Assembly (NCBI RefSeq): GCF_005405485.1
Contig: NZ_BJED01000014.1
Coordinates: 65,392-129,391 of the forward strand
Length of the DNA stretch: 64,000 bases
Direction of reading: 5' to 3'
Origin: Enterococcus hulanensis
GTDB lineage: Bacteria; Bacillota; Bacilli; Lactobacillales; Enterococcaceae
This document shows positions 1 to 64,000 of the stretch, piece after piece. How positions within the stretch are numbered: the stretch's first letter is position 1; the number at the start of each line of letters is the position of its first letter. The translations under genes were made by a program, and so were the position numbers. Under the pieces are notes generated by a model, which made no database searches, had not been told where the DNA came from, and saw nothing but the letters and a program-made list of their open reading frames with translations.

Positions 1-991
1 CAACCTTAAATTCTCGCGGCAGCCGGATCATTAATTGATCCATGCAAACACGCCCAACAATTTCGCAGAACTCACCTTCAACTAATAACGAAAACCCCTG
101 CATCTTCCGCAGCCAGCCATCCGCATAACCGATGGGGATCGTTCCAATCCATTCTTTTTCCGGTGTGTCGTAGGTTTTCCCGTAACCCACGCCTTCACCA
201 GCTGCTAATTCCTTCACCTGAATCAATTCAGAAACTAATTCCATCGCTGGTTTTAATGGATAGCTCTCAGGCAATTCATGACCTGATGGATTCAACCCAT
301 ACATGCCAACACCGTAACGAATCATATTTCCCGGCATTTCTTTATCATGCCATAAGGCCGTCGCGCTGTTGCTTGAATGGACATAACGCGGCAAATGATC
401 TAATGCAGCAATCACTTCGTTAAAGCGATCCGCTTGCTTATGCCAATAAGTAGCATCTTTTTCATCCGCCGTAGCAAAGTGGGTAAATAGCCCCTCCCAA
501 ACCATATTCGATGAAGCTTCAATCATGTCCGCCGCTTCTTTGACTTCTTCTGGGGTCACAAAACCGATCCGCCCCATGCCAGTATCTGCTTTGATATGAA
601 TTTTTATCGGTGCCGTTGTTTCTTCTAAAACGTTCAATACTTCTTGGGCTTCGACCAACCATTCCTTTGTCGCTACCGTGATCGATAAATCATAGTCGAC
701 GACCAATGACAGGTAGCTTGGGAAGACCACACTTAATACTAAAATGGGTTCAGTGATTCCCGCTTCTCGTAATTCGATCGCTTCGTCCAATGTCGCTACA
801 CAAAAACCTGCAGCGCCGACAGACAAGGCCATTTGGGCAGTGGCGATCGCTCCATGACCATAGCCGTCTGCTTTAACTACGGCAAATAACTCGACTCCTT
901 TCGGCAAACGCTCAATTTCGTTCTTAATGTTCTCTCTCAATGCTTTCCTATGTATGATGGCTCTTGTAGGTCGATGATAGGTTACAACCAT
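1..991 (-). CDS. alr: alanine racemase, 3' end beyond window
   Basis: This PLP enzyme interconverts L- and D-alanine in the cytoplasm and supplies D-alanine for peptidoglycan. The frame is open from ATG at 991 to the left edge, giving about 330 residues of the usual 370. The N-terminus carries the PLP-lysine motif AVVKADGYGHG with the lysine at residue 40, and GMGRIGF and RYGVGMYG further on are typical of the family. The missing part is the C-terminal end of the beta domain; the catalytic-tyrosine neighbourhood (VGRVCMDQ) is still present. A GAAGGAC ribosome binding site precedes the start, 19 bases after the acpS stop, so the two genes are probably co-transcribed. With ddl and murF nearby, it completes a D-Ala branch cluster. 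Confidence 0.96.
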   Translation of the reverse strand, partial: MVVTYHRPTRAIIHRKALRENIKNEIERLPKGVELFAVVKADGYGHGAIATAQMALSVGAAGFCVATLDEAIELREAGITEPILVLSVVFPSYLSLVVDYDLSITVATKEWLVEAQEVLNVLEETTAPIKIHIKADTGMGRIGFVTPEEVKEAADMIEASSNMVWEGLFTHFATADEKDATYWHKQADRFNEVIAALDHLPRYVHSSNSATALWHDKEMPGNMIRYGVGMYGLNPSGHELPESYPLKPAMELVSELIQVKELAAGEGVGYGKTYDTPEKEWIGTIPIGYADGWLRKMQGFSLLVEGEFCEIVGRVCMDQLMIRLPREFKV

Positions 992-1010
992 AAACTAAGT
1001 GTCCTTCTTT

Positions 1011-1361
1011 CTATTCCTCCAGCAATACTTGTGCGATTGCTAGTTCCTCTGTGTGGGTTAAGCTGACAAAAACTTTTCCCTGATGAGGTGATTTTGTAAA
1101 GGCGGGTGCACCATGATCATCTCGTAAAATCTCCAAATCTTGAAAACTGACTTTTCCGATGCCGGTCCCCCAGGCTTTAGAAAAAGCTTCTTTACATGCA
1201 TACCGTCCTGCTAGAAATTCTACCTGACGATGAGGAGAATGGCTAGCAAAAAGGGTCTGTTCCGCCGGAGTTAATATTCGTTCCACAAAATGCGGGCGGC
1301 GTTCAATGATTTTTGCAACTCGTTCCAGCTCGGTCGCATCGATCCCGATTCCTTTAATCAT
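1011..1361 (-). CDS. acpS: holo-[acyl-carrier-protein] synthase
   Basis: AcpS moves the 4'-phosphopantetheine arm from CoA to a serine of apo-ACP. The 116-residue protein shows the N-terminal GIGIDATELERV metal/CoA motif and the central RYACKEAFSKAWG motif, and its length is normal for the family (about 120). I chose ATG at 1361 (MIKGIGID) over an upstream ATG at 1385, because GAAAGGG lies 8-14 bases before it and family members begin at this point. It is followed by alr, the usual pairing in lactic acid bacteria. Its acceptor, acpP, is encoded at 20 kb. Confidence 0.95.
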   Translation of the reverse strand: MIKGIGIDATELERVAKIIERRPHFVERILTPAEQTLFASHSPHRQVEFLAGRYACKEAFSKAWGTGIGKVSFQDLEILRDDHGAPAFTKSPHQGKVFVSLTHTEELAIAQVLLEE

Positions 1362-1389
1362 ACTCTCAACCCTTTCAAGTAACATCTTT

Positions 1390-1395
1390 ATTTTA
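1390..1395 (-). promoter_or_regulatory. putative -10 of the acpS-alr promoter
   Basis: On the minus strand TAAAAT is preceded by TGG, an extended -10. No good -35 is visible. It lies between the cshA terminator and acpS, so acpS-alr can be transcribed separately from cshA. Confidence 0.45.
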
Positions 1396-1460
1396 CCAAA
1401 GACTTCTTTAAATGCTACGATTTTTTTTTAATAATCCGTGCAAAGTCTTTTAAATCAAGA

Positions 1461-1493
1461 AAAAAGCTATCAATCAAAAAGATTGATAGCTTT
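1461..1493 (-). terminator. intrinsic terminator of cshA
   Basis: On the minus strand AAAGCTATCAATC and GATTGATAGCTTT form a 13-bp stem around a TTTTT loop, and the T run continues past the 3' arm. It starts 17 bases after the cshA stop. Confidence 0.9.
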
Positions 1494-1509
1494 GATAGTC
1501 AAACTTAAC

Positions 1510-3063
1510 TTAGTCGTTTGTGTTCGTGCGAATCACAAATCCACGTTTTTTGTCGTTATTACGGTTCGTACTTTTATTGTTGCTGCGTTGTTTGTTGCCG
1601 CCGTAATTTTTGTTTTTATTGCTGCTGTTGCGGTCACGATCTTTACGGTAGTTGTCTTTACCACGTCCGCCGCCACGGTTGCTTCCGCCACCACGTTTAC
1701 CACCGCCGCGATTGAAGCCGCCGCCTTTTTTATTTGAAGGCAATGGGCGTTCAGGAGTGATCTTCACAGGAACAGCGTCAGAAGGATCTTTTGCTGTTGT
1801 CTTTAATAATAAAGCAGCAAGTTCTTCTGGTGAATAAGTCGCTAATAATTCTTTTGCTGACTCATTGTATTTTTCCAGACTGTCGGAATTTTCTTCCATT
1901 TGACTTTGGATTTGTTCCATCGCCGCGCCTAGTTGTCCTTTGAAGGCTTCTTTTTCGGTTGGCGGACGCATTGGATTCATGCGTTTTTTCGTCAAGTTTT
2001 CGATGACATGCAAGTAACCCATTTCGTTTGGTGTAACGAATGTTACTGACATACCGCCTTTACCAGCACGACCAGTCCGACCGATACGATGAACATAGCT
2101 TTCTGGATCTTGTGGAATATCGTAGTTGTAAACATGGGTTACGCCTGAGATATCTAATCCACGGGCAGCCACGTCTGTCGCTACTAAGATATCAAGATCG
2201 CCGCGTTTAAATGAACGCAATACGCTCATCCGTTTTTGTTGTGATAAATCGCCATGGATACCCTCAGCTTTGTAGCCGCGAGCTTCTAACCCACGAGCTA
2301 ATTCATCAACCCGACGTTTCGTACGTCCGAAGACAATCGCCAAATCAGGTGTTTGAACGTCAAACAAGCGCGTCATGACATCGAATTTTTCATAATCTTT
2401 TGCCCGAACATAATATTGATCGATCAAATCAGCCGTCATTTCTTTGGTTTTGATTTTCACGTGTTCAGGATCTTTCATAAATTTAACGCCAATTTTTTTG
2501 ATTGCATCAGGCATCGTTGCTGAGAACAACAATGTTTGGCGTTCTGCAGGGACTTTACTGATGATTTTTTCGATATCTTCCAAGAAGCCCATGTTTAACA
2601 TTTCGTCAGCTTCATCTAAGACAAGCGTTTCGACAGTTTCTAATTTCAGCGTGTGGCGATTGATGTGATCCAACATCCGTCCTGGTGTTCCTACAACGAT
2701 ATGCGGACGATCTTTCAAGCCGCGAATCTGACGACCAATATCAGCCCCGCCATATACAGCTTGCACACGAATTTTTTTGTCACGGCCTAAACGGAATAAT
2801 TCCTCTTGCGTTTGGATCGCAAGTTCACGTGTTGGCGCGATTACTAATCCTTGTAACATTGTTTTTGTGGTATCAATTTTTGCTAGCATTGGCAATCCGA
2901 AAGCAGCCGTTTTACCTGTACCCGTTTGTGCTTGACCAATTACATCTTTTCCTTCTAGTGCTAAAGGAATAGTTTGTTCTTGGATCGGTGTTGCTTCTTC
3001 AAAACCTGCTCGTTCAACCGCAATTAATAGTTCTGGTGATAAATTTAGTTCTTTGAATTTCAA
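1510..3063 (-). CDS. cshA: DEAD-box ATP-dependent RNA helicase CshA
   Basis: ATP-dependent RNA unwinding enzyme, known in Firmicutes as part of the RNA degradosome and of cold adaptation. The 517 residues hold a Q motif (residues 3-30), Walker A AQTGTGKT (45-52), [12 protein letters not shown] inside [12 protein letters not shown], and the helicase C-terminal motifs [11 protein letters not shown] and [10 protein letters not shown]. The last 75 residues are a low-complexity tail of RGGG repeats followed by an N/K/R-rich stretch, typical of CshA RNA-binding tails. The start is TTG at 3063 with AGGAGG 7 bases upstream. It is preceded by its own promoter and a leader of about 285 nt, described separately. 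Confidence 0.96.
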
Positions 3064-3349
3064 ATGATATCCTCCTAATGTCTGTTGACCTTATCATTTA
3101 GAGCGTATGGTTTGGTATCAGCGCTTGGGCTGCAACTGTCCCTTTAGTTGCCGTCCTTGGCGATACTACCGAAAAACCGCTCCGCGAAGTCAGGCGGAAG
3201 GATCATCTCTCACAAAAAGTGGCTGAGACATCATTCAATCGAAAAATGCCCCAACCGCTTCTCAAAAATAATTGGTAAGCCAGCGAATCTCGCTAGCGAA
3301 TCTTTAACTTCATAGATGATTCATTCAATCATACTTCATTTCTCGGCAA
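3064..3349 (-). promoter_or_regulatory. long structured 5' leader of cshA
   Basis: About 285 nt of untranslated leader separate the cshA promoter from its TTG start. Visible hairpins are GCAACT/AGTTGC (3132-3151) and a GC-rich TCCGC/GCGGA stem near 3178-3198 that is followed on the minus strand by GCGG and five T (3172-3176), so it could act as an attenuator. A repeated AGCGAATC word at 3282 and 3295 can pair in alternative ways with the TCGCT between the copies. I do not recognise a named RNA family. Long leaders are known for other cold-shock genes; that link is inference. Confidence 0.5.
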
Positions 3350-3355
3350 TGGCTC

Positions 3356-3384
3356 ATTTTAGCACATCATTTCGTTTTCTGCAA
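3356..3384 (-). promoter_or_regulatory. cshA promoter
   Basis: On the minus strand TTGCAG (3379-3384), a 17-bp spacer and TAAAAT (3356-3361) with an upstream TG make a near-consensus vegetative promoter, just after the murF stop. Transcription should start near 3349. Confidence 0.75.
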
Positions 3385-3391
3385 GTTTTCA

Positions 3392-4747
3392 CTATTTCTG
3401 CAATGCTTCAACGACTTCGATCAGTCCCATACCGTTACTGCCTTTCAAAACAACGCTGTCCGTTGTTTGCAGACTCTCTTTGAGCATTTGCATCATTTGC
3501 GCCTTGTCATTCTTAGTAAAATAATGAACCGCCAATGTTGGATAGCGATCAGCTAAAGCCAGCTTCAGCCCTTTCATTTCATCGCCATATAAATAAATTT
3601 CTTGGAAATCTTTGTTGTTGATATGCTCTGCCATGCTGGCATGAAGCGAATATGAATCCGCACCTAGCTCCAGCATATCTGCCAAAACTGCCAAACGCCG
3701 GCCTTCAGTTGGTAATTTAGCAAAAGTATCTAAGACTAATCCCATCGCTGTTGGATTGGCGTTATACACATCACTCAAGATATCTGCGCCATTACTAGCC
3801 TTTAGCCATTGCGTACGATTTTGAGTGACTTGAACATAAGCCAAACCCTGGAAAATTTCTTCTGTGCTTACATCAAACCACCGGCCAATCGCCATCGCAA
3901 TCAGCGCATTCTCTACATTGTAACTGCCTGGCAAGGGAATCTGGTAGCCATTGTCATCTACAGAGAAGACCGTCGCGCCTTTATCTTCGTTCAAAATAGT
4001 GGCAGACAAGTCGCCTTTTTGGATACCGAACGTTTCCACTGTTTGTGACACTGAGCTGGTGCGTTCTTCCAACAAAGGTTCATCAGCTGGAATTATCAGC
4101 AGACCATCTGATGCCAAACCTGTTGTGATCTCCATCTTAGCATCCGCGATTTTTTCCCGTGAGCCTAGATTTTCAATGTGTGCTTCACCAATGATCGTGA
4201 TCGCCGCAACATCCGGTTCAGCCAGTTCTGATAAAATGCTGATTTCTCCCGCATGATCCATTCCCATTTCCAGAATCAACTTTTCCGTTCCTTCTGGCAT
4301 ATGCAGGATCGTGTAAGGCAGACCGATATCATTGTTATAATTGCCTTGTGTTTTATACGTCCGAAACTTTTGGCTAAGGACCGATTCAGTCATATCTTTT
4401 GTCGTGGTTTTTCCATTTGAGCCTGTAATTGCAATCACATCTGGATTTTCTTCTAATAAGTAATAGCTTGCCAACGCTTGAAACGCCAACAACGTATCCT
4501 TAACTAAAATCACTGCGATACCTGCTGGTGCAGTCGCTGGATCGTTGCTCCAAAGCGTTGCCTTCGCGCCATTTTCAATTGCTTTTGATACAAACTCATG
4601 GCCATCATTTGTTCCTTTTAACGGAACAAACAAATCGCCGGCTTGAATTTTTCGTGAATCGAATTCGACACCAGTAACGGTCACCTCATTTTCCGCCAAT
4701 ACTTCACCTTGAACGGCCCTGCTGATGATTGTCGTTGTAAAATTCAT
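3392..4747 (-). CDS. murF: UDP-MurNAc-tripeptide--D-alanyl-D-alanine ligase
   Basis: MurF adds the D-Ala-D-Ala dipeptide to UDP-MurNAc-tripeptide in the cytoplasm, the last step before the lipid carrier. The 451-residue protein has the Mur-ligase order: an N-terminal UDP-binding domain (VTGVEFDSRKIQAGDLFVPL), the ATP loop GSNGKTT (109-115), the central LILEMGMDHAGEI segment, and a C-terminal domain with DVYNANPTAM and VLKGSNGMGL. The start ATG has GGAGG six bases upstream. It lies 167 bases downstream of ddl, whose product is its substrate, with a hairpin in between. Confidence 0.97.
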   Translation of the reverse strand: MNFTTTIISRAVQGEVLAENEVTVTGVEFDSRKIQAGDLFVPLKGTNDGHEFVSKAIENGAKATLWSNDPATAPAGIAVILVKDTLLAFQALASYYLLEENPDVIAITGSNGKTTTKDMTESVLSQKFRTYKTQGNYNNDIGLPYTILHMPEGTEKLILEMGMDHAGEISILSELAEPDVAAITIIGEAHIENLGSREKIADAKMEITTGLASDGLLIIPADEPLLEERTSSVSQTVETFGIQKGDLSATILNEDKGATVFSVDDNGYQIPLPGSYNVENALIAMAIGRWFDVSTEEIFQGLAYVQVTQNRTQWLKASNGADILSDVYNANPTAMGLVLDTFAKLPTEGRRLAVLADMLELGADSYSLHASMAEHINNKDFQEIYLYGDEMKGLKLALADRYPTLAVHYFTKNDKAQMMQMLKESLQTTDSVVLKGSNGMGLIEVVEALQK

Positions 4748-4850
4748 GGTGTTCCTCCCAAACTTTTGTTTCTGACTACAGTAAAATTCCTATAAAACTC
4801 GTCCATCTTCTGAATAATTAATCGTTCGATCAACCAGACGTTAAAAGGAA

Positions 4851-4885
4851 CTTGAAACACGATTCAAATCGAATCATGTTTCAAG
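4851..4885 (-). terminator. hairpin after ddl, probable weak terminator
   Basis: CTTGAAACAYGATTC arms of 15 bp with one wobble pair surround a 5-nt loop. On the minus strand the 3' arm is followed by TTCCTTTTAA, a poor T tract, so read-through into murF is likely. It lies about 30 bases past the ddl stop. Confidence 0.55.
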
Positions 4886-4914
4886 CCCTGCTCGCTTGCA
4901 AAACAGATACTCAC

Positions 4915-5979
4915 TTATTCAAAGGCCGCCTGCTGCTCATAGCGCTTCTTACCTAATTGAATCAATTCTTCAATCAAATCACCATACTTCAAGCCCATGT
5001 TTTCCCATAATAATGGATACATACTGAATTCAGTGAAGCCAGGCATCGTATTCAATTCATTTAAGAACAATTCATTTTTGTTCGTTAAGAAAAAGTCGAC
5101 TCGACTAAGCCCTGAACCACCTAGCATTGTATATGCTGATTTAGCATAGTCTCGCGCTTTTTTCATCACTTCTTCTGGGATCTCTGCTGGGATCGCCATC
5201 TGAATCGTATTGTCGATATACTTTGCGTTATAGTCATAAAACGCGACCTCTTTTACGACCTCACCTGGTAAAGTCGTACGCACGTCAGCGTTTCCTAAAA
5301 CGGCAACTTCGATCTCACGCGCATCAATGCCTTGTTCAACTAAGGCGCGAGAATCGTAACGGTAAGCTTCTTGAAGAGCATTTTGCAATTCTTCTCGATT
5401 TTCTGCTCGTGTGATGCCGACACTTGAGCCCATATTCGCTGGTTTGATAAACATCGGATACAAAAGCGTTCCTTCACATTTATCAAAGATTTGTTTTGGA
5501 TTTTCTTTCCATTGGTTTTTCAAGACCGGAACATACGGAACTTGTGGAATACCGGCTGCTTGCAGGATATATTTTGTCATGATTTTATCCATCGCACAAG
5601 CGCTAGTCATTACTCCTGCACCAATATAAGGCATATCTAAGGTTTCTAAGAAGCCTTGGATTGTTCCATCTTCTCCATTTGGTCCATGTAAGACTGGAAA
5701 GACGATTGCATTGTCTTCTTTGATATCACCAGGGGAAATTACCCTGCCACTAAAGCCTTCAACTACATTACCAGTTGGGTCCCAAGTTAAGCGCAGTGCT
5801 TCGTCTGTTTCTGGTGCTTCCGTCAACAATGGACCTTTGACCCATTGGCCGGTTTTATCAATGTAAATAAGTTGTACTTGATAATAATCAAAATATACCG
5901 CAGAAATAACTGAAAAAGCCGATAAAATAGCTACATCATGTTCTGGGCTTTTCCCACCATAAAGTAAAATAATTTTCAA
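4915..5979 (-). CDS. ddl: D-alanine--D-alanine ligase
   Basis: ATP-grasp ligase joining two D-alanines for peptidoglycan; the product is the usual target of vancomycin. Family motifs are LLYGGKSPEHD at the N-terminus, VFPVLHGPNGEDG, the ATP-binding PMFIKPANMGSSVGI and, near the C-terminus, LNELNTMPGFTEFSMYP. The chosen start is TTG at 5979 (MKIILLYGG), which has GGAGG eight bases upstream and matches known Ddl N-termini; an ATG at 5994 would add five residues but lacks a good ribosome site. The protein is then 354 residues, normal for the family. It looks like a housekeeping ligase, and no van genes are nearby. Confidence 0.95.
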   Translation of the reverse strand: MKIILLYGGKSPEHDVAILSAFSVISAVYFDYYQVQLIYIDKTGQWVKGPLLTEAPETDEALRLTWDPTGNVVEGFSGRVISPGDIKEDNAIVFPVLHGPNGEDGTIQGFLETLDMPYIGAGVMTSACAMDKIMTKYILQAAGIPQVPYVPVLKNQWKENPKQIFDKCEGTLLYPMFIKPANMGSSVGITRAENREELQNALQEAYRYDSRALVEQGIDAREIEVAVLGNADVRTTLPGEVVKEVAFYDYNAKYIDNTIQMAIPAEIPEEVMKKARDYAKSAYTMLGGSGLSRVDFFLTNKNELFLNELNTMPGFTEFSMYPLLWENMGLKYGDLIEELIQLGKKRYEQQAAFE

Positions 5980-6012
5980 CTGCGTGTCCTCCATTACTTT
6001 CTGATCCCTAAC

Positions 6013-6018
6013 ATTTTA
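6013..6018 (-). promoter_or_regulatory. putative extended -10 of the ddl promoter
   Basis: TGCTAAAAT on the minus strand is an extended -10 element 34 bases before the chosen start. The -35 region is weak. Confidence 0.45.
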
Positions 6019-6079
6019 GCACAAAAATCAAAATCCCCAAAAAGAAATTTTACAAGTATTACAATGCTTATCATTTATA

Positions 6080-6529
6080 TTACATTAAAGACTGTTGAAT
6101 CAAGCTTTCCAGCACATCCTTAAAATGTGTTCGATCTTCATTTGTAAAAGGCTTGGGCCCTTTCGTGCGTTGTTTTGCTTGGCGCATCTTACTACCGATA
6201 AATCGTTGTGTCAACAAGGAATCAATGTTCATTTGCGTGTACTCCATACCCGTTTGATGCAGAACATGGGCTGCTTTTGCCAATGTTAAAGAGGCCAATC
6301 CATAATCTTGTGTGATCAAAATATCCTCTGGCTGAATAACCGAAACAATCTTGAAATCGGCAGAATCTGCTCCACGATCAACGTAGATAAATTCGACAAA
6401 AGCTGGATATTCTTTTTTTGAATAATGATCGATACTCGTTACGATCACCACCGGCAGCGAATATTCTTCGGCAACTGTAATCGTTACATCTTTTACTGGC
6501 GAACCATCGCCGTCAATGATCAAATGCAT
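6080..6529 (-). CDS. YaiI/YqxD family protein (DUF188)
   Basis: The 149-residue protein matches my recollection of the UPF0178/DUF188 family: it starts MHLIIDGDGSPVKD, has VDRGADSADFKIV and the conserved DILITQDYGLA, and ends in a basic region with RQAKQRTKGPKPF. The acidic residues resemble those of PIN-like nucleases, but activity is unproven. Its ATG lies 17 bases inside the end of the upstream membrane-protein gene, so the two are probably translationally coupled. Confidence 0.85.
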   Translation of the reverse strand: MHLIIDGDGSPVKDVTITVAEEYSLPVVIVTSIDHYSKKEYPAFVEFIYVDRGADSADFKIVSVIQPEDILITQDYGLASLTLAKAAHVLHQTGMEYTQMNIDSLLTQRFIGSKMRQAKQRTKGPKPFTNEDRTHFKDVLESLIQQSLM

Positions 6530-7859
6530 ATTTTCCTACCCTTCCAATCAACCAAAGTCCAATTAATAAAAGAATGATCGAGATGAATTTAACTACGTCC
6601 ATTGTTGCAAGGATTTCCGGTGTATGCAAGCTGCGCAATAAAAAAATATCTTTGACCGGCAAATTTTTCAACTGCAAAGTGACAAGCATCAAGAACATCA
6701 AAATAAATTGATGGGTAATGCTGCCTTTATTCGACGTCGAGTATTTCGCAGTAAGACGTTGTTGCGCTTCAATAGTGTCTGTCTGATAGTACAGACGATT
6801 CAACCATGCGCTTGTTCCCTTTTGGAAAAAGGTTAAAATAAAAATCGCAACTGGAAATAAGGGGCGCACACTTAATAATAATAACCCTGCGGCTAAACCC
6901 ACAAGTTGAACAAGCAACTCATTTTTGAAAGCTTGTCGAACCTTTCCAGCTAAAACCAGCGAACTGATGACTCCTAAAAGATAAGGTAAAAATAGATAGG
7001 TTCCTTGAGAAGCAGCCCCTTTATAAACGGCTACATAAAAAGCGCCAAAAAGAAAAATAAAATTTCCCAGCATTCCATTAAGGAAGGTTAGGGCATTTTG
7101 CCAAAGCGGAAGCTTCCAGCGATTCTTTACTTGGTTAACCACAACGATGGCGGCCATAAAAATACCGGCAAACAGAATGATCGCATTATTCAGCATCGAT
7201 TCACTAAACAACAATCGGCCGCTGCGCAATAAAAAGAGCGCAATAAAAAATAAAACGAACCAAACCAATTCTGAAAGCGAGAAGACATGCTTCGTTAATT
7301 CCTTAAAATCCATCTCATAATGCGGATAATGTTTCACTGTGTGATACGCACATACAAAATAAAGTGTAACGATACTTGGCACAATCACTGCTTGAACAGG
7401 AAATGTGAGCGTGGTTCCCAAAAATAGCGGCAATAAAACGATCAGCGCGACTAAATAGCGGCGACTGCTCATTGTTTGAAAGCCCTTGGACTTTTCAAAA
7501 AAATTCACACTTGTATTTGCCGGCGGCAGCCAAGCGGCACTTAATCCTAAAAAGATACTGCCAAATAAATAGAATGTAAAATGTAATGCTCCGATCAAGG
7601 TCAAAAATGCCCCAATACCGCCAGCTAAGAGCGAGACCATCAATAAAGTATATTGATCAATGGAGCGATACAGTCCACGAATCAAAAAAATTCCCGTTAC
7701 TCGAAATGTATAAAATAGAACAAAGGGCAATACCGTAACAGACAGCCGCGAATCAATCAGATGCATAAATAGTAAATACGGGATAACGATCATCGTATTC
7801 GCTAAAACAAACGGTGTCGTCTGAGTAAACTGTCGTAAAAATCTTTTAATTGCTTCCAT
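6513..7859 (-). CDS. polytopic membrane protein of unknown function
   Basis: I do not recognise this 448-residue protein. It has about 12 to 14 hydrophobic segments spread over its whole length, for example TPFVLANTMIVIPYLLFMHLI near the start and VVKFISIILLLIGLWLIG at the end, with short basic loops and no soluble domain. The layout resembles a transporter of the major-facilitator size class, but no diagnostic motif is visible. It starts 18 bases after the metallophosphoesterase gene and overlaps the DUF188 gene, so all three probably form one transcription unit. A role in transport is inference. Confidence 0.8.
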   Translation of the reverse strand: MEAIKRFLRQFTQTTPFVLANTMIVIPYLLFMHLIDSRLSVTVLPFVLFYTFRVTGIFLIRGLYRSIDQYTLLMVSLLAGGIGAFLTLIGALHFTFYLFGSIFLGLSAAWLPPANTSVNFFEKSKGFQTMSSRRYLVALIVLLPLFLGTTLTFPVQAVIVPSIVTLYFVCAYHTVKHYPHYEMDFKELTKHVFSLSELVWFVLFFIALFLLRSGRLLFSESMLNNAIILFAGIFMAAIVVVNQVKNRWKLPLWQNALTFLNGMLGNFIFLFGAFYVAVYKGAASQGTYLFLPYLLGVISSLVLAGKVRQAFKNELLVQLVGLAAGLLLLSVRPLFPVAIFILTFFQKGTSAWLNRLYYQTDTIEAQQRLTAKYSTSNKGSITHQFILMFLMLVTLQLKNLPVKDIFLLRSLHTPEILATMDVVKFISIILLLIGLWLIGRVGKYAFDH

Positions 7860-7877
7860 CCCAAAATTATCCTTCCA

Positions 7878-8777
7878 CTAATATGAAATCAAGGTCATCG
7901 CCTGCCGAAATTCTTCCAGCAAGTGCTCCTCTTTATAAGCAGCGAATTCCGCTTGGTGTTTATTTAATAAACTGCGCATCTTCATCGGTATAAAAACTTC
8001 CGCTAATTGATTCTCTAAAACAAAATTCCGCGTAATTCTCCATTCATAATAATAGCCTAATGGCCGACAACTATAAATCGTATCGTGGATCGTTTGATCG
8101 TCAAATCGTCGATGGGTATGACCAAACACCACCTGCTTCACGTTTGAATAGTGGTCCAATAATTCACCTAACGCCTGCGAACCTAAAAAAGCGTTCAATT
8201 TATTCCAAATTTGATATTTCCCATTTAAATGAACGATGAATTCTTCTTTTGGTACAAAATGGGTTGCCAAAATCACTTGATAATTTTTTTGCGCCAAATC
8301 ATCCAGTACATTGCGCAACTGCTGCAAAATTTCTTGATTGACTGTCTGATCGTCAGAAAAACGGTCGATGATACGATCAAACCAATAGATATTTTTAATT
8401 GAACGATTTTGCTGCGGGTCCTTTATCTCAGAAAAGCTGTAATCATACCAGCCATTGAAGCCTAATAATACAGTCTCATGGTTAAGCGGCACATAGCGCA
8501 GGTTTAAGAAATGGCTGTCGGGATAGTGTTCAATCATCTGCTCCCCTTTAACGTTCCCCATCTCATGATTTCCTAAATTGAAGGTCGTCGGTATGCCGCG
8601 CTTGCGAAAAAACTGATTAACAGCCATCGTCTGATCAATCTTATTGGCCGTATCACCAGCAAAATGCAGACGTGTCACCTCTTGCTCGCGTAACAGCGCA
8701 AAAAGTTTAGTCAATTCATGGTCATCGAAATGATTGATATCTGCATGCAGATCCGTAATCACAGCTAATTTTCCCAT
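7878..8777 (-). CDS. metallophosphoesterase
   Basis: A 299-residue calcineurin-like phosphoesterase. The metal-binding motifs appear in order: ITDLHADINHF at residues 7-17, FAGDTANKI, LGNHEMGN, ATHFVP and a C-terminal FGHTHRRF. No signal peptide is visible, so it is expected in the cytoplasm. The substrate cannot be told from sequence; relatives cleave phosphomonoesters, phosphodiesters or nucleotides. AAGGAGG precedes the ATG. It is the first gene of a probable three-gene unit with the membrane protein and the DUF188 protein. Confidence 0.88.
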   Translation of the reverse strand: MGKLAVITDLHADINHFDDHELTKLFALLREQEVTRLHFAGDTANKIDQTMAVNQFFRKRGIPTTFNLGNHEMGNVKGEQMIEHYPDSHFLNLRYVPLNHETVLLGFNGWYDYSFSEIKDPQQNRSIKNIYWFDRIIDRFSDDQTVNQEILQQLRNVLDDLAQKNYQVILATHFVPKEEFIVHLNGKYQIWNKLNAFLGSQALGELLDHYSNVKQVVFGHTHRRFDDQTIHDTIYSCRPLGYYYEWRITRNFVLENQLAEVFIPMKMRSLLNKHQAEFAAYKEEHLLEEFRQAMTLISY

Positions 8778-8869
8778 CTCGCCGCCTCCTTCCCGTCTAC
8801 TTTACACAAATCACTGCAATAATGCGAGTCAAAAGCTGAATCTGTCCGCAGGATTTTTTTCGTCTGTGC

Positions 8870-8875
8870 TATACT
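8870..8875 (+). promoter_or_regulatory. putative extended -10 for the gene at 8910
   Basis: TGTGC followed by TATACT is an extended -10, 34 bases before the start codon. No clear -35 is seen. Confidence 0.5.
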
Positions 8876-8909
8876 TATTTTAAAGAAAATATTTAAGGAG
8901 GAGATCCTA

Positions 8910-9311
8910 ATGGCTACTTATAAGAACCTTCAAACCGATTTATTGCAAGCGCTTGATTTACACGTTGATATTTTGAAAGAAGTCAATGACATCAAAGCAG
9001 AAGAAATTCCTGCATTTTTATTTATGATGCGCAGCCTTGGCTTCATGTTAGACCGTGCCGCTTTAGTTTTAGCCAGTGGTGATGACGAGGAAATGTACTA
9101 CATGATGTTCCAATATTATAGTTTATTGAAGGAATTAAAATTGAATCTGGCGATGAACTATCCTTATGCCAAGCTGCAAGATGAACCCTTAATTGATACA
9201 GTTAACAGATTTCCTGACACTTACGAAGAAGAAATGAAGATTTGGTGGGAAGAAAAAACTGGTTTAACGGTTGAATCAACGAAGCAAACGCTCGACTTGG
9301 AAGAAAACTGA
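8910..9311 (+). CDS. hypothetical protein, 133 residues
   Basis: I do not recognise a family. The protein is acidic and mostly helical in appearance, with no membrane segment and no cysteine, and contains an EDDEEMYYMMFQYY-like aromatic and methionine-rich stretch in the middle (around residues 65-80). AAGGAGGA seven bases before the ATG makes it a convincing gene. Its TGA overlaps the next ATG by one base (TGATG), so the downstream LOG-family gene was probably translationally coupled to it. Confidence 0.75.
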   Translation: MATYKNLQTDLLQALDLHVDILKEVNDIKAEEIPAFLFMMRSLGFMLDRAALVLASGDDEEMYYMMFQYYSLLKELKLNLAMNYPYAKLQDEPLIDTVNRFPDTYEEEMKIWWEEKTGLTVESTKQTLDLEEN

Positions 9312-9855
9312 TGCGGATCGCTGTTTATTGCGGGGCTCACTTAGGTTCCGATCCAGCCTATCAAGAAGCCGCAAAAAAACTAGGCGATTGGATCGTCGAG
9401 AATAACCACGAGCTCGTCTATGGCGGCAGCAAGCTTGGCTTGATGGGCGCAGTCGCAAATAGTGTCTTGGATAAAGGCGGTACGGTGACTGGAATCATGC
9501 CTAATTTTTACAAGACCGCGAGCGCATCCATACTGGCTTGACTCATCTGATCACTGTGAATGATTTGGATGAACGCAAAAAAGCCATGATGCAGCACGCA
9601 GATGTCTGCTTGGCCTTACCCGGCGGGATTGGAACATTAGAAGAAATCAGTGAGGCTTATTCATGGGCACGTGTCGGACAAAATAATACTCCCTGCATCT
9701 TCTTTGATGTGAACAATTATTATGCTCCGTTACAAATATTTTTTGATCAGATGGTGGAGCAAAATTTTTTATCCCATGAAGATCGTCAGCTGGTTTTGTT
9801 TTCCGACTCACTCTTGGAAATCGATACATTTATTCAAAACTATTACCAAAAATGA
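9311..9855 (+). pseudogene. LOG-family protein (TIGR00730-like), frameshifted
   Basis: Two adjoining reading frames together encode one LOG-family protein (nucleoside-monophosphate phosphoribohydrolase-like, Rossmann fold). The first, from ATG 9311, holds MRIAVYCGA and ELVYGGSKLGLMGAVA and runs into a TGA at 9539-9541. The second frame resumes with DRERIHTGLTHLITVNDL and carries the catalytic LPGGIGTLEE motif through to 9855. The frames join cleanly if one T is added to the T5 run at 9505-9509, giving MPNFLQDRERIHT. It could be a true null, a slippage site or an assembly error. The second part has no ribosome binding site of its own. Confidence 0.85.
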
Positions 9856-9913
9856 CCCACGCTAATTAGGAGACTTTTTCAGCAGCCTCCTAATTTGCGC
9901 GGGTCGTTTTTTT
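9854..9913. terminator. bidirectional terminator between the LOG-family gene and gshF
   Basis: A long stem pairs GACCCACGCTAATTAGGAG with CTCCTAATTTGCGCGGGTC (small internal mismatch). A T7 run follows on the plus strand and ATTTTTGG on the minus strand, so it can serve both convergent genes. Confidence 0.85.
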
Positions 9914-12173
9914 AGATATTCATTTCAGGATATAAGAAACGCAGCACATCCAGAGTCAAGCGGCGGCTCTTACCAATATAAGGATAGATATGCATATGCA
10001 TCATTGGGTTGAAGTTTGCTTCGATGATCCCGTAGTCTTCATGTGTTTCATAGGGTTTATCTTTATCTGGGATGATCAAATCAATGCCGCTGATGCTGGC
10101 TCCTAGCACTTCGACTGCATCGATCGCTAATTGCTTATAACTTTCGTGAATCTCTTCTGTGACATCAATAGAATCTCCGCCAGTCGAAACATTAGAATTT
10201 TCTCGCAGAAAGACTTGCTGGCCCTTTTCAGGAACACTATCGATTCGCAAGCCTTGTTCTTTTAACATCAATTGCTCTAAATCCCCTAACTGGATTTTCT
10301 CCAGCGGTGAGCGATGATTCGTTCCCCGTAAAGGATTCGCATTCTTTTCGGCTACCAATTCTTCAATTGTTCGTTCGCCATCACCTATAACATTGGCCGG
10401 TGTTCGCAACAAGACCGCCTTGACTTGATGGTCGATGACGAAAAAGCGATATTCCGTCCCCGGTAAAAACTCTTCAATAATAACCTCATCATCTTCTGCA
10501 AAGGCTATCGCCAATCCCGCATTGAAATCAGTTATTGATGTCTCACCTTTAAAGATTGTGATACCCAAACCATAATTCGTCGATTTCGGCTTGATCACAA
10601 AAGCTTTTTGAGCAAATCGCGGATAAGCCTTTTTGGCTTCCTCCATCGTTCCAAACGTTTCGCCGTCTGGTACACGAAATCCTGCTCGAGCCAACACGAT
10701 TTTAGTCACTGTTTTATTGGCCATCAATAAGGGCGCAATATACGTATCTTTGCTGGTCATATTCCCATTCTTCACTAATTCCTGATGGTCGTTATGCTGC
10801 AGCTTCACGAACTGATCTTGACGATCCAAGACTTCGGTCTCGATCCCTTTTTGAATCGCATCAAATAAGAGATTTTGCGTAGACAGCTCCATCTCTTGGA
10901 AGCCAGCCAATTGATAGGGATAAGCCCAAGCTTGGTCGTAAAACTTCCGACCCAGTTTTGTTGCTACTGCGGCTTGTCCTTCTGCTTCATCTAAAGCTAA
11001 GATTCTAGCCGCTAAAGTTTCTTCTGGATGTTCCAGCCAACCTTGATATTTTTTAAGCAGGTCAGCACCGTCTAGTTCTAAATCATCAACCATTTGCAGC
11101 ATTTCTGCAAAAATCGCTTGCCCTTCTGCTAAATGAGCCGTTGGTTCAGCTGGATGCTCTAACGAAACCTCATCACTAATGCGATTTCCTTCTGCTACCC
11201 ATTCATCAGCTGATAATTTTTCGTCCGTCCATAACAAATAAAGCATGAACAAATGAATAAACTCGATTTCTTCTGCATCAATACCAACACGGTCAAAAGG
11301 ATTCAGGTCAATATTTCGCAATTCTACATAACGGATTCCGGTGTGGAAAAGATCTGCGACCTTTTTCCCGCCGCGCATCCGAATCGGCGCATAAAATTCT
11401 TTTTCCTCTGATAATCTGCCTTGCGCCACGTTTTCAGCTAAATCCTCACTGTAGCGAGTCAGGGTTTCGTAAGACACTTGGACATCAGGCTTATTTACAT
11501 ATCCGTAATGACTAGTACGAATACTCCGGACTGGTTCATTTGGACGATCTGCGCTATCAAAGTAACGATCCTCACTTAACGGGCTAGCCCCGAATAAATA
11601 CGTTAACAACCAGCGATAACGTAAAAAGTTGCGCGCAATTTTCATGTATAAACGAGTCTTGAAGTCTTCCATAGAAGTTTCTTCCGTTTGTGTCATAAAC
11701 AATTGTTTGACTAAGTCTAAGCCATATTCAAAATTAAAATGGATGCCGCTGACCATTTGTTTTCGTTTGCCATACTCCCGTGCCAAATAACGCCGATACA
11801 AAACATCCGCATGACGTTCCAGCTTCGCGATCTGAATATCTTCCTCTTTTTCAGGAAGCAGCGGCGGCATGGAGAACGGCCACATCATTTCATCTTTTGA
11901 CATACTTCGTTGTGCGACATCATGGATCGCCTCTAAATAGGCCAACACTTCATCGACTGATTCAGTGACCGGGGTGATCAATTCTAATTGCGTTTCAGAA
12001 AAATCTGTTTGGATATAAGGATGAAAATTCCGATTCCCCACAAGAGCCGGGTGGTCGGTCTGAACGAGATCACCATCTAGTGTAACTCGTTGACTTTCTT
12101 TTTCGATCCCATAACGTGCTTGCAACAAAAAAGGTTTAACCTTTTCTTGTGCCATCATTTTTTTTGTATTCAT
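9912..12173 (-). CDS. gshF: bifunctional glutamate-cysteine ligase / glutathione synthetase
   Basis: GshF makes glutathione in two ATP-dependent steps in one chain: gamma-Glu-Cys formation, then glycine addition. The 753-residue length is typical. The N-terminal half is the glutamate-cysteine ligase module (GIEKESQRV, SGIHFNFEYGL, YVELRNIDLNPFD); the C-terminal half is an ATP-grasp module (FVIKPKSTNYGLGI, IEEFLPGTEYRFFVI, SISGIDLIIPD, EANFNPMMHMHIYP). The ATG has GGAGGG ten bases upstream. This fusion enzyme is common in enterococci, streptococci and Listeria and helps protect against oxidants. Confidence 0.97.
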   Translation of the reverse strand: MNTKKMMAQEKVKPFLLQARYGIEKESQRVTLDGDLVQTDHPALVGNRNFHPYIQTDFSETQLELITPVTESVDEVLAYLEAIHDVAQRSMSKDEMMWPFSMPPLLPEKEEDIQIAKLERHADVLYRRYLAREYGKRKQMVSGIHFNFEYGLDLVKQLFMTQTEETSMEDFKTRLYMKIARNFLRYRWLLTYLFGASPLSEDRYFDSADRPNEPVRSIRTSHYGYVNKPDVQVSYETLTRYSEDLAENVAQGRLSEEKEFYAPIRMRGGKKVADLFHTGIRYVELRNIDLNPFDRVGIDAEEIEFIHLFMLYLLWTDEKLSADEWVAEGNRISDEVSLEHPAEPTAHLAEGQAIFAEMLQMVDDLELDGADLLKKYQGWLEHPEETLAARILALDEAEGQAAVATKLGRKFYDQAWAYPYQLAGFQEMELSTQNLLFDAIQKGIETEVLDRQDQFVKLQHNDHQELVKNGNMTSKDTYIAPLLMANKTVTKIVLARAGFRVPDGETFGTMEEAKKAYPRFAQKAFVIKPKSTNYGLGITIFKGETSITDFNAGLAIAFAEDDEVIIEEFLPGTEYRFFVIDHQVKAVLLRTPANVIGDGERTIEELVAEKNANPLRGTNHRSPLEKIQLGDLEQLMLKEQGLRIDSVPEKGQQVFLRENSNVSTGGDSIDVTEEIHESYKQLAIDAVEVLGASISGIDLIIPDKDKPYETHEDYGIIEANFNPMMHMHIYPYIGKSRRLTLDVLRFLYPEMNI

Positions 12174-12196
12174 TTGTCCATAGCCCTCCCAGCTAC

Positions 12197-12202
12197 ATTA
12201 TA
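12197..12202 (-). promoter_or_regulatory. gshF -10 element
   Basis: A perfect TATAAT on the minus strand, 24 bases before the gshF start. The -35 is weak (TTCTGT at 17 bp), which suggests an activator or modest expression. Confidence 0.55.
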
Positions 12203-12344
12203 TAGAAGAACAACCAGAAACAGAACGGAAATGCTTAAAAAAGGAATAGCGTTTTTAATGATAATATGATTAAATAATGATAACAACATTTTTAATCTAA
12301 ATGTAACTTTAGATCACTTTAAAAAAAGAATGGAGGCCTCGCCT

Positions 12345-12545
12345 ATGCAGGAAAAAAATCATTCAATAAAGAACGACACAGCTCATTTATATCAAGAAAC
12401 TGAAAAAGAGTTGGTAATGCTGCGGCCGCATCGCCAACACCAATTTCATTGCGACGAGGTTCACCGAATAATGGATGCCAATGCTCGGCAAAACAATGTC
12501 AGCCTGCACGTTCCCCCTTATTTTCAAAATACACAAAGAGACTGA
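12345..12545 (+). CDS. small hypothetical protein, 66 residues
   Basis: An unrecognised small ORF. I start it at ATG 12345, because an ATG at 12330 lies inside the purine-rich ATGGAGG that serves as ribosome binding site. The protein is rich in His, Gln and Asn (HRQHQFHCDEVHRIMDANARQN in the middle), with one cysteine and no membrane segment. It lies alone between gshF and ftsY, is oriented away from gshF, and ends before a strong hairpin, which supports a real transcript. Confidence 0.45.
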   Translation: MQEKNHSIKNDTAHLYQETEKELVMLRPHRQHQFHCDEVHRIMDANARQNNVSLHVPPYFQNTQRD

Positions 12546-12605
12546 TAAGTAAAATGACTGAGCAAGTCCATATTTTTTTATTCATTTTTACAAAAAACAT
12601 TAAAT

Positions 12606-12658
12606 AGCCGAACGACTTTATACTACCATTATTGATAGTTACAAAGTCGTTCGGCTTT
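12606..12658. terminator. terminator between the small ORF and ftsY
   Basis: A perfect 14-bp stem (AGCCGAACGACTTT / AAAGTCGTTCGGCT) surrounds a 23-nt loop that can itself pair (ACTA...TAGT). TTCATTTTCT follows on the plus strand; on the minus strand a T6 run comes about 15 bases after the stem. Confidence 0.75.
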
Positions 12659-12702
12659 CATTTTCTGCTCAATTGCTTAAAGGACCTTTTGATTAGTCTC
12701 TT

Positions 12703-14061
12703 TTACTCTTCCTGCAATAAACCTTTGAATAATCCTACTGCGAAATCATTTGGATCAAACGCTTCAAGGTCATTCAGTCCTTCACCTAAACCAACAAGTT
12801 TTACTGGCAGGTGCAGCTCATTGCGAATCGCCAGCACGATCCCGCCTTTTGCGGTACCATCTAGCTTAGTTAAGACTAGGCCTGTGACGTCCGTCGTTTC
12901 CTTAAACTGACGCGCTTGTACTAAAGCATTTTGTCCCGTTGTGGCATCAACAACTAACAATACTTCATGCGGTGCAGTTGGAAACTCGCGTTGGATGACC
13001 CGTTTGATTTTTTCCAGCTCATTCATCAAGTTAACTTTATTTTGCAAACGTCCTGCCGTATCAATCAGCAAGATATCATAGTTTTCCTTTTTAGCTTTAT
13101 CCACCGCATCGAAAACTACGGCCGCCGGATCACCGCCTGCATTGCCGCGAACTACTTCCACGCCAGAGCGTTGTCCCCAAACCACTAACTGATCGATTGC
13201 CCCCGCTCGGAAAGTATCGGCAGCAGCTAGTAAAACTTTTTTGCCTTCGTTTTTATATTGATTGGCTAATTTCCCAATGCTGGTAGTTTTCCCGGTTCCA
13301 TTAACACCGACAAATAAAATCACACTCAATCCGTCAGTTTGCAGATTGATCTTATTATTTTCATTAATGCCTTCTGCTTCATAGATTTCTACCAGCTTTT
13401 CAATGATAACGTTTTGAATCTGAGCCGGTTTCTTCACATTTTTCAGTTTGACTTCTTGGCGCAAAGACTCCGTCAATTTGATTGCAGTATCAAAACCGAC
13501 ATCGGCTCCGATTAATGTTTCTTCCAGATCCTCGAAGAAATCTTCATCCACTCGACGGAAACGAGCAAATAATTCATTCATCCGTTCGCCAAAGGATTTA
13601 CGTGTCTTTTCGAGACCCTTGTCATATTTTTCCTGAACCGTTTCTTCCGTCTCAGCTGCTTCTTCTGCTGGCTCAAGGATTTCCGGCTCCGGTTCAACTT
13701 CTGTCGGTGTTTCAACAACTTCGCTTTCTAACTGTTCGTCATTGACTTCCACCTGTTCAACTGGTGTTTCTTCACTAGTTTCTGCCAAGTCATCAGACGG
13801 TTCGTCTGTTTCATGTGCGGGTACTTCTTCTGCCGGACTATCTAGTGTCTCAGCAGTTTGCTCAAGCGATTCTTCAATCACTTCAGCGCTTTTTTCATCC
13901 ACTTCGTCAGCTGCGTCTTCACTAACTGATGTTTCCGTTGGATCTTCTGTGTCTGTATCAGCATCAGAGAGGTCTTTATCTTCAACGATTTCTTCTTGCT
14001 TTTCAGCTTCTTCGTTTTGTTCACCGGTAAAGGCCTTTTTTATGCGGTCAAATAATCCCAT
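12703..14061 (-). CDS. ftsY: signal recognition particle receptor FtsY
   Basis: GTPase that docks ribosome-SRP complexes at the membrane near SecY. The NG domain is complete: GVNGTGKTTSIGKLA (P-loop), DTFRAGA, LLIDTAGR, TKLDGTAKGG and a C-terminal GLGEGLNDLEAFD. Before it lies an acidic extension of about 140 residues made of Glu, Asp, Thr and Ser, comparable to the A domain of E. coli FtsY and longer than in Bacillus. The start ATG follows AAGGGGGG. It is the last gene of the smc-HAD-ftsY run; smc next to ftsY is a conserved pairing in Firmicutes. Confidence 0.96.
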   Translation of the reverse strand: MGLFDRIKKAFTGEQNEEAEKQEEIVEDKDLSDADTDTEDPTETSVSEDAADEVDEKSAEVIEESLEQTAETLDSPAEEVPAHETDEPSDDLAETSEETPVEQVEVNDEQLESEVVETPTEVEPEPEILEPAEEAAETEETVQEKYDKGLEKTRKSFGERMNELFARFRRVDEDFFEDLEETLIGADVGFDTAIKLTESLRQEVKLKNVKKPAQIQNVIIEKLVEIYEAEGINENNKINLQTDGLSVILFVGVNGTGKTTSIGKLANQYKNEGKKVLLAAADTFRAGAIDQLVVWGQRSGVEVVRGNAGGDPAAVVFDAVDKAKKENYDILLIDTAGRLQNKVNLMNELEKIKRVIQREFPTAPHEVLLVVDATTGQNALVQARQFKETTDVTGLVLTKLDGTAKGGIVLAIRNELHLPVKLVGLGEGLNDLEAFDPNDFAVGLFKGLLQEE

Positions 14062-14085
14062 TTAAAATCCCCCCTTATTTCAGTT

Positions 14086-14904
14086 TTAATCATTCAAATC
14101 ATCGAATACAAATTTTTGGATAGCATGTGCAACACCATCGGCCTGATTGGTTCTGGTCACAAAATTGGCAGCCGATTTAACGCCGTCAGTGGCATTTTCC
14201 ATTGCTACACCCATTCCAGCATAATTGATCATTGATAAATCATTCGCTTCATCACCTAGTGCCATCATTTCATTAGCAGTAATCCCAAGATGTTCCCCTA
14301 AAACCGAAAGTCCAAAGGCTTTTGTCACACCCTTCGGCATAAACTCCAATAGATTTGGCCGAGTCTTGAAAATCTCAAACCGATCATATTCTTCAGCTGG
14401 AATCAATGGAATCTTCTGATCCAAATAATCAGCATCAATGGCTGCAACTACTTTATTGTATAATGTATCTTCTTTCAATGCTTCCAAGGTTTTCGGAACA
14501 TAAGTCAACGCCTTGTTTAACGTTGGATAGATGGAAGGATGCTCTGCTGCTGTTTCAAATTGGAAACATAGCGCGTCTGATAAAACGTCCATCGGCAAGT
14601 CAATTGCTGCTAATAGCTGATGGATATGTTTTACCTCTTCCAACTCCATCGCTGTTTTACCTAAAATTTCGCCCGTATTCGTTTGAATCAAGCCGCCATT
14701 GAAGGTGATCGAATAATCATCCGCATCCAGCAAATTCAGCTCAGCTAAATAATCTTTGATCGCAATCAAAGGGCGCCCTGTGCAGATCACGATTTTGACT
14801 CCTCGTGCCTTTGCTTCCGCCAGTATTTTTTTATTAGTATCGGAAATCGTTTTGGCATCTGTCAGCAGTGTGCCGTCTAAATCAATTGCCACTAATTTTA
14901 TCAT
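14086..14904 (-). CDS. Cof-type HAD-IIB family phosphatase
   Basis: A 272-residue HAD hydrolase with the nucleophile motif DLDGTLL at residues 8-14, CTGRP (motif II), a lysine region near KGVTKAFGL and the metal motif GDEANDLSM (motifs III-IV). The large C2B-type cap between them marks the Cof/YidA subfamily, which dephosphorylates sugar phosphates and related compounds; the substrate is unknown. Its ATG overlaps the smc stop by one base (TAATG), and ftsY follows 24 bases later, so the three are coupled. Confidence 0.9.
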   Translation of the reverse strand: MIKLVAIDLDGTLLTDAKTISDTNKKILAEAKARGVKIVICTGRPLIAIKDYLAELNLLDADDYSITFNGGLIQTNTGEILGKTAMELEEVKHIHQLLAAIDLPMDVLSDALCFQFETAAEHPSIYPTLNKALTYVPKTLEALKEDTLYNKVVAAIDADYLDQKIPLIPAEEYDRFEIFKTRPNLLEFMPKGVTKAFGLSVLGEHLGITANEMMALGDEANDLSMINYAGMGVAMENATDGVKSAANFVTRTNQADGVAHAIQKFVFDDLND

Positions 14905-17900
14905 TACAGAGGTTTCCCTTCCTTCACTTGAAATTTTCCGTCTTCTTTTACTTCTTCAAGACGGACTGAGATAATTTTTGACACACCAGATTCTTGCATC
15001 GTTACACCATAGAGTACATCTGCTGCTTCCATCGTACCTTTACGGTGAGTAACTACAATGAATTGCGTATCATCTTGGAAAGCACTTAAATAACGACCAA
15101 AACGCGAAACATTTGCCTCATCCAGAGCAGCTTCAACTTCATCTAAGACGCAAAAAGGTACTGGACGGACTTGGATAATCGAGAACAATAAGGCGATCGC
15201 TGTTAATGCGCGTTCTCCACCAGAAAGCAGTGACAAACTTTGCAATTTTTTCCCTGGCGGTTGTGCTTCGATCTCGATCCCTGTATTTAATAAATCATCA
15301 GGATTCGTTAACACTAATTCTGCTCTACCGCCGCCAAACATATTGGGAAAGACAACATTGAATTTTTCTCGAATGGCTTCGAAAGTTGTATAGAAACGAG
15401 TTTTGACTTCATCATCCATCTCATCCATCGTTTCAAACAACTGATCCTTAGCCGACAACAAGTCATCTCGTTGTGTAGTAAGAAAGTCGTAGCGTTCTTC
15501 GACTTGCTGATATTGCTCGATTGCATTTAGATTCACTGGACCTAACTTTTCAATCGCCTGTTTCAAACGGCTTACTTCGTTTTGTGCAGACTGCTGATCG
15601 ATATCAGGGTCTGCCTGTGCTTCGGCCCCTTCAAAGGTCAAGCTGTATTCCTCTTGCAAGTAAGTCAAGGCATTGTCCAATTTTAACTCATAACGATTTT
15701 TTTGAACATCTGCTTGCGATTGTCGTGCTAATAATTGTTTTTGCTCGCGATTGGCTTCGGTCAAAGCACTATCTGATTGATCAACTTGCTTTTGCAAGCT
15801 TTGCCGCGTTTCTTTCCATATGTTTAATTGCTCTTGTAAGTGTTCACGCGCAGTAGCTAATTCTGTCAATCGTTGATTTAGACTCTCTTCTGATTCTTCA
15901 TGATCTGATGAATCGCTAGAAAGTGCTAATATTTGATTCTCCAGACTCGTAATCTGACAAGTTAGCTCATTGATTTGCTCTTCAAAGCTCAATGCTTGTC
16001 GTTCCAAATACAGCAGGCGTTCATCTAATACAGCATAATCCGCTTGTAATCGACTGAGTTCAGCACTGATACTAGCACGCTTTTCTTCCAGCTGATCACT
16101 TTCTTCATTCAACTGTTGAATCTCTTGATTGATTTTCTCTTGCTGTGTCTTTAATTCGACCTGCTGAAATTCTAATGTATCCTTTTGTGTTTGATAATCT
16201 TTTAAAAAGCTCTCTAGTTCCTTTGCTTCATAAGAGAACAACGTTTGTTCTTTTTGCAAACGGGTTAACTCCGTGCTGACACGTTCTTCACCGCTTTGTG
16301 CTTCTTGATATGCTAGGCGTGTCTGCTCACCTTGTGTACGCAAGGTTTCCAGCGTCTCCGTTTGTTCTGCCACTTTCGTTTGCAGCTCACGGACAAACTT
16401 TTCCTTTGCCTGCAATGCCTGATTGATCTCTTCGTAACGTTTGGTCCACTCGGCTAATTCATGTCCTTGGTTAAATAAATTCCCGCGATTTCCTTGCTTC
16501 ATGGCACCACCGGTCATTGAACCGCCGGCGTTCATGACATCACCATCTAAAGAAACTACACGAACTTGATATCGTAATAGGCGGGCAAGCTGATTGGCAC
16601 TGTTTAGATCTTTAGCGATCACGATTGCCCCTAATAGATTCTGCATAACTGGAGCAACATTTTCTTGAAATGCCACTAATTCACTGGCAATCCCTAAAAA
16701 GCCTTCCTCGTCTTTGATTGCCTGATACTGATGAGCACCTAAACTACGCGGCTTGATCGTCGTTAAAGGCAAGAAAGTGCCCCGACCGCTGCGTTGCTTT
16801 TTCAGGAAAGTAATTCCTTGCCGTGCGTCTTTTTCATTTTCTACAATAATATGCTGAGCCGCTGCTCCTAAAGCAGTCTCGATCGCCAACGTATATTCCT
16901 TCGGCACTTGAATAAGCTCTGCTACTGCACCAACGATTCCGCTCAATTGTTCTTTGTGTTGTAAGACGCTGCGGACCCCTTGATAGAAGCCGCTGTAATT
17001 CTCTTGGATATCTTGAAGACTTTTTTGTCGCGCCCGAGCTTGCTGAACCTGATTCATCAAGTCGTACATCAGCTGCTGTTCTTTTTGCAATTGCTGTTGC
17101 GCAGCATTTTTTTCTGCTGCTAAGCGGCGATAGTCTTCTTGTTCTTCTGTCAGCTGTACTTCTAAGCTTTGGCTCTTGGTTTTAGCCGCTGTTTGTTGTG
17201 CCGTCAAATCTTCTAGCTGCTCGCGCAAAGCTTCAAAACGTGTCATACTTTGCTGGTTTTTAGCCGTTTCTTGTGTATATTGGCGTTCTAAATATTTCAG
17301 CTCGTTGCTGACATTCGCTGCTTCTTGCATCAGTTCAACGTAAGTGCCGCGCAGATCTTCCAACAGTTCTTTTGGCGACTTTTTATATTTCTCTGATTCC
17401 GCTGTTAACTGTCGGATCTTTTCTTCCAATGCAATTTTTTCAGCTTGTTTATCAGCCTGTTGTGTTTGGACATCCTGCAAGTTTAATTGAGCCTCAGCCC
17501 TTTTCTTACGCTGATCAGTCAATGTTGTTTGATATTCCGCACTGGTCTTTTGAGTATTTTTTGAGCGTTCACTCAATAATTCCTTCTGACCTTCCGCTTG
17601 CTTCAACGCTTCTGACAAATGCAATAATTGCTGCTGACCCGTTTCCAACTGCTCATCCAACGACCCGCGTTTTTCGCGCAGTACGCCTAATTGCATTTCT
17701 GTTTCTTGAATAAAGCGGCCCTTTTCTTCAACTGTTTTGGACAATTCATCAAAATCGGTCTTCGCTGATTGCCAAGAATCCCGAGTTTGCTTGATTTTAG
17801 CCACAGTCAAACTAACATCGGTTACCGTTAATTCTTTTTTGAGCGCCAAAAACTCCTTGGCCGCTTCACTTTGAGCAGCTAAAGGAGTCAGCTGATCTTC

Positions 17901-18494
17901 TAATTCATAAATAATATCTTGAACCCGACTAAGATTATCCTCTGTCTCGAAAAGTTTCTGTTCCGCCTTGCGCTTGCGCTGCTTATATTTCAAAACACCC
18001 GCGGCTTCTTCAAAAATCCCTCGTCGATCTTCCGGTTTGCTGGCAAAAATCGCCTCGACTTTCCCTTGAGAAATAATCGAGAAAGATTCTTTGCCTAAAC
18101 CAGAATCCATGAATAGATCTTGGATATCCTTCAATCGACAAGCTTTTTTGTTAATGAAAAAGTCACTCTCTCCTGTTCGGCGATAGCGTCTCGTCACACT
18201 GACTTCACTAAAACCTAATGGCAAATAATTATCAGTGTTGTCTAATACCACTGTTACTTCCGCGATATTCAACTGCTTCCGTGAGTCCGAACCAGCAAAA
18301 ATAATATCTGGCATCTTACCGCCGCGCAAACTTTTCGCAGACTGCTCCCCTAGAACCCAGCGAATTGCTTCGGTGATATTGCTTTTGCCGCTGCCGTTGG
18401 GACCAATAACCGCTGTCACGCCTTGTTCAAATTCAATTTTAGTTCGATCGGCAAAGGATTTAAAGCCAGCGATTTCAATTCGTTTTAAATACAA
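14904..18494 (-). CDS. smc: chromosome segregation ATPase SMC
   Basis: The 1196-residue condensin subunit organises and segregates the chromosome with ScpA and ScpB (not in this window). The N-terminal head has GPNGSGKSNITEAIRW; long coiled coils flank a hinge near residues 510-640 (GIVGAVAELIQVP through DGDVMNAGGSMTGGA); the C-terminal head has the signature LLSGGERALTAIALLF and Walker B CVLDEVEAALDEANV. The start is TTG at 18494, with AGGAGG six bases upstream. It lies between rnc and a HAD gene, the usual rnc-smc-ftsY order. Confidence 0.97.
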   Translation of the reverse strand: MYLKRIEIAGFKSFADRTKIEFEQGVTAVIGPNGSGKSNITEAIRWVLGEQSAKSLRGGKMPDIIFAGSDSRKQLNIAEVTVVLDNTDNYLPLGFSEVSVTRRYRRTGESDFFINKKACRLKDIQDLFMDSGLGKESFSIISQGKVEAIFASKPEDRRGIFEEAAGVLKYKQRKRKAEQKLFETEDNLSRVQDIIYELEDQLTPLAAQSEAAKEFLALKKELTVTDVSLTVAKIKQTRDSWQSAKTDFDELSKTVEEKGRFIQETEMQLGVLREKRGSLDEQLETGQQQLLHLSEALKQAEGQKELLSERSKNTQKTSAEYQTTLTDQRKKRAEAQLNLQDVQTQQADKQAEKIALEEKIRQLTAESEKYKKSPKELLEDLRGTYVELMQEAANVSNELKYLERQYTQETAKNQQSMTRFEALREQLEDLTAQQTAAKTKSQSLEVQLTEEQEDYRRLAAEKNAAQQQLQKEQQLMYDLMNQVQQARARQKSLQDIQENYSGFYQGVRSVLQHKEQLSGIVGAVAELIQVPKEYTLAIETALGAAAQHIIVENEKDARQGITFLKKQRSGRGTFLPLTTIKPRSLGAHQYQAIKDEEGFLGIASELVAFQENVAPVMQNLLGAIVIAKDLNSANQLARLLRYQVRVVSLDGDVMNAGGSMTGGAMKQGNRGNLFNQGHELAEWTKRYEEINQALQAKEKFVRELQTKVAEQTETLETLRTQGEQTRLAYQEAQSGEERVSTELTRLQKEQTLFSYEAKELESFLKDYQTQKDTLEFQQVELKTQQEKINQEIQQLNEESDQLEEKRASISAELSRLQADYAVLDERLLYLERQALSFEEQINELTCQITSLENQILALSSDSSDHEESEESLNQRLTELATAREHLQEQLNIWKETRQSLQKQVDQSDSALTEANREQKQLLARQSQADVQKNRYELKLDNALTYLQEEYSLTFEGAEAQADPDIDQQSAQNEVSRLKQAIEKLGPVNLNAIEQYQQVEERYDFLTTQRDDLLSAKDQLFETMDEMDDEVKTRFYTTFEAIREKFNVVFPNMFGGGRAELVLTNPDDLLNTGIEIEAQPPGKKLQSLSLLSGGERALTAIALLFSIIQVRPVPFCVLDEVEAALDEANVSRFGRYLSAFQDDTQFIVVTHRKGTMEAADVLYGVTMQESGVSKIISVRLEEVKEDGKFQVKEGKPL

Positions 18495-18516
18495 AATGTT
18501 CCTCCTAAAATTTCAT

Positions 18517-18590
18517 AAAAAAAAGCTAGACGAACTTGCACAGCAATCCTGATTGCTGTGCATTTCAGAACATAATTGTTCGCTAAGCTA
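18517..18590 (-). terminator. double-arm hairpin with T8 tract between rnc and smc
   Basis: A perfect 12-bp inverted repeat TGCACAGCAATC / GATTGCTGTGCA (18537-18562) sits inside outer arms AGCT-CGAAC / GTTCG-AGCT. On the minus strand the outer arm runs into eight T, so it looks like an intrinsic terminator or attenuator between rnc and smc, only 23 bases before the smc start. Confidence 0.7.
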
Positions 18591-18656
18591 GGCATAGTCA
18601 ATACTTACAAAAATAGTTTTAACTCTCATCATTTCTCGACATCTAGGAAAAGCAGC

Positions 18657-19352
18657 TTATTTCGCAGAAATTTTTATTAAGGCTTTTTCCGCTGCATCCT
18701 GTTCTGCTAATTTTTTGGATTTTCCTTGTCCTGTGCCAATCAATTGATTATCGGCATAAACGTCAATCGTAAAAATCCGTTCGTGTGCCGGTCCTTCTTC
18801 ATTGACTAAGCGATAATCGATTGAGACATCTCCGCTTTTTTGCAAAACTTCTTGCAAGCGGGTCTTATGATCCATCTCACGTGTGAAAACACCTGCTTCG
18901 ATTTTCGGAAAAACGACTGTTTGGATAAAGAGCAACGCGACATCATAACCTTGATCTAAATATAGAGCTCCTAAAAAAGCTTCAAATAAGTCGCATAATA
19001 ACGCTGCACGATCACGTCCGCCGGAATTTTCTTCGCCCTTGCCTAACATTATATAGTGATCAAAATGACATTCCTTTGCAAATTTTGACAAACTTTCTTC
19101 TCGTACAATCGCTGAGCGCAAACGCGTCAAGCGTCCTTCTGGCAGGTTTGGATAATGATGATACAAATAGTCCGATACTTGAATTTCTAAGACAGCGTCC
19201 CCTAAAAATTCTAACCGTTCATTATCTGAAATATTCATGTTACGGTGTTCATTCACATATGATGAGTGGGTAAACGCCTGTTCTAATAAGTTAACATCGT
19301 GAAAGACGATGCCGTAGTTTTCTTTTAATTCGTTGATCAACTGTGTATCCAT
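18657..19352 (-). CDS. rnc: ribonuclease III
   Basis: Double-strand RNA endonuclease for rRNA processing and mRNA turnover. The 231 residues hold the catalytic signature NERLEFLGDAVLE near residues 43-55, the second acidic cluster ALLCDLFEAFLGALYLDQG, and a C-terminal double-strand RNA-binding domain starting around DHKTRLQEVLQ and ending KSKKLAEQDAAEKALIKI. AAGGAATGA precedes the ATG. It is upstream of smc but separated by a strong hairpin. Confidence 0.96.
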   Translation of the reverse strand: MDTQLINELKENYGIVFHDVNLLEQAFTHSSYVNEHRNMNISDNERLEFLGDAVLEIQVSDYLYHHYPNLPEGRLTRLRSAIVREESLSKFAKECHFDHYIMLGKGEENSGGRDRAALLCDLFEAFLGALYLDQGYDVALLFIQTVVFPKIEAGVFTREMDHKTRLQEVLQKSGDVSIDYRLVNEEGPAHERIFTIDVYADNQLIGTGQGKSKKLAEQDAAEKALIKISAK

Positions 19353-19389
19353 GGGCTCATTCCTTTTTTTGAGATTTCCATCACGCTCT

Positions 19390-19395
19390 ATTATA
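19390..19395 (-). promoter_or_regulatory. rnc -10 element
   Basis: A perfect TATAAT on the minus strand, 37 bases before the rnc start, with TTTAAA 17 bases upstream as a weak -35. Confidence 0.55.
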
Positions 19396-19518
19396 CTGTT
19401 TTTTCCACAAATTTTAAATCAGAAGTCGTGATAGTAAGAAATTTTCAAAAAATGATCGAACTTTTTCTTCTTACTCAAAAAAATGCTAAAGTAGAAAAAA
19501 TGAACGGAGGAAACTTTA

Positions 19519-20022
19519 ATGGAGGAACTTTCTGATGCACTGCTGATTATTGATTTACAAAAAGGTGTGTACTTTGAGGATAAGAGGATCGATCATTTTG
19601 ATGAACTAGTTACACTTATTAATCAGCGCATTCAACTTTATCGTGAGCAGAGTAAACCAATTATTTTTGTTCAACACTGTGATGATGAGCTGATTCCACA
19701 GACAACTGCTTGGGAAATCATAGAGGAATTAGATCGCAAGAAGCTCGATACTATTATTCAAAAAACACATGCTAATTCTTTTTATCATACTGATTTACAA
19801 AAAGTCTTGCAGCAACATCACATCACCAGCCTAGAAATTTGCGGTGCTCAAACTCAATATTGTATTGATACAACGATAAAATTTGCCCATGGCTTAGGTT
19901 ATCGATTGACGATGCTGAAAAACGCTTCGACAACTTATGACAATGATTTTCTTTCGGCGGCAGACACCATCGCCTTTTATGAAAATATTTGGGATAAACG
20001 CTTCTTAAATTTGATTCAATAA
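19519..20022 (+). CDS. cysteine hydrolase, isochorismatase family
   Basis: A 167-residue member of the isochorismatase-like amidohydrolase superfamily (nicotinamidase, YcaC and others). The catalytic triad is visible: Asp12 in LIIDLQKG, Lys82 in QKTHANSF and Cys115 in GAQTQYCIDTT. The substrate cannot be told. CGGAGG precedes the ATG. It is a lone plus-strand gene among minus-strand genes, ending in a terminator shared with acpP. Confidence 0.9.
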   Translation: MEELSDALLIIDLQKGVYFEDKRIDHFDELVTLINQRIQLYREQSKPIIFVQHCDDELIPQTTAWEIIEELDRKKLDTIIQKTHANSFYHTDLQKVLQQHHITSLEICGAQTQYCIDTTIKFAHGLGYRLTMLKNASTTYDNDFLSAADTIAFYENIWDKRFLNLIQ

Positions 20023-20050
20023 AAAAGTGCACCAGCAAATGCCGGTGCAC
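20021..20050. terminator. bidirectional terminator between the cysteine hydrolase and acpP
   Basis: GTGCACCAGC / GCCGGTGCAC stem with an AAAT loop (20027-20050). On the minus strand, for acpP, it ends in six T; on the plus strand it is followed by CATTTTGTT. Confidence 0.9.
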
Positions 20051-20057
20051 CATTTTG

Positions 20058-20309
20058 TTAAGCTTGGTTGTTTTCCATAATGTAATCAACTGCAGCTCCA
20101 ACTGTTTCAATTTTTTCAGCGTCTTCATCAGAAATTTCTGTTCCGAATTCATCTTCCAATTCTAAAACAAATTCCATAATACTGATTGAGTCTGCATTTA
20201 AGTCGTCTTTGATACTCAATTCAAGAGTCACTTTGTCTTTATCAATTTCAAAATGATTTGAAATTATTTCAGCAACTTTGCTAAACACTTCTTCACGAGT
20301 CAACAACAT
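20058..20309 (-). CDS. acpP: acyl carrier protein
   Basis: A small acidic protein of 83 residues that carries growing acyl chains on phosphopantetheine. The attachment serine is Ser41 in [10 protein letters not shown] (DSI instead of the more common DSL), followed by the acidic helix [28 protein letters not shown] precedes the ATG. It follows plsX by 110 bases; PlsX uses acyl-ACP to make acyl phosphate, and AcpS at the left of the window activates ACP. Confidence 0.94.
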
Positions 20310-20419
20310 TCACCTCCACTTGATCAACTAATATTCGTCTATGTTTTACCAGAAGGTCACAGTTCATTTTACTGATGTTTGATTGCTTTGTCTACCTTTT
20401 TCGCTAAATTGACGTGGTC

Positions 20420-21421
20420 TTATTCACCTTTAGGGGTTTCAAAAAACTGGACCAATTGTCCAACGACATCCGTATCCAACATCGTATGAATTTGATCGAT
20501 CGTATTCGCTACTGCTTCAGGACCGGTAGAACCATGGGTTTTGATTACAGGGGCTTTAAGTCCAAATAATACCGCACCCCCGTGAGAAGAATAGTCCAAT
20601 TTATCTTTTAAGCCGTATAATGTATCTTTTAACATCAAAGCGCCAAATTTACCTTTGACACCTGCTTCGTTGATGCTGCCCTTGATCAGACTCATCAAGC
20701 CCATAGCTGTTCCTTCAATCGTTTTTAAAACGGCATTTCCTGTAAAGCCGTCAGTGACGACAACATCAGCAGCACCGTTCAAAAGTTCTCTAGCTTCCAC
20801 ATTTCCAATAAAATTGATGCTTTCTTCAGCCTGTAATAATTTATAGGCCTCTTTTGTTAGTTCACTGCCTTTTGTTTCTTCCGTACCATTATTCAAAAGA
20901 CCCACGCGTGGTTTTTCTATGCCCCGCACATGCTTGGCATAAAATGATCCTAGAATCGCATATTGATGAATATGCTCTGCCTTATTTTCCGCGTTCGCAC
21001 CTAAATCCAACATATCAAAACCGCTGCTGTCAGTTAAAACCGGCAGCGTCGACATCAAACCAGGGCGTTCGATTCCTTTGATTCTTCCAACTACAAATAA
21101 ACCAGCAGCTAATAACGCTCCCGTATTCCCAGCTGAAAAGATGGCATCTGCCTTACCTTCTTTGACCGCTTGAGCAGCCAAAACCATCGAAGCATTTTTC
21201 TTGCGGCGAATCGCTTTGACCGGTTCATCATCACTATTAATTTTTTCATCTGTATGAATGATCGTAATATTTTTTTCGTTTGTGATGTATTGACGGATCG
21301 CGTCTTCTTTTCCATATAATTGAAACTCGATATCTGGATGATTTTTTTGAGCTAACATTACACCTTCCACGATAGCCTTTGGTGCAAAATCGCCACCCAT
21401 TGCGTCTACAGCAATTTTCAT
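20420..21421 (-). CDS. plsX: phosphate acyltransferase PlsX
   Basis: PlsX converts acyl-ACP to acyl-phosphate, the donor for PlsY in phosphatidic acid synthesis, at the inner face of the membrane. The 333-residue protein starts [14 protein letters not shown] and shows the family stretches [29 protein letters not shown] and [24 protein letters not shown] precedes the ATG. Together with acpP and fakA it forms a lipid-precursor group on both sides of recG. Confidence 0.96.
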
Positions 21422-21554
21422 GAGAACTGTCTCTCCTTTTATCTCTTAATGAATTGTTTTCTTAAACCATATCCCATCCAGCTAAGTTTTCTATCTATAT
21501 AGTAAAGCTGGACGGACAACTAGTATTTTTAAAATTTTCTACAGTATAGCACAC

Positions 21555-23588
21555 CTAATCAAAATATGTTTCGCCAGTTTCGGTTGGTTTCAAGGTCTCT
21601 GCTAATGGTGCAAAGGCCGGCTGCTCGCGCCAATTATCGATTTGCCAAATCTGATTTGCCTCGTCTCTAGCTACTTCCAAAACATTTGCATCGTTCACCA
21701 GATCGGCAATTAAAAATTGCGGCAAACCGGATTGACGGAAACCAAAGACTTCACCCGGACCACGTAATTCTAAATCCTTTTCACTCAAAACAAAACCATT
21801 ATTTGTTTCAGTCATGATCTTCATACGCTCTTTACCCATTTCATTTTTCGGGCTGGCAACTAAGATGCAATAAGAAGCATCCGAGCCGCGGCCAACTCGC
21901 CCACGTAATTGATGGAGCTGAGCTAAACCAAAGCGATCCGCATCCATAATGAACATCACCGTTGCATTTGGAACATTGACTCCGACTTCAATGACTGTAG
22001 TAGAAACTAAAACCTGACTTTGATTCTCTTTGAATTCTTCCATGATCTTATCTTTTTCAGCATTCTTCATTTTTCCATGCAAGAGGCTGACTTGATAGGT
22101 TGGTGCATAGTATTCTTGCAAGTGCTCATAAATTTCTGTTGCATTCTTTACGTCTAGCGCTTCAGATTCTTCGATCAAGGGACAAATCACATACAATTGA
22201 TGCCCAGCCTGCAACTCTTGTTTGGCCCAATCCAACGTATGCTCCAATTGTTTGGGTTTGATCCAACTGGTCTTGACCGGAATCCGGCCAGCCGGCATTT
22301 GATCGATGACGGAGACATCCATCTCGCCATATGCTGTGATCGCTAATGTCCGCGGAATCGGTGTCGCCGTCATAAAGAGGACATCGGGATGCAGACCTTT
22401 TTCACGTAAGACCCTTCGTTGGTTCACACCGAAACGATGTTGCTCATCTGTGATGACTAAACCAAGGTTTGCAAATTGTACATCGTCTTGGATCAAAGCA
22501 TGAGTCCCGATCACCACATCAATCTCACCGTTTTGCAGCCCTGCTAGAATCGCTCGCCGTTCCTTTGTTTTGGTTGAACCTGTCAACAATGCCGTTGTCA
22601 GCTCCAGCGGATCAAACAATTGATTCAAGCTCTCTAAATGCTGCTGCGCCAAAATTTCTGTAGGGACCATTAAAGCTCCCTGAAAACCTGCTGTCATTGT
22701 CGCATACAGTGCAATTGCCGCAACAACAGTCTTTCCGCTACCAACGTCTCCCTGCAGCAAACGCTGCATATGCTTTTTACTGCGTAGATCGTAGCAAATT
22801 TCATTGGTAACTCGTTTTTGTGCATCAGTTAATTCGAAAGGCAGCTTTTGAGTGAATTGTTTCAAGCGTTTCACATCATACCGAATTGCGATGCCATTTT
22901 TTTCACTGCGTTCACTTTTCTTCAAGCCCTGCATCCGCATTTGGAATAAGAAAAATTCTTCAAAAACGACTCGTCGCTTCGCTTGCTGGCTCTCTGTTGG
23001 ATTTTTCGGGAAATGCATCGCCCGCATTGCTTGCTTTCTTGGCATTAACCGATATTTTTCCAACAGATAATCAGGCAAGTTTTCTGTCACCTGATCACCA
23101 AATTTTTCAAATGCGACTTTGATCAAATCAATCAGTGTACTTTGACGGATCGCTTTCGTCACATGATAGATTGGGGCATATTCTTCCGTTTGCTTACCGC
23201 CTAAGATTTTCATCCCAGTCAACGACTTGCGTTTGGCATCCCACTTTCCATATACCGCCAATTCTTCGCCGACTTCGACTTTATCTTTTAAATAAGGCTG
23301 ATTGAAAAAGGAAACCATGAAGACCGCGTGATCTTGCATCATTCGAAACTGCAGCCGGCTTTTTTTATAGCCAAATCGACTGACTACCGGTGCCGAGACA
23401 ATCACACCTTTTAATGTAACTTTTTCTTGATCATTGATCTCTAATAGATTTTTTTCTTGAATGTCTTCATAACGAAAGGGATAGTAACTTAGCAGGTCTT
23501 CGATGGTTACGATACCTAATTCAGATAGTGTCTGGACACGTTTCGGACCTACACCGGGCAGTACCGATACAGATTCTTGAATCATCAT
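21555..23588 (-). CDS. recG: ATP-dependent DNA helicase RecG
   Basis: Branch-migration helicase that processes stalled forks and Holliday junctions. The N-terminal wedge/OB region (PGVGPKRVQTLSELGI onward) precedes SF2 helicase motifs: QGDVGSGKTVVAAIAL (Walker A), DEQHRFGV (DEQH), FMTATPIPRTLAI, and the C-terminal VGRGSDASYCIL and RGPGEVFGFRQSG. I start at ATG 23588; an in-frame TTG at 23594 lies directly against the GGAGG. The next codon is also ATG (23585). The length, about 677 residues, is normal. Confidence 0.95.
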   Translation of the reverse strand: MMIQESVSVLPGVGPKRVQTLSELGIVTIEDLLSYYPFRYEDIQEKNLLEINDQEKVTLKGVIVSAPVVSRFGYKKSRLQFRMMQDHAVFMVSFFNQPYLKDKVEVGEELAVYGKWDAKRKSLTGMKILGGKQTEEYAPIYHVTKAIRQSTLIDLIKVAFEKFGDQVTENLPDYLLEKYRLMPRKQAMRAMHFPKNPTESQQAKRRVVFEEFFLFQMRMQGLKKSERSEKNGIAIRYDVKRLKQFTQKLPFELTDAQKRVTNEICYDLRSKKHMQRLLQGDVGSGKTVVAAIALYATMTAGFQGALMVPTEILAQQHLESLNQLFDPLELTTALLTGSTKTKERRAILAGLQNGEIDVVIGTHALIQDDVQFANLGLVITDEQHRFGVNQRRVLREKGLHPDVLFMTATPIPRTLAITAYGEMDVSVIDQMPAGRIPVKTSWIKPKQLEHTLDWAKQELQAGHQLYVICPLIEESEALDVKNATEIYEHLQEYYAPTYQVSLLHGKMKNAEKDKIMEEFKENQSQVLVSTTVIEVGVNVPNATVMFIMDADRFGLAQLHQLRGRVGRGSDASYCILVASPKNEMGKERMKIMTETNNGFVLSEKDLELRGPGEVFGFRQSGLPQFLIADLVNDANVLEVARDEANQIWQIDNWREQPAFAPLAETLKPTETGETYFD

Positions 23589-23704
23589 AAACAACCTCCT
23601 TTCAACTTTATCTTTCAGCTATTCGTTATAGAGTGAATCATTTTTCCAAAATCATAAAAAATAATTCTCGTCACACACAGACTTTTATAACACTAACAAA
23701 AACA

Positions 23705-23734
23705 GGAGTGAGCCAGATATTCTTGGCTCACTCC
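23705..23734 (-). terminator. terminator after fakA
   Basis: A perfect 11-bp stem GGAGTGAGCCA / TGGCTCACTCC with an 8-nt loop; on the minus strand it is followed by TGTTTTTG. It ends the Asp23-fakA unit 17 bases after the fakA stop. Confidence 0.85.
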
Positions 23735-23751
23735 CTCCGACTTTTTACTTA

Positions 23752-25434
23752 TTATTCTGCTGAAAGCAAGTATGGATAAACTGGTTGTTTTCCTTCGTGG
23801 ATCTCAACTTCTAAATCTGGATAGCTTGCTTCAATTGTCTCACTTAATTTTTCAGCCTCTGCTTGTGTACCTTCAACACCTACGATGATTGTGATGATTT
23901 CGATATCCTCACTGATCATTTTATTTAAAGTATCTAAGGTTGCTTGATATTTGTCTGCTTCAGAAAGAACAATTTTGCCATCGATCATTCCTAAATAGTC
24001 GCCCTCATGAATCTCAACACCATCGATCGCCGTATCGCGAATCGCATTAGTGATTTGACCGCTGACTACAGAATCAAGCATTTCAGTCATCGTCGTTTTA
24101 TTATCTTCTAGGCTTTGCTCACCATTGAAGGCCAACATTGCAGTCATTCCTTGAGAAACAGTTTTACTTGGTACAACTGCTACAGGTATGTCCGCTACTT
24201 CTGCCGCTTGATCAGCAGCCATAAAGATATTTTTGTTGTTCGGCAAGACAATGACTTGATCAGCATTAACTTCTTTGATTGCTTTCAAAATGTCTTCCGT
24301 ACTTGGATTCATAGTTTGGCCGCCGCTGATTACGTACGATACGCCCAGACTCTTGAATAATTCTTGCACGCCTTCGCCAGCTGCAATTGCGATTACCGCA
24401 TAAGGTACACGCTCTGCTGGTGCCGCCTCAAACTCAGCGACCTCTTCATCATGCTCCAAGATGTTTTCATGTTGCAGACGCATATTATCCACTTTGACCT
24501 TGATCAAAGCACCAAATTTTTGTCCATAATTCATTACTTCACCTGGATGTTCTGTATGAACATGCACTTTAACGATTTCATCATCATTAACAACTAATAG
24601 CGAGTCGCCAATGCCGTCCAAGTAGTTGCGGAATGTATCATAGTCAAAATTACTGTCAACCGTTGGTCCTTCGCCTAGACGAACCATGATTTCAGTACAG
24701 TAACCGAACTTGATATCGGCTGTCGCCAATTGACCTTGAACGCTGCGGTGATGTTCGGCATTAACCATTTCGTCCATTTCAGCTGGACTTGGTTCATAGG
24801 TGTCATCTGCCTGAAATTCGCCATTTAACGCACTTAAAAAACCTTCGTAAATGAACAATAAGCCTTGACCGCCGCTATCGACTACACCGACCTCTTTTAA
24901 GACTGGCAGCATATCTGGAGTTTTATCCAATGCTTTTTTTCCGGATTTAACAACGGCTGACATTACTTCAATCACATCATCCGTTTGTTTCGCTTTGCGT
25001 TCACCAGCTTTTGCTGATTCGCGTGCCACTGTTAAAATCGTTCCTTCTACGGGTTTCATCACTGCTTTATAAGCTGTTTCTACGCCGTGAACTAACGCTT
25101 TTGCTAAATCCTCTGCATTTAATGTATCCACATCTAAAATTGCTTTAGAAAAACCGCGGAATAATTGTGATAGAATAACACCGGAATTTCCTCGTGCGCC
25201 CATCAACAATCCTTTCGCTAAAACATTTGCTAATTCTCCGACTTTTTCAGAAGCTGAATTAACAACAGCAGTCGCGCCGCTGGTCATAGATAGATTCATA
25301 TTGGTCCCAGTATCGCCATCTGGCACTGGAAATACATTTAATGAATTGACATATTCTGCATTGACTTGCAGACGTTTAGCGCCAGCCTCTACCATTTCTT
25401 GGAATTGACTCGCGCTGATCTCTGTTACCTTCAC
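23752..25434 (-). CDS. fakA: fatty acid kinase catalytic subunit FakA (DAK2 domain)
   Basis: FakA phosphorylates fatty acids bound to a FakB protein, feeding exogenous or recycled fatty acids into PlsX/PlsY. The 560 residues begin with a DAK2 nucleotide-binding domain (FPVPDGDTGTNMNLSM, GARGNSGVILSQLFRG, SGGQGLLFIYEG), followed by a middle domain and a C-terminal DegV-like/EDD region (VVPSKTVSQGMTAMLAF). The start is GTG at 25434 with AAGGAGG nine bases upstream. It follows the Asp23-family gene by 29 bases, the conserved yloU-yloV pair. No fakB is in the window. Confidence 0.93.
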   Translation of the reverse strand: MKVTEISASQFQEMVEAGAKRLQVNAEYVNSLNVFPVPDGDTGTNMNLSMTSGATAVVNSASEKVGELANVLAKGLLMGARGNSGVILSQLFRGFSKAILDVDTLNAEDLAKALVHGVETAYKAVMKPVEGTILTVARESAKAGERKAKQTDDVIEVMSAVVKSGKKALDKTPDMLPVLKEVGVVDSGGQGLLFIYEGFLSALNGEFQADDTYEPSPAEMDEMVNAEHHRSVQGQLATADIKFGYCTEIMVRLGEGPTVDSNFDYDTFRNYLDGIGDSLLVVNDDEIVKVHVHTEHPGEVMNYGQKFGALIKVKVDNMRLQHENILEHDEEVAEFEAAPAERVPYAVIAIAAGEGVQELFKSLGVSYVISGGQTMNPSTEDILKAIKEVNADQVIVLPNNKNIFMAADQAAEVADIPVAVVPSKTVSQGMTAMLAFNGEQSLEDNKTTMTEMLDSVVSGQITNAIRDTAIDGVEIHEGDYLGMIDGKIVLSEADKYQATLDTLNKMISEDIEIITIIVGVEGTQAEAEKLSETIEASYPDLEVEIHEGKQPVYPYLLSAE

Positions 25435-25463
25435 TTACTTAGTCCTCCTTAAGAACGCTGCCT

Positions 25464-25826
25464 TTAGTCAGGCAGAACACGTACACCTTGAACATAGACA
25501 TTCACCGAATTGGCTGTAACCCCAAGCATCGTTTCCAAATTGTATTTCACTTTTTCTTGGACATTGCGCGATACTTCTGAGATTTTCGTGCCGTAGCTGA
25601 CGATCGTATACACGTCAACCGCGATTCCGTTCTCTTCTTGACGTACAACGACGCCGCGTGAATAATTTTCTTTTCTTAAAATCTCTGTGATATTGTCTTT
25701 GATTTGATTTTTACTAGCCATACCGACGATACCAAACACGTCAGTAACTGCACCGCCGACAACCGTCGCGATGACGTCGTTTGAAATTTCGATCATACCA
25801 GTCTGTGTATTAATTTTCACAGCCAT
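25464..25826 (-). CDS. Asp23/Gls24 family envelope stress protein (YloU-like)
   Basis: A 120-residue protein of the Asp23/Gls24 family; the start MAVKINTQTGMIEISNDVIA, the middle GIVGMA and the VDVYTIVSYGTKI segment are typical. I start at ATG 25826 because AAGGAGG lies 9 bases upstream; longer in-frame starts lack this. The function is not established beyond links to envelope stress, and the conserved neighbour fakA suggests a membrane or lipid connection. Two promoter candidates and a long hairpin lie upstream. Confidence 0.92.
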   Translation of the reverse strand: MAVKINTQTGMIEISNDVIATVVGGAVTDVFGIVGMASKNQIKDNITEILRKENYSRGVVVRQEENGIAVDVYTIVSYGTKISEVSRNVQEKVKYNLETMLGVTANSVNVYVQGVRVLPD

Positions 25827-25872
25827 AGTTGTTAGCCTCCTTAAATAGGCATACTTGCCCATTTTTTCTACT

Positions 25873-25900
25873 ATAATAGTTTATCATAGCCCTATGACAA
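25873..25900 (-). promoter_or_regulatory. proximal promoter of the Asp23-fakA unit
   Basis: On the minus strand TTGTCA, a 16-bp spacer and TATTAT lie about 47 bases before the start codon. Confidence 0.65.
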
Positions 25901-25904
25901 ATAA

Positions 25905-26044
25905 AAGAAAGTTCCATTGCGATTTGCTGATAGGGCGCTCCCTGCTTGCCGCAATATTCTGCCAACTTTCTTGCATCAAAACTTTTGCTAAAAAATTTTT
26001 ACGCTAACAGAGTATAATTTACCTGCAAATCCCTTAAATGTCAA
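25905..26044 (-). promoter_or_regulatory. distal promoter and 68-nt hairpin upstream of the Asp23-fakA unit
   Basis: TTGACA (26039-26044), 17 bp and TAAATT (26016-26021) form a second promoter candidate reading left. Its transcript would contain an imperfect long hairpin at 25905-25972 with three paired blocks, AAGAAAGTT/AACTTTCTT, ATTGCG/CGCAAT and a tip AGGG/CCCT. I know no family for it. Confidence 0.45.
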
Positions 26045-26063
26045 TCTTTCTAAAAAAATTCAC

Positions 26064-26092
26064 TTGCTAAACTTGCGAATATATGCTATTTT
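26064..26092 (+). promoter_or_regulatory. rpmB promoter
   Basis: TTGCTA, a 17-bp spacer and TATTTT with an upstream TG (ATATGC) lie about 58 bases before the rpmB start. Confidence 0.65.
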
Positions 26093-26149
26093 ATTTTAGT
26101 ATGAGCCAAAGAAGCGCTCCAATATCAAGGCTAAAGGAGGAAACAACAC

Positions 26150-26338
26150 ATGGCAAAAGTTTGCTATTTTACTGGTCGTAAAACAAGAAGTGCAAATAAC
26201 CGTTCTCACGCTATGAACGCTACTAAACGTACTGTAAAACCTAATTTACAAAAAGTTCGCGTATTAGTTGACGGAAAACCTAAAAAAGTTTGGGTCTCAA
26301 CTCGTGCTTTGAAATCTGGAAAAATTGAGCGCGTTTAA
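26150..26338 (+). CDS. rpmB: 50S ribosomal protein L28
   Basis: A basic 62-residue large-subunit protein starting [12 protein letters not shown], with [18 protein letters not shown] and ending [10 protein letters not shown], full length for L28. AAAGGAGGAA precedes the ATG. It is a single-gene unit with its own promoter and terminator, divergent from the Asp23-fakA unit, the conserved arrangement in Firmicutes. Confidence 0.97.
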
Positions 26339-26350
26339 TATTATCCATTC

Positions 26351-26378
26351 AAAGTCCTTCAGCCGGAGGACTTTTTTT
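26351..26378 (+). terminator. rpmB terminator
   Basis: AAAGTCCTTC / GGAGGACTTT around AGCC, followed by a T7 run, 13 bases after the stop. Confidence 0.92.
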
Positions 26379-26507
26379 ATTGCCCTCTTTTAACGTTGGC
26401 GCTGCCTAAGCGTTAACCGTACTATTATTTCCTTAAATCCCTCCTAAAATGTTCAAAATTTCGGGCTGTTTTCACGCCTCCTTCACAATATTTCAGCTCT
26501 TCTATGG

Positions 26508-26513
26508 TAAAAT
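26508..26513 (+). promoter_or_regulatory. putative extended -10 for the yfhO-like gene
   Basis: TGG followed by TAAAAT, 38 bases before the start codon, without a good -35. The rest of 26379-26550 holds only a small TTAACG...CGTTAA hairpin near 26390-26416. Confidence 0.4.
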
Positions 26514-26550
26514 TTGGATAGTCTGTTGAAAGAAGTTTGGTGATTTTTAT

Positions 26551-29145
26551 ATGAAAAAGTATCTTAAAGAAAACCGTTGGTATTTGTTGTCCAGTTTTTT
26601 CCTGCCGTTTTTGCTCATGGTGATCGTCTATTTGACGATTGGTATTTATCCAGGATCAAGCCGCAGTGTCTTAGCCAGTGATGCCTTTTCACAGTTTTCA
26701 AATTTTCACGCAAGTTTTCGAAATATGCTTTTAGGCAAACAAGGCCTTTTTTATACTTGGAATGCCTCGATGGGGCTGAACTATTTATCGCTGGTTTCCT
26801 ATTACCTTGGCGGCTTCTTTACACCGCTGGTTATTTTCTTTCCAAATCAGTTGATGCCCGACGCTCTGTATTTTTTGACTCTGATCAAGATCGGCTCAGC
26901 AGGATTAGCGTTTTGGTTTTATGCCAAGGGTAGTTTTAAGCTGCCGGATTGGTCCCGTGTAGCCCTAAGCGTTACCTATGCATTGATGTCTTTTGCTATC
27001 GCTCATTCTGAGATTATTATGTGGTTGGATGCCTTTGTTTATCTGCCTTTGATCATTTGGGGCATCAATCGTGTGATGGACCTGAAAAAGCCGACCGTAC
27101 TTTTTGTTTCCTATTTAATGTTGTTTTTAACGAGCTTTTATATGGGCTTCATGATCGGTCTATTTTCGGTCTTATATTTTATCGCCCGCTTGATTACCAA
27201 TTGGAAGTTATACAAAAAGAGCATCATTCCTTATGGGGCAACCTCGTTATTAGCCGGCTTTGCATCGATGATCGTCATTTTGCCGTCGATTCTCGATTTG
27301 CGAACGAACGGTGAAGAATTGACACAAATCACCACCTTAAAAACGGAAGCAACCAGCTGGTGGGATTTTATCGCGAAGAATTTGATCGGTTCTTACGATA
27401 CAACAAAATATGGTTCGATCCCATTCATTTATATCGGACTTTTACCATTAGCTTTATGTTTATTTTTCTTTATCTGTAAAAAGATTCCTTGGAAAAACAA
27501 ACTCGCTTATGGTGTGATTGCCGCGATCTTAATTGCAAGTTTCTATATCCAGCCGATGAATTTATTTTGGCATGGAATGCATGCACCGAACATGTTCTTG
27601 TTCCGCTATGCCTATCTGCTTTCATTTTTAGTGATTACACTAGCCGCGTGGGGCTGGGAAAAATTGGAGCGAGAGAGCATTTTGCAGCTGGTCGCCGCCT
27701 TCTTGCTGCTGATTGCTGTTTTTGCGATTTTCTGGGGAATGAAGGGCAAAGACTATGACTATCTTAAAAATATTTCGCTTTACATCACGATCGGCTTCTT
27801 GGCTGTCTATGCTTTAGTTTTCACGGCGCATCACTTTAATAAAGTCCCATTGAAAGTTCTCAGCATCCTGCTCTTACTATTGATGTCTACAGAAGCCTTT
27901 ATCAATAGCGACTTTATGGTCCGCGGTATTTTGAAGGATTGGAATTATGCGTCTCGCAGCCTTTATACAGAGCCTTATCCTTCAATCAAAGCGTTAGTCG
28001 ATGAAACGAAGAACGAGAATGAGGATTTTTATCGAATGGAAAATCTTGATCCCGTCTCATCCAATGACGCCTTTAATTATGGTTATAGCGGTGTCAGCAT
28101 GTTTTCTTCGATCCGCAACCGCCATTCATCCGGCTATATGGATCAATTAGGTTTCCGTTCAAGAGGCACGAGCCTGAACATTCGCTACCAGAATAATACG
28201 CTGCTGGCAGATGCCTTCACAGGCATGAAATACAACATTGCCAAAGCAAAGGATTTGAATAAATACGGCTTTTCTAAAACGAAAACGGTTGGTGAGTATA
28301 ATCTGTTCGAAAACAACTATGCCCTGCCGTTAGCTTTCACAGCACCAACAAGTATTGATAAATTAAAGGCTTTGCCAAATGACAATCTTGGTACTCAAAC
28401 GCAATTATTCAACGCTTTGTCGCAAGAACAATACCAGTACTACCAGTTCTTGCCGATAACGCAAGTAGATACCAAAAATGCCACCGTCACCAACGCTGGC
28501 AATATTACGACGATCACGGAAAAACAAGGCAATGTCGCAAAGGATGTCACCTGGAAGGTTCAAGTTCCAGCAAATACCCAAGCCTACTTAAGTCTTTATC
28601 CTTACGATTTTTCCGAGTTAGAAAGTTCGACCGCCACTGTTACGACAAATGGACAAACGCGTCAGGCGCAAATCGGTATCAGCGGACAATATTATGACTT
28701 AGGTTATTATCAAAAAGCCACAATGGTCACCTTTACCGCCAGCTTCTATGGAACAAAGGCGATCAGCTTCCAAAGCCCGCAAGTTCTAGCGCTGGATACT
28801 GTAGCCTATCGCTTAGCTGCGGATAAGATCAAGGAAAACGGTGTAGATATGAAGGTTGGCAAACGCAGTGCTGAAGGGACTGTAAATGCCAAAGAAGCTC
28901 AAACACTGGTTACGACGATTCCTTATGACGAAGGCTGGACTGCCAGAATCGATGGAAAAAAAGTCGATACCAAAGCGTTCCAAAACGCATTCGTCAGTAT
29001 CCATGTGCCAAAAGGCAAACACAAGGTAACTTTCAGTTATCTGCCGAAAGGCTTTATCGCCGGTGCAATCTCTTTTGTGGTTGCAATCGGAATGTTCATC
29101 CTTTATCTAAGATTGTTAAAAACGAAAAAAGAACATCGTCATTAA
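26551..29145 (+). CDS. YfhO family membrane protein (glycosyltransferase-like)
   Basis: A large 864-residue polytopic protein of the YfhO family. The first 450 residues hold about 12 membrane segments, beginning with WYLLSSFFLPFLLMVIVYLT; a large extracytoplasmic region follows (about 460-830), and the last segment is AGAISFVVAIGMFILYLRLL. The early loop GIYPGSSRSVLASDAFSQF has an acidic residue where GT-C glycosyltransferases keep their catalytic Asp. Bacillus YfhO is tied to glycosylation of lipoteichoic acid, and Listeria GtlA-type enzymes are related; the substrate here is unknown. It is a single-gene unit with a strong terminator. Confidence 0.88.
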   Translation: MKKYLKENRWYLLSSFFLPFLLMVIVYLTIGIYPGSSRSVLASDAFSQFSNFHASFRNMLLGKQGLFYTWNASMGLNYLSLVSYYLGGFFTPLVIFFPNQLMPDALYFLTLIKIGSAGLAFWFYAKGSFKLPDWSRVALSVTYALMSFAIAHSEIIMWLDAFVYLPLIIWGINRVMDLKKPTVLFVSYLMLFLTSFYMGFMIGLFSVLYFIARLITNWKLYKKSIIPYGATSLLAGFASMIVILPSILDLRTNGEELTQITTLKTEATSWWDFIAKNLIGSYDTTKYGSIPFIYIGLLPLALCLFFFICKKIPWKNKLAYGVIAAILIASFYIQPMNLFWHGMHAPNMFLFRYAYLLSFLVITLAAWGWEKLERESILQLVAAFLLLIAVFAIFWGMKGKDYDYLKNISLYITIGFLAVYALVFTAHHFNKVPLKVLSILLLLLMSTEAFINSDFMVRGILKDWNYASRSLYTEPYPSIKALVDETKNENEDFYRMENLDPVSSNDAFNYGYSGVSMFSSIRNRHSSGYMDQLGFRSRGTSLNIRYQNNTLLADAFTGMKYNIAKAKDLNKYGFSKTKTVGEYNLFENNYALPLAFTAPTSIDKLKALPNDNLGTQTQLFNALSQEQYQYYQFLPITQVDTKNATVTNAGNITTITEKQGNVAKDVTWKVQVPANTQAYLSLYPYDFSELESSTATVTTNGQTRQAQIGISGQYYDLGYYQKATMVTFTASFYGTKAISFQSPQVLALDTVAYRLAADKIKENGVDMKVGKRSAEGTVNAKEAQTLVTTIPYDEGWTARIDGKKVDTKAFQNAFVSIHVPKGKHKVTFSYLPKGFIAGAISFVVAIGMFILYLRLLKTKKEHRH

Positions 29146-29155
29146 GTAATCTCAT

Positions 29156-29211
29156 TAAAAAGGAAGCATCCGACACCAATCCCTCGATTGCTGTCAGATG
29201 CTTCCTTTTTT
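29156..29211. terminator. terminator after the yfhO-like gene
   Basis: AAAAAGGAAGCATC-GACA pairs with TGTC-GATGCTTCCTTTTTT around a 17-nt loop; T runs flank it on both strands. Confidence 0.9.
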
Positions 29212-29277
29212 AACTATAAAGAAAGTATAAAATCTTTACATGAATAAATCGCTTTGTAGCGGGTATATCTATGTCTT

Positions 29278-29386
29278 GCTTCACGAACTAGCTTTATCGG
29301 CAATAAGCAAAAATATTTCGAAATTTGAGAAGCAATTTAGAAATATTTTGGTCTTATTGCTCAAAAGCTGAGCGAGTTCGCGAAGC
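29278..29386. repeat. long imperfect inverted repeat 3' of truA
   Basis: Arms of about 40-45 bases pair over most of their length: GCTTC-CGAACT-GCT at the outside, then CAATAAG / CTTATTG, then AAAATATTTC / GAAATATTTT, with a short AT-rich centre. There is no ORF. It lies directly after the truA stop and could end that transcript, or be a small palindromic repeat of the kind known in enterococci (EFAR). The rest of 29212-29394 shows nothing else. Confidence 0.6.
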
Positions 29387-29394
29387 CTTTCTTA

Positions 29395-30138
29395 TTAATA
29401 TTTTACTTCCGCTAAGTATAATCCTTCTGGATGAGCCGTTGGTCCGGCAGCATTACGATCCTGCGCCTCAAGAATCGCCGGAATACTGTCCGCAGGTATA
29501 CGCCCATTTCCGATCTTTAACAGTGTACCCACTAAGATTCGAATCATCTTATATAAAAAACCGTTTCCGCGAAAAATAAAGGTCAGCTCTGTTCCTGCTT
29601 CATTTACTTCCAAATCCGCCTGATAAATCGTCCGAACTTTGTCCTCAATCGAACCACCCGTTGCACAAAAGGAAGTAAAATCATGCGTTCCCAATAAATC
29701 CGGCAGCGCCTGCCGAATTAACTCCAAATCCAATGGATAAGGATAATACGCGGCATAGTATCGCCGAAACGGACTTCGCGGTTTAGCGATTTGAACCTTA
29801 AAATGATACGTCTTCTCCACTACATGATAGCGCGCATGGAAGTCATCAGCCACGATCTCAACAGAAGAAACTGCGATATCCTCCGGCGTTTGAGTATCTA
29901 ACGCAAAACGCATCCGTTCTAATGGGCGTTCCTGCGGATAATCAAAATGGATCACCTGACCGATCGCATGAACGCCCGCGTCGGTTCTACCCGAGCCAAA
30001 AATCGTTACTGGAGACCCATTATTCATTTTCTGCAGCGCCTTTTCAACTTCTTCCTGCACCGTTCGACCATTCGGCTGCTTTTGAAACCCATTAAAATTT
30101 GTGCCATCATAAGCAATCACAGCTTTATATCTAACCAT
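29395..30138 (-). CDS. truA: tRNA pseudouridine(38-40) synthase TruA
   Basis: TruA modifies U38-U40 in the anticodon arm of tRNAs. The 247 residues carry the start RYKAVIAYDGTNFNGFQKQPNGRTVQ, the catalytic-aspartate motif GSGRTDAGVHA and FRGNGFLYKMIRILVG. It is the last gene of the run behind rplQ; ecfA1-ecfA2-ecfT-truA is a conserved order in Firmicutes, here with a SAP-domain gene inserted before truA. An AGGGGC ribosome site precedes the ATG. Confidence 0.96.
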   Translation of the reverse strand: MVRYKAVIAYDGTNFNGFQKQPNGRTVQEEVEKALQKMNNGSPVTIFGSGRTDAGVHAIGQVIHFDYPQERPLERMRFALDTQTPEDIAVSSVEIVADDFHARYHVVEKTYHFKVQIAKPRSPFRRYYAAYYPYPLDLELIRQALPDLLGTHDFTSFCATGGSIEDKVRTIYQADLEVNEAGTELTFIFRGNGFLYKMIRILVGTLLKIGNGRIPADSIPAILEAQDRNAAGPTAHPEGLYLAEVKY

Positions 30139-30187
30139 TCTTACGCCCCTTATACAAAAATTCTGCCGGAGTCATTATAACAGCTTT

Positions 30188-30760
30188 TTATCGGGATTCC
30201 AACGCGCTCAAATCCGCTGCCTGATATTTATTGTTGCCCGGCAACGCTTTTTTATGCTTCCAGCAAACAATCGCCTCTTGTAAAGATCGATCTTGATTCG
30301 CCGCAAAAAAATCACGAATATACGTATTGTATTCAAATTGCGAATCAATTTTTTCCGGTTTCTTCGCTACAATTTCTGGATAAGCTTCTACCGCCTCGCG
30401 ATATGTTTTCCCCGCATTTGATTTTAGCCATTTTTGAAAAGACACTTTAAAGCTGAAGGATGTTCCCAGTTCTCGACTAAAAAAAGCACGATGCTTTTCA
30501 GAACAGACAATATTCTCTTCAATCACACTATCCAACGTTATTTCTTCCACTCGCGCATTCTTCTGTTCTTTATGGCTGTCAGTAAGAGCTTTGCCTGTAC
30601 GTAAAAAATATTCGATCCGTTCATTTAATTCTGCTTTACTTCCTGATTTCGCCAATCCCTGTTCTTGGCAAAACGCCTGCAGCTCTTCTTTTAAATAATA
30701 ATACTCACGAAATGTTTCTGGCTCCAACCCTACGTGTAATTCCGGTCGCTTCTCAGTCAT
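30188..30760 (-). CDS. SAP domain-containing protein (DUF6434-like)
   Basis: A 190-residue protein. A SAP-type helix-extension-helix lies at about residues 18-55 (LKEELQAFCQEQGLAKSGSKAELNERI), a nucleic-acid-binding fold. The C-terminal half (SEKHRAFFSRELG onward, KWLKSNAGKTYREAVEAY) matches what I remember of DUF6434. I start at ATG 30760 because GGAGGAAG precedes it; an upstream in-frame start at 30787 lacks this. The function is unknown. It sits between ecfT and truA in the same direction, so co-transcription is likely. Confidence 0.75.
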   Translation of the reverse strand: MTEKRPELHVGLEPETFREYYYLKEELQAFCQEQGLAKSGSKAELNERIEYFLRTGKALTDSHKEQKNARVEEITLDSVIEENIVCSEKHRAFFSRELGTSFSFKVSFQKWLKSNAGKTYREAVEAYPEIVAKKPEKIDSQFEYNTYIRDFFAANQDRSLQEAIVCWKHKKALPGNNKYQAADLSALESR

Positions 30761-30824
30761 TTTTCTTCCTCCGCTCGCTTGTTTCATTTATCTTATCACA
30801 AAAAAAGCTTGGATTTCTCCAAGC

Positions 30825-31622
30825 TTAGCTGCGTAAAAAGATTAAAATGATCGTCGCAACACCAAAAACTGCAAGAACTATTGTATCTCGGGATGCCCAT
30901 TGCAATTTTCTGTATTTGCTGCGGCCTTCACCGCCGCGATACCCGCGTGCTTCCATCGCGGTCGCTAAATCTTCCGCCCGATTGAAGCTGCTGACAAACA
31001 AGGGGATCAATAAAGGCACAATAGCCTTAACCTTTTGGATCAAGCTGCCATCATTAAAATCAACCCCGCGAGCTCGTTGCGCGTTCATAATTTTTTCTGT
31101 TTCATCCATCAACGTTGGTACAAATCGCAAGGCGATCGACAACATCAATGCAATCTCGTGAACAGGCAAATGAAACCTTTTCAAAGGATTCAACAAAGAC
31201 TCGATTGCATCCGACATTGATAATGGCGGTGTCGTCAAAGTCAACAAGGTCGACATAAAAATGATCAAAACAAAACGGCAAAAGATAAACAATCCGTTTT
31301 GAATCCCATAAGAAGAAAGGCTAAACACGCCCCAAGACCAATACAAGGTCCCGCCACGAGTAAACAGCATCTGCAATGCCACTGTAAAAATGATCAGCCA
31401 GATCAACGGTCTGACGCCTCTTAAAAAGAAACTCAAACTTATCTTTGATAAAAACACCGCAAACATGGTAAAAACACCTAAAAATAAATAGCTTTGCCAA
31501 TTATTCGCTAAAAAGATGATCCCAATAAAATAAAAACTAGCAACTAATTTGGCTCGCGGATCCAAGCGATGAATCAACGAATCGCCTGGAATATAACGGC
31601 CAAAGATCAATTTATTCATCAT
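30825..31622 (-). CDS. ecfT: energy-coupling factor transporter transmembrane protein EcfT
   Basis: EcfT is the membrane scaffold of the group II ECF vitamin transporter, linking the two ATPases to exchangeable S components. About 265 residues with 5-6 membrane segments and the two coupling motifs, [10 protein letters not shown] and [10 protein letters not shown], that bind the ATPase grooves. ATG 31622 has AGGAGG eight bases upstream inside the ecfA2 gene, so translation is coupled; the next codon is also ATG. No S component gene is in the window. Confidence 0.95.
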
Positions 31623-32481
31623 GAGCAGGACCTCCTGCAAATTTTACAATCCAGTCCGCCAATTCATCTTCGGTCAGCGGCAATTCGTCAAAAACCGCTC
31701 CACGAGCTTGCATCTTTTCAGCAAAAGCACTCGCTTGCGGCACACCTAATTGTTTTTCCTTCAGCCAAGAGACATCCGCAAAGACGCTCTGAGGATCGCC
31801 ATGCTTCACCACATGCCCCTTTTCCAAAACATAAACATAGTCAGCAAAATTTGCCACGTCATCCATTAAATGAGTAACCAAAACGATCGTCATATTTTTT
31901 TCTTGATGCAAGCGCCAAAACATTTCCATCATTTCTTTACGTCCCAGCGGATCTAACCCTGCTGTCGGCTCATCTAGGACCAAAACTTCCGGTTCCATGG
32001 CTAAGACACCTGCGATCGCTACACGGCGCATTTGCCCACCAGAGAGTTCAAATGGTGATCGTTCAAGATATTCCTCATCTAATCCTACCAATTTCAAATT
32101 TTCCCGCGCTAAACTCAATGCTTTCTCATCACTCACGCCAAAATTTTTCGGCCCGAAAGCAATATCTTTTGCAACAGTCTCTTCAAATAATTGAGCTTCC
32201 GGAAACTGAAAAACGATGCCAACCTTTTTACGAACTGGCTTCAAATTTTTATTATCGGTTGTCGGCGTAATCGTTCGATCGCCAATGAAAACTTTCCCAT
32301 CAGTTGGCTTCAACAAAGCATTCAGATGCTGCAGCAAAGTTGATTTACCACTACCAGTATGACCCACTAGAGCAGTATATGACCCCTCTTTAATATCCAG
32401 ATCAATATCATAAAGTGCACGTTGTTCAAAGGGAGTATTCGGTTGATAAACGTAGCTTACTTTTTCAAAACGGATGTCCAT
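31612..32481 (-). CDS. ecfA2: energy-coupling factor transporter ATPase EcfA2
   Basis: An ABC ATPase of 289 residues: Walker [11 protein letters not shown]-loop in [10 protein letters not shown], signature [13 protein letters not shown], Walker [13 protein letters not shown] and switch His in THLMDD. The C-terminal extension is typical of the EcfA2 subunit (EcfA'). The start overlaps the end of ecfA1 by 25 bases. Confidence 0.95.
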
Positions 32482-33293
32482 AACCAGTCCATCATCCCTT
32501 CTTCATCTAAATAATTCATCGGCACATTCACACCGCGAGCCTTTAATGCAGCTTTCAACTTCTCTGGAAATGGCAGATCCAGCCCAAGTGAAACTAACTC
32601 AGGTCCGGCAGAAAAAATTTCTTCAGGCGTCCCTTCCTGATACAATTCGCCTTCTCTCATAACTAGAATTCGGTTCGCACTAGCAGCCTCGTCGATATCA
32701 TGAGTGATGGAAATAACAGTCAGATCACTTTCCTCTTTGATTTCATTAATCGTCGCGATTACATCATCACGACCTTCAGGATCTAACATACTGGTTGCTT
32801 CATCCAAAATAATAATATCTGGGCGCAAAGCCACTACTCCTGCAATAGCAACGCGCTGCTTCTGCCCCCCTGATAGCCGAGCGGGTTCGCGGGTTGCGAA
32901 GTCCTGCATCTTAACTTTTTCCAAAGCATCCTGAACACGACGCTGCATTTCACTACGTTCGATCCCTTGATTTTCCAATCCAAAGGCCACATCGTCTTCT
33001 ACCGTTGCTCCAACAAATTGGTTATCCGGATTTTGAAAAACCATTCCTACCATTCGGCGAATGTCCCAGACTGATTCCTCAGACAATTCCATTCCCCCAA
33101 CAGTGACTATTCCTTTTTGTGGTAAATGAAGACCGTTGATTGCTTTGGCTAGAGTAGATTTCCCCGAGCCGTTATGTCCGACGATCGCGATCCATTCACC
33201 TTTATTAATCGAAAAGCTGACATCCTTCAAAGCAGGTGTCGCATCTTCTTGATAGCTAAATTCAATTTGATTGATTTCAATAATTGGCTTCAT
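32457..33293 (-). CDS. ecfA1: energy-coupling factor transporter ATPase EcfA1
   Basis: A 278-residue ABC ATPase partner of EcfA2: Walker [11 protein letters not shown]-loop VFQNPDNQF, signature [13 protein letters not shown], Walker [13 protein letters not shown], switch THDIDEA. It is the first of the three ecf genes. About 250 bases and a structured element separate it from rplQ, so transcription may come partly from read-through. Confidence 0.96.
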
Positions 33294-33419
33294 GACTGCA
33301 CCTTTCCACTTCTTTGCAAATCTGTTCTAAGCCTAGCAAAAAAGCCACGTTTTATCAATCCTTGATACTCAATAAAATGCTTTTGTATACCGATCTGTCT
33401 TGACAGTATTTTTGGGTAT

Positions 33420-33510
33420 AAAAAAACACTTTATGATGAGTGCCGGCTTCCCAGACATTCTGGGAAGCGGCGCTGAGCTAGACTCGGAGAAAATCTCCAA
33501 CATCATAACA
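33420..33510 (-). ncRNA. L17 downstream element-like RNA after rplQ
   Basis: Downstream of rplQ an outer 8-bp stem TTATGATG/CATCATAA encloses two hairpins: a perfect 10-bp stem GCTTCCCAGA/TCTGGGAAGC with a 3-nt loop (33446-33468) and GGAGA/TCTCC (33486-33498). A T7 run follows the outer stem on the minus strand. The position and shape fit the L17DE RNA described for lactic acid bacteria and Listeria 3' of rplQ. The T run suggests it also terminates transcription. The family match is from memory. Nothing else is visible in 33294-33546. Confidence 0.65.
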
Positions 33511-33546
33511 CTCTAAAAGAATCATCTATAAAGTGAAGAGTGATTA

Positions 33547-33927
33547 TTATACAAGTTCTAAAACAACCATAGGGGCGTTGTCGCCGCGACGAGGTTCAGT
33601 TTTTAAGATACGAGTGTATCCACCTTGACGTTCAGCATAACGAGGAGCGATATCGTTGAATAATTTCTGCAATGCAGATTCAACAACGACTGCTTCGTTT
33701 TCTTCGCGAATTTCAGCAACTTCATTACGTACAAAGCTAGCAGCTTGACGACGTGCATGAAGATCCCCGCGTTTTCCTAAGGTAATCATCTTTTCAGCAG
33801 TTGAACGAACTTCTTTCGCACGAGCTTCAGTCGTAACGATACGTTCGTTGATAATTAAGTCAGTTGTTAAGTCACGCAACATCGCTTTACGTTGGCTAGA
33901 TGTGCGTCCTAATTTACGATAACTCAC
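33547..33927 (-). CDS. rplQ: 50S ribosomal protein L17
   Basis: The 126-residue L17, from [21 protein letters not shown] to APMVVLELV, full length. It starts at GTG with AAAGGAGGG upstream. It is the last ribosomal gene of the alpha operon, 27 bases after rpoA, and is followed by a structured 3' element. Confidence 0.97.
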
Positions 33928-33954
33928 GTAGGTTTCCCTCCTTTGTAAACAATA

Positions 33955-34893
33955 TTAATCGTCTTTACGTAGTCCTAATCCAAGATCATGTAATTTAGCC
34001 TTCACTTCTTCAAGTGATTTACGACCTAAATTACGTACTTTGATCATTTCAGGTTCAGACTTATTCGTTAATTCTTGAACCGTATTAATTCCAGCACGTT
34101 TCAAGCAATTGTACGAACGTACAGACAGGTCTAGTTCTTCGATGGTCATTTCCAACATTTTTTCTTTTTGCGTTTCTTCTTTTTCAACCATGATTTCAGC
34201 ATTTTTCGCTTCATCAGTAAGATTTACAAAAATATCTAAATGTTCAGTTAAAATTTTCGCTGCAAGACTCAATGCTTCTTGAGCAATGATTGATCCATCA
34301 GTCCAAATTTCCATCGTTAATTTATCGAAATCATCACGACGACCAACACGTGTATTTTCAACTTGATAGTTTACTTTGCGCACTGGTGTATAGATAGAAT
34401 CGACCGGAAGGACACCAATCGGCATATCTTCCTTTTTATTTTCGTCTGCTTGAACATAGCCTCGACCAGGTTTTACTGTTAAGCGAGCATGGAATGTCGC
34501 GCCTTCAGCAACAGTACAAATGTACATATCTTTATTCAAGATTTCAACGTCGCTGTCAACGATAATATCGCCGGCAGTTACCGTAGCTGGTCCAGTAATA
34601 TCGATCTCAAGGGTTTTTTCTTCTTCAGCGAATAATTTCAAAGCCAAACCTTTGATATTCAAGATGATTTGTACAACGTCTTCTCTTACACCTTTGATGG
34701 TTGAAAATTCGTGTAACACCCCATCGATTTGAATATTAGTAATGGCCGCGCCCGGCAAAGAAGAAAGTAGAATACGACGTAGAGAATTACCTAAAGTAGT
34801 TCCATAACCTCTTTCCAAAGGTTCAACAACGAACTTGCCATAATCTCTGTCTTCATCAATTTTTGTGATTCTTGGTTTTTCGAATTCAATCAT
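33955..34893 (-). CDS. rpoA: RNA polymerase subunit alpha
   Basis: The 312-residue alpha subunit assembles RNA polymerase and contacts upstream promoter DNA. The N-terminal domain ([27 protein letters not shown]) is for dimerisation and assembly; after a linker of Glu and Lys the C-terminal domain ([36 protein letters not shown]) binds DNA and activators. It lies between rpsK and rplQ as in nearly all Firmicutes. Confidence 0.98.
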
Positions 34894-34972
34894 TCTTGTC
34901 TTTTACCCCTTTCAAAACGAAAAGTGTCTTGTTCAATGACGTTCCTGTAAAACTCATAGAGTGGGGCACTCA

Positions 34973-35362
34973 TTAAACACGACGGCGTTTTGGAGGGCGG
35001 CATCCATTATGAGGTACTGGAGTCACGTCACGAATTGCAGTTACTTCTAAACCAGTTGCTTGCAATGAACGAATCGCTGCTTCACGACCAGAACCAGGTC
35101 CTTTAACAGTTACTTCAACACTTTTCAATCCATGTTCCATTGCAGCTTTTGTTGCTGTTTCAGCAGCCATTTGAGCAGCGAAAGGAGTAGATTTTTTACT
35201 ACCTTTGAAGCCTAATGAACCTGCAGATGACCATGCTACAGCGTTTCCGCTTGCATCAGTGATCATGACGATTGTATTATTAAAAGTCGAATGAATATGA
35301 GCAATACCTGTTTCAATATTCTTCTTCACACGACGTTTACGATTGACTTTCTTTGCTACCAT
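34973..35362 (-). CDS. rpsK: 30S ribosomal protein S11
   Basis: A 129-residue platform protein of the small subunit with [37 protein letters not shown] and the conserved C-terminus [26 protein letters not shown] precedes the ATG. It lies between rpsM and rpoA. Confidence 0.98.
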
Positions 35363-35386
35363 GAAGTTTTATACCTCCTTCACTAA

Positions 35387-35752
35387 TTATTTTTTCTTGC
35401 CGGCAATAGCGCGAGCTGGGCCTTTACGAGTACGAGCATTGTTCTTAGTGTTTTGTCCACGTGTAGGCAAGCCACGACGATGACGGATTCCACGGTAAGA
35501 ACCGATTTCCATCAAACGTTTGATGTTCAAGTTAGTTTCACGACGAAGATCGCCTTCAACTTTTAATTTATCAACTTCAGCACGGATAGCGTCTGTTTGT
35601 TCGTTTGTTAAGTCACGTACACGAACATCTTCAGAAACGCCTGCGTCGGCTAAAATTTGTTTCGCTGTAGTATTTCCGATACCGTAAATATAAGTAAGTG
35701 AAATTACCACGCGTTTATCACGAGGAATATCTACTCCTGCAATACGAGCCAT
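35387..35752 (-). CDS. rpsM: 30S ribosomal protein S13
   Basis: A 121-residue head protein of the small subunit that contacts the P-site tRNA with its basic tail. It reads [22 protein letters not shown] through [22 protein letters not shown] and ends in the lysine tail IAGKKK. GGAGGTG precedes the ATG. Confidence 0.98.
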
Positions 35753-35770
35753 ACTTAATTACACCTCCAA

Positions 35771-35887
35771 TTATCCTTGACGTTGTTTATGTTTTGGGTT
35801 TGCTGGGCAAATCACCATAACACGTCCATTACGACGAATTACTTTACAATGTTCACACATTGGTTTTACTGATGGTCTTACTTTCAT
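35771..35887 (-). CDS. rpmJ: 50S ribosomal protein L36
   Basis: A 38-residue protein read directly from the gap between infA and rps[21 protein letters not shown] to the end HKQRQG. The zinc ligands Cys11, Cys14, Cys27 and His33 are all present, so it is the zinc-binding form. An AGGAGGTATAAT site precedes the ATG. Confidence 0.96.
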
Positions 35888-35920
35888 GATTATACCTCCT
35901 GAAGTTTTACGGAGTACAAC

Positions 35921-36139
35921 TTACTTAAAGCGATAGGTAATGCGACCACGGCTCAAATCATATGGAGAAAGTTCTACTGTAACTTTATCTCCAGGCAAGA
36001 TTCGAATATAATACATCCGGATTTTACCAGATACGTGTGCTAGAACTTCGTGTCCATTTTCCAATTCGACTTTAAACATTGCATTCGGCAAAGTTTCGAC
36101 GACTGTTCCTTCGATTTCAATCATATCTTCTTTTGCCAC
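35921..36139 (-). CDS. infA: translation initiation factor IF-1
   Basis: IF-1 blocks the A site during initiation. The 72-residue OB-fold protein reads [20 protein letters not shown] through [14 protein letters not shown] to [11 protein letters not shown]. The start is GTG at 36139, with AAGGAGG eight bases upstream; this fits the normal IF-1 length. It follows a promoter and a leader with two hairpins, so infA-rpmJ-rpsM-rpsK-rpoA-rplQ can be expressed apart from the upstream operon. Confidence 0.96.
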
Positions 36140-36185
36140 GCAGAGTACCTCCTTGTAGTTGTTTCGCATTTTCACACGATAAAAT

Positions 36186-36243
36186 GGCGGAAACTGCAGT
36201 TCCCACCCTAATTCTTAAGTTAACTTCTAGAAAAGCTAGAAGT
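36186..36243 (-). promoter_or_regulatory. infA leader with two hairpins
   Basis: In the transcript order the first hairpin is ACTTCTAG / CTAGAAGT, a perfect 8-bp stem with a 5-nt loop (36223-36243), and the second is a 9-10 bp stem joining GGTGGGAAC and GTTTCCGCC (36186-36207). There is no T run, so if regulatory it acts on translation or stability. No family recognised. Confidence 0.5.
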
Positions 36244-36254
36244 CGGACTGACAA

Positions 36255-36283
36255 ATTCTATCATAAAACATCGAACTTGGCAA
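36255..36283 (-). promoter_or_regulatory. internal promoter of the infA-rplQ part of the cluster
   Basis: On the minus strand TTGCCA (36278-36283), 17 bp and TAGAAT (36255-36260), between adk and infA. Confidence 0.75.
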
Positions 36284-36314
36284 GATAAACTGCATCTCAA
36301 GTCGGCAGGCAAAA

Positions 36315-37010
<696 letters not shown>

Positions 37011-37023
37011 TCAACACACGAAT

Positions 37024-38325
37024 CTACTCTTCATCCATGAATCCGACATAGCGTCGTTTTAACATGAGTCCTTCTAATTGTTTTGCAGTTTCTAACGCAA
37101 CCCCAACTACGATCAAAAGACTAGTACCACCTAAACCAATTGATTGAGGTAGGTTCCAAATCATTTGGGCAATAATTGGAATCAAAGCAATCAAACCTAA
37201 GAAAATAGCTCCGACCACACTTAAGCGCATCAAAATTGCAGAAACATATTCTTCTGTCCCTTTACCTGGTCTTACACGAGGAATATAACTTCCTTGTTTT
37301 TGTAAGTTCTCCGCTAATTTTTCAGGATTAACCTGAACAAATGCATAGAAGAAGGTGAAGGCAACAATCAGAACAGTATAAATCGCAGCACCTGGAACTG
37401 TGTTATAACTGAATAGTTTCGTTAAAACATCATACCAGCCCTCCGCACTATACTTGCTAGCTAATGCCTGTAACACCGCATTCGGTGTCGCAATAAATGA
37501 GCTGGCAAAGATAACCGGGATAACTCCGGCAGCATTTACTTTTAATGGTAAATAACTACTTGTTGGAGCGCCAACGACTTGTTTCGTATATTGTATTGGA
37601 ATTTTTCTTTCCGCTTGCTGGAAGTACGTTACGAAAACGACAATCAACACGATAGCAATAAGTAAAATTACAACAAAGATAACTGATTTCCAAAGATCGC
37701 TAGAATCAATATTTACGAAATAATCATCATAGATATCTTTGATACTTTGCGGCAATCGTGAAATGATACCTGCAAAGATAATCATTGATACACCATTACC
37801 AATTCCTTTTTCAGTGATCTGTTCTCCCAACCAAGTAACAAACATGGTACCTGCTGTAAGGATGATACCAATCGTAACGAAGGTTTGAACATTACGGTTT
37901 GGAACAAAACCAAATTGTGCAAAATAGTCAAATCCAGCTGTAATACTTACAGACTGAATGAAAGCTAAAACTAAAGTTAAATAGCGAGTTGCTTGATTCA
38001 ACTTTTTACGTCCAACCTCACCTTGTTTTGACCATTCAACAAATTTAGGGATAATGTCCATCTGCAACAGCTGAATAACAATTGAAGCTGTAATGTATGG
38101 AGAAACTCCCATTGAGAAGATCGAAAAGTTCTGCATGGCCGAACCACTCACCATATTCAGCATTCTGAAAAATGGCATTTCGCTTAGACCTTGCAAACCA
38201 TGCGCATCTACTCCTGGTACAGTTATTTGAGCACCTAATCGGAAAATTAATAGCATTAATACGGTAAACAGGATCCGTGACCGGATGTTCTGAACTTTGA
38301 AAGAATCTTTTAAAAGTTTGAACAT
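37024..38325 (-). CDS. secY: preprotein translocase subunit SecY
   Basis: The 433-residue channel subunit of the Sec translocon has ten membrane segments. Typical stretches are LGAQITVPGVDA after the first segment, the MGVSPYITASIVIQLLQMD region and GNGVSMIIFAGI; the C-terminus ends QLEGLMLKRRYVGFMDEE. Its ATG overlaps the rplO stop by one base (TAATG), so the two are translationally coupled. FtsY, its targeting partner, is encoded elsewhere in the window. Confidence 0.98.
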   Translation of the reverse strand: MFKLLKDSFKVQNIRSRILFTVLMLLIFRLGAQITVPGVDAHGLQGLSEMPFFRMLNMVSGSAMQNFSIFSMGVSPYITASIVIQLLQMDIIPKFVEWSKQGEVGRKKLNQATRYLTLVLAFIQSVSITAGFDYFAQFGFVPNRNVQTFVTIGIILTAGTMFVTWLGEQITEKGIGNGVSMIIFAGIISRLPQSIKDIYDDYFVNIDSSDLWKSVIFVVILLIAIVLIVVFVTYFQQAERKIPIQYTKQVVGAPTSSYLPLKVNAAGVIPVIFASSFIATPNAVLQALASKYSAEGWYDVLTKLFSYNTVPGAAIYTVLIVAFTFFYAFVQVNPEKLAENLQKQGSYIPRVRPGKGTEEYVSAILMRLSVVGAIFLGLIALIPIIAQMIWNLPQSIGLGGTSLLIVVGVALETAKQLEGLMLKRRYVGFMDEE

Positions 38326-38765
38326 TAAATCACCTCGATTGAACCACCAGCAGCTTCAATTGTTTCTTGAGCATGTTTAGAGAATTTTGCTGCTTTAACG
38401 GTTAGTTTTTTATCTAATGATCCGTTTCCTAAAACTTTGATTCCAGCTTTTTCGTTTTTCACGATTCCAGCTTCAACTAAAGCAACCGGTGTTACTTCAG
38501 CACCATCTTCAAAACGATTTAAGACATCCAAATTGATTACAGCGTATTCTTTACGATTCACGTTAGTAAATCCACGTTTCGGTAAACGACGGAATAAAGG
38601 AGTTTGACCACCTTCAAAACCTAGACGTACACCACCGCCTGAACGAGCCTTTTGTCCTTTTTGACCACGTCCAGCTGTTTTTCCGTTACCTGATGAAGTA
38701 CCACGACCAACGCGGTTGCGAACTTTACGTGAACCTTCGGCAGGTTGTAATTCATGAAGTTTCAT
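38325..38765 (-). CDS. rplO: 50S ribosomal protein L15
   Basis: L15 of 146 residues ([20 protein letters not shown], then the glycine-rich [22 protein letters not shown]). I start at ATG 38765; an in-frame GTG at 38777 is part of the AGGAGGTG ribosome site. It lies after rpmD and overlaps secY by one base. Confidence 0.96.
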
Positions 38766-38805
38766 TATATTGGGCACCTCCTTAGATTTTAATCATCATT
38801 GTTTA

Positions 38806-38985
38806 TTAAACTTCTTCTACGTCCACTAAATGAGACACTGTGTTAACCATACCTTTGATTGCATCGTTAGCAGGTTTAACAACTGTGCTATTCATTTTTT
38901 TAAGACCCAACGCTTTAACAGTGTCACGTTGGTTTTGAGGACGTCCGATAATACTGCGTTTTAAAGTAATTTTTAATTCAGCCAT
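38806..38985 (-). CDS. rpmD: 50S ribosomal protein L30
   Basis: A 59-residue protein read directly from the sequence between rpsE and rpl[21 protein letters not shown], then [11 protein letters not shown] and the end SHLVDVEEV. Full length for L30. AGGAGGACGAA precedes the ATG. Confidence 0.96.
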
Positions 38986-38999
38986 TTCATTCGTCCTCC

Positions 39000-39500
39000 T
39001 TAATTAGCTAAGTTTTCAACAGAGATGCCGCGTAATTGTGCCACTTCTTCTGCTTTTTTCAATTGAGTTAAACCTTCAACAGTCGCGCGAACAACGTTGA
39101 TTGGTGTGTTTGAACCTAAAGATTTAGAAGTTACATCGGCAACCCCAGCTAATTCCAAGACGGCACGAACTGGTCCACCAGCGGCAACTCCAGAACCTTC
39201 AACGGCTGGTTTCATCAAGATGCGTCCACCGCCGAATACACCAATAACTTCGTGAGGAAGTGTAGTTCCTACCATTGGTACTTCGACTAGGTTTTTCTTA
39301 GCATCTTCGATTGCTTTACGAATTGCTTCAGGGACTTCTTGAGCTTTACCTGTACCAAAGCCTACGTGACCGTTCTTGTCACCGACAACAACTAGTGCTG
39401 CGAAGCGTAGACGGCGTCCACCTTTAACAACTTTAGTAACACGGTTGATCGCTACAACGCGGTCTTCTAATTCCAAATGTTTTGGATCGATATAAACCAT
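39000..39500 (-). CDS. rpsE: 30S ribosomal protein S5
   Basis: The 166-residue S5 helps decoding accuracy. It has the N-terminal double-strand RNA-binding-type domain ([22 protein letters not shown]) and [23 protein letters not shown], where spectinomycin-resistance changes occur in other bacteria (N-terminal loop). Full length; AGGAGGAAC precedes the ATG. Confidence 0.98.
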
Positions 39501-39520
39501 GAATGGTGTTCCTCCTTCTC

Positions 39521-39877
39521 CTAAAATTCTAGTCCATTTTCGCGAGCTGCTTCAGCTAAAGCTGCTACACGGCCATGGTAAAGGTATCCACCACGGTCAA
39601 AGACTACTTTCTTAATACCTTTTTCTGAAGCACGTTCTGCTACCAATTTCCCAACAGCTTGTGCTTGTTCAGTTTTGTTTCCACCTGAAATTTCTTTATC
39701 CAAGGCAGAGGCACTTGCTAGCGTCACACCCGCTACGTCATCAATTACTTGCGCGTAGATGTTTTTGTTAGAACGAAAAACGTTCAAGCGTGGGCACTCA
39801 GCAGTACCAGAGATTTTGTTACGGACACGCATGTGGCGCTTTTGGCGTGTTTTATTTTTATCTGGTTTTGTAATCAC
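39521..39877 (-). CDS. rplR: 50S ribosomal protein L18
   Basis: A 118-residue 5S rRNA-binding protein ([20 protein letters not shown] to [13 protein letters not shown]). I start at GTG 39877, because the upstream in-frame GTG at 39886 is part of the GAGGTGA ribosome site. It lies between rplF and rpsE. Confidence 0.95.
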
Positions 39878-39929
39878 AATTGTCACCTCTTTAATTAAGC
39901 TGGCCTAAGCCGCGTGTAGGTTCGACCTA

Positions 39930-40466
39930 CTATTTACCAGTTTTACCTTCTTTACGACGTACATATTCGCCAACATAGCGGATACCTTTGCCTTTATAAG
40001 GTTCTGGAGGACGAGTTCCGCGGATTTTCGCAGCTAATTCGCCTACTACTTCTTTATTTGATCCTTTAACAATTACTTGAGTGTTAGAAGGAACTTCGAT
40101 TGTAACGCCCTCTGGAGCTACCATCTCAACTGGATGTGAATAACCAACGTTCAATACAAGTTTTGAACCTTGTAATTGTGCACGGTATCCGACCCCGATT
40201 AATTCTAATGCTTTTTGGAACCCTTCTGAAACACCAACAACCATGTTATTGAAGTTTGCACGAGTTGTTCCGTGAATTGTTTTCATTTCTTTGCTGTCAT
40301 TGGGACGAGTAAATGTTACTTCATTTCCTTCGATGCTCATTTTGATATCAGAAGAAAAAGTACGAGTTAATTCACCTTTAGGTCCTTTAACAGTAATGTC
40401 GTTCCCGTTTTGAGTTACTTCAACTCCTGCAGGTAAAACGACTAATTTATTACCAATACGGCTCAC
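39930..40466 (-). CDS. rplF: 50S ribosomal protein L6
   Basis: A 178-residue protein with two related domains near the stalk base; it reads [17 protein letters not shown] and has the C-terminal signature [27 protein letters not shown] start with GGAGGTG upstream. Confidence 0.98.
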
Positions 40467-40497
40467 TTAAAGACACCTCCTCATGGATTGTTTGATC

Positions 40498-40896
40498 TTA
40501 CCAAACGTAAGCTAGCACTTCGCCGCCGACGTTTTTACCTCTAGCTTCTTTATCAGTTACTAAACCTTCAGAAGTAGAGATGATTGCAATACCTAAACCA
40601 TTTAATACTTTCGGCACTTCGTCAGCTTTGACGTAAGCACGTAAGCCAGGTTTAGAAATACGTTTTAAGTTCGTGATAACACGTTCGTCATTTTTACCGT
40701 ATTTAAGGAAAACACGGATCATGCCTTGTTTGTCATCTTCGATATATTCAACATCACGTACGAAACCTTCACGTTTAAGGATTTCTGCGATGTCACGTTT
40801 GATTTTTGAAGCAGGTACTTCTACTGAATCGTGTTTTACCATGTTGGCATTACGAATACGAGTTAGAAAATCTGCAATTGGATCTGTCATGACCAT
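40498..40896 (-). CDS. rpsH: 30S ribosomal protein S8
   Basis: A 132-residue protein binding the central domain of 16S rRNA, and the repressor of the spc operon in E. coli. It has [19 protein letters not shown] at the start and [24 protein letters not shown] at the end. The start MVMTDP is 11 bases from AAGGAGG; ATG two codons later is possible. Confidence 0.97.
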
Positions 40897-40928
40897 TGAA
40901 CTGTTTACCTCCTTTATGCGAGTTTATT

Positions 40929-41114
40929 TTACCAGCTAGCTTTCTTCACGCCGGGAATTTGACCTTTGTAGGCAAGTTCGCGGAAGCAAATACGGCAAAG
41001 ATGAAATTTACGATAAACTGAATGTGGACGTCCGCAACGTTCGCAACGAGTGTACTCTTGCGTTGAATGTTTTGCAGGGCGTTTGTTTTTAGCAATCATT
41101 GATTTTTTAGCCAA
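40929..41114 (-). CDS. rpsN: 30S ribosomal protein S14, zinc-binding type Z
   Basis: A 61-residue short S14 with two CxxC pairs (CERC and CRIC) that bind zinc. It sits at the standard place between rplE and rpsH. Some Firmicutes carry a second zinc-free S14 elsewhere; none is in this window. Confidence 0.97.
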
Positions 41115-41131
41115 TTTTTTCGCCTCCTTGA

Positions 41132-41671
41132 TTATTTTTGGAATGGCATTCCAAGTTGTGTTAATAATTCGCGAGATTCTTCGTCTGTTTTAGCAGTTGT
41201 AACAACAACGATATCCATACCACGGACTTTATCAACTAAATCATAATCTACTTCAGGGAAGATCAATTGTTCTTTAACACCTAAAGTAAAGTTACCACGG
41301 CCATCAAAGGATTTTTTGCTTACTCCGTGGAAGTCACGTACACGGGGAAGTGATACAGACACTAATTTGTCTAAGAATTCATACATTCTTTCTCCACGTA
41401 GTGTTACTTTCGCACCGATAGGCATTCCTTCACGTAAACGGAAACCAGCGATTGATTTTTTAGCTTTTGTGATGATTGGTTTTTGACCAGAAATCAATGC
41501 TAATTCTTCAACAGCTTTGTCTAAGTTTTTTGCGTTTGATACCGCATCACCAACACCCATGTTGATGACAATTTTCTCAACTTTAGGAACTTCCATAACT
41601 GAATCATAGTTAAATTTTTCCATCAAAGATGGTGTAATTTCACTTACAAATTTTTCTTTTAGGCGGTTCAT
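41132..41671 (-). CDS. rplE: 50S ribosomal protein L5
   Basis: A 179-residue 5S rRNA-binding protein with [35 protein letters not shown] and the C-terminal [27 protein letters not shown] precedes the ATG. 18 bases separate it from rpsN. Confidence 0.98.
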
Positions 41672-41697
41672 CTATAAGATCCTCCTTCCTTGTTTAA

Positions 41698-42009
41698 TTA
41701 TTTATCTAGAGCTTCGCCGGTTTTTTTAGAAACGCGGACTTTCTTGCCGTCAACCACTTTATAGCCAACGCGTGTCGCTTCTCCATTTGAAGGATCGATC
41801 ACCATAACATTAGAAGCATGAATTGGTGCTTCTACCTCAACGATTCCGCCTTGAGGGGCTTCTTGAGAGGCTTTTTTATGTTTTTTTACGACATTGACGC
41901 CTTCAACAACGACTTTATCTTGTTTAGGAAGGGCTTCTAATACTACGCCTTCTTTATTTCTGTCTTTACCAGAGATAACTTTTACTTTATCGCCTTTTTT
42001 AACGAACAT
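41698..42009 (-). CDS. rplX: 50S ribosomal protein L24
   Basis: A 103-residue assembly initiator of the large subunit with a KOW domain ([20 protein letters not shown]) and [11 protein letters not shown]. Normal length; AGGAGGTGC precedes the ATG. Confidence 0.98.
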
Positions 42010-42044
42010 TACTGTTGCGCACCTCCTTTGGTTGAATCTTTCGA

Positions 42045-42428
<384 letters not shown>

Positions 42429-42468
42429 TCAGATTTAAGAAACATCTATATAGGAAAATCTCGTGTGA

Positions 42469-42735
42469 TTAGATAATCACTGCTTTTTCAACGATTTCAA
42501 CCAGACGGAAACGTTTGGTAGCTGATAATGGACGAGTTTCCATGATTTTCACGATATCGCCAATTTTTGCTTCATTGTTTTCATCGTGAGCTTTGTATTT
42601 TTTAGAATATTTCATGCGTTTACCGTAGATTGGGTGGTTCTTTTTGGTTTCAACGACAACAGTGATCGTCTTGTCCATTTTGTCAGATACCACACGTCCT
42701 TGATAAACTTTACGTTGATTTCTTTCTTCAGTCAT
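42469..42735 (-). CDS. rpsQ: 30S ribosomal protein S17
   Basis: An 88-residue OB-fold primary binding protein of 16S rRNA ([21 protein letters not shown], then [17 protein letters not shown]). GGAGGCC precedes the ATG. Confidence 0.98.
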
Positions 42736-42756
42736 ACTGGAAATGGCCTCCTTCCA

Positions 42757-42948
42757 CTATTTGTCAGCTTGTTCACGCAACACAGTTTTGATGCGTGCAA
42801 TCGATTTACGTACTTCTTTAATACGTGCAGTGTTTTCTAATTGACCTGTTGCTAATTGGAATCTAAGATTGAACAATTCTTCTTTTAATTGTTTTTCTTG
42901 ATCTAGCATTTCGGCAGTGGTTAATTCTCTGATTTCTTTAACCTTCAT
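42757..42948 (-). CDS. rpmC: 50S ribosomal protein L29
   Basis: A 63-residue helical protein at the exit-tunnel rim ([20 protein letters not shown], ending [13 protein letters not shown]). ATG 42948 overlaps the rplP stop by 11 bases, and GGTGGTGA inside rplP is the likely ribosome site. A longer in-frame start exists but would not fit the family. Confidence 0.95.
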
Positions 42949-43372
42949 TCGATTCACCACCCATTTCCTCACGTTTTACGATCTTAGTCTTCATTGGTAA
43001 TTTGTGAGAAGCAAGACGTAATGCTTCACGAGCAACTTCTTCAGGAACGCCGGCGATTTCAAACATGATCTTACCGCGTTTAACTGGTGAAACCCATCCT
43101 TCAGGAGCACCTTTACCAGATCCCATACGTACGCCGATAGCTTTGGCTGTATAAGATTTGTGAGGGAAAATTTTAATCCATACTTTCCCACCACGTTTCA
43201 TGTAACGAGTCATTGCAATACGGGCAGCTTCAATTTGGCGGTTAGTGATCCAATGTGAATCAACAGCTTGTAAGCCGTATTCTCCAAATGCGATTTCTTT
43301 ACCACCTTTAGCTTCCCCACGCATTTTACCGCGGAATTCACGACGGTGTTTTACACGTTTAGGTACTAACAT
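42938..43372 (-). CDS. rplP: 50S ribosomal protein L16
   Basis: A 144-residue protein near the A site ([58 protein letters not shown]). Full length. It starts only 2 bases after the rpsC stop. Confidence 0.98.
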
Positions 43373-43374
43373 GA

Positions 43375-44031
43375 TTATTTCCCTCCTTTCTTAGTGTTTT
43401 TCTTTGTAGGAAGAATTTCTCCACGATAAATCCACACTTTAACTCCTAGTTTTCCGTATGTTGTATCTGCTTCTTCCCATGCGTAGTCGATGTCAGCACG
43501 CAATGTATGAAGAGGAACTGTACCTTCAGAGTATCCTTCTGAACGAGCGATGTCCGCACCATTCAAACGACCAGATACTTGAGTTTTGATTCCTTTAGCG
43601 CCAGAACGCATAGTGCGTTGGATCGCTTGTTTTTGTGCACGACGGAAGGCAACACGATTTTCTAATTGACGTGCAATTCCTTCACCGACTAATTTTGCAT
43701 CTAAATCTGGTTTTTTGATTTCAACGATGTTGATGTGAACTCGTTTACCAGTTAATTTATTTAATTCTTTTCTTAGGCTCTCAACTTCAGATCCGCCTTT
43801 ACCGATAACCATACCAGGTTTAGCTGTGTGAATTGAAATATTTACACGGTTTGCAGCGCGTTCGATTTCAACAGTTGACACAGCGGCATCAGCAAGTTTA
43901 GTTGCGATGAACTTACGGATTCTCAAATCTTCGTGTAGAAACTCAGCATACTCTTTTTCGGCATACCATTTAGCATCCCACTCGCGGATGATGCCTACAC
44001 GCATTCCAATAGGATTTACTTTTTGTCCCAC
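43375..44031 (-). CDS. rpsC: 30S ribosomal protein S3
   Basis: A 218-residue protein at the mRNA entry. It has a KH domain ([21 protein letters not shown]) and [22 protein letters not shown] in the C-terminal domain. GTG start with GGAGGGATA upstream. Confidence 0.98.
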
Positions 44032-44044
44032 TGATTATCCCTCC

Positions 44045-44392
44045 TTATTTTTCTGATACCACTACGGTAATATGACTTGTACGTTTGTTAATTGGTGAAG
44101 CTGAACCTTTTGCACGTGGACGGAAACGTTTCATTGTTGGTCCTTCGTTAACAAATGCTTCAGAAACTACCAAATTTTCAACATCTAAGTCAAAGTTGTT
44201 CTCTGCGTTAGCAACTGCTGACATCATAACTTTTTCAATGATTCCTGCAGATTTGTTTGGTGTGAATTTCAAGATTGAAATTGCTTCTGCTACGCTTTTT
44301 CCTCTAATAAGATCGATTACTAAACGTGCTTTACGAGGAGAAGTGCGAACTGTTTTCGCAGTTGCCTTAGCTGATGTAATTTGTTCTGCCAT
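44045..44392 (-). CDS. rplV: 50S ribosomal protein L22
   Basis: A 115-residue protein lining the exit tunnel ([20 protein letters not shown]); the beta hairpin that contacts macrolides is in [18 protein letters not shown]. No insertion or deletion stands out in the hairpin. Confidence 0.98.
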
Positions 44393-44413
44393 GTTAATAT
44401 CCTCCCCTCAAAA

Positions 44414-44692
44414 TTAACGTCTTGTTTTCTTATCGTCGGCGGCATGTCCACGATAAGTTCTTGATGGTGCAAATTCACCTAATTTATGTCCTACCATGTC
44501 TTCTTGGATGTAAACTGGCACATGTTTGCGTCCGTCATAAACAGCAATTGTAAATCCTACAAAACTAGGGAAAATTGTTGAACGACGAGACCAAGTTTTA
44601 ATAACTTTTTTCTTTTCAACACCTTGTTGCGCTTCAACCTTTTTCATCAAATGATCATCGACGAAAGGTCCTTTTTTCAAACTACGACCCAT
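44414..44692 (-). CDS. rpsS: 30S ribosomal protein S19
   Basis: A 92-residue head protein partnering S13 ([59 protein letters not shown]). Full length. Confidence 0.98.
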
Positions 44693-44734
44693 GGTGTACC
44701 TCCTCTCAAAATATGCGACACATAGTCAATGGTT

Positions 44735-45568
44735 CTATTTAGTCTTACGACGACGTACGATAAGCTTGTCTGATGCAGCTTTCTTATTACGAGTTTTGTA
44801 ACCCAATGCAGGTTGTCCCCAAGGAGATACTGGAGCTTTACGTCCGACTGGCGCTTTACCTTCACCACCACCGTGTGGGTGATCGTTAGGGTTCATTACG
44901 CTACCACGTACAGTTGGGCGTTTACGCATCCAACGAGAACGACCAGCTTTACCGATGTTGATCAATTCGTGTTGTTCGTTACCAACAGAACCAATTGTTG
45001 CACGGCAAGTAGCTAAGATCATACGAACTTCGCCAGAGTTTAAACGTACTAATACATATTTTCCTTCTTTACCAAGTACTTGAGCACTTGTACCAGCTGA
45101 ACGGATCAATTGTCCCCCTTTACCAGGTTTCATTTCAATGTTGTGGATTACAGTACCGACTGGAATATTTTCTAGTGGTAAAGCATTTCCGATTTTGATA
45201 TCTGCATCTGTTCCAGAAACGATTGTCATGCCAACTTCTAAGCCTTTAGGGGCTAAAATGTAAGCTTTCACTCCGTCTGTATAATGAACTAATGCAATGT
45301 TTGCTGAGCGGTTTGGATCGTATTCGATCGTTTGAACTGTAGCAACCACGTTATCTTTGTTACGTTTAAAATCGATAACACGGTATTGACGTTTATGTCC
45401 GCCACCTTGATGACGTACAGTGATGCGACCGTTGTTGTTACGACCGGCGTTGTTTTTCAATGGTTGTAATAACGTCTTTTCAGGCGTTGAAGTAGTGATT
45501 TCAGCGAAATCAGAACTTGTCATATTACGACGACCATTTGAGGTAGGTTTGTACTTTTTAATCGCCAC
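44735..45568 (-). CDS. rplB: 50S ribosomal protein L2
   Basis: The 277-residue L2 is needed for the peptidyl-transferase centre. It has [35 protein letters not shown] and the conserved [19 protein letters not shown] with the functional histidine. GTG start. Confidence 0.98.
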
Positions 45569-45608
45569 GTCTAGTTTCCCTCCTAATTTACTAGTGATTT
45601 TCTAACGC

Positions 45609-45896
45609 TTATTCAGCGTCGAAAAGTTGGATTTCTTTTGAATCTTCAGTTAAAGTCACAACAGCTTTGCGACGTTTTTTTGTGAAGCCTTGATATTTAC
45701 CCATACGTTTTGCTTTTGGTTTAGCATTCATAATGTTTACGTTTTTTACTTTAACGTCGAAAGCAGCTTCAACCGCTTGTTTCACTAAAGTTTTGTTTGC
45801 GCGAGTGTCAACTTCGAAAGTATATTTCTTTTCATCCATGTCTAACATAGATTTTTCAGTGATCACTGGGCGTTTAATTACGTCTAGTAAGTTCAT
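45609..45896 (-). CDS. rplW: 50S ribosomal protein L23
   Basis: A 95-residue protein at the tunnel exit that docks trigger factor and SRP ([38 protein letters not shown]). Its ATG overlaps the rplD stop by one base (TAATG). Confidence 0.98.
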
Positions 45897-46519
45897 TATG
45901 CAAGCACCTCCTCAATTTGAGTAAGAGCAGTTTGCGTTGCTAAGATTTTGTCATTAGCGACTACATCTAATACAGTAACATTGTCTGAAGTAGTAACAGT
46001 TACGTTTGCTAAGTTACGAGCAGCAAGGCCTGCAACTTCGTTTTCTGTTTCCAAAACAACCAATACTTTAGAATCAATTGACAAGCTAGTTAAAACTTGT
46101 TTGAATTCTTTTGTTTTAGGTGCGTCAAAGCTTAAAGCATCAACAGCAACTAAGTTATTTTCAGCAACTTTTTCTGATAAAACAGATTTGATTGCTAAGC
46201 GACGAACTTTTTTAGGAAGTTTGTAGCTGTATGAACGTGGTGTTGGTCCAAATACAACGCCACCTCCACGCCATTGTGGTGAACGGATAGAACCTTGACG
46301 AGCACGACCAGTTCCTTTTTGACGCCATGGCTTGCGGCCACCGCCACGAACTGCGCTACGATTTTTCACAGCGTGTGTTCCTTGTCTCAATGAAGCGCGT
46401 TGCATAACGATTGCATCGTAAACAACACTTTCATTTGGTTCGATTCCGAAGATTTCTTCATTTAAAGTGATGTCTCCGTTTTGAGTTCCATCTTGTTTGA
46501 ATAATGCTACAGTTGGCAT
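45896..46519 (-). CDS. rplD: 50S ribosomal protein L4
   Basis: A 207-residue protein; in E. coli it also represses its own S10 operon. The extended loop is [24 protein letters not shown]-type sequence near residues 60-85, followed by [19 protein letters not shown]. Full length. Confidence 0.98.
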
Positions 46520-46546
46520 TCCTTAGTTCCTCCTTCCTCTAACTAA

Positions 46547-47176
46547 TTATTTAGCTTTCACAGCTGATTTGATAGTGATTAAAGATTTTTTAGCTCCAGG
46601 AACATTTCCTTTTACTAAGATAACGTTGCGGTCAGCGTCAACACGAACAATTTCAAGATTTTGAATTGTCACGCGGTTGCCACCCATACGGCCAGCTAAA
46701 CGTTTATTTTTAAATACACGGTTTGGTGCAACAGGACCCATAGATCCAGGACGACGGTGATAGCGAGAACCGTGAGCCATTGGGCCGCGGCTTTGTCCGT
46801 AACGTTTGATAACGCCTTGGAATCCTTTACCTTTAGTCGTTCCGGTAACATCAATGATGTCTCCAGCTTGGAAAGTATCAACTTTCACTTCTTTACCTAC
46901 TTCATAGTCTCCTAGCTCAACATCTTTGAATTCTCTAATGAAGCGCTTAGGAGCCGTGTTTGCTTTTGCAACATGACCTTTCGCAGGTTTGTTAGACAAA
47001 ACTTCACGCATATCTTGGTAACCTAATTGAACTGCTTCGTAGCCATCGTTTTCCATTGTTTTAACTTGTAACACAACGTTTGGAGTAGCTTCGATAACAG
47101 TTACTGGAATAAGTTCCCCAGATTCAGTGAAGATTTGAGTCATTCCCACTTTTTTCCCTAAGATTCCTTTGGTCAT
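46547..47176 (-). CDS. rplC: 50S ribosomal protein L3
   Basis: A 209-residue early assembly protein ([20 protein letters not shown]; the long loop [17 protein letters not shown] points to the peptidyl-transferase centre). Full length. Confidence 0.98.
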
Positions 47177-47199
47177 GATTACACCTCCATCTTCTTTAA

Positions 47200-47508
47200 T
47201 TATAGTTTGATTTCGATATTCACACCTGATGGTAAGTCAAGCTTCATTAAAGCATCAACTGTCTTCGGTGTTGGGTTCACAATGTCAATCAGACGTTTGT
47301 GAGTACGCATTTCGAATTGTTCGCGTGAATCTTTGTATTTATGAGTCGCACGGATTACAGTGTAAAGACTGCGTTCAGTTGGTAATGGAATTGGACCAGA
47401 CACGCTAGCTCCAGTTCTTTTTGCAGTTTCCACGATTTTATCCGCTGATTGATCTAAAATACCATGTTCATACGCTTTTAAACGGATACGAATTTTTTGT
47501 TTTGCCAT
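47200..47508 (-). CDS. rpsJ: 30S ribosomal protein S10
   Basis: A 102-residue protein of the small-subunit head that also acts with NusB in antitermination ([43 protein letters not shown]). I start at ATG 47508 with AGGAGGGAA upstream; an open frame extends to 47634, but that part is the leader. It is the first gene of the 34-gene run that ends at truA. Confidence 0.97.
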
Positions 47509-47708
47509 CTTGTTCCCTCCTTCGCCTATTTTAAAAGTAGACATAGCTCCACGAAAATCTCCGTCACGCTCGTTCGTGGCAAAGCGTCCGGGCGTGTCGC
47601 AACCTCTCGTTTCAAAGCCGGCGGATTCATTCATGAACCCCCCAGTGACATTTACACTTCTGCAAACAGCACCTTTATGATTATATTACACAGGGTCAAT
47701 GATTGCAA
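47509..47708 (-). promoter_or_regulatory. promoter and leader of the S10 operon
   Basis: The promoter is TTGCAA (47703-47708), 17 bp and a perfect TATAAT (47680-47685) on the minus strand. The transcript has a leader of about 165 nt before rpsJ, with a CCACGAA/TTCGTGG hairpin at 47549-47579 about 40 bases before the start codon. In E. coli the S10 leader is the target of L4; whether this leader is regulated is not visible. Positions 47709-47930 are AT-rich and show nothing I can name. Confidence 0.8.
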
Positions 47709-47929
47709 GGTTTTTCTAAGCTTTTTTTGGTTTTCCCTTTTTCTTTCTGAAAACTCAAAAACTTTCGATACGTTTCCTTCTATTAATATAGAAAAAGCAT
47801 GTTCTTCTTTGGTTACTATCGGGAACTTCTCAGATATAGATTGTTACCGATTGTTTTTACGATTTTCAAGATTTTTAGTTTATATTCCACTTAGCTAAAA
47901 TTACTTCTATATTAAATAGTTAGGACAAA

Positions 47930-48164
47930 AAAACTAAAATGGAGGTGCACATCCATTAAACCTTCTTCTGAAACAATCCCTCTCGTCTCGAACGTTTAAT
48001 GATAGTAAGGCGACGTGTACTCAAGGCTCTTTTAATGGCGTCCACTCTAGTCCTTAAATGATTTCCTTCTTTTTGTTAAACCAAATGTCACTTCGCGCAC
48101 GGATTAAAAATTATGATAACTTTCCAAGAGGTGAATCTGTCACCTATTTCCAGGATGAGATTTC
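47930..48164 (+). mobile_element. probable left-end remnant of the IS110-type element
   Basis: About 235 bases without a gene precede the transposase start. In IS110 elements the region before the gene holds the guide (bridge) RNA. I see a small AATGGA/TCCATT hairpin at about 47938-47957 and a G/C-richer stretch near 48010-48045, but no confirmed ends. The boundary is a guess. Confidence 0.35.
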
Positions 48165-48780
48165 ATGGAAATAAACATACTAGAAGTGAATTTGAAATTT
48201 TGTGCTAGATTAGATATCCATGCCAAAATAGCCGTTGCTTGTGGTCTCTCTGGCTCTTTAGATCCTTTAAGAACGAAAAAGAAGATTCGTACCTTTGGAA
48301 CACGTACTTTCTAGTTACGTTTACTTGGTGAGTAGTTAACGGAAAGAAAAGTTGAAAAAATTCTAACGGAAACCTTACAAACAATTCCAGAAGTGAAAAA
48401 AGAGCGTTAGAAATTATCTCGGCTAAAATTAACCCCAACTTGGAACAATTCGCTAATGCCAAACAACTGACCTCATGGGCAGGACTTTGCCCAGCAAGTT
48501 ATAACAGTGGCGGTGTCCGAAAATCTGTACATATCTCAGCTGGAAATAAGTACCTAAAAACCATACTTTATCAATACGGCGGAAATACGGGACGCTTAAG
48601 TAACATAATATTTCCAGAGTTTTATGCTCGCACCTCTAGTTGAAAAAAAGAGATAATCGTATGTGCTCACAAGATACTAAGAATGGTTTATAAATCCCTT
48701 TCAGAACAACCAAATCGGGTAAACAAAAAAATCCTCACCAGATGCAGCGAACATCTAGTAAGGAAAAATAAAAAAAATCT
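48165..48780 (+). pseudogene. decayed IS110-family transposase
   Basis: Fragments of an IS110/IS116/IS902-type transposase lie in one direction. The N-terminal piece from ATG 48165 has ARLDIHAKIAVACGL and KIRTFGT, then a TAG. Most of the middle of the protein is missing. The C-terminal piece has TIPEVKKE in one frame, then after a one-base shift ALEIISAKINPNLEQF and QLTSWAGLCPASYNSGGVRKS. After a TGA at 48641 the same frame continues with VCAHKILRMVYKSLSEQ. The element is dead by stops, a frameshift and a large deletion. It sits between the S10 and str operons, which are usually close neighbours. Confidence 0.85.
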
Positions 48781-48782
48781 TC

Positions 48783-48814
48783 GTCCTTATTATAGTATAG
48801 GTAAGGACTTTTTT
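48783..48814 (+). terminator. terminator after the transposase remnant
   Basis: GTCCTTA / TAAGGAC stem with a short loop followed by T6 on the plus strand. Confidence 0.7.
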
Positions 48815-48840
48815 GCATTTTTCTATTGTTTATTTCATTA

Positions 48841-48873
48841 AAAAAGAGCCATTGGAAATCCAATGACTCTTTA
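48841..48873 (-). terminator. tuf terminator
   Basis: AAAGAG-CATTGG / CCAATG-CTCTTT stem with an AAAT loop; on the minus strand it is followed by six T. It ends the str operon 33 bases after the tuf stop. Confidence 0.92.
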
Positions 48874-48905
48874 CGTCCGAGCATAAAATTATCTTGTAAA
48901 GTTGA

Positions 48906-50093
48906 TTAAGCTTTGATTGTAGTTACAACGCCTGAACCAACAGTACGTCCACCTTCACGAATAGAGAAACGAGTTCCATCTTCGATAGCGATTGGGTGGA
49001 TTAATTCAACTTCCATAGTTACGTTATCACCAGGCATTACCATTTCAGTACCTTCTGGTAGATCAACTACACCAGTTACGTCAGTTGTACGGAAGTAGAA
49101 CTGAGGGCGGTAGTTAGTGAAGAATGGAGTATGACGTCCACCTTCTTCTTTAGTTAAAACGTAAACTTCTGCAGAGAATTTTGTATGTGGAGTGATTGAA
49201 GCTGGTTTAGCCAATACTTGTCCACGTTGGATGTCTTCACGCGCAACACCACGTAATAACGCACCGATGTTATCGCCTGCTTCAGCGTAATCTAACAATT
49301 TACGGAACATTTCAACACCTGTTACAGTTGTTTTTGTAACATCTTCAGCAATACCGATGATTTCAACTTCGTCACCAACGCGAACTTGTCCACGTTCAAC
49401 ACGACCAGTTGCAACAGTACCACGACCAGTGATTGAGAATACGTCTTCGACTGGCATCATGAATGGTTTGTCAGTATCACGAACTGGTGTTGGGATGTAT
49501 TCGTCAACAGCAGCCATTAATTCTAAGATTTTTTCTTCGTATGAAGCGTCGCCTTCTAAAGCTTTCAAAGCTGAACCCGCGATAACTGGAGTGTCGTCGC
49601 CTGGGAAGTCGTATTCTGACAATAGGTCACGAACTTCCATTTCAACTAATTCTAGTAATTCTTCATCATCAACCATATCCATTTTGTTTAAGAATACAAC
49701 GATGTAAGGAACACCAACGTTACGAGATAACAAGATGTGTTCACGAGTTTGAGGCATAGGGCCATCAGCAGCAGAAACTACTAAGATAGCTCCGTCCATT
49801 TGAGCAGCACCAGTGATCATGTTTTTAACGTAGTCCGCGTGTCCTGGGCAGTCAACGTGAGCGTAATGACGGTTTTCAGTTTCATATTCAACGTGAGAAG
49901 TGTTGATAGTGATTCCGCGTTCGCGTTCTTCAGGTGCACCATCGATTGAAGCGTAGTCCATTGCTTGAGCTCCGCCTTGTTTAGCAAGTACAGTTGTAAT
50001 TGCAGCAGTTAAAGTAGTTTTACCATGGTCAACGTGTCCGATAGTACCAATGTTAACATGGGGTTTTGAACGGTCAAATTTTTCTTTAGCCAT
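48906..50093 (-). CDS. tuf: elongation factor Tu
   Basis: A 395-residue GTPase delivering aminoacyl-tRNA to the ribosome. GTPase motifs [29 protein letters not shown] and NKMD are complete, followed by domains 2 and 3 with the tRNA-binding and kirromycin-site surfaces ([12 protein letters not shown]). AGGAGGAAC precedes the ATG. It is the last gene of the str operon and also has its own promoter candidate. Confidence 0.98.
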
Positions 50094-50133
50094 TTAATAT
50101 GTTCCTCCTAAGTAAATGAGTTTAGTTTTTTAT

Positions 50134-50190
50134 CTGATAGGTCCGCACCACAAAAGCGATGCGAGCCCATATCATCAGTTAATTATTTTA
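50134..50190 (-). promoter_or_regulatory. tuf promoter -10 and 5' hairpin
   Basis: TAAAAT on the minus strand (50185-50190), with a poor -35, would start transcription near 50178, exactly at the base of an imperfect hairpin CTGATGATA ... TATCAG (50134-50178). A stem at the very 5' end can stabilise an mRNA; this is inference. Confidence 0.45.
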
Positions 50191-50230
50191 CATGAAACGT
50201 TGTTAAAAATACAGTTCTTTTGGAAAAAGC

Positions 50231-50249
50231 AGTCAAAAAACAATTGACT
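50231..50249 (-). terminator. weak hairpin after fusA
   Basis: AGTCAA / TTGACT, 6 bp, followed by GCTTTTT on the minus strand. It probably allows read-through into tuf. Confidence 0.5.
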
Positions 50250-50257
50250 TTTAAGAA

Positions 50258-52342
50258 TTAGTCAGCTTTGCCGCCATTTTTCTTAATAATTTCTTCTTGA
50301 ACTGATTTTGGTACATCTTCATAGTGGTCAAAGACCATCATGAATGTTCCGCGTCCTTGAGTAGAAGAACGAAGTGTTGTAGCGTATCCAAACATTTCAG
50401 CCAACGGTACAATCGCATTAACGATTTGTGCGTTACCATGAGCTTCCATACCTTCAACACGTCCACGACGAGCAGTTACGTGACCCATAACATCACCTAA
50501 GTAATCTTCTGGAACAGTAATCGTAACTTTCATCATTGGTTCAAGGATTGATGGGCTAGCTTTCTTCGCTGCAGCACGTAGCGCCATAGACGCAGCTACA
50601 CGGAAGGCTGTTTCATTTGAATCGACATCATGGTAAGAACCATCATAAAGCTTAGCTTTAATGTCAACTAATGGATAGCCGGCTAACACACCGTTTGCCA
50701 TTGCATCTTCTAATCCTTTTTCAACTGCTGGGATGTATTCACGAGGAACCACACCACCGACAATCGCGTTTTCGAATTCGAAGCCAGCACCCTCTTCGTT
50801 TGGTGTAAATTCGATCCATACGTGACCGTATTGACCTTTACCACCAGACTGACGTACAAACTTACCTTCTGCATTTGTCGCAGAACGGAATGTTTCACGA
50901 TAAGATACTTGAGGCGCACCAACGTTAGCATCTACCTTAAATTCACGACGCATACGGTCAACCAATACGTCTAAGTGAAGTTCACCCATACCAGCGATAA
51001 CTGTTTCGCCAGTTTCAACGTTTGTTTCAACGCGGAATGAAGGATCTTCTTCAGCAAGTTTTTGTAAAGCAACACCCATTTTATCTTGGTCAGCTTTTGA
51101 TTTAGGTTCAACAGCAACTTCGATAACTGGATCAGGGAATTCAATTGATTCCAAGATAACCGGTGATTTTTCGTCACACAGAGTATCCCCAGTTGTTGTA
51201 TCTTTCAATCCAACAGCAGCGGCGATATCACCTGAATAAACTGTTTCGATCTCTTTACGCGTATTTGCGTGCATCTGTAGAATACGGCCAATACGTTCAC
51301 GTTTGCCTTTAGAAGCATTCAAAACGTATGAACCTGAGTTCAAGATACCTGAGTACACACGGAAGAAAGTTAGACGACCTACAAATGGGTCAGTCATTAC
51401 TTTAAACGCTAGAGATGAGAACGGAGCTGAATCATCAGCAGGACGTTCAGTTTCTTCATCAGTTTTAGGGTTAAAACCTTTGATCGCAGGTACATCAGTA
51501 GGTGCTGGAAGATAGTCAATGACTGCATCCAACATCAATTGCACACCTTTGTTTTTGAAGGCTGAACCACATAGAACTGGATAGAAATCAACAGCTAAAG
51601 TAGCATTACGGATACCCGCTTTCAATTCTTCTTCAGTGATTTCTTCACCTTCTAAGAATTTCATCATTAGGTCTTCGTCAGTATCAGCTACAGCTTCAAC
51701 TAATTTTTCGCGCCATTCTTCTGCTTGTTCTTGATATTCAGCAGGGATTTCAGTTTCTTGAATTTCAGTTCCTAAATCGTTTGTATAAATTTCTGCTTTC
51801 ATTTTGACTAAATCAATAATTCCAGTGAAATCATCTTCCGCACCAATTGGTAATTGGATTGGATGAGCATTTGCTTGCAAACGATCATGTAAAGTGCTTA
51901 CTGAGTAAAGGAAGTCAGCACCGATTTTATCCATTTTGTTACAGAATACAATACGTGGAACGCCGTATTCTGTAGCTTGACGCCAAACAGTTTCTGTTTG
52001 TGGTTCCACACCTGATTGTGAGTCCAATACAGTAACTGCACCATCAAGTACACGTAGTGAACGTTGAACTTCGATTGTGAAGTCCACGTGTCCTGGTGTA
52101 TCAATGATATTTACGCGGTGACCTTTCCATTGCGCTGTAGTAGCGGCAGAAGTGATCGTGATACCACGTTCTTGTTCTTGTTCCATCCAGTCCATTTGAG
52201 AAGCACCTTCGTGGGTTTCTCCAATTTTATGGATTTTACCAGTGTAGTATAAGACACGTTCAGTTGTTGTTGTTTTACCAGCGTCAACGTGAGCCATGAT
52301 CCCGATATTACGAGTATTGTCTAGAGAAAATTCTCTTGCCAT
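50258..52342 (-). CDS. fusA: elongation factor G
   Basis: A 694-residue translocase GTPase. Motifs [22 protein letters not shown] and [10 protein letters not shown] form the G domain; domains III-V follow ([42 protein letters not shown]), the site of fusidic-acid changes in other species. Full length. It lies 79 bases after rpsG. Confidence 0.98.
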
Positions 52343-52421
52343 TTCTTTGTTTGCTCCTCTCTTATATTAAATTAACATGGTTTGGTCAGACATCTGTTGA
52401 CCTTCGTCAGCAGAAAAAATC

Positions 52422-52892
52422 TTACCAACGATAATGAGCAAATGCACGGTTGGCTTCCGCCATTTTGTGTGTATCTTCGCGTTTTTTCACAGAAGCGCCA
52501 GTGTTGTTAGCAGCATCCATAAGTTCTTTCGCTAAGCGTTCTTCCATTGTATGTTCGCCGCGTAGACGAGCGAAGTTTACAACCCAACGCAAACCTAAAG
52601 TAGTACGACGTTCTGGACGTACTTCAACGGGTACTTGGTAGTTAGAACCCCCAACACGGCGGGCTTTAACTTCTAGCACAGGCATAATATTTTCCATTGC
52701 TTGTTCGAAAACTTCTAATGGATCATTTCCAGTTGATTCTTTAATTGTGCTAAAAGCATTGTATACAATATTTGAAGCAGTTCCGCGTTTTCCATCAACC
52801 ATTACGCGGTTGATTAAACGAGTTACTAGCTTAGAGTTATACATAGGATCTGGCAAAACGTCGCGTTTTGCGATAGCTCCCTTACGAGTCAT
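52422..52892 (-). CDS. rpsG: 30S ribosomal protein S7
   Basis: A 156-residue head assembly protein ([51 protein letters not shown]). In E. coli it represses the str operon. AGGAGG precedes the ATG. Confidence 0.98.
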
Positions 52893-52938
52893 ACGTAACT
52901 CCTCCTTTTCGAAAATATGTCTTTATCTATTCGTTTGA

Positions 52939-53352
52939 TTAAGCTTTAGGTTTTTTAGTACCGTATTTAGAACGGCTTTGTTTACGATCGTTAACACCGG
53001 CAGTATCTAGTGCGCCACGAACGATATGGTAACGTACCCCTGGTAAGTCTTTTACACGACCACCACGTAATAGAACAACACTATGTTCTTGTAGGTTATG
53101 GCCGATACCTGGGATATAAGCTGTTACTTCGATCAAGTTTGACAAACGAACACGAGCATATTTACGTAATGCTGAGTTGGGTTTCTTAGGTGTCATAGTC
53201 CCCACACGTGTACAAACTCCACGTTTTTGTGGTGAGTTCACGTTTGTTTGAGCTTTTTTAAAGCTGTTATATCCTTTGTTCAATGCTGGTGAATTTGATT
53301 TTTCCACCTTTGATTTACGAGGTTTACGTACTAATTGATTAATTGTAGGCAT
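52939..53352 (-). CDS. rpsL: 30S ribosomal protein S12
   Basis: A 137-residue decoding-site protein. The loop [17 protein letters not shown] has lysine at the main streptomycin site, and the second site region [23 protein letters not shown] is wild type in appearance. First gene of the str operon, with AAGGAGGAAAC before the ATG. Confidence 0.98.
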
Positions 53353-53542
53353 TCCTTGTTTCCTCCTTCCTCGATCCGCCTTCTAGTACCACACATCCGT
53401 GTGGTTCTTTTTTGGCGATAAAAAATAATGCATCCCTGCATTCTCTATCAAGCTGTACTTCGACACAGTCAGCACGTCTCTATCGAGAGACCTGTTCACA
53501 AAGCACCTTTGATAGCATATCATGATTGATTTCCGCTGTCAA
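53353..53542 (-). promoter_or_regulatory. str operon promoter and leader
   Basis: A perfect TTGACA (53537-53542), 17 bp and TATGCT (53514-53519) give a strong promoter. The leader of about 155 nt has two hairpins, GTCTCT/AGAGAC (near 53475-53490) and ACCACAC/GTGTGGT (near 53381-53398). The rest, 53543-53764, is AT-rich and holds only weak promoter-like sequence (TACAAT at about 53728) for rpiA. Confidence 0.8.
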
Positions 53543-53764
53543 CAAACTATTTGTAGTTTTTTCTTCTTTCTATTAAAGTTTGAGATTCATTTCAAATTTT
53601 TTTAAATAAGAAAAATCTTATTCAACAGATAATTTATTTCTATTCATTTAAAGAATAGTAAATAAAACGCCTTCACTTTTTTGGTCTTTTTTACTTAAAA
53701 GACTTCCTTTTTTCTTTTTTTGCGATTACAATGGACGTAACTTAGCAGAAGGTGGGATTTTTCA

Positions 53765-54445
53765 ATGAATTTGAAAGAGTTAGTTGGGATCGAAGCGGCA
53801 AAATTTGTCAAAGATGGAATGACCGTCGGATTAGGTACTGGATCAACAGCTTATTATTTAGTGAAAGAATTAGGTCGCCGAGTAAATGAAGAGGGGTTGA
53901 AGATCACGGGTGTCGTGACTTCCTCTAAAACAGAAGAGCAGGCAAAAGAATTAGGTATTCCTTTAAAAGCGATTGACGATGTAGAGTCTGTAGATCTTAC
54001 GATTGACGGTGCAGATGAAATCAGCGATGACTTCCAAGGTATCAAAGGCGGCGGTGCTGCTCTGCTTTTCGAAAAAGTAGTAGCGACTTATTCAAAAGAT
54101 TGCATTTGGATCGTTGACGAAAGCAAAATGGTTAACAAATTAGGCAAATTCCCTTTACCAGTTGAAGTCGTGCCATTCGGCAGCCACAACGTCTTTCGTT
54201 TATTTGAATCAAAAGGTTACAATCCAGCATGGCGCATGAACGATGCCAATGAACTTCTAACAACAGATGGCGGGCATTACATCATTGATTTGCATTTAGA
54301 TGTTATTGAAGACCCTCATGCATTAGCTGCAGAATTGGATGCCTGTGTCGGTGTTGTTGAGCACGGATTGTTCATTGACATGATTTCACGCGTGATCGTC
54401 GGCACTCCTGAAGGTCCAAAAATTTTGGAGGTTCCTGCAAAATAA
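53765..54445 (+). CDS. rpiA: ribose-5-phosphate isomerase A
   Basis: Interconverts ribose-5-phosphate and ribulose-5-phosphate. The 226-residue protein has [42 protein letters not shown] and [14 protein letters not shown], the active-site blocks of RpiA. GAAGGTGGG precedes the ATG. It is followed on the same strand by gpmA. Confidence 0.97.
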
Positions 54446-54576
54446 TTTTATAAAAATCCCTTTAAAGCTCGTGATTTGATAAAAAACACACCCAATTTAA
54501 TGGAAATCATGGCAGAAACATTGTACAATGATTCAGGAATTGAAAATTTCAGAAATTTCAAAAAGGAGAGAATGTT

Positions 54577-55263
54577 ATGCCAAAATTAGTTTTTTCTCGT
54601 CACGGCTTAAGTGAATGGAACAAATTGAACCAATTCACAGGCTGGGCAGACGTTGATTTGGCTCCAGAAGGTGTCGAAGAAGCAAAAGAAGGCGGCCGTA
54701 AAATCAAAGAAGCAGGAATTGAATTTGATGTTGCTTACACATCAGTTTTAACTCGTGCGATCAAAACTTGCGACTACATCTTAGAATACTCTGACCAACT
54801 TTGGGTACCAACTGTTAAATCTTGGCGCTTAAACGAACGTCACTACGGTAAATTACAAGGATTAAACAAAAAAGAAACCGCTGAAAAATACGGTGACGAA
54901 CAAGTTCACATCTGGCGCCGTTCTTACGATGTATTACCTCCATTAATGGAGGCAACTGACGAAGGTTCAGCAGCTCAAGATCGTCGTTACTCAATGTTAG
55001 ACCCTCGCGATATCCCTGGTGGCGAAAACCTGAAAGTTACTTTGGAACGCGCGTTACCTTTCTGGCAAGACGAAATTGCTCCTGCTTTGAAAGATGGCAA
55101 AACTGTTTTAGTAGCTGCCCATGGCAACTCACTACGTGCATTAGCTAAACACATCGAAGGTATTTCTGACGAAGATATCATGGACTTAGAAATCCCAACA
55201 GGTCAACCACTTGTTTATGACTTGAACGATGACTTAACAGTTGCTAAAAAATACTACTTATAA
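54577..55263 (+). CDS. gpmA: 2,3-bisphosphoglycerate-dependent phosphoglycerate mutase
   Basis: Glycolytic mutase of 228 residues with the phosphohistidine motif SRHGLSEWN at residues 7-15, [27 protein letters not shown] and [13 protein letters not shown] with the second histidine. AAGGAGAGA precedes the ATG. Codon use is strongly biased, as expected for a highly expressed gene. Confidence 0.97.
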
Positions 55264-55270
55264 AAATTTT

Positions 55271-55301
55271 TCCCGACTCATTATTGAGTTGGGATTTTTT
55301 T
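55271..55301 (+). terminator. gpmA terminator
   Basis: TCCCGACTCA / TGAGTTGGGA with a 4-nt loop and a T7 run, 8 bases after the stop. Confidence 0.92.
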
Positions 55302-55325
55302 ATTTGAAACTCAGCAACTTTATCA

Positions 55326-55354
55326 CTGGCACAATGAAATTTTTGTGCTAAAAT
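55326..55354 (+). promoter_or_regulatory. tRNA-Leu promoter
   Basis: CTGGCA, a 17-bp spacer ending in TGTGC, and TAAAAT (extended -10), 18 bases before the mature tRNA. Confidence 0.6.
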
Positions 55355-55371
55355 AAATAAGTAATTTCTTT

Positions 55372-55455
55372 GCGGTCGTGGCGGAATTGGCAGACGCGCT
55401 AGCTTCAGGCGCTAGTGGTAGCAATACCGTGGAAGTTCGAGTCTTCTCGGCCGCA
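55372..55455 (+). tRNA. tRNA-Leu(CAG)
   Basis: A class II tRNA with a long variable arm. The acceptor stem pairs GCGGTCG with CGGCCGC, the discriminator is A, and the anticodon stem-loop is CTAGC-TTCAGGC-GCTAG with anticodon CAG (55406-55408), reading CUG. The T arm GTTCGAGTC is intact. CCA is not encoded and must be added by the CCA enzyme. Confidence 0.95.
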
Positions 55456-55469
55456 TAGCGATAAACCTC

Positions 55470-55507
55470 AAAAAGCACCCGACAGATTTTTCTGTCGGGT
55501 GCTTTTT
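55470..55507. terminator. bidirectional terminator between tRNA-Leu and udk
   Basis: A perfect 17-bp stem AAAAAGCACCCGACAGA / TCTGTCGGGTGCTTTTT with a TTTT loop. The right arm contains the first bases of the udk stop codon. Confidence 0.95.
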
Positions 55508-56132
55508 AGTCATGATTCAAAAAACTTGCCACTTTTGTTGCAATCAAATCAATCGCTACATGATTTTCGCCGCCCTCTGGCACGATGATATCGGCGTAAC
55601 GTTTCGTTGGTTCGATGAACTGATGGTACATTGGTTTCACTACAGTCAAATATTGGTCAATGACTGATTCTAATGTTCGTCCGCGTTCATTCATGTCACG
55701 CTTGATGCGGCGAATAATTCGAATATCGTCGTCAGTATCTACATAGATTTTTATATCCATCAAATCACGCAAGCGTTCATCTTCTAAAATCAAGATACCT
55801 TCTAAGATAATGACTTCTTTTGGTTCTTGCACATAGACTTCTTCGCTGCGTGTATGTTTTACGTAATCGTAAATCGGCACTTCGACCGACTGATATTTCG
55901 TTAATTCCTTTAAATGCTCGATCAATAAATCTGTGTCAAACGCAAACGGATGATCGTAATTTGTTGATAGTCGTTCTTCAAAACTGATACCGCTTTGGTC
56001 CTTATAATAAGAATCGTGTTCCAACATCATAATCGAATGATCGGGAAACCGATTGTAGATCGCGCGGCTGACACTAGTTTTTCCACTTCCAGAACCGCCC
56101 GTTACACCAATAATGATCGGCTTGTTTTTCAT
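55506..56132 (-). CDS. udk: uridine kinase
   Basis: Phosphorylates uridine and cytidine with ATP or GTP in pyrimidine salvage. The 208-residue protein has the P-loop [17 protein letters not shown], the [12 protein letters not shown] substrate motif and [10 protein letters not shown] start at ATG 56132, with AAAGAGG upstream; a longer open frame upstream lacks a ribosome site. Its TAA lies inside the base of the shared terminator. Confidence 0.95.
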
Positions 56133-56202
56133 GTAAATAAAACCTCTTTCGTTTTTCATTAGTCCTATTATAGCGAAACATCGCCAAAATACTATCAAAA
56201 AC

Positions 56203-56889
56203 TTAAAATTCTTCTAAAATCTGATAGAGGTCGGTTAATTTTTTAATCTGGAATGTCGGTTCAATTTCGTTCGCTTCTTTTTCTTGCGGATTCATCCAAA
56301 TCGTATCAATTCCAGCAACTTGTCCACCTTTGATGTCCGAAGTCAAAGAATCGCCGATAATCACCGTCTTTTCTTTATCCAAACGAGGAATTTCAGCGAA
56401 AACGATGTCGAAGAATTCTTTCATTGGTTTGTGTACACCCATCTCTTCAGAAATAAAGAATTTTTTGAAATAAGGAGCCAAGCCTGATTTTTTAAGACGT
56501 TGGTGCTGAGTTGCCGAAACGCCGTTAGTGACGACGTAAAGATCCTTTTTCCGGCTTAGATTTTCAACAACCTCTAAGCTGTTTGAGATCAATTGATGTC
56601 CCTGATTCAAGTAATGACGATAACGAGCCTCTGTCTCTGGTCCATCAACATCTCGTTCGTATTGCTCGAAAAACAAACGAAAGCGATTATCCAACAACTC
56701 TTGTCGTGAAAGCACCCCTGCTTCATGATCGCGCCAGAATCCTTGATTCATTTTTTTATAATTATTTTTGACTGATAAGGAAGGTTCTACTCCCATATCT
56801 TGAAACAGCCAACTTAAAGCTTGTTCTTCTGCCGCTTTAAAATCCAACAAGGTATCATCAATATCAAATAAAATTGTTTCGTATCCCAT
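56203..56889 (-). CDS. YjjG-family HAD hydrolase (noncanonical pyrimidine nucleotidase)
   Basis: A 228-residue HAD subfamily IA phosphatase with DIDDTLLDF near the start, VVTNGVS (motif II), a lysine in [12 protein letters not shown] and [13 protein letters not shown] (motif IV). The match to YjjG-type house-cleaning nucleotidases is good. The start is ATG 56889 with AGAAGG upstream. It lies 5 bases after rsuA and about 70 bases before udk. Confidence 0.88.
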
Positions 56890-56900
56890 TTTCAAACCTT

Positions 56901-57617
56901 CTATCTAAAGTATATTTTTAATTGTTGCAGTTCAGTAAGCGTCAGCGGTCGATAGTTTCCTTCCGCTAAGTCCTCGGGTAAAGCTAATGGCCCCATTGAA
57001 AGACGCGTCAATTTTATCACCTTTTTTCCACAAGCCAAAAACATTTTTTTGACTTGATGAAACTTCCCTTCTTTGATCGTCAATAGAACTTCTGAATGAC
57101 CAAACTTAGAACTAAGGATGTTCAATTGAGCTGGCTGGCAATGGACCCCGCCATGAAAAACGATACCTGCTTTAAAAGCAGCCACATCTTCTATTGTAAC
57201 TGCTTCGTTGACAATTACGTGATAGGTCTTCGTAACCTTTGCCTCTGGCTGCAAAAGATCATACCCTAATTGCCCATTATCCGTCAAAAGTAATAATCCT
57301 GTGGTGTCTCGATCCAAGCGGCCGACTGGATATAAATCAGCAGGTCGTTCTGCTTCTGCCACCAATTGAGTAGCTGTTTGAAACTTTTCATCCTTTTTTG
57401 CCGTTACAACACCTGCCGGTTTATTTAGCAAGTAGTATACGTGGCTAGTCCGCAGCTTCTGCCCATCAACTTGAATTTCATGTAGGCGGCTGTCAACATT
57501 TCGCTGTGGATTAAACTCGACCATACCATCGATCAAAACTTTTTTCATAAGAAATAAACGCTTCATTTCTTTCCGAGTTGTTTGCAGATTTTGTTCGATC
57601 ACTTTATCTAAACGCAT
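56901..57617 (-). CDS. RsuA-family 16S rRNA pseudouridine synthase
   Basis: A 238-residue protein with an N-terminal S4 RNA-binding domain (MRLDKVIEQNLQTTRKEMKR) and the catalytic motif GRLDRDTTGLLLLTDNG with the nucleophile aspartate. It belongs to the RsuA/RluB/E/F group, most like RsuA (16S U516); target assignment is by family. It is the first gene of a unit with the YjjG-like gene and perhaps udk. Confidence 0.9.
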   Translation of the reverse strand: MRLDKVIEQNLQTTRKEMKRLFLMKKVLIDGMVEFNPQRNVDSRLHEIQVDGQKLRTSHVYYLLNKPAGVVTAKKDEKFQTATQLVAEAERPADLYPVGRLDRDTTGLLLLTDNGQLGYDLLQPEAKVTKTYHVIVNEAVTIEDVAAFKAGIVFHGGVHCQPAQLNILSSKFGHSEVLLTIKEGKFHQVKKMFLACGKKVIKLTRLSMGPLALPEDLAEGNYRPLTLTELQQLKIYFR

Positions 57618-57730
57618 GTTGCTACTCCTTCAAATCTGTTGGACTCATTATACCGAATTTGAAAAAAAGACAACACCCTCTGGCCTTAGTCTTTATGCTT
57701 TTATTCTGATTTAAAGAAAAAAATCGACCG

Positions 57731-57758
57731 TTGTCTACTTTTTCACTGTAGATAATGT
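57731..57758 (+). promoter_or_regulatory. putative promoter of the rplY leader
   Basis: TTGTCT, a 16-bp spacer and TAATGT, 370 bases before rplY. Confidence 0.5.
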
Positions 57759-57764
57759 GCTAAT

Positions 57765-58128
57765 AAGTAAATAATTAAACATTTGAAAAACACCTCTATC
57801 AAAGCGTTTTCGTCCGGAAAAGCAGCGCTTAATCAAACCCATCAAAGAGTTTATGCTTGCATTTTGATTAGATTAGACCTAGAATTTAATTATACGAGTC
57901 AGAGATTCGTATGATTAAGTGAATCGACACTCTAGTGTCAAAGGTTTCTCATACACAGCGTTACGACCTGGTAGAGAAAGTTGAACGTAGACTTTTTTTG
58001 GACAGTTGTGTACACGACTGTCTTTTTGCGTGTTTTTCGCAAAGCCATTGTGCTGAGAATAACCCGTCACTTAAATAAAATCTGTCTGCTTACCAACAGA
58101 CAGTCACATTTTAAGGAGGAATTTGGTT
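57765..58128 (+). promoter_or_regulatory. long structured leader of rplY
   Basis: About 360 nt without an ORF hold several hairpins: AAGCG-TTTTC / GAAAA-CGCTT (57802-57830), a 12-bp stem TTAATTATACGA / TCGTATGATTAA (57886-57918), GACACT/AGTGTC (57926-57939), a terminator at 58001-58027, and CTGTCTG/CAGACAG (58082-58102) just before the ribosome binding site. The GACAG/CTGTC words of the last two can also pair with each other, so two exclusive folds are possible. I do not recognise a named family. Confidence 0.55.
58001..58027 (+). terminator. terminator-like hairpin in the rplY leader
   Basis: GACAGTTGTG / CACGACTGTC near-palindrome followed by TTTTT, 100 bases before the rplY start; a candidate attenuator. 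Confidence 0.65.
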
Positions 58129-58746
58129 ATGGCAGTATCATTAAAAGTAGAAGAAAGAGCAATTCGCCCTCGTTCCATTCGCAACAAATTGCGTCACGAA
58201 GGAAAAGTTCCAGCAATCGTTAATGGATATAAGGTTGAAAGTACACCTATCTCAATCGACGAACGTGAATTTTCAAGATTGTTGCGTGAAAATGGCGCAA
58301 ACACTGTTTTTACTATTGAAGTTGGCGGAAAGAAAGTAAACACATTATTACGTGAAACTCAATTAGACACTTTTACACATCGTTTGACACACGTTGAATT
58401 AGTATCTGTAAACTTGTCTGAAGAAACCGAAGCTGAAACAGAAATCAACTTAGTTGGTGAAGCTGTTGGTGTGAAGGCCGGTGGTACACTTGCTCAAACA
58501 CTTTATACAGTAGTTGTTTCTGCAACACCAGAAAAATTACCAGAAGGTATCGAAGTGGATATTTCTGGATTAGAAATCGGTCAATCAATCTCAATCGGCG
58601 ATCTGCCTAAGAACGCTGACTACACGATTGTAACGGATGCAGACGAACAAGTTGCTTCTGTCCAAGAAGCTCAAGAACTTCCTGAAGAAGGCGAAGTTTC
58701 TGAAGGCGCTGAACCAGAAGTCATCGGTGGATCAACTGAAGAATAA
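58129..58746 (+). CDS. rplY: 50S ribosomal protein L25/general stress protein Ctc
   Basis: The long form of L25 that binds 5S rRNA. The 205 residues have the N-terminal L25 domain (ERAIRPRSIRNKLRHEGKVPAIVNG) and the C-terminal TL5/CTC domain (GEAVGVKAGGTLAQ, LPEGIEVDISGLEIGQSISI), ending in an acidic tail. In Bacillus the ctc gene is a stress gene. I start at ATG 58129, eight bases from AAGGAGGA. Confidence 0.96.
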   Translation: MAVSLKVEERAIRPRSIRNKLRHEGKVPAIVNGYKVESTPISIDEREFSRLLRENGANTVFTIEVGGKKVNTLLRETQLDTFTHRLTHVELVSVNLSEETEAETEINLVGEAVGVKAGGTLAQTLYTVVVSATPEKLPEGIEVDISGLEIGQSISIGDLPKNADYTIVTDADEQVASVQEAQELPEEGEVSEGAEPEVIGGSTEE

Positions 58747-58758
58747 GCATTTGCAGAG

Positions 58759-58788
58759 GCATGTCGGAATCCGGCATGCTTCTTTTTT
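58759..58788 (+). terminator. rplY terminator
   Basis: GCATGTCGG / CCGGCATGC stem with an AAT loop and TTCTTTTTT, 12 bases after the stop. The following 58789-58951 shows nothing clear. Confidence 0.9.
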
Positions 58789-58951
58789 AACCATTTAATT
58801 CGTTTTTCTCCTATTATGGTCAAAATTATTTAGTTTTTCTTATATACCAAGTACAATAAGTGGTCTTTTTTAGTAAAAAGATTTACAATAAGGCACTACA
58901 AAGCTTACTTGTACTTTAAGTAAGTGATTCCAACTAAAGGAGGAAAAATCT

Positions 58952-59275
58952 ATGCTTGAAACATTTGATTCGAAGAAAAGTCGTTATGCCTCTGTCGGTG
59001 TGGTGTCCAGCTTGCCAGGCGAGCTGATTGATAGTATCTGGTATATCATTGACTTAGACTTAAAGGGCTTGATCCCATTAGACAATATCTTGAGTTTTGA
59101 TTTAATCAACAATGACGGACGTGTCACGATGCACTTCTCCCAAGAAGGCAGCGAAGTTGAAATGGGCATTGATCTGCCGTTTGGATTTTCTTATGATTTT
59201 CCGCAAGAAGTCTATGCTTATGACGACGGCAATCGTCAAACTATTCTATTACCGAATGAAATTCGTCAACGTTAA
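58952..59275 (+). CDS. DUF960-like protein of unknown function
   Basis: A 107-residue soluble protein that matches what I remember of DUF960 (short proteins of lactic acid bacteria and staphylococci): RYASVGVVSSLPGELIDSIWYIID, PLDNILSF and the end TILLPNEIRQR. No catalytic residues can be named. AAAGGAGGAAA precedes the ATG. It is a single-gene unit with its own terminator. Confidence 0.8.
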   Translation: MLETFDSKKSRYASVGVVSSLPGELIDSIWYIIDLDLKGLIPLDNILSFDLINNDGRVTMHFSQEGSEVEMGIDLPFGFSYDFPQEVYAYDDGNRQTILLPNEIRQR

Positions 59276-59283
59276 ATTCATAA

Positions 59284-59315
59284 GACAGCCCGTTTCTTAA
59301 GGGTTGTCTTTTTTT
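59284..59315 (+). terminator. terminator of the DUF960-like gene
   Basis: GACAGCCC / GGGTTGTC stem followed by T7, 8 bases after the stop. Confidence 0.88.
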
Positions 59316-59337
59316 CTTAACTTTTTACACGATACTC

Positions 59338-59365
59338 TTGCTTTCAGAAAATTTTGTGGTAATAT
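59338..59365 (+). promoter_or_regulatory. promoter of the MATE transporter gene
   Basis: TTGCTT, 16 bp and TAATAT preceded by TGG, 34 bases before the start codon. Confidence 0.65.
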
Positions 59366-59399
59366 CAATCAGAAAATTTTTTTAGAAAGCAGGAAAAGA

Positions 59400-60770
59400 A
59401 TGAAAGAATTAACTCATGGAAATCCAGCAAAATTGATTTTATTGTTTGCTTTGCCACTATTTGTAGGAAATGTTTTTCAGCAATTTTACAGCATGATAGA
59501 TATGTTGGTTGTAGGTCAGGTGCTGGGTAAAGATGCCTTAGCCGCCGTGGGTGCAACGGGTAGTGTTAGTTTCTTGATTATCGGGTTTGCTCAAGGTTTA
59601 ACGTCAGGTCTGTCAATTATTACAGCCCAACGCTTTGGTGCTAAAGATTTGCAGGGCGTGCGAAAAAGCTTTGCTGCCTCTATTTTGATCAGCCTTGGCG
59701 TTACTGTCATTTTGACGATTTTGAGTTTGATATTTTTACGTCCATTGCTTTTATTGATGCAAACACCGCCTGAACTTTTGGATCAAGCACAAGATTTCAT
59801 TTCCGTGATTTTAGCTGGAATCTTCGCTTCCATGAGTTTTAATCTTTTATCCAATATGGTGCGAGCACTGGGCGATAGTCGGACTCCCTTGTTTTTCTTA
59901 GCTGCCGCAGTAGTTGTCAATGTTGTTTTAGATTTGATTTTTATTATCTACTTCCACATGGGGGTTGCCGGAGCTGGTTATGCAACAGTGATCGCACAAG
60001 TATTCGCTAGTCTGTTATGCGTGTGGTTTATTCGTCGAAAAATCCCATTATTACAAGTCAGCCGGAAACACTTTTCTTTCGATAAGGAAGAAATAAATCA
60101 GCATTTGAAAGCAGCATTGCCTATGGGCTTTCAATCATCGATTATCGCGATCGGCGCAGTAATCTTACAATCAGCGCTGAATACATTAGGAACAGACGTT
60201 GTAGCAGCTCAAGCAGCCGCTAGTCGAATCGATCAATTCGCGATTCTTCCTATGATGTCTTTTGGGATTACAATGACTACTTTCACAGCACAGAACCTAG
60301 GTGCAAAACAATATGGTCGAATCATCCAAGGGGTGAAGCAGGGATTATTAATGAGCGGGGCATTTAGTTTATTCGCAGGATTGCTGGTCATTACTTGCGG
60401 ACGTTCCTTCGTCGCCTTGTTTGTGGATCGCAGCGAAACGCATGTCTTTGATCTGGCCCAGACTTATTTTACTATTAATGGTTCTTTATACTGGGTATTA
60501 GCGGCTTTACTTGTTCTGCGTTATACATTACAGGGATTAGGTCAAGCCAAAATACCGACAATTGCCGGAATGATGGAACTGATTATGCGATCTTTCGCAG
60601 CCATTATTTTGACCCATTCCTTCGGCTTTGCTGGAGCGGCGTTCGCTTCTCCGCTAGCTTGGATTGGATCTACGCTTGTTTTGCTAGCTTCTTATTTCAA
60701 AGCGATGCGTCGATTAAAACAGCTGGATAACGAACAAACATTAGAGCCGACAATCGGCTTCGAGCATTAA
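59400..60770 (+). CDS. MATE family efflux transporter
   Basis: A 456-residue 12-segment membrane protein of the multidrug and toxin extrusion family, exchanging cations or drugs for H+ or Na+. It begins MKELTHGNPAKLILLFALP and has FVGNVFQQFYSMIDMLVVGQ, the MATE signature of the first half, and the second-half repeat with FGITMTTFTAQNLGAKQYGR. The substrate is unknown. ATG 59400 is preceded by AGCAGGAAAAG; an open frame reaches further upstream but has no ribosome site. Confidence 0.92.
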   Translation: MKELTHGNPAKLILLFALPLFVGNVFQQFYSMIDMLVVGQVLGKDALAAVGATGSVSFLIIGFAQGLTSGLSIITAQRFGAKDLQGVRKSFAASILISLGVTVILTILSLIFLRPLLLLMQTPPELLDQAQDFISVILAGIFASMSFNLLSNMVRALGDSRTPLFFLAAAVVVNVVLDLIFIIYFHMGVAGAGYATVIAQVFASLLCVWFIRRKIPLLQVSRKHFSFDKEEINQHLKAALPMGFQSSIIAIGAVILQSALNTLGTDVVAAQAAASRIDQFAILPMMSFGITMTTFTAQNLGAKQYGRIIQGVKQGLLMSGAFSLFAGLLVITCGRSFVALFVDRSETHVFDLAQTYFTINGSLYWVLAALLVLRYTLQGLGQAKIPTIAGMMELIMRSFAAIILTHSFGFAGAAFASPLAWIGSTLVLLASYFKAMRRLKQLDNEQTLEPTIGFEH

Positions 60771-60807
60771 AAAAGCAAAAATCCTTCAATGGATTTTTGC
60801 TTTTTTT
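60769..60807. terminator. bidirectional terminator after the MATE gene
   Basis: AAAAAAGCAAAAATCC / GGATTTTTGCTTTTTT stem with a 6-nt loop, overlapping the stop codon and serving the convergent gene as well. Confidence 0.92.
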
Positions 60808-60815
60808 ACTCTATT

Positions 60816-61358
60816 TTAATCCTTTGATTCTTTTGCTAGTTGGCAGTAGATAGACAACATGTGTTGGGAAAACGCTGAAGTAAATCCTCTTGCAGTATCG
60901 ATGATTTGATTACATCTTGCAAAATAGAGATGGAAATAAATTTCCGAATCATCCTCCAAGATTCGCGCTACCGCTGAAGCATAGTTTGTAATCAACAATT
61001 CTTTGATGTTTTCATCTGACTCGCCGAAGATCCCTACAAAATCCAACCCGCATTCGACAAAATATAATTCTACATCAATCAACGCGCGTTGGTTTTGACA
61101 ACTCTTGCGGAACTTTCGCAGCAACTCTTTCGCTTGTATTAAGGAACGATCCACCTCACCATGGGGAAAAAATGCCTTCTCCAGCTTTTGTTTGGTCATT
61201 TTTGCTAGACGCATCCCATATTCATCACCCAAAAAGCGAGAGTCAACAATTTGTTGAGCAACCTCTGAATGTTTATATACCTGACATAGCAGCTCTATTA
61301 ATTGATCATTATCCGCCTCACATAGTTTTTCCCGCAATCCCGAAATCGTCATTTCCAT
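60816..61358 (-). CDS. hypothetical protein, DUF6155-like
   Basis: A 180-residue soluble, helix-rich protein. The start ISGLREKLCEADNDQLIELLCQVYK resembles DUF6155 proteins as I remember them; the assignment is tentative. There are six cysteines without a clear metal pattern. It is a single gene between two terminators. Confidence 0.65.
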   Translation of the reverse strand: MEMTISGLREKLCEADNDQLIELLCQVYKHSEVAQQIVDSRFLGDEYGMRLAKMTKQKLEKAFFPHGEVDRSLIQAKELLRKFRKSCQNQRALIDVELYFVECGLDFVGIFGESDENIKELLITNYASAVARILEDDSEIYFHLYFARCNQIIDTARGFTSAFSQHMLSIYCQLAKESKD

Positions 61359-61419
61359 CTTGCAACCCTCACCTTCACTCTTTTTTAATCTTAATTTAAC
61401 TTATTTCAAATAAAAAGAA

Positions 61420-61455
61420 AAGAACTTTTGGCGCTTATTTAAGCCAAAAGTTCTT
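61420..61455 (-). terminator. kup terminator
   Basis: A perfect 13-bp stem AAGAACTTTTGGC / GCCAAAAGTTCTT with a 10-nt loop; TTCTTTTTATTT follows on the minus strand. Confidence 0.85.
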
Positions 61456-61504
61456 AGTCTGTATAAACTTTTTGAGTGAAGAAGCTGAAATCGTCTAGCT
61501 ACAA

Positions 61505-63502
61505 TTATATTTTTCGTTCCTTAAGCCACGTTTTTCTTGTTTCACCTACGATCAGCGGTACTGTCTCATAAGTAACTTCACTATATTCAATTCCAAACCA
61601 GCGTTCTGGAGTAACCGTATGGTGCTTGATAGCCAGACGTGCTTGCATAACTTGCCGGTCCCATTTATCCAGCTTCGTCATATTCGACAACACCTCTTGA
61701 ATCATCACAAAACGAAAATCTCCGACCTGGCGTCCCGGTGTCAATGAATAATGTTGCGGTTGTTTCGGTAGTCGTCCCTGCTTCATCAGATCATGGATGA
61801 TCTGGCGTAGATAAACGTTGACGTCTTGTGAGATACGAAAGCCCAAATACAGTTTGACCTTCACAATAAAGTCGGTCCCCATCATATCGATACTATATTC
61901 TTCGGTGTAGGGTTCATCCGTTACCTCGACATTCACGAACCAATAAACTTTGGCACGCTTTAACCGTTTATCCAAAATCGAATAAATGAATTGCTGCGGA
62001 ATCTGATCCCCATCTAAACGCGGAACCAGAAAAACCACATTCGTCTGATAATACGGAATCCGATCGTCATCATGCAATTCTTGTAATTGCGGAAGATAGT
62101 CTTTGAAGTTTACATCTTGACTCGTATTTTCCTGCACTCGATTGCTGCGATACCAGATATACATCACACTTAATATCAAGAGGGCCATCGCCACCGCAAC
62201 GAACCCGCCGTGGAAAAACTTGGTTACACTAGAAATAAAGAAGAAGCCTTCTAGTGTTCCAAAAAAGACTAGCATCAATATTGCTAAAAAGCGGGACGTT
62301 CCTTTTTGAAGTAAATAATGATACAACAAGAAAGTCGTCATCAGCATTGTAACGGTAATCGACAGACCATACGCAGCCTCCATGTGACTAGACGTGCGGA
62401 ACGTCAAAACGATCAATGAACAGGCCGCCCATAAAATCAGATTGATAGCCGGAATATACATTTGCCCAATGCTTTTACCCGGATAGATAATCCGCATTCT
62501 CGGTAATAATTTTAATTTGATCGCCTCAGAAACTAACGTAAACGATCCGGAAATCAAGGCCTGAGATGCAATGACTGCAGCGATTGTCGCAAAGACGACC
62601 CCGAAAATCATCCAGCCATCCGGCAATATTTGGAAGAAAGGATTCAAATTTTCGATTCCTTCAATCGCAGCATTGCCCTTCACATGCAAAATCCACGCAG
62701 CTTGGCCGGCGTAATTCAACATCAAACAAAGCAGGACATACGGCCAGCTGATATGGATATTTTTCTTGCCCACATGGCCCATATCAGAGTACAAAGCTTC
62801 CGCCCCTGTTGTCGCTAAGAAAATACTTCCTAAAATAAAGATTCCCATTTTATTTTCAGGACTGAACAGCAAATGAATCGCATAATAAGGATTCAATGCT
62901 TTAATCACACTAAAATCATACGGAATATTCAATAAACCCATCAAACCTAAAAAAGTGAACCAAAGAAACATGATAGGCCCAAAAGCTTTCCCGACAAAAT
63001 CCGTACCAAAGCGTTGGATCAAAAATAAAAATAGCAGAATCACTAAGGTTATAATCACGATAACATTTTGATTATTACCGAATATTTGATAAAAATCCGG
63101 AATTCCTCTTAGTCCTTCGATCGCCGTCGTCACTGTCACGGCCGGGGTCAGCACGCCATCGGCTAATAATGCCGCACCGCCAATCATTGCCGGCACGATT
63201 AGATACTTTCCGCCTTTTCGCACTAAGGTGTATAAAGAGAAGATACCTCCCTCACCATGATTATCTGCCCTTAAAGCAATCAGCACGTATTTGACCGTGG
63301 TTAAAAGCATGACGGTCCAAAAAACCAGCGAGACTGCACCAAGAACAAAGTCCTGCGTGACAGTACTCAATCCGCCATTTTCTTCTAAAATAGCTTTCAT
63401 TACATACAAGGGGCTCGTTCCGATATCGCCGTAAACGACTCCCATCGCAATCAGCAATCCAGCTGCCGAAAGTTTTTTAGTATGATCTTTCTTTTTTTCC
63501 AT
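61505..63502 (-). CDS. kup: KUP family potassium uptake protein
   Basis: A 665-residue K+/H+ symporter in the cell membrane. It has 12 membrane segments beginning AAGLLIAMGVVYGDIGTSPLYV, the family signature, then GGIFSLYTLVRKG and LLADGVLTPAVTVTTAIEG, and a cytoplasmic C-terminal domain from about residue 460. CAGGAGAG precedes the ATG. A leader of about 360 nt with a manganese-type riboswitch lies upstream, which is unusual for this family. In related bacteria Kup transport is controlled by c-di-AMP. Confidence 0.96.
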   Translation of the reverse strand: MEKKKDHTKKLSAAGLLIAMGVVYGDIGTSPLYVMKAILEENGGLSTVTQDFVLGAVSLVFWTVMLLTTVKYVLIALRADNHGEGGIFSLYTLVRKGGKYLIVPAMIGGAALLADGVLTPAVTVTTAIEGLRGIPDFYQIFGNNQNVIVIITLVILLFLFLIQRFGTDFVGKAFGPIMFLWFTFLGLMGLLNIPYDFSVIKALNPYYAIHLLFSPENKMGIFILGSIFLATTGAEALYSDMGHVGKKNIHISWPYVLLCLMLNYAGQAAWILHVKGNAAIEGIENLNPFFQILPDGWMIFGVVFATIAAVIASQALISGSFTLVSEAIKLKLLPRMRIIYPGKSIGQMYIPAINLILWAACSLIVLTFRTSSHMEAAYGLSITVTMLMTTFLLYHYLLQKGTSRFLAILMLVFFGTLEGFFFISSVTKFFHGGFVAVAMALLILSVMYIWYRSNRVQENTSQDVNFKDYLPQLQELHDDDRIPYYQTNVVFLVPRLDGDQIPQQFIYSILDKRLKRAKVYWFVNVEVTDEPYTEEYSIDMMGTDFIVKVKLYLGFRISQDVNVYLRQIIHDLMKQGRLPKQPQHYSLTPGRQVGDFRFVMIQEVLSNMTKLDKWDRQVMQARLAIKHHTVTPERWFGIEYSEVTYETVPLIVGETRKTWLKERKI

Positions 63503-63733
63503 TTTGCACTCTCCTGTTACAGCCCAACGCTGAATCGGTATTGGTTTGGTTTCTCTCTAGCGAGTAAAATTGTAAATTTGCTGCGCCTATCATTCTGCTA
63601 ACCTGCAGACAGGAAGCAGAACTGACAGCTACATCTGTTGCAATATGTTCATTTTTCTAAAACCGAGAAAAATGTTGCTGTTTTCGTACGCATACGATTT
63701 CTCTAACGCACTAAAGTGCGAAGAGAAACTCGC
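63503..63733 (-). promoter_or_regulatory. structured part of the kup leader after the riboswitch
   Basis: No ORF. Three good hairpins occur in the kup leader: TTTCTCT-CGCAC / GTGCG-AGAGAAA (63698-63728), CATTTTTCT / AGAAAAATG (63650-63674) and TTCTGCT-CCTG / CAGG-AGCAGAA (63593-63621). I see no convincing second promoter, so kup seems to depend on the promoter before the riboswitch. Confidence 0.5.
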
Positions 63734-63774
63734 AAAAAAGACCTAAACAACAGCTCTCACTATTGTTTAGGTCT
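63734..63774 (-). terminator. riboswitch-controlled terminator
   Basis: A perfect 12-bp stem AGACCTAAACAA / TTGTTTAGGTCT followed by six T on the minus strand. Its 5' arm contains GACCTAAA, the 3' strand of the aptamer P1 stem, so aptamer folding and termination exclude each other. Confidence 0.85.
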
Positions 63775-63858
63775 TGCAAATTATCTTATAGACCAGTGCT
63801 TGAGCACTTGATGTTGATCTAAAAGCATAGAGCTTGCTCTATGTCGCTACTCCCCTAA
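63768..63858 (-). promoter_or_regulatory. yybP-ykoY (manganese) riboswitch
   Basis: On the minus strand the aptamer opens with TTTTAGGGGAGTAGC and closes with GCAAGACCTAAA, the conserved ends of the yybP-ykoY family. Between them lie a CATAGAG/CTCTATG hairpin (63826-63843) and an arm carrying ATCAACATCA around AGTGCT/AGCACT (63790-63821). P1 pairs TTTAGG with CCTAAA. Members bind Mn2+ and mostly switch export genes on. The shared strand with the terminator predicts transcription on with ligand, as in other members. Confidence 0.85.
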
Positions 63859-63869
63859 AACTTATCCGT

Positions 63870-63898
63870 ATTATCCAGTTTTCAAAGAGATTTGTCAA
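63870..63898 (-). promoter_or_regulatory. promoter of the riboswitch-kup transcript
   Basis: A perfect TTGACA (63893-63898), 17 bp and GATAAT (63870-63875) on the minus strand, right after the pnp stop. Confidence 0.8.
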
Positions 63899-63919
63899 AG
63901 AATAACCTCAAAATAGAAT

Positions 63920-64000
63920 CTATTTTTCTTCTTTTTTGCTTTCTTCTTCTTTCAACATAGCTTTACGAGAAGCGTTCACGCGACCTTGACGATCGATCTC
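63920..64000 (-). CDS. pnp: polyribonucleotide nucleotidyltransferase, C-terminal end only
   Basis: Only the last 26 codons are in the window. EIDRQGRVNASRKAML is the end of the S1 RNA-binding domain of PNPase, followed by a charged tail EEESKKEEK. The identification rests on this short piece; another S1-domain protein is possible. The kup promoter begins 20 bases after the stop. Confidence 0.75.
   Translation of the reverse strand, partial: EIDRQGRVNASRKAMLKEEESKKEEK

Follow-up and report, generated by a model that had tools for sequence, protein, structure and literature searches.

A P4-less leader of the yybP-ykoY riboswitch family upstream of the potassium transporter gene kup in Enterococcaceae and Lactococcus

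The target genes of the yybP-ykoY riboswitch class are mostly metal transporters, and known members of the class are tied to metal export and detoxification, whereas the branch described here is aimed at K+ import. Mn2+ is also a cofactor of c-di-AMP enzymes, and the c-di-AMP riboswitch differs from yybP-ykoY in both fold and ligand. In L. lactis, the Mn2+ site of this class was reported to comprise residues G9, U39, C40, A41, U44 and C45 (PMC9190785). The switch of S. pneumoniae mgtA, described as a three-way junction, has a P-type ATPase gene as its target (PMC9495176), as opposed to kup here. A riboswitch before K+ import genes has a precedent in the c-di-AMP (ydaO-yuaA) riboswitch of other Bacillota (PMC6108528), which, according to a review, seems to be absent from lactic acid bacteria; the same review describes KUP proteins as K+/H+ importers (symporters) and names c-di-AMP as a ligand of L. 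lactis KupA and KupB (PMC10243994).

Our literature searches covered open-access papers, subscription literature being outside their scope. In this body of work, we found no co-mention of yybP-ykoY and kup as whole words, and nothing on a manganese riboswitch together with potassium uptake or on yybP-ykoY and kup together with riboswitch and potassium; a link between a riboswitch and kup was not stated in the titles or abstract starts among the matches listed. A conserved branch of the class aimed at K+ import, in terminator and ribosome-binding-site versions, would connect two ion systems treated as separate and would allow their cross-talk to be tested directly in harmless laboratory strains.

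Layout of the kup leader

We analyzed a 64,000-nucleotide stretch of Enterococcus hulanensis DNA (the window), in which the kup locus lies on the minus strand. The upstream gene ends at 63920..64000 (stop codon 63922-63920) and, from reading its sequence, we take it to be pnp, of which this would be the C-terminal end. No open reading frame of at least 60 aa was found on either strand between 63503 and 63919, and the next gene is kup (61505..63502), which encodes a 665-aa KUP-family K+ transporter (Pfam K_trans, 1.8e-148, and K_trans_C, 2.1e-14) and is preceded by the ribosome-binding site AGGAG at 63511..63515. The initial annotation had described a near-consensus promoter, an aptamer and an overlapping T6 terminator directly upstream of kup with no other gene between, and this arrangement was borne out. 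The promoter, of the sigma-70 type (TTGACA-17-GATAAT, 63870..63898), agrees with the consensus at 11 of 12 positions and is the sole minus-strand site among three promoter-like sites in 63400-64000; from its position, transcription would start at approximately the first base of the aptamer.

The aptamer itself occupies 63764..63863 and has the three-way-junction form of the yybP-ykoY (Mn2+-type) class, without helix P4. Its outer helix is formed by the P1.1 5' strand UUUAGG (63854..63859) and the 3' strand CCUAAA (63766..63771); in relatives, 95.8% of the alignment cells of P1.1 are paired and five of its six pairs have changed on both sides. The 5' side of loop L1, GGAGUA (63848..63853), follows, and then the P1.2 5' strand GC (63846..63847), which pairs with 63777-63776. 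Next come the P2 hairpin CAUAGAG-CAAG-CUCUAUG (63826..63843), all seven pairs of which have changed on both sides in relatives, and the P3.1/L3/P3.2 arm (63789..63821), with UCAACA in L3. The UCA at 63817-63815 corresponds to U39-C40-A41 of the L. lactis Mn2+ site (site residues from PMC9190785, register by alignment). At the place of the canonical P4, comparison of length and folding shows an unpaired linker (63778..63788).

The intrinsic terminator (63734..63775) consists of a 17-bp hairpin, 63775-63738, and a T6 tract, 63739-63734, with a folding energy of -23.2 kcal/mol when taken alone. By overlap scoring and folding, the 5' arm of this hairpin includes the 3' strand of aptamer helix P1. 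Folding of the leader gave z = -4.04, and none of 200 shuffled sequences was equally stable.

Relation to the yybP-ykoY class

The RF00080 covariance model gave no match at its gathering score of 45 bits in the window or in the genome that contains it, and no match at E up to 10 in a 551-base scan of the leader region. When the scan was narrowed to 161 bases, the model scored 18.2 bits (E = 0.0017) and placed GGGGAGUAGC and UCAACAU on its conserved loops L1 and L3. Related P4-less loci behaved alike: of 20 that were scanned (9 before an ATPase gene and 11 before kup), none reached the gathering score and five were matched at E <=1. The gathering score is apparently missed because the leader is a shorter form without helix P4, and we take the failure of RF00080 as a limit of the model, not of homology.

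The decisive evidence for the aptamer is comparative: conservation, covariation and a covariance model of our own. Neighborhoods of kup were gathered from 52 loci, 35 of Bacillota and 17 of Bacteroidota type, and this leader was found before kup in 22 of the 35 Bacillota loci, in Enterococcus and Lactococcus. Model R1 was built from kup leaders only, namely these 22 and that of the window (23 in all). It matched every one of the 30 canonical loci, defined as the best-scoring RF00080 loci of the order, at E values from 0.0005 to 0.82 (21 at E <=0.01 and 9 at 0.011-0.82), the first unrelated match having E = 2, and among the 17 kup loci of Bacteroidota type there was no match at E <=1. Since R1 recognizes all canonical loci and no Bacteroidota-type kup locus, the kup leaders are homologous to the known class. 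The initial annotation had proposed an RF00080 search as a check, with a missing covariance-model hit counting against its reading; on RF00080 alone, with 18.2 bits at best, that reading would have failed, and the P4-less model R1 was needed for a positive result. Its central statement, that a yybP-ykoY-type riboswitch lies upstream of kup and is aimed at it, is upheld by conservation, covariation and R1. Among other Rfam families, an sroD match of the leader (24.9 bits against a gathering score of 50) was set aside as chance similarity. A c-di-AMP switch was ruled out as the identity of the leader, as RF00379 had no match in the genome or in scans of the kup leader.

Covariation was assessed on a model-based alignment (A3) of 63 kup leaders with 24 base pairs, in which 94.5% of the cells were paired and 18 of the 24 pairs had changed on both sides. 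When the structure was slid along the alignment as a control, 19-44% of the cells were paired and 6-9 pairs had changed on both sides; none of 500 shuffles reached any of five covariation measures. RNAalifold on a MAFFT alignment (A1) gave 18 pairs, 8 of them changed on both sides, and missed P2; A3 was used because P2 of the Lactococcus rows is misaligned in A1. The A3 figures lean toward the fitted structure, except for P1.2, a 2-bp helix that was outside the model. P1.2 reads G-C/C-G in 62 of the 63 kup leaders, as opposed to A-U for G-C in 36 of 38 ATPase leaders of alignment A4 (G-U in one, unreadable in one), which indicates a compensatory change between the two classes. The loops are equally constant, with CAAC of L3 in 63 of 63 kup leaders and GAGUAGC of L1 in 62 of 63.

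The kup leaders thus resemble the RF00080 class, as represented by L. lactis yoaB and E. coli mntP and alx, in the L1 sequence GGGGAGUAGC, an L3 with UCA, the P1/P2/P3 layout, the 3' sequence GCNAGACC and a P1 that serves as antiterminator. The metal-site residues (the G of L1 and U-C-A of L3) are present by alignment, with C in place of U39 in one leader (L173). The kup leaders differ from the class in scoring below the Rfam gathering score, in having a K+ importer as target and in lacking the fourth helix, P4: the linker between the L3 GG and GCNAGAC is 14-17 nt long, against 23-31 nt from the L3 GG to the 3' GCNAGACC in the 30 canonical loci. None of the 63 kup linkers folds at -3 kcal/mol or better, in contrast to 18 of the 30 canonical ones, where this fold is P4. 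The ATPase leaders matched by R1 have linkers of 14-15 nt, none of which folds so among 37 measured (1 of 38 was unmeasurable); these leaders, which lack P4 in all 37 measured cases and by eye in Streptococcaceae, are in this respect like the mgtA switch of S. pneumoniae (PMC9495176).

Distribution before kup and P-type ATPase genes

Among 105 Enterococcaceae genomes, R1 gave 103 matches in 79 genomes. A kup gene was found in 92 of the 105, one kup place being kept per genome after three rows were dropped (two short fragments in G311 and, in G328, half of a kup that is divided between two contigs). The aptamer precedes kup on the same strand, 49-717 nt upstream, at 58 of these 92 loci. The remaining 45 matches all precede a P-type cation ATPase gene of one family, and 24 genomes have both a kup-type match and another R1 match. 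The ATPase family was assigned by Pfam on seven representatives; for four representatives, the top-scoring NCBIfam models were of Ca2+ type, all below cut-off save for one PMCA-type match of L184. The genome of the window itself contains a second P4-less Mn-type aptamer, on the minus strand of contig C6 (123640-123741; 2641-2742 of L121), before a P-type cation ATPase gene, and this aptamer was likewise missed by RF00080 at the gathering score. Because the RF00080 cut-off misses the P4-less form before both kup and the cation ATPase (0 of 20 scanned loci reached it), the metal regulon is probably under-annotated in Lactobacillales.

In a sample of the order, R1 matched 90 of 395 genomes. Inspection of 80 loci (77 R1 and 3 RF00080 matches, with one match of the sample, G133 at 55.7 bits, left out) assigned 30 to kup, 50 to the ATPase and none to any other gene. 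The aptamer was found before kup in five named Lactococcus species and at 11 loci of two further families, which makes four families of the order in all. One Lactococcus, L. piscium, has the switch before kup as well as before the ATPase gene. Of 196 genomes in the family of a Lactococcus genome, 15 had matches, which lie at 11 kup loci and 9 ATPase loci; for the family of G087, the figure was 4 of 201 genomes, and all four matches precede the ATPase. A sample of the class yielded matches in 4 of 348 genomes, one of which lies outside the order (G979, a weak match of 33.3 bits). All of these counts are lower bounds: R1 favors the P4-less form, and in searches of more than 40 genomes stricter filters were applied, at the cost of weak matches.

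R1 had no match before kup at the other 34 of the 92 Enterococcaceae loci, and a search of these 34 leaders for aptamer remnants gave a best full-model hit of 16.1 bits (E = 0.087), which was not convincing. The kup gene of Lactobacillus kefiranofaciens also lacks the aptamer, though its genome has an ATPase-type switch. Given these aptamer-less loci in both groups, the link between aptamer and kup is not obligatory. Mapped onto a 36-row Kup tree, the label for the aptamer requires 4 changes, compared with a mean of 10.9 for shuffled labels, and none of 500 shuffles was as low; long branches in this tree may misplace Lactococcus. The tree fits an old association with losses, and a single origin is not proved by it.

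Several kup loci had features of their own. By eye, the aptamer-less leaders of L244, L249 and L254 have GTGAGTAGCA right 3' of the -10 box, which may be a relic of L1. Those of L262, L263 and L265 (E. thailandicus type) have a terminator of their own, GATTCAAG..CTTGAATC followed by a T run, perhaps another attenuator before kup. In genus g5, a same-strand P-type ATPase gene immediately precedes the kup aptamer at 13 of 13 loci of the genus among L091-L120 (L107-L110 and L112-L120) and also in L270-L272; no R1 match was found before this ATPase gene in L270-L272 and no Rfam match in L270 at 1200-1800. In L174, kup downstream of the aptamer is divided into two reading frames of 200 and 449 aa, apparently through a break or misassembly.

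Expression platform, ligand and competing readings

In 59 of the 63 kup leaders, a terminator uses the 3' strand of P1 as part of its 5' arm. In L130, the hairpin is present with, by eye, a weak U tract. No such terminator was found in three leaders of one genus (L134, L136 and L137), and here the strand of P1, CCUAAGUU, can base-pair with its complement AACUUAGG(AGG) within AACUUAGGAGG, just before the kup ATG. P1 is thus placed to act as an antiterminator in 59 of 63 leaders and as an anti-sequestor of the ribosome-binding site in 3 of 63. Since its strand is either shared with the terminator or able to pair with the ribosome-binding site, formation of the aptamer corresponds to the ON state; the platform appears to have changed in the three genomes, while the ON sign and the kup target seemingly did not. 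In the equilibrium fold of the window leader, forcing P1 costs 12.8 kcal/mol relative to the terminator form, and folding indicates that P1 and the aptamer can form before the 3' arm of the terminator is made. A more stable terminator form is what a ligand-dependent antiterminator would lead one to expect.

We consider it probable, with good though not full confidence, that kup is under the control of a riboswitch of the yybP-ykoY (Mn2+) family that turns transcription on, its ligand, its direction in the cell and its reason being presumptive. RNA synthesis would start at the aptamer, and at high free Mn2+ (possibly Ca2+ too) the metal would dock L1 on L3 and keep helix P1 closed. With P1 closed, its 3' strand could not enter the terminator hairpin as 5' arm, and RNA polymerase would read into kup; at low metal, the more stable terminator would form and kup would be off. 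This mechanism agrees with the Mn2+-dependent antitermination reported for L. lactis yoaB (PMC9190785). Because the same genome has a second such switch before a P-type cation ATPase gene, the exporter ATPase and the K+ importer would be switched on together. Our best reading is that binding of Mn2+ (perhaps Ca2+) would antiterminate kup together with the ATPase. Control of K+ uptake by manganese was one of three alternatives offered by the initial annotation, next to a Kup that moves something else and a manganese gene lost from the gap, and with Mn2+ as the presumed ligand it appears the best of them.

Mn2+ alone is not assured as the ligand, because the nearest studied three-way-junction aptamer, that of S. 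pneumoniae mgtA, reportedly has a higher affinity for Ca2+ than for Mn2+ (PMC9495176). The same RNA switch might control kup in answer to a signal other than Mn2+ as such (Ca2+, the divalent cations in general, or alkaline pH through its effect on metal affinity), and we regard this as possible but rather unlikely. The P4-less form is common to the kup and ATPase leaders, and the mgtA aptamer binds both Ca2+ and Mn2+ (PMC9495176, PMC11434433). Furthermore, the Kd of the E. coli mntP switch for Mn2+ was reported to be 17- to 22-fold lower at pH 8.5, and pH alone to activate an mntP reporter partly (PMC9603457). On the other hand, activation of mgtA in vitro was reported to be stronger with Mn2+ than with Ca2+ (PMC9495176), and in our alignment all 63 kup leaders retain the equivalent of A41, to which Mn2+ selectivity has been attributed. 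K+ itself was rejected as a ligand on logic, because an ON switch that answers K+ would raise K+ import when K+ is plentiful.

As for the reason why a divalent metal would induce Kup, we prefer cation balance, in which K+/H+ import would offset the divalent-metal load or the accompanying alkalinity. Because KUP proteins are reported to be K+/H+ importers, their induction at high Mn2+ or alkaline pH would bring H+ in with K+ (PMC10243994). In the portions of the open literature available to us, we found no explanation of the physiological logic of a Mn switch before a K+ importer. The distribution of the leader suggests that many lactic acid bacteria tie K+ uptake to the level of manganese or a similar metal. 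A broader and distinctly tentative proposal, which we consider rather unlikely, is that many of these bacteria, apparently without a c-di-AMP riboswitch, have put transcription of a K+ importer under a divalent-metal riboswitch. The free divalent pool, which may increase when K+ drops or when the cytoplasm becomes alkaline, would then signal the need for K+, and a conserved RNA circuit would balance monovalent against divalent cations.

An ordinary metal-transport link would result if Kup here carried a divalent or other cation, in keeping with a class whose targets are reported to be mostly metal transporters (PMC9495176). This is very unlikely, as the protein has K_trans (495 bits) and K_trans_C domains, KUP proteins of L. 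lactis are reported as K+ importers (PMC10243994), and Lactococcus kup genes that are 58-62% identical over the aligned part carry the same aptamer; the suggestion that Kup moves something else found no support. The match to TIGR00794, the NCBIfam kup equivalog, is 385.7 bits and falls below the curated cut-off of 539.6; family membership by domain stands, and equivalence to the Kup of TIGR00794 does not follow.

It is just as improbable that the main role of the terminated leader is that of a trans-acting small RNA and not that of a switch of kup. RF02617 ('Streptococcus sRNA 10') matches 5 of 9 ATPase leaders at 36-50 bits, all under the cut-off of 56 (L198, L144, L157, L140 and L175), so such leaders may have been catalogued as sRNAs, and the RF02617 family may be the three-way-junction Mn-type leader. 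Against a role in trans, the kup leaders have a conserved switch geometry and, in three genomes, a ribosome-binding-site platform.

A last reading makes the leader a remnant: the gap would once have contained a manganese gene, and kup would have come to lie behind a switch that serves another purpose. This reading starts from the exporters that known yybP-ykoY members precede and from a gap of about 230 bases here, and we reject it as scarcely credible, because the aptamer precedes kup in four families of the order, kup begins only 49-64 nt after the aptamer at 11 of the 58 aptamer-bearing Enterococcaceae loci (717 nt is the longest gap), the switch strand of L134, L136 and L137 can pair with kup's own ribosome-binding site, and the gap is a dispersed repeat; we saw no sign of a lost gene.

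This repeat (63582..63734, minus strand) runs from the terminator toward kup, fills most of the 230-base gap, has 29 matches in the genome (the window copy included), is partly tandem and contains a 9-bp hairpin, CATTTTTCT/AGAAAAATG. By eye, its copies adjoin terminator U tracts in L005, L006 and L008. In E. songbeiensis (L020), the region before kup has a tandem array of another kind. Elsewhere in the window, an L17 downstream element (RF01708, 55.2 bits) was found on the minus strand at 33447-33514.
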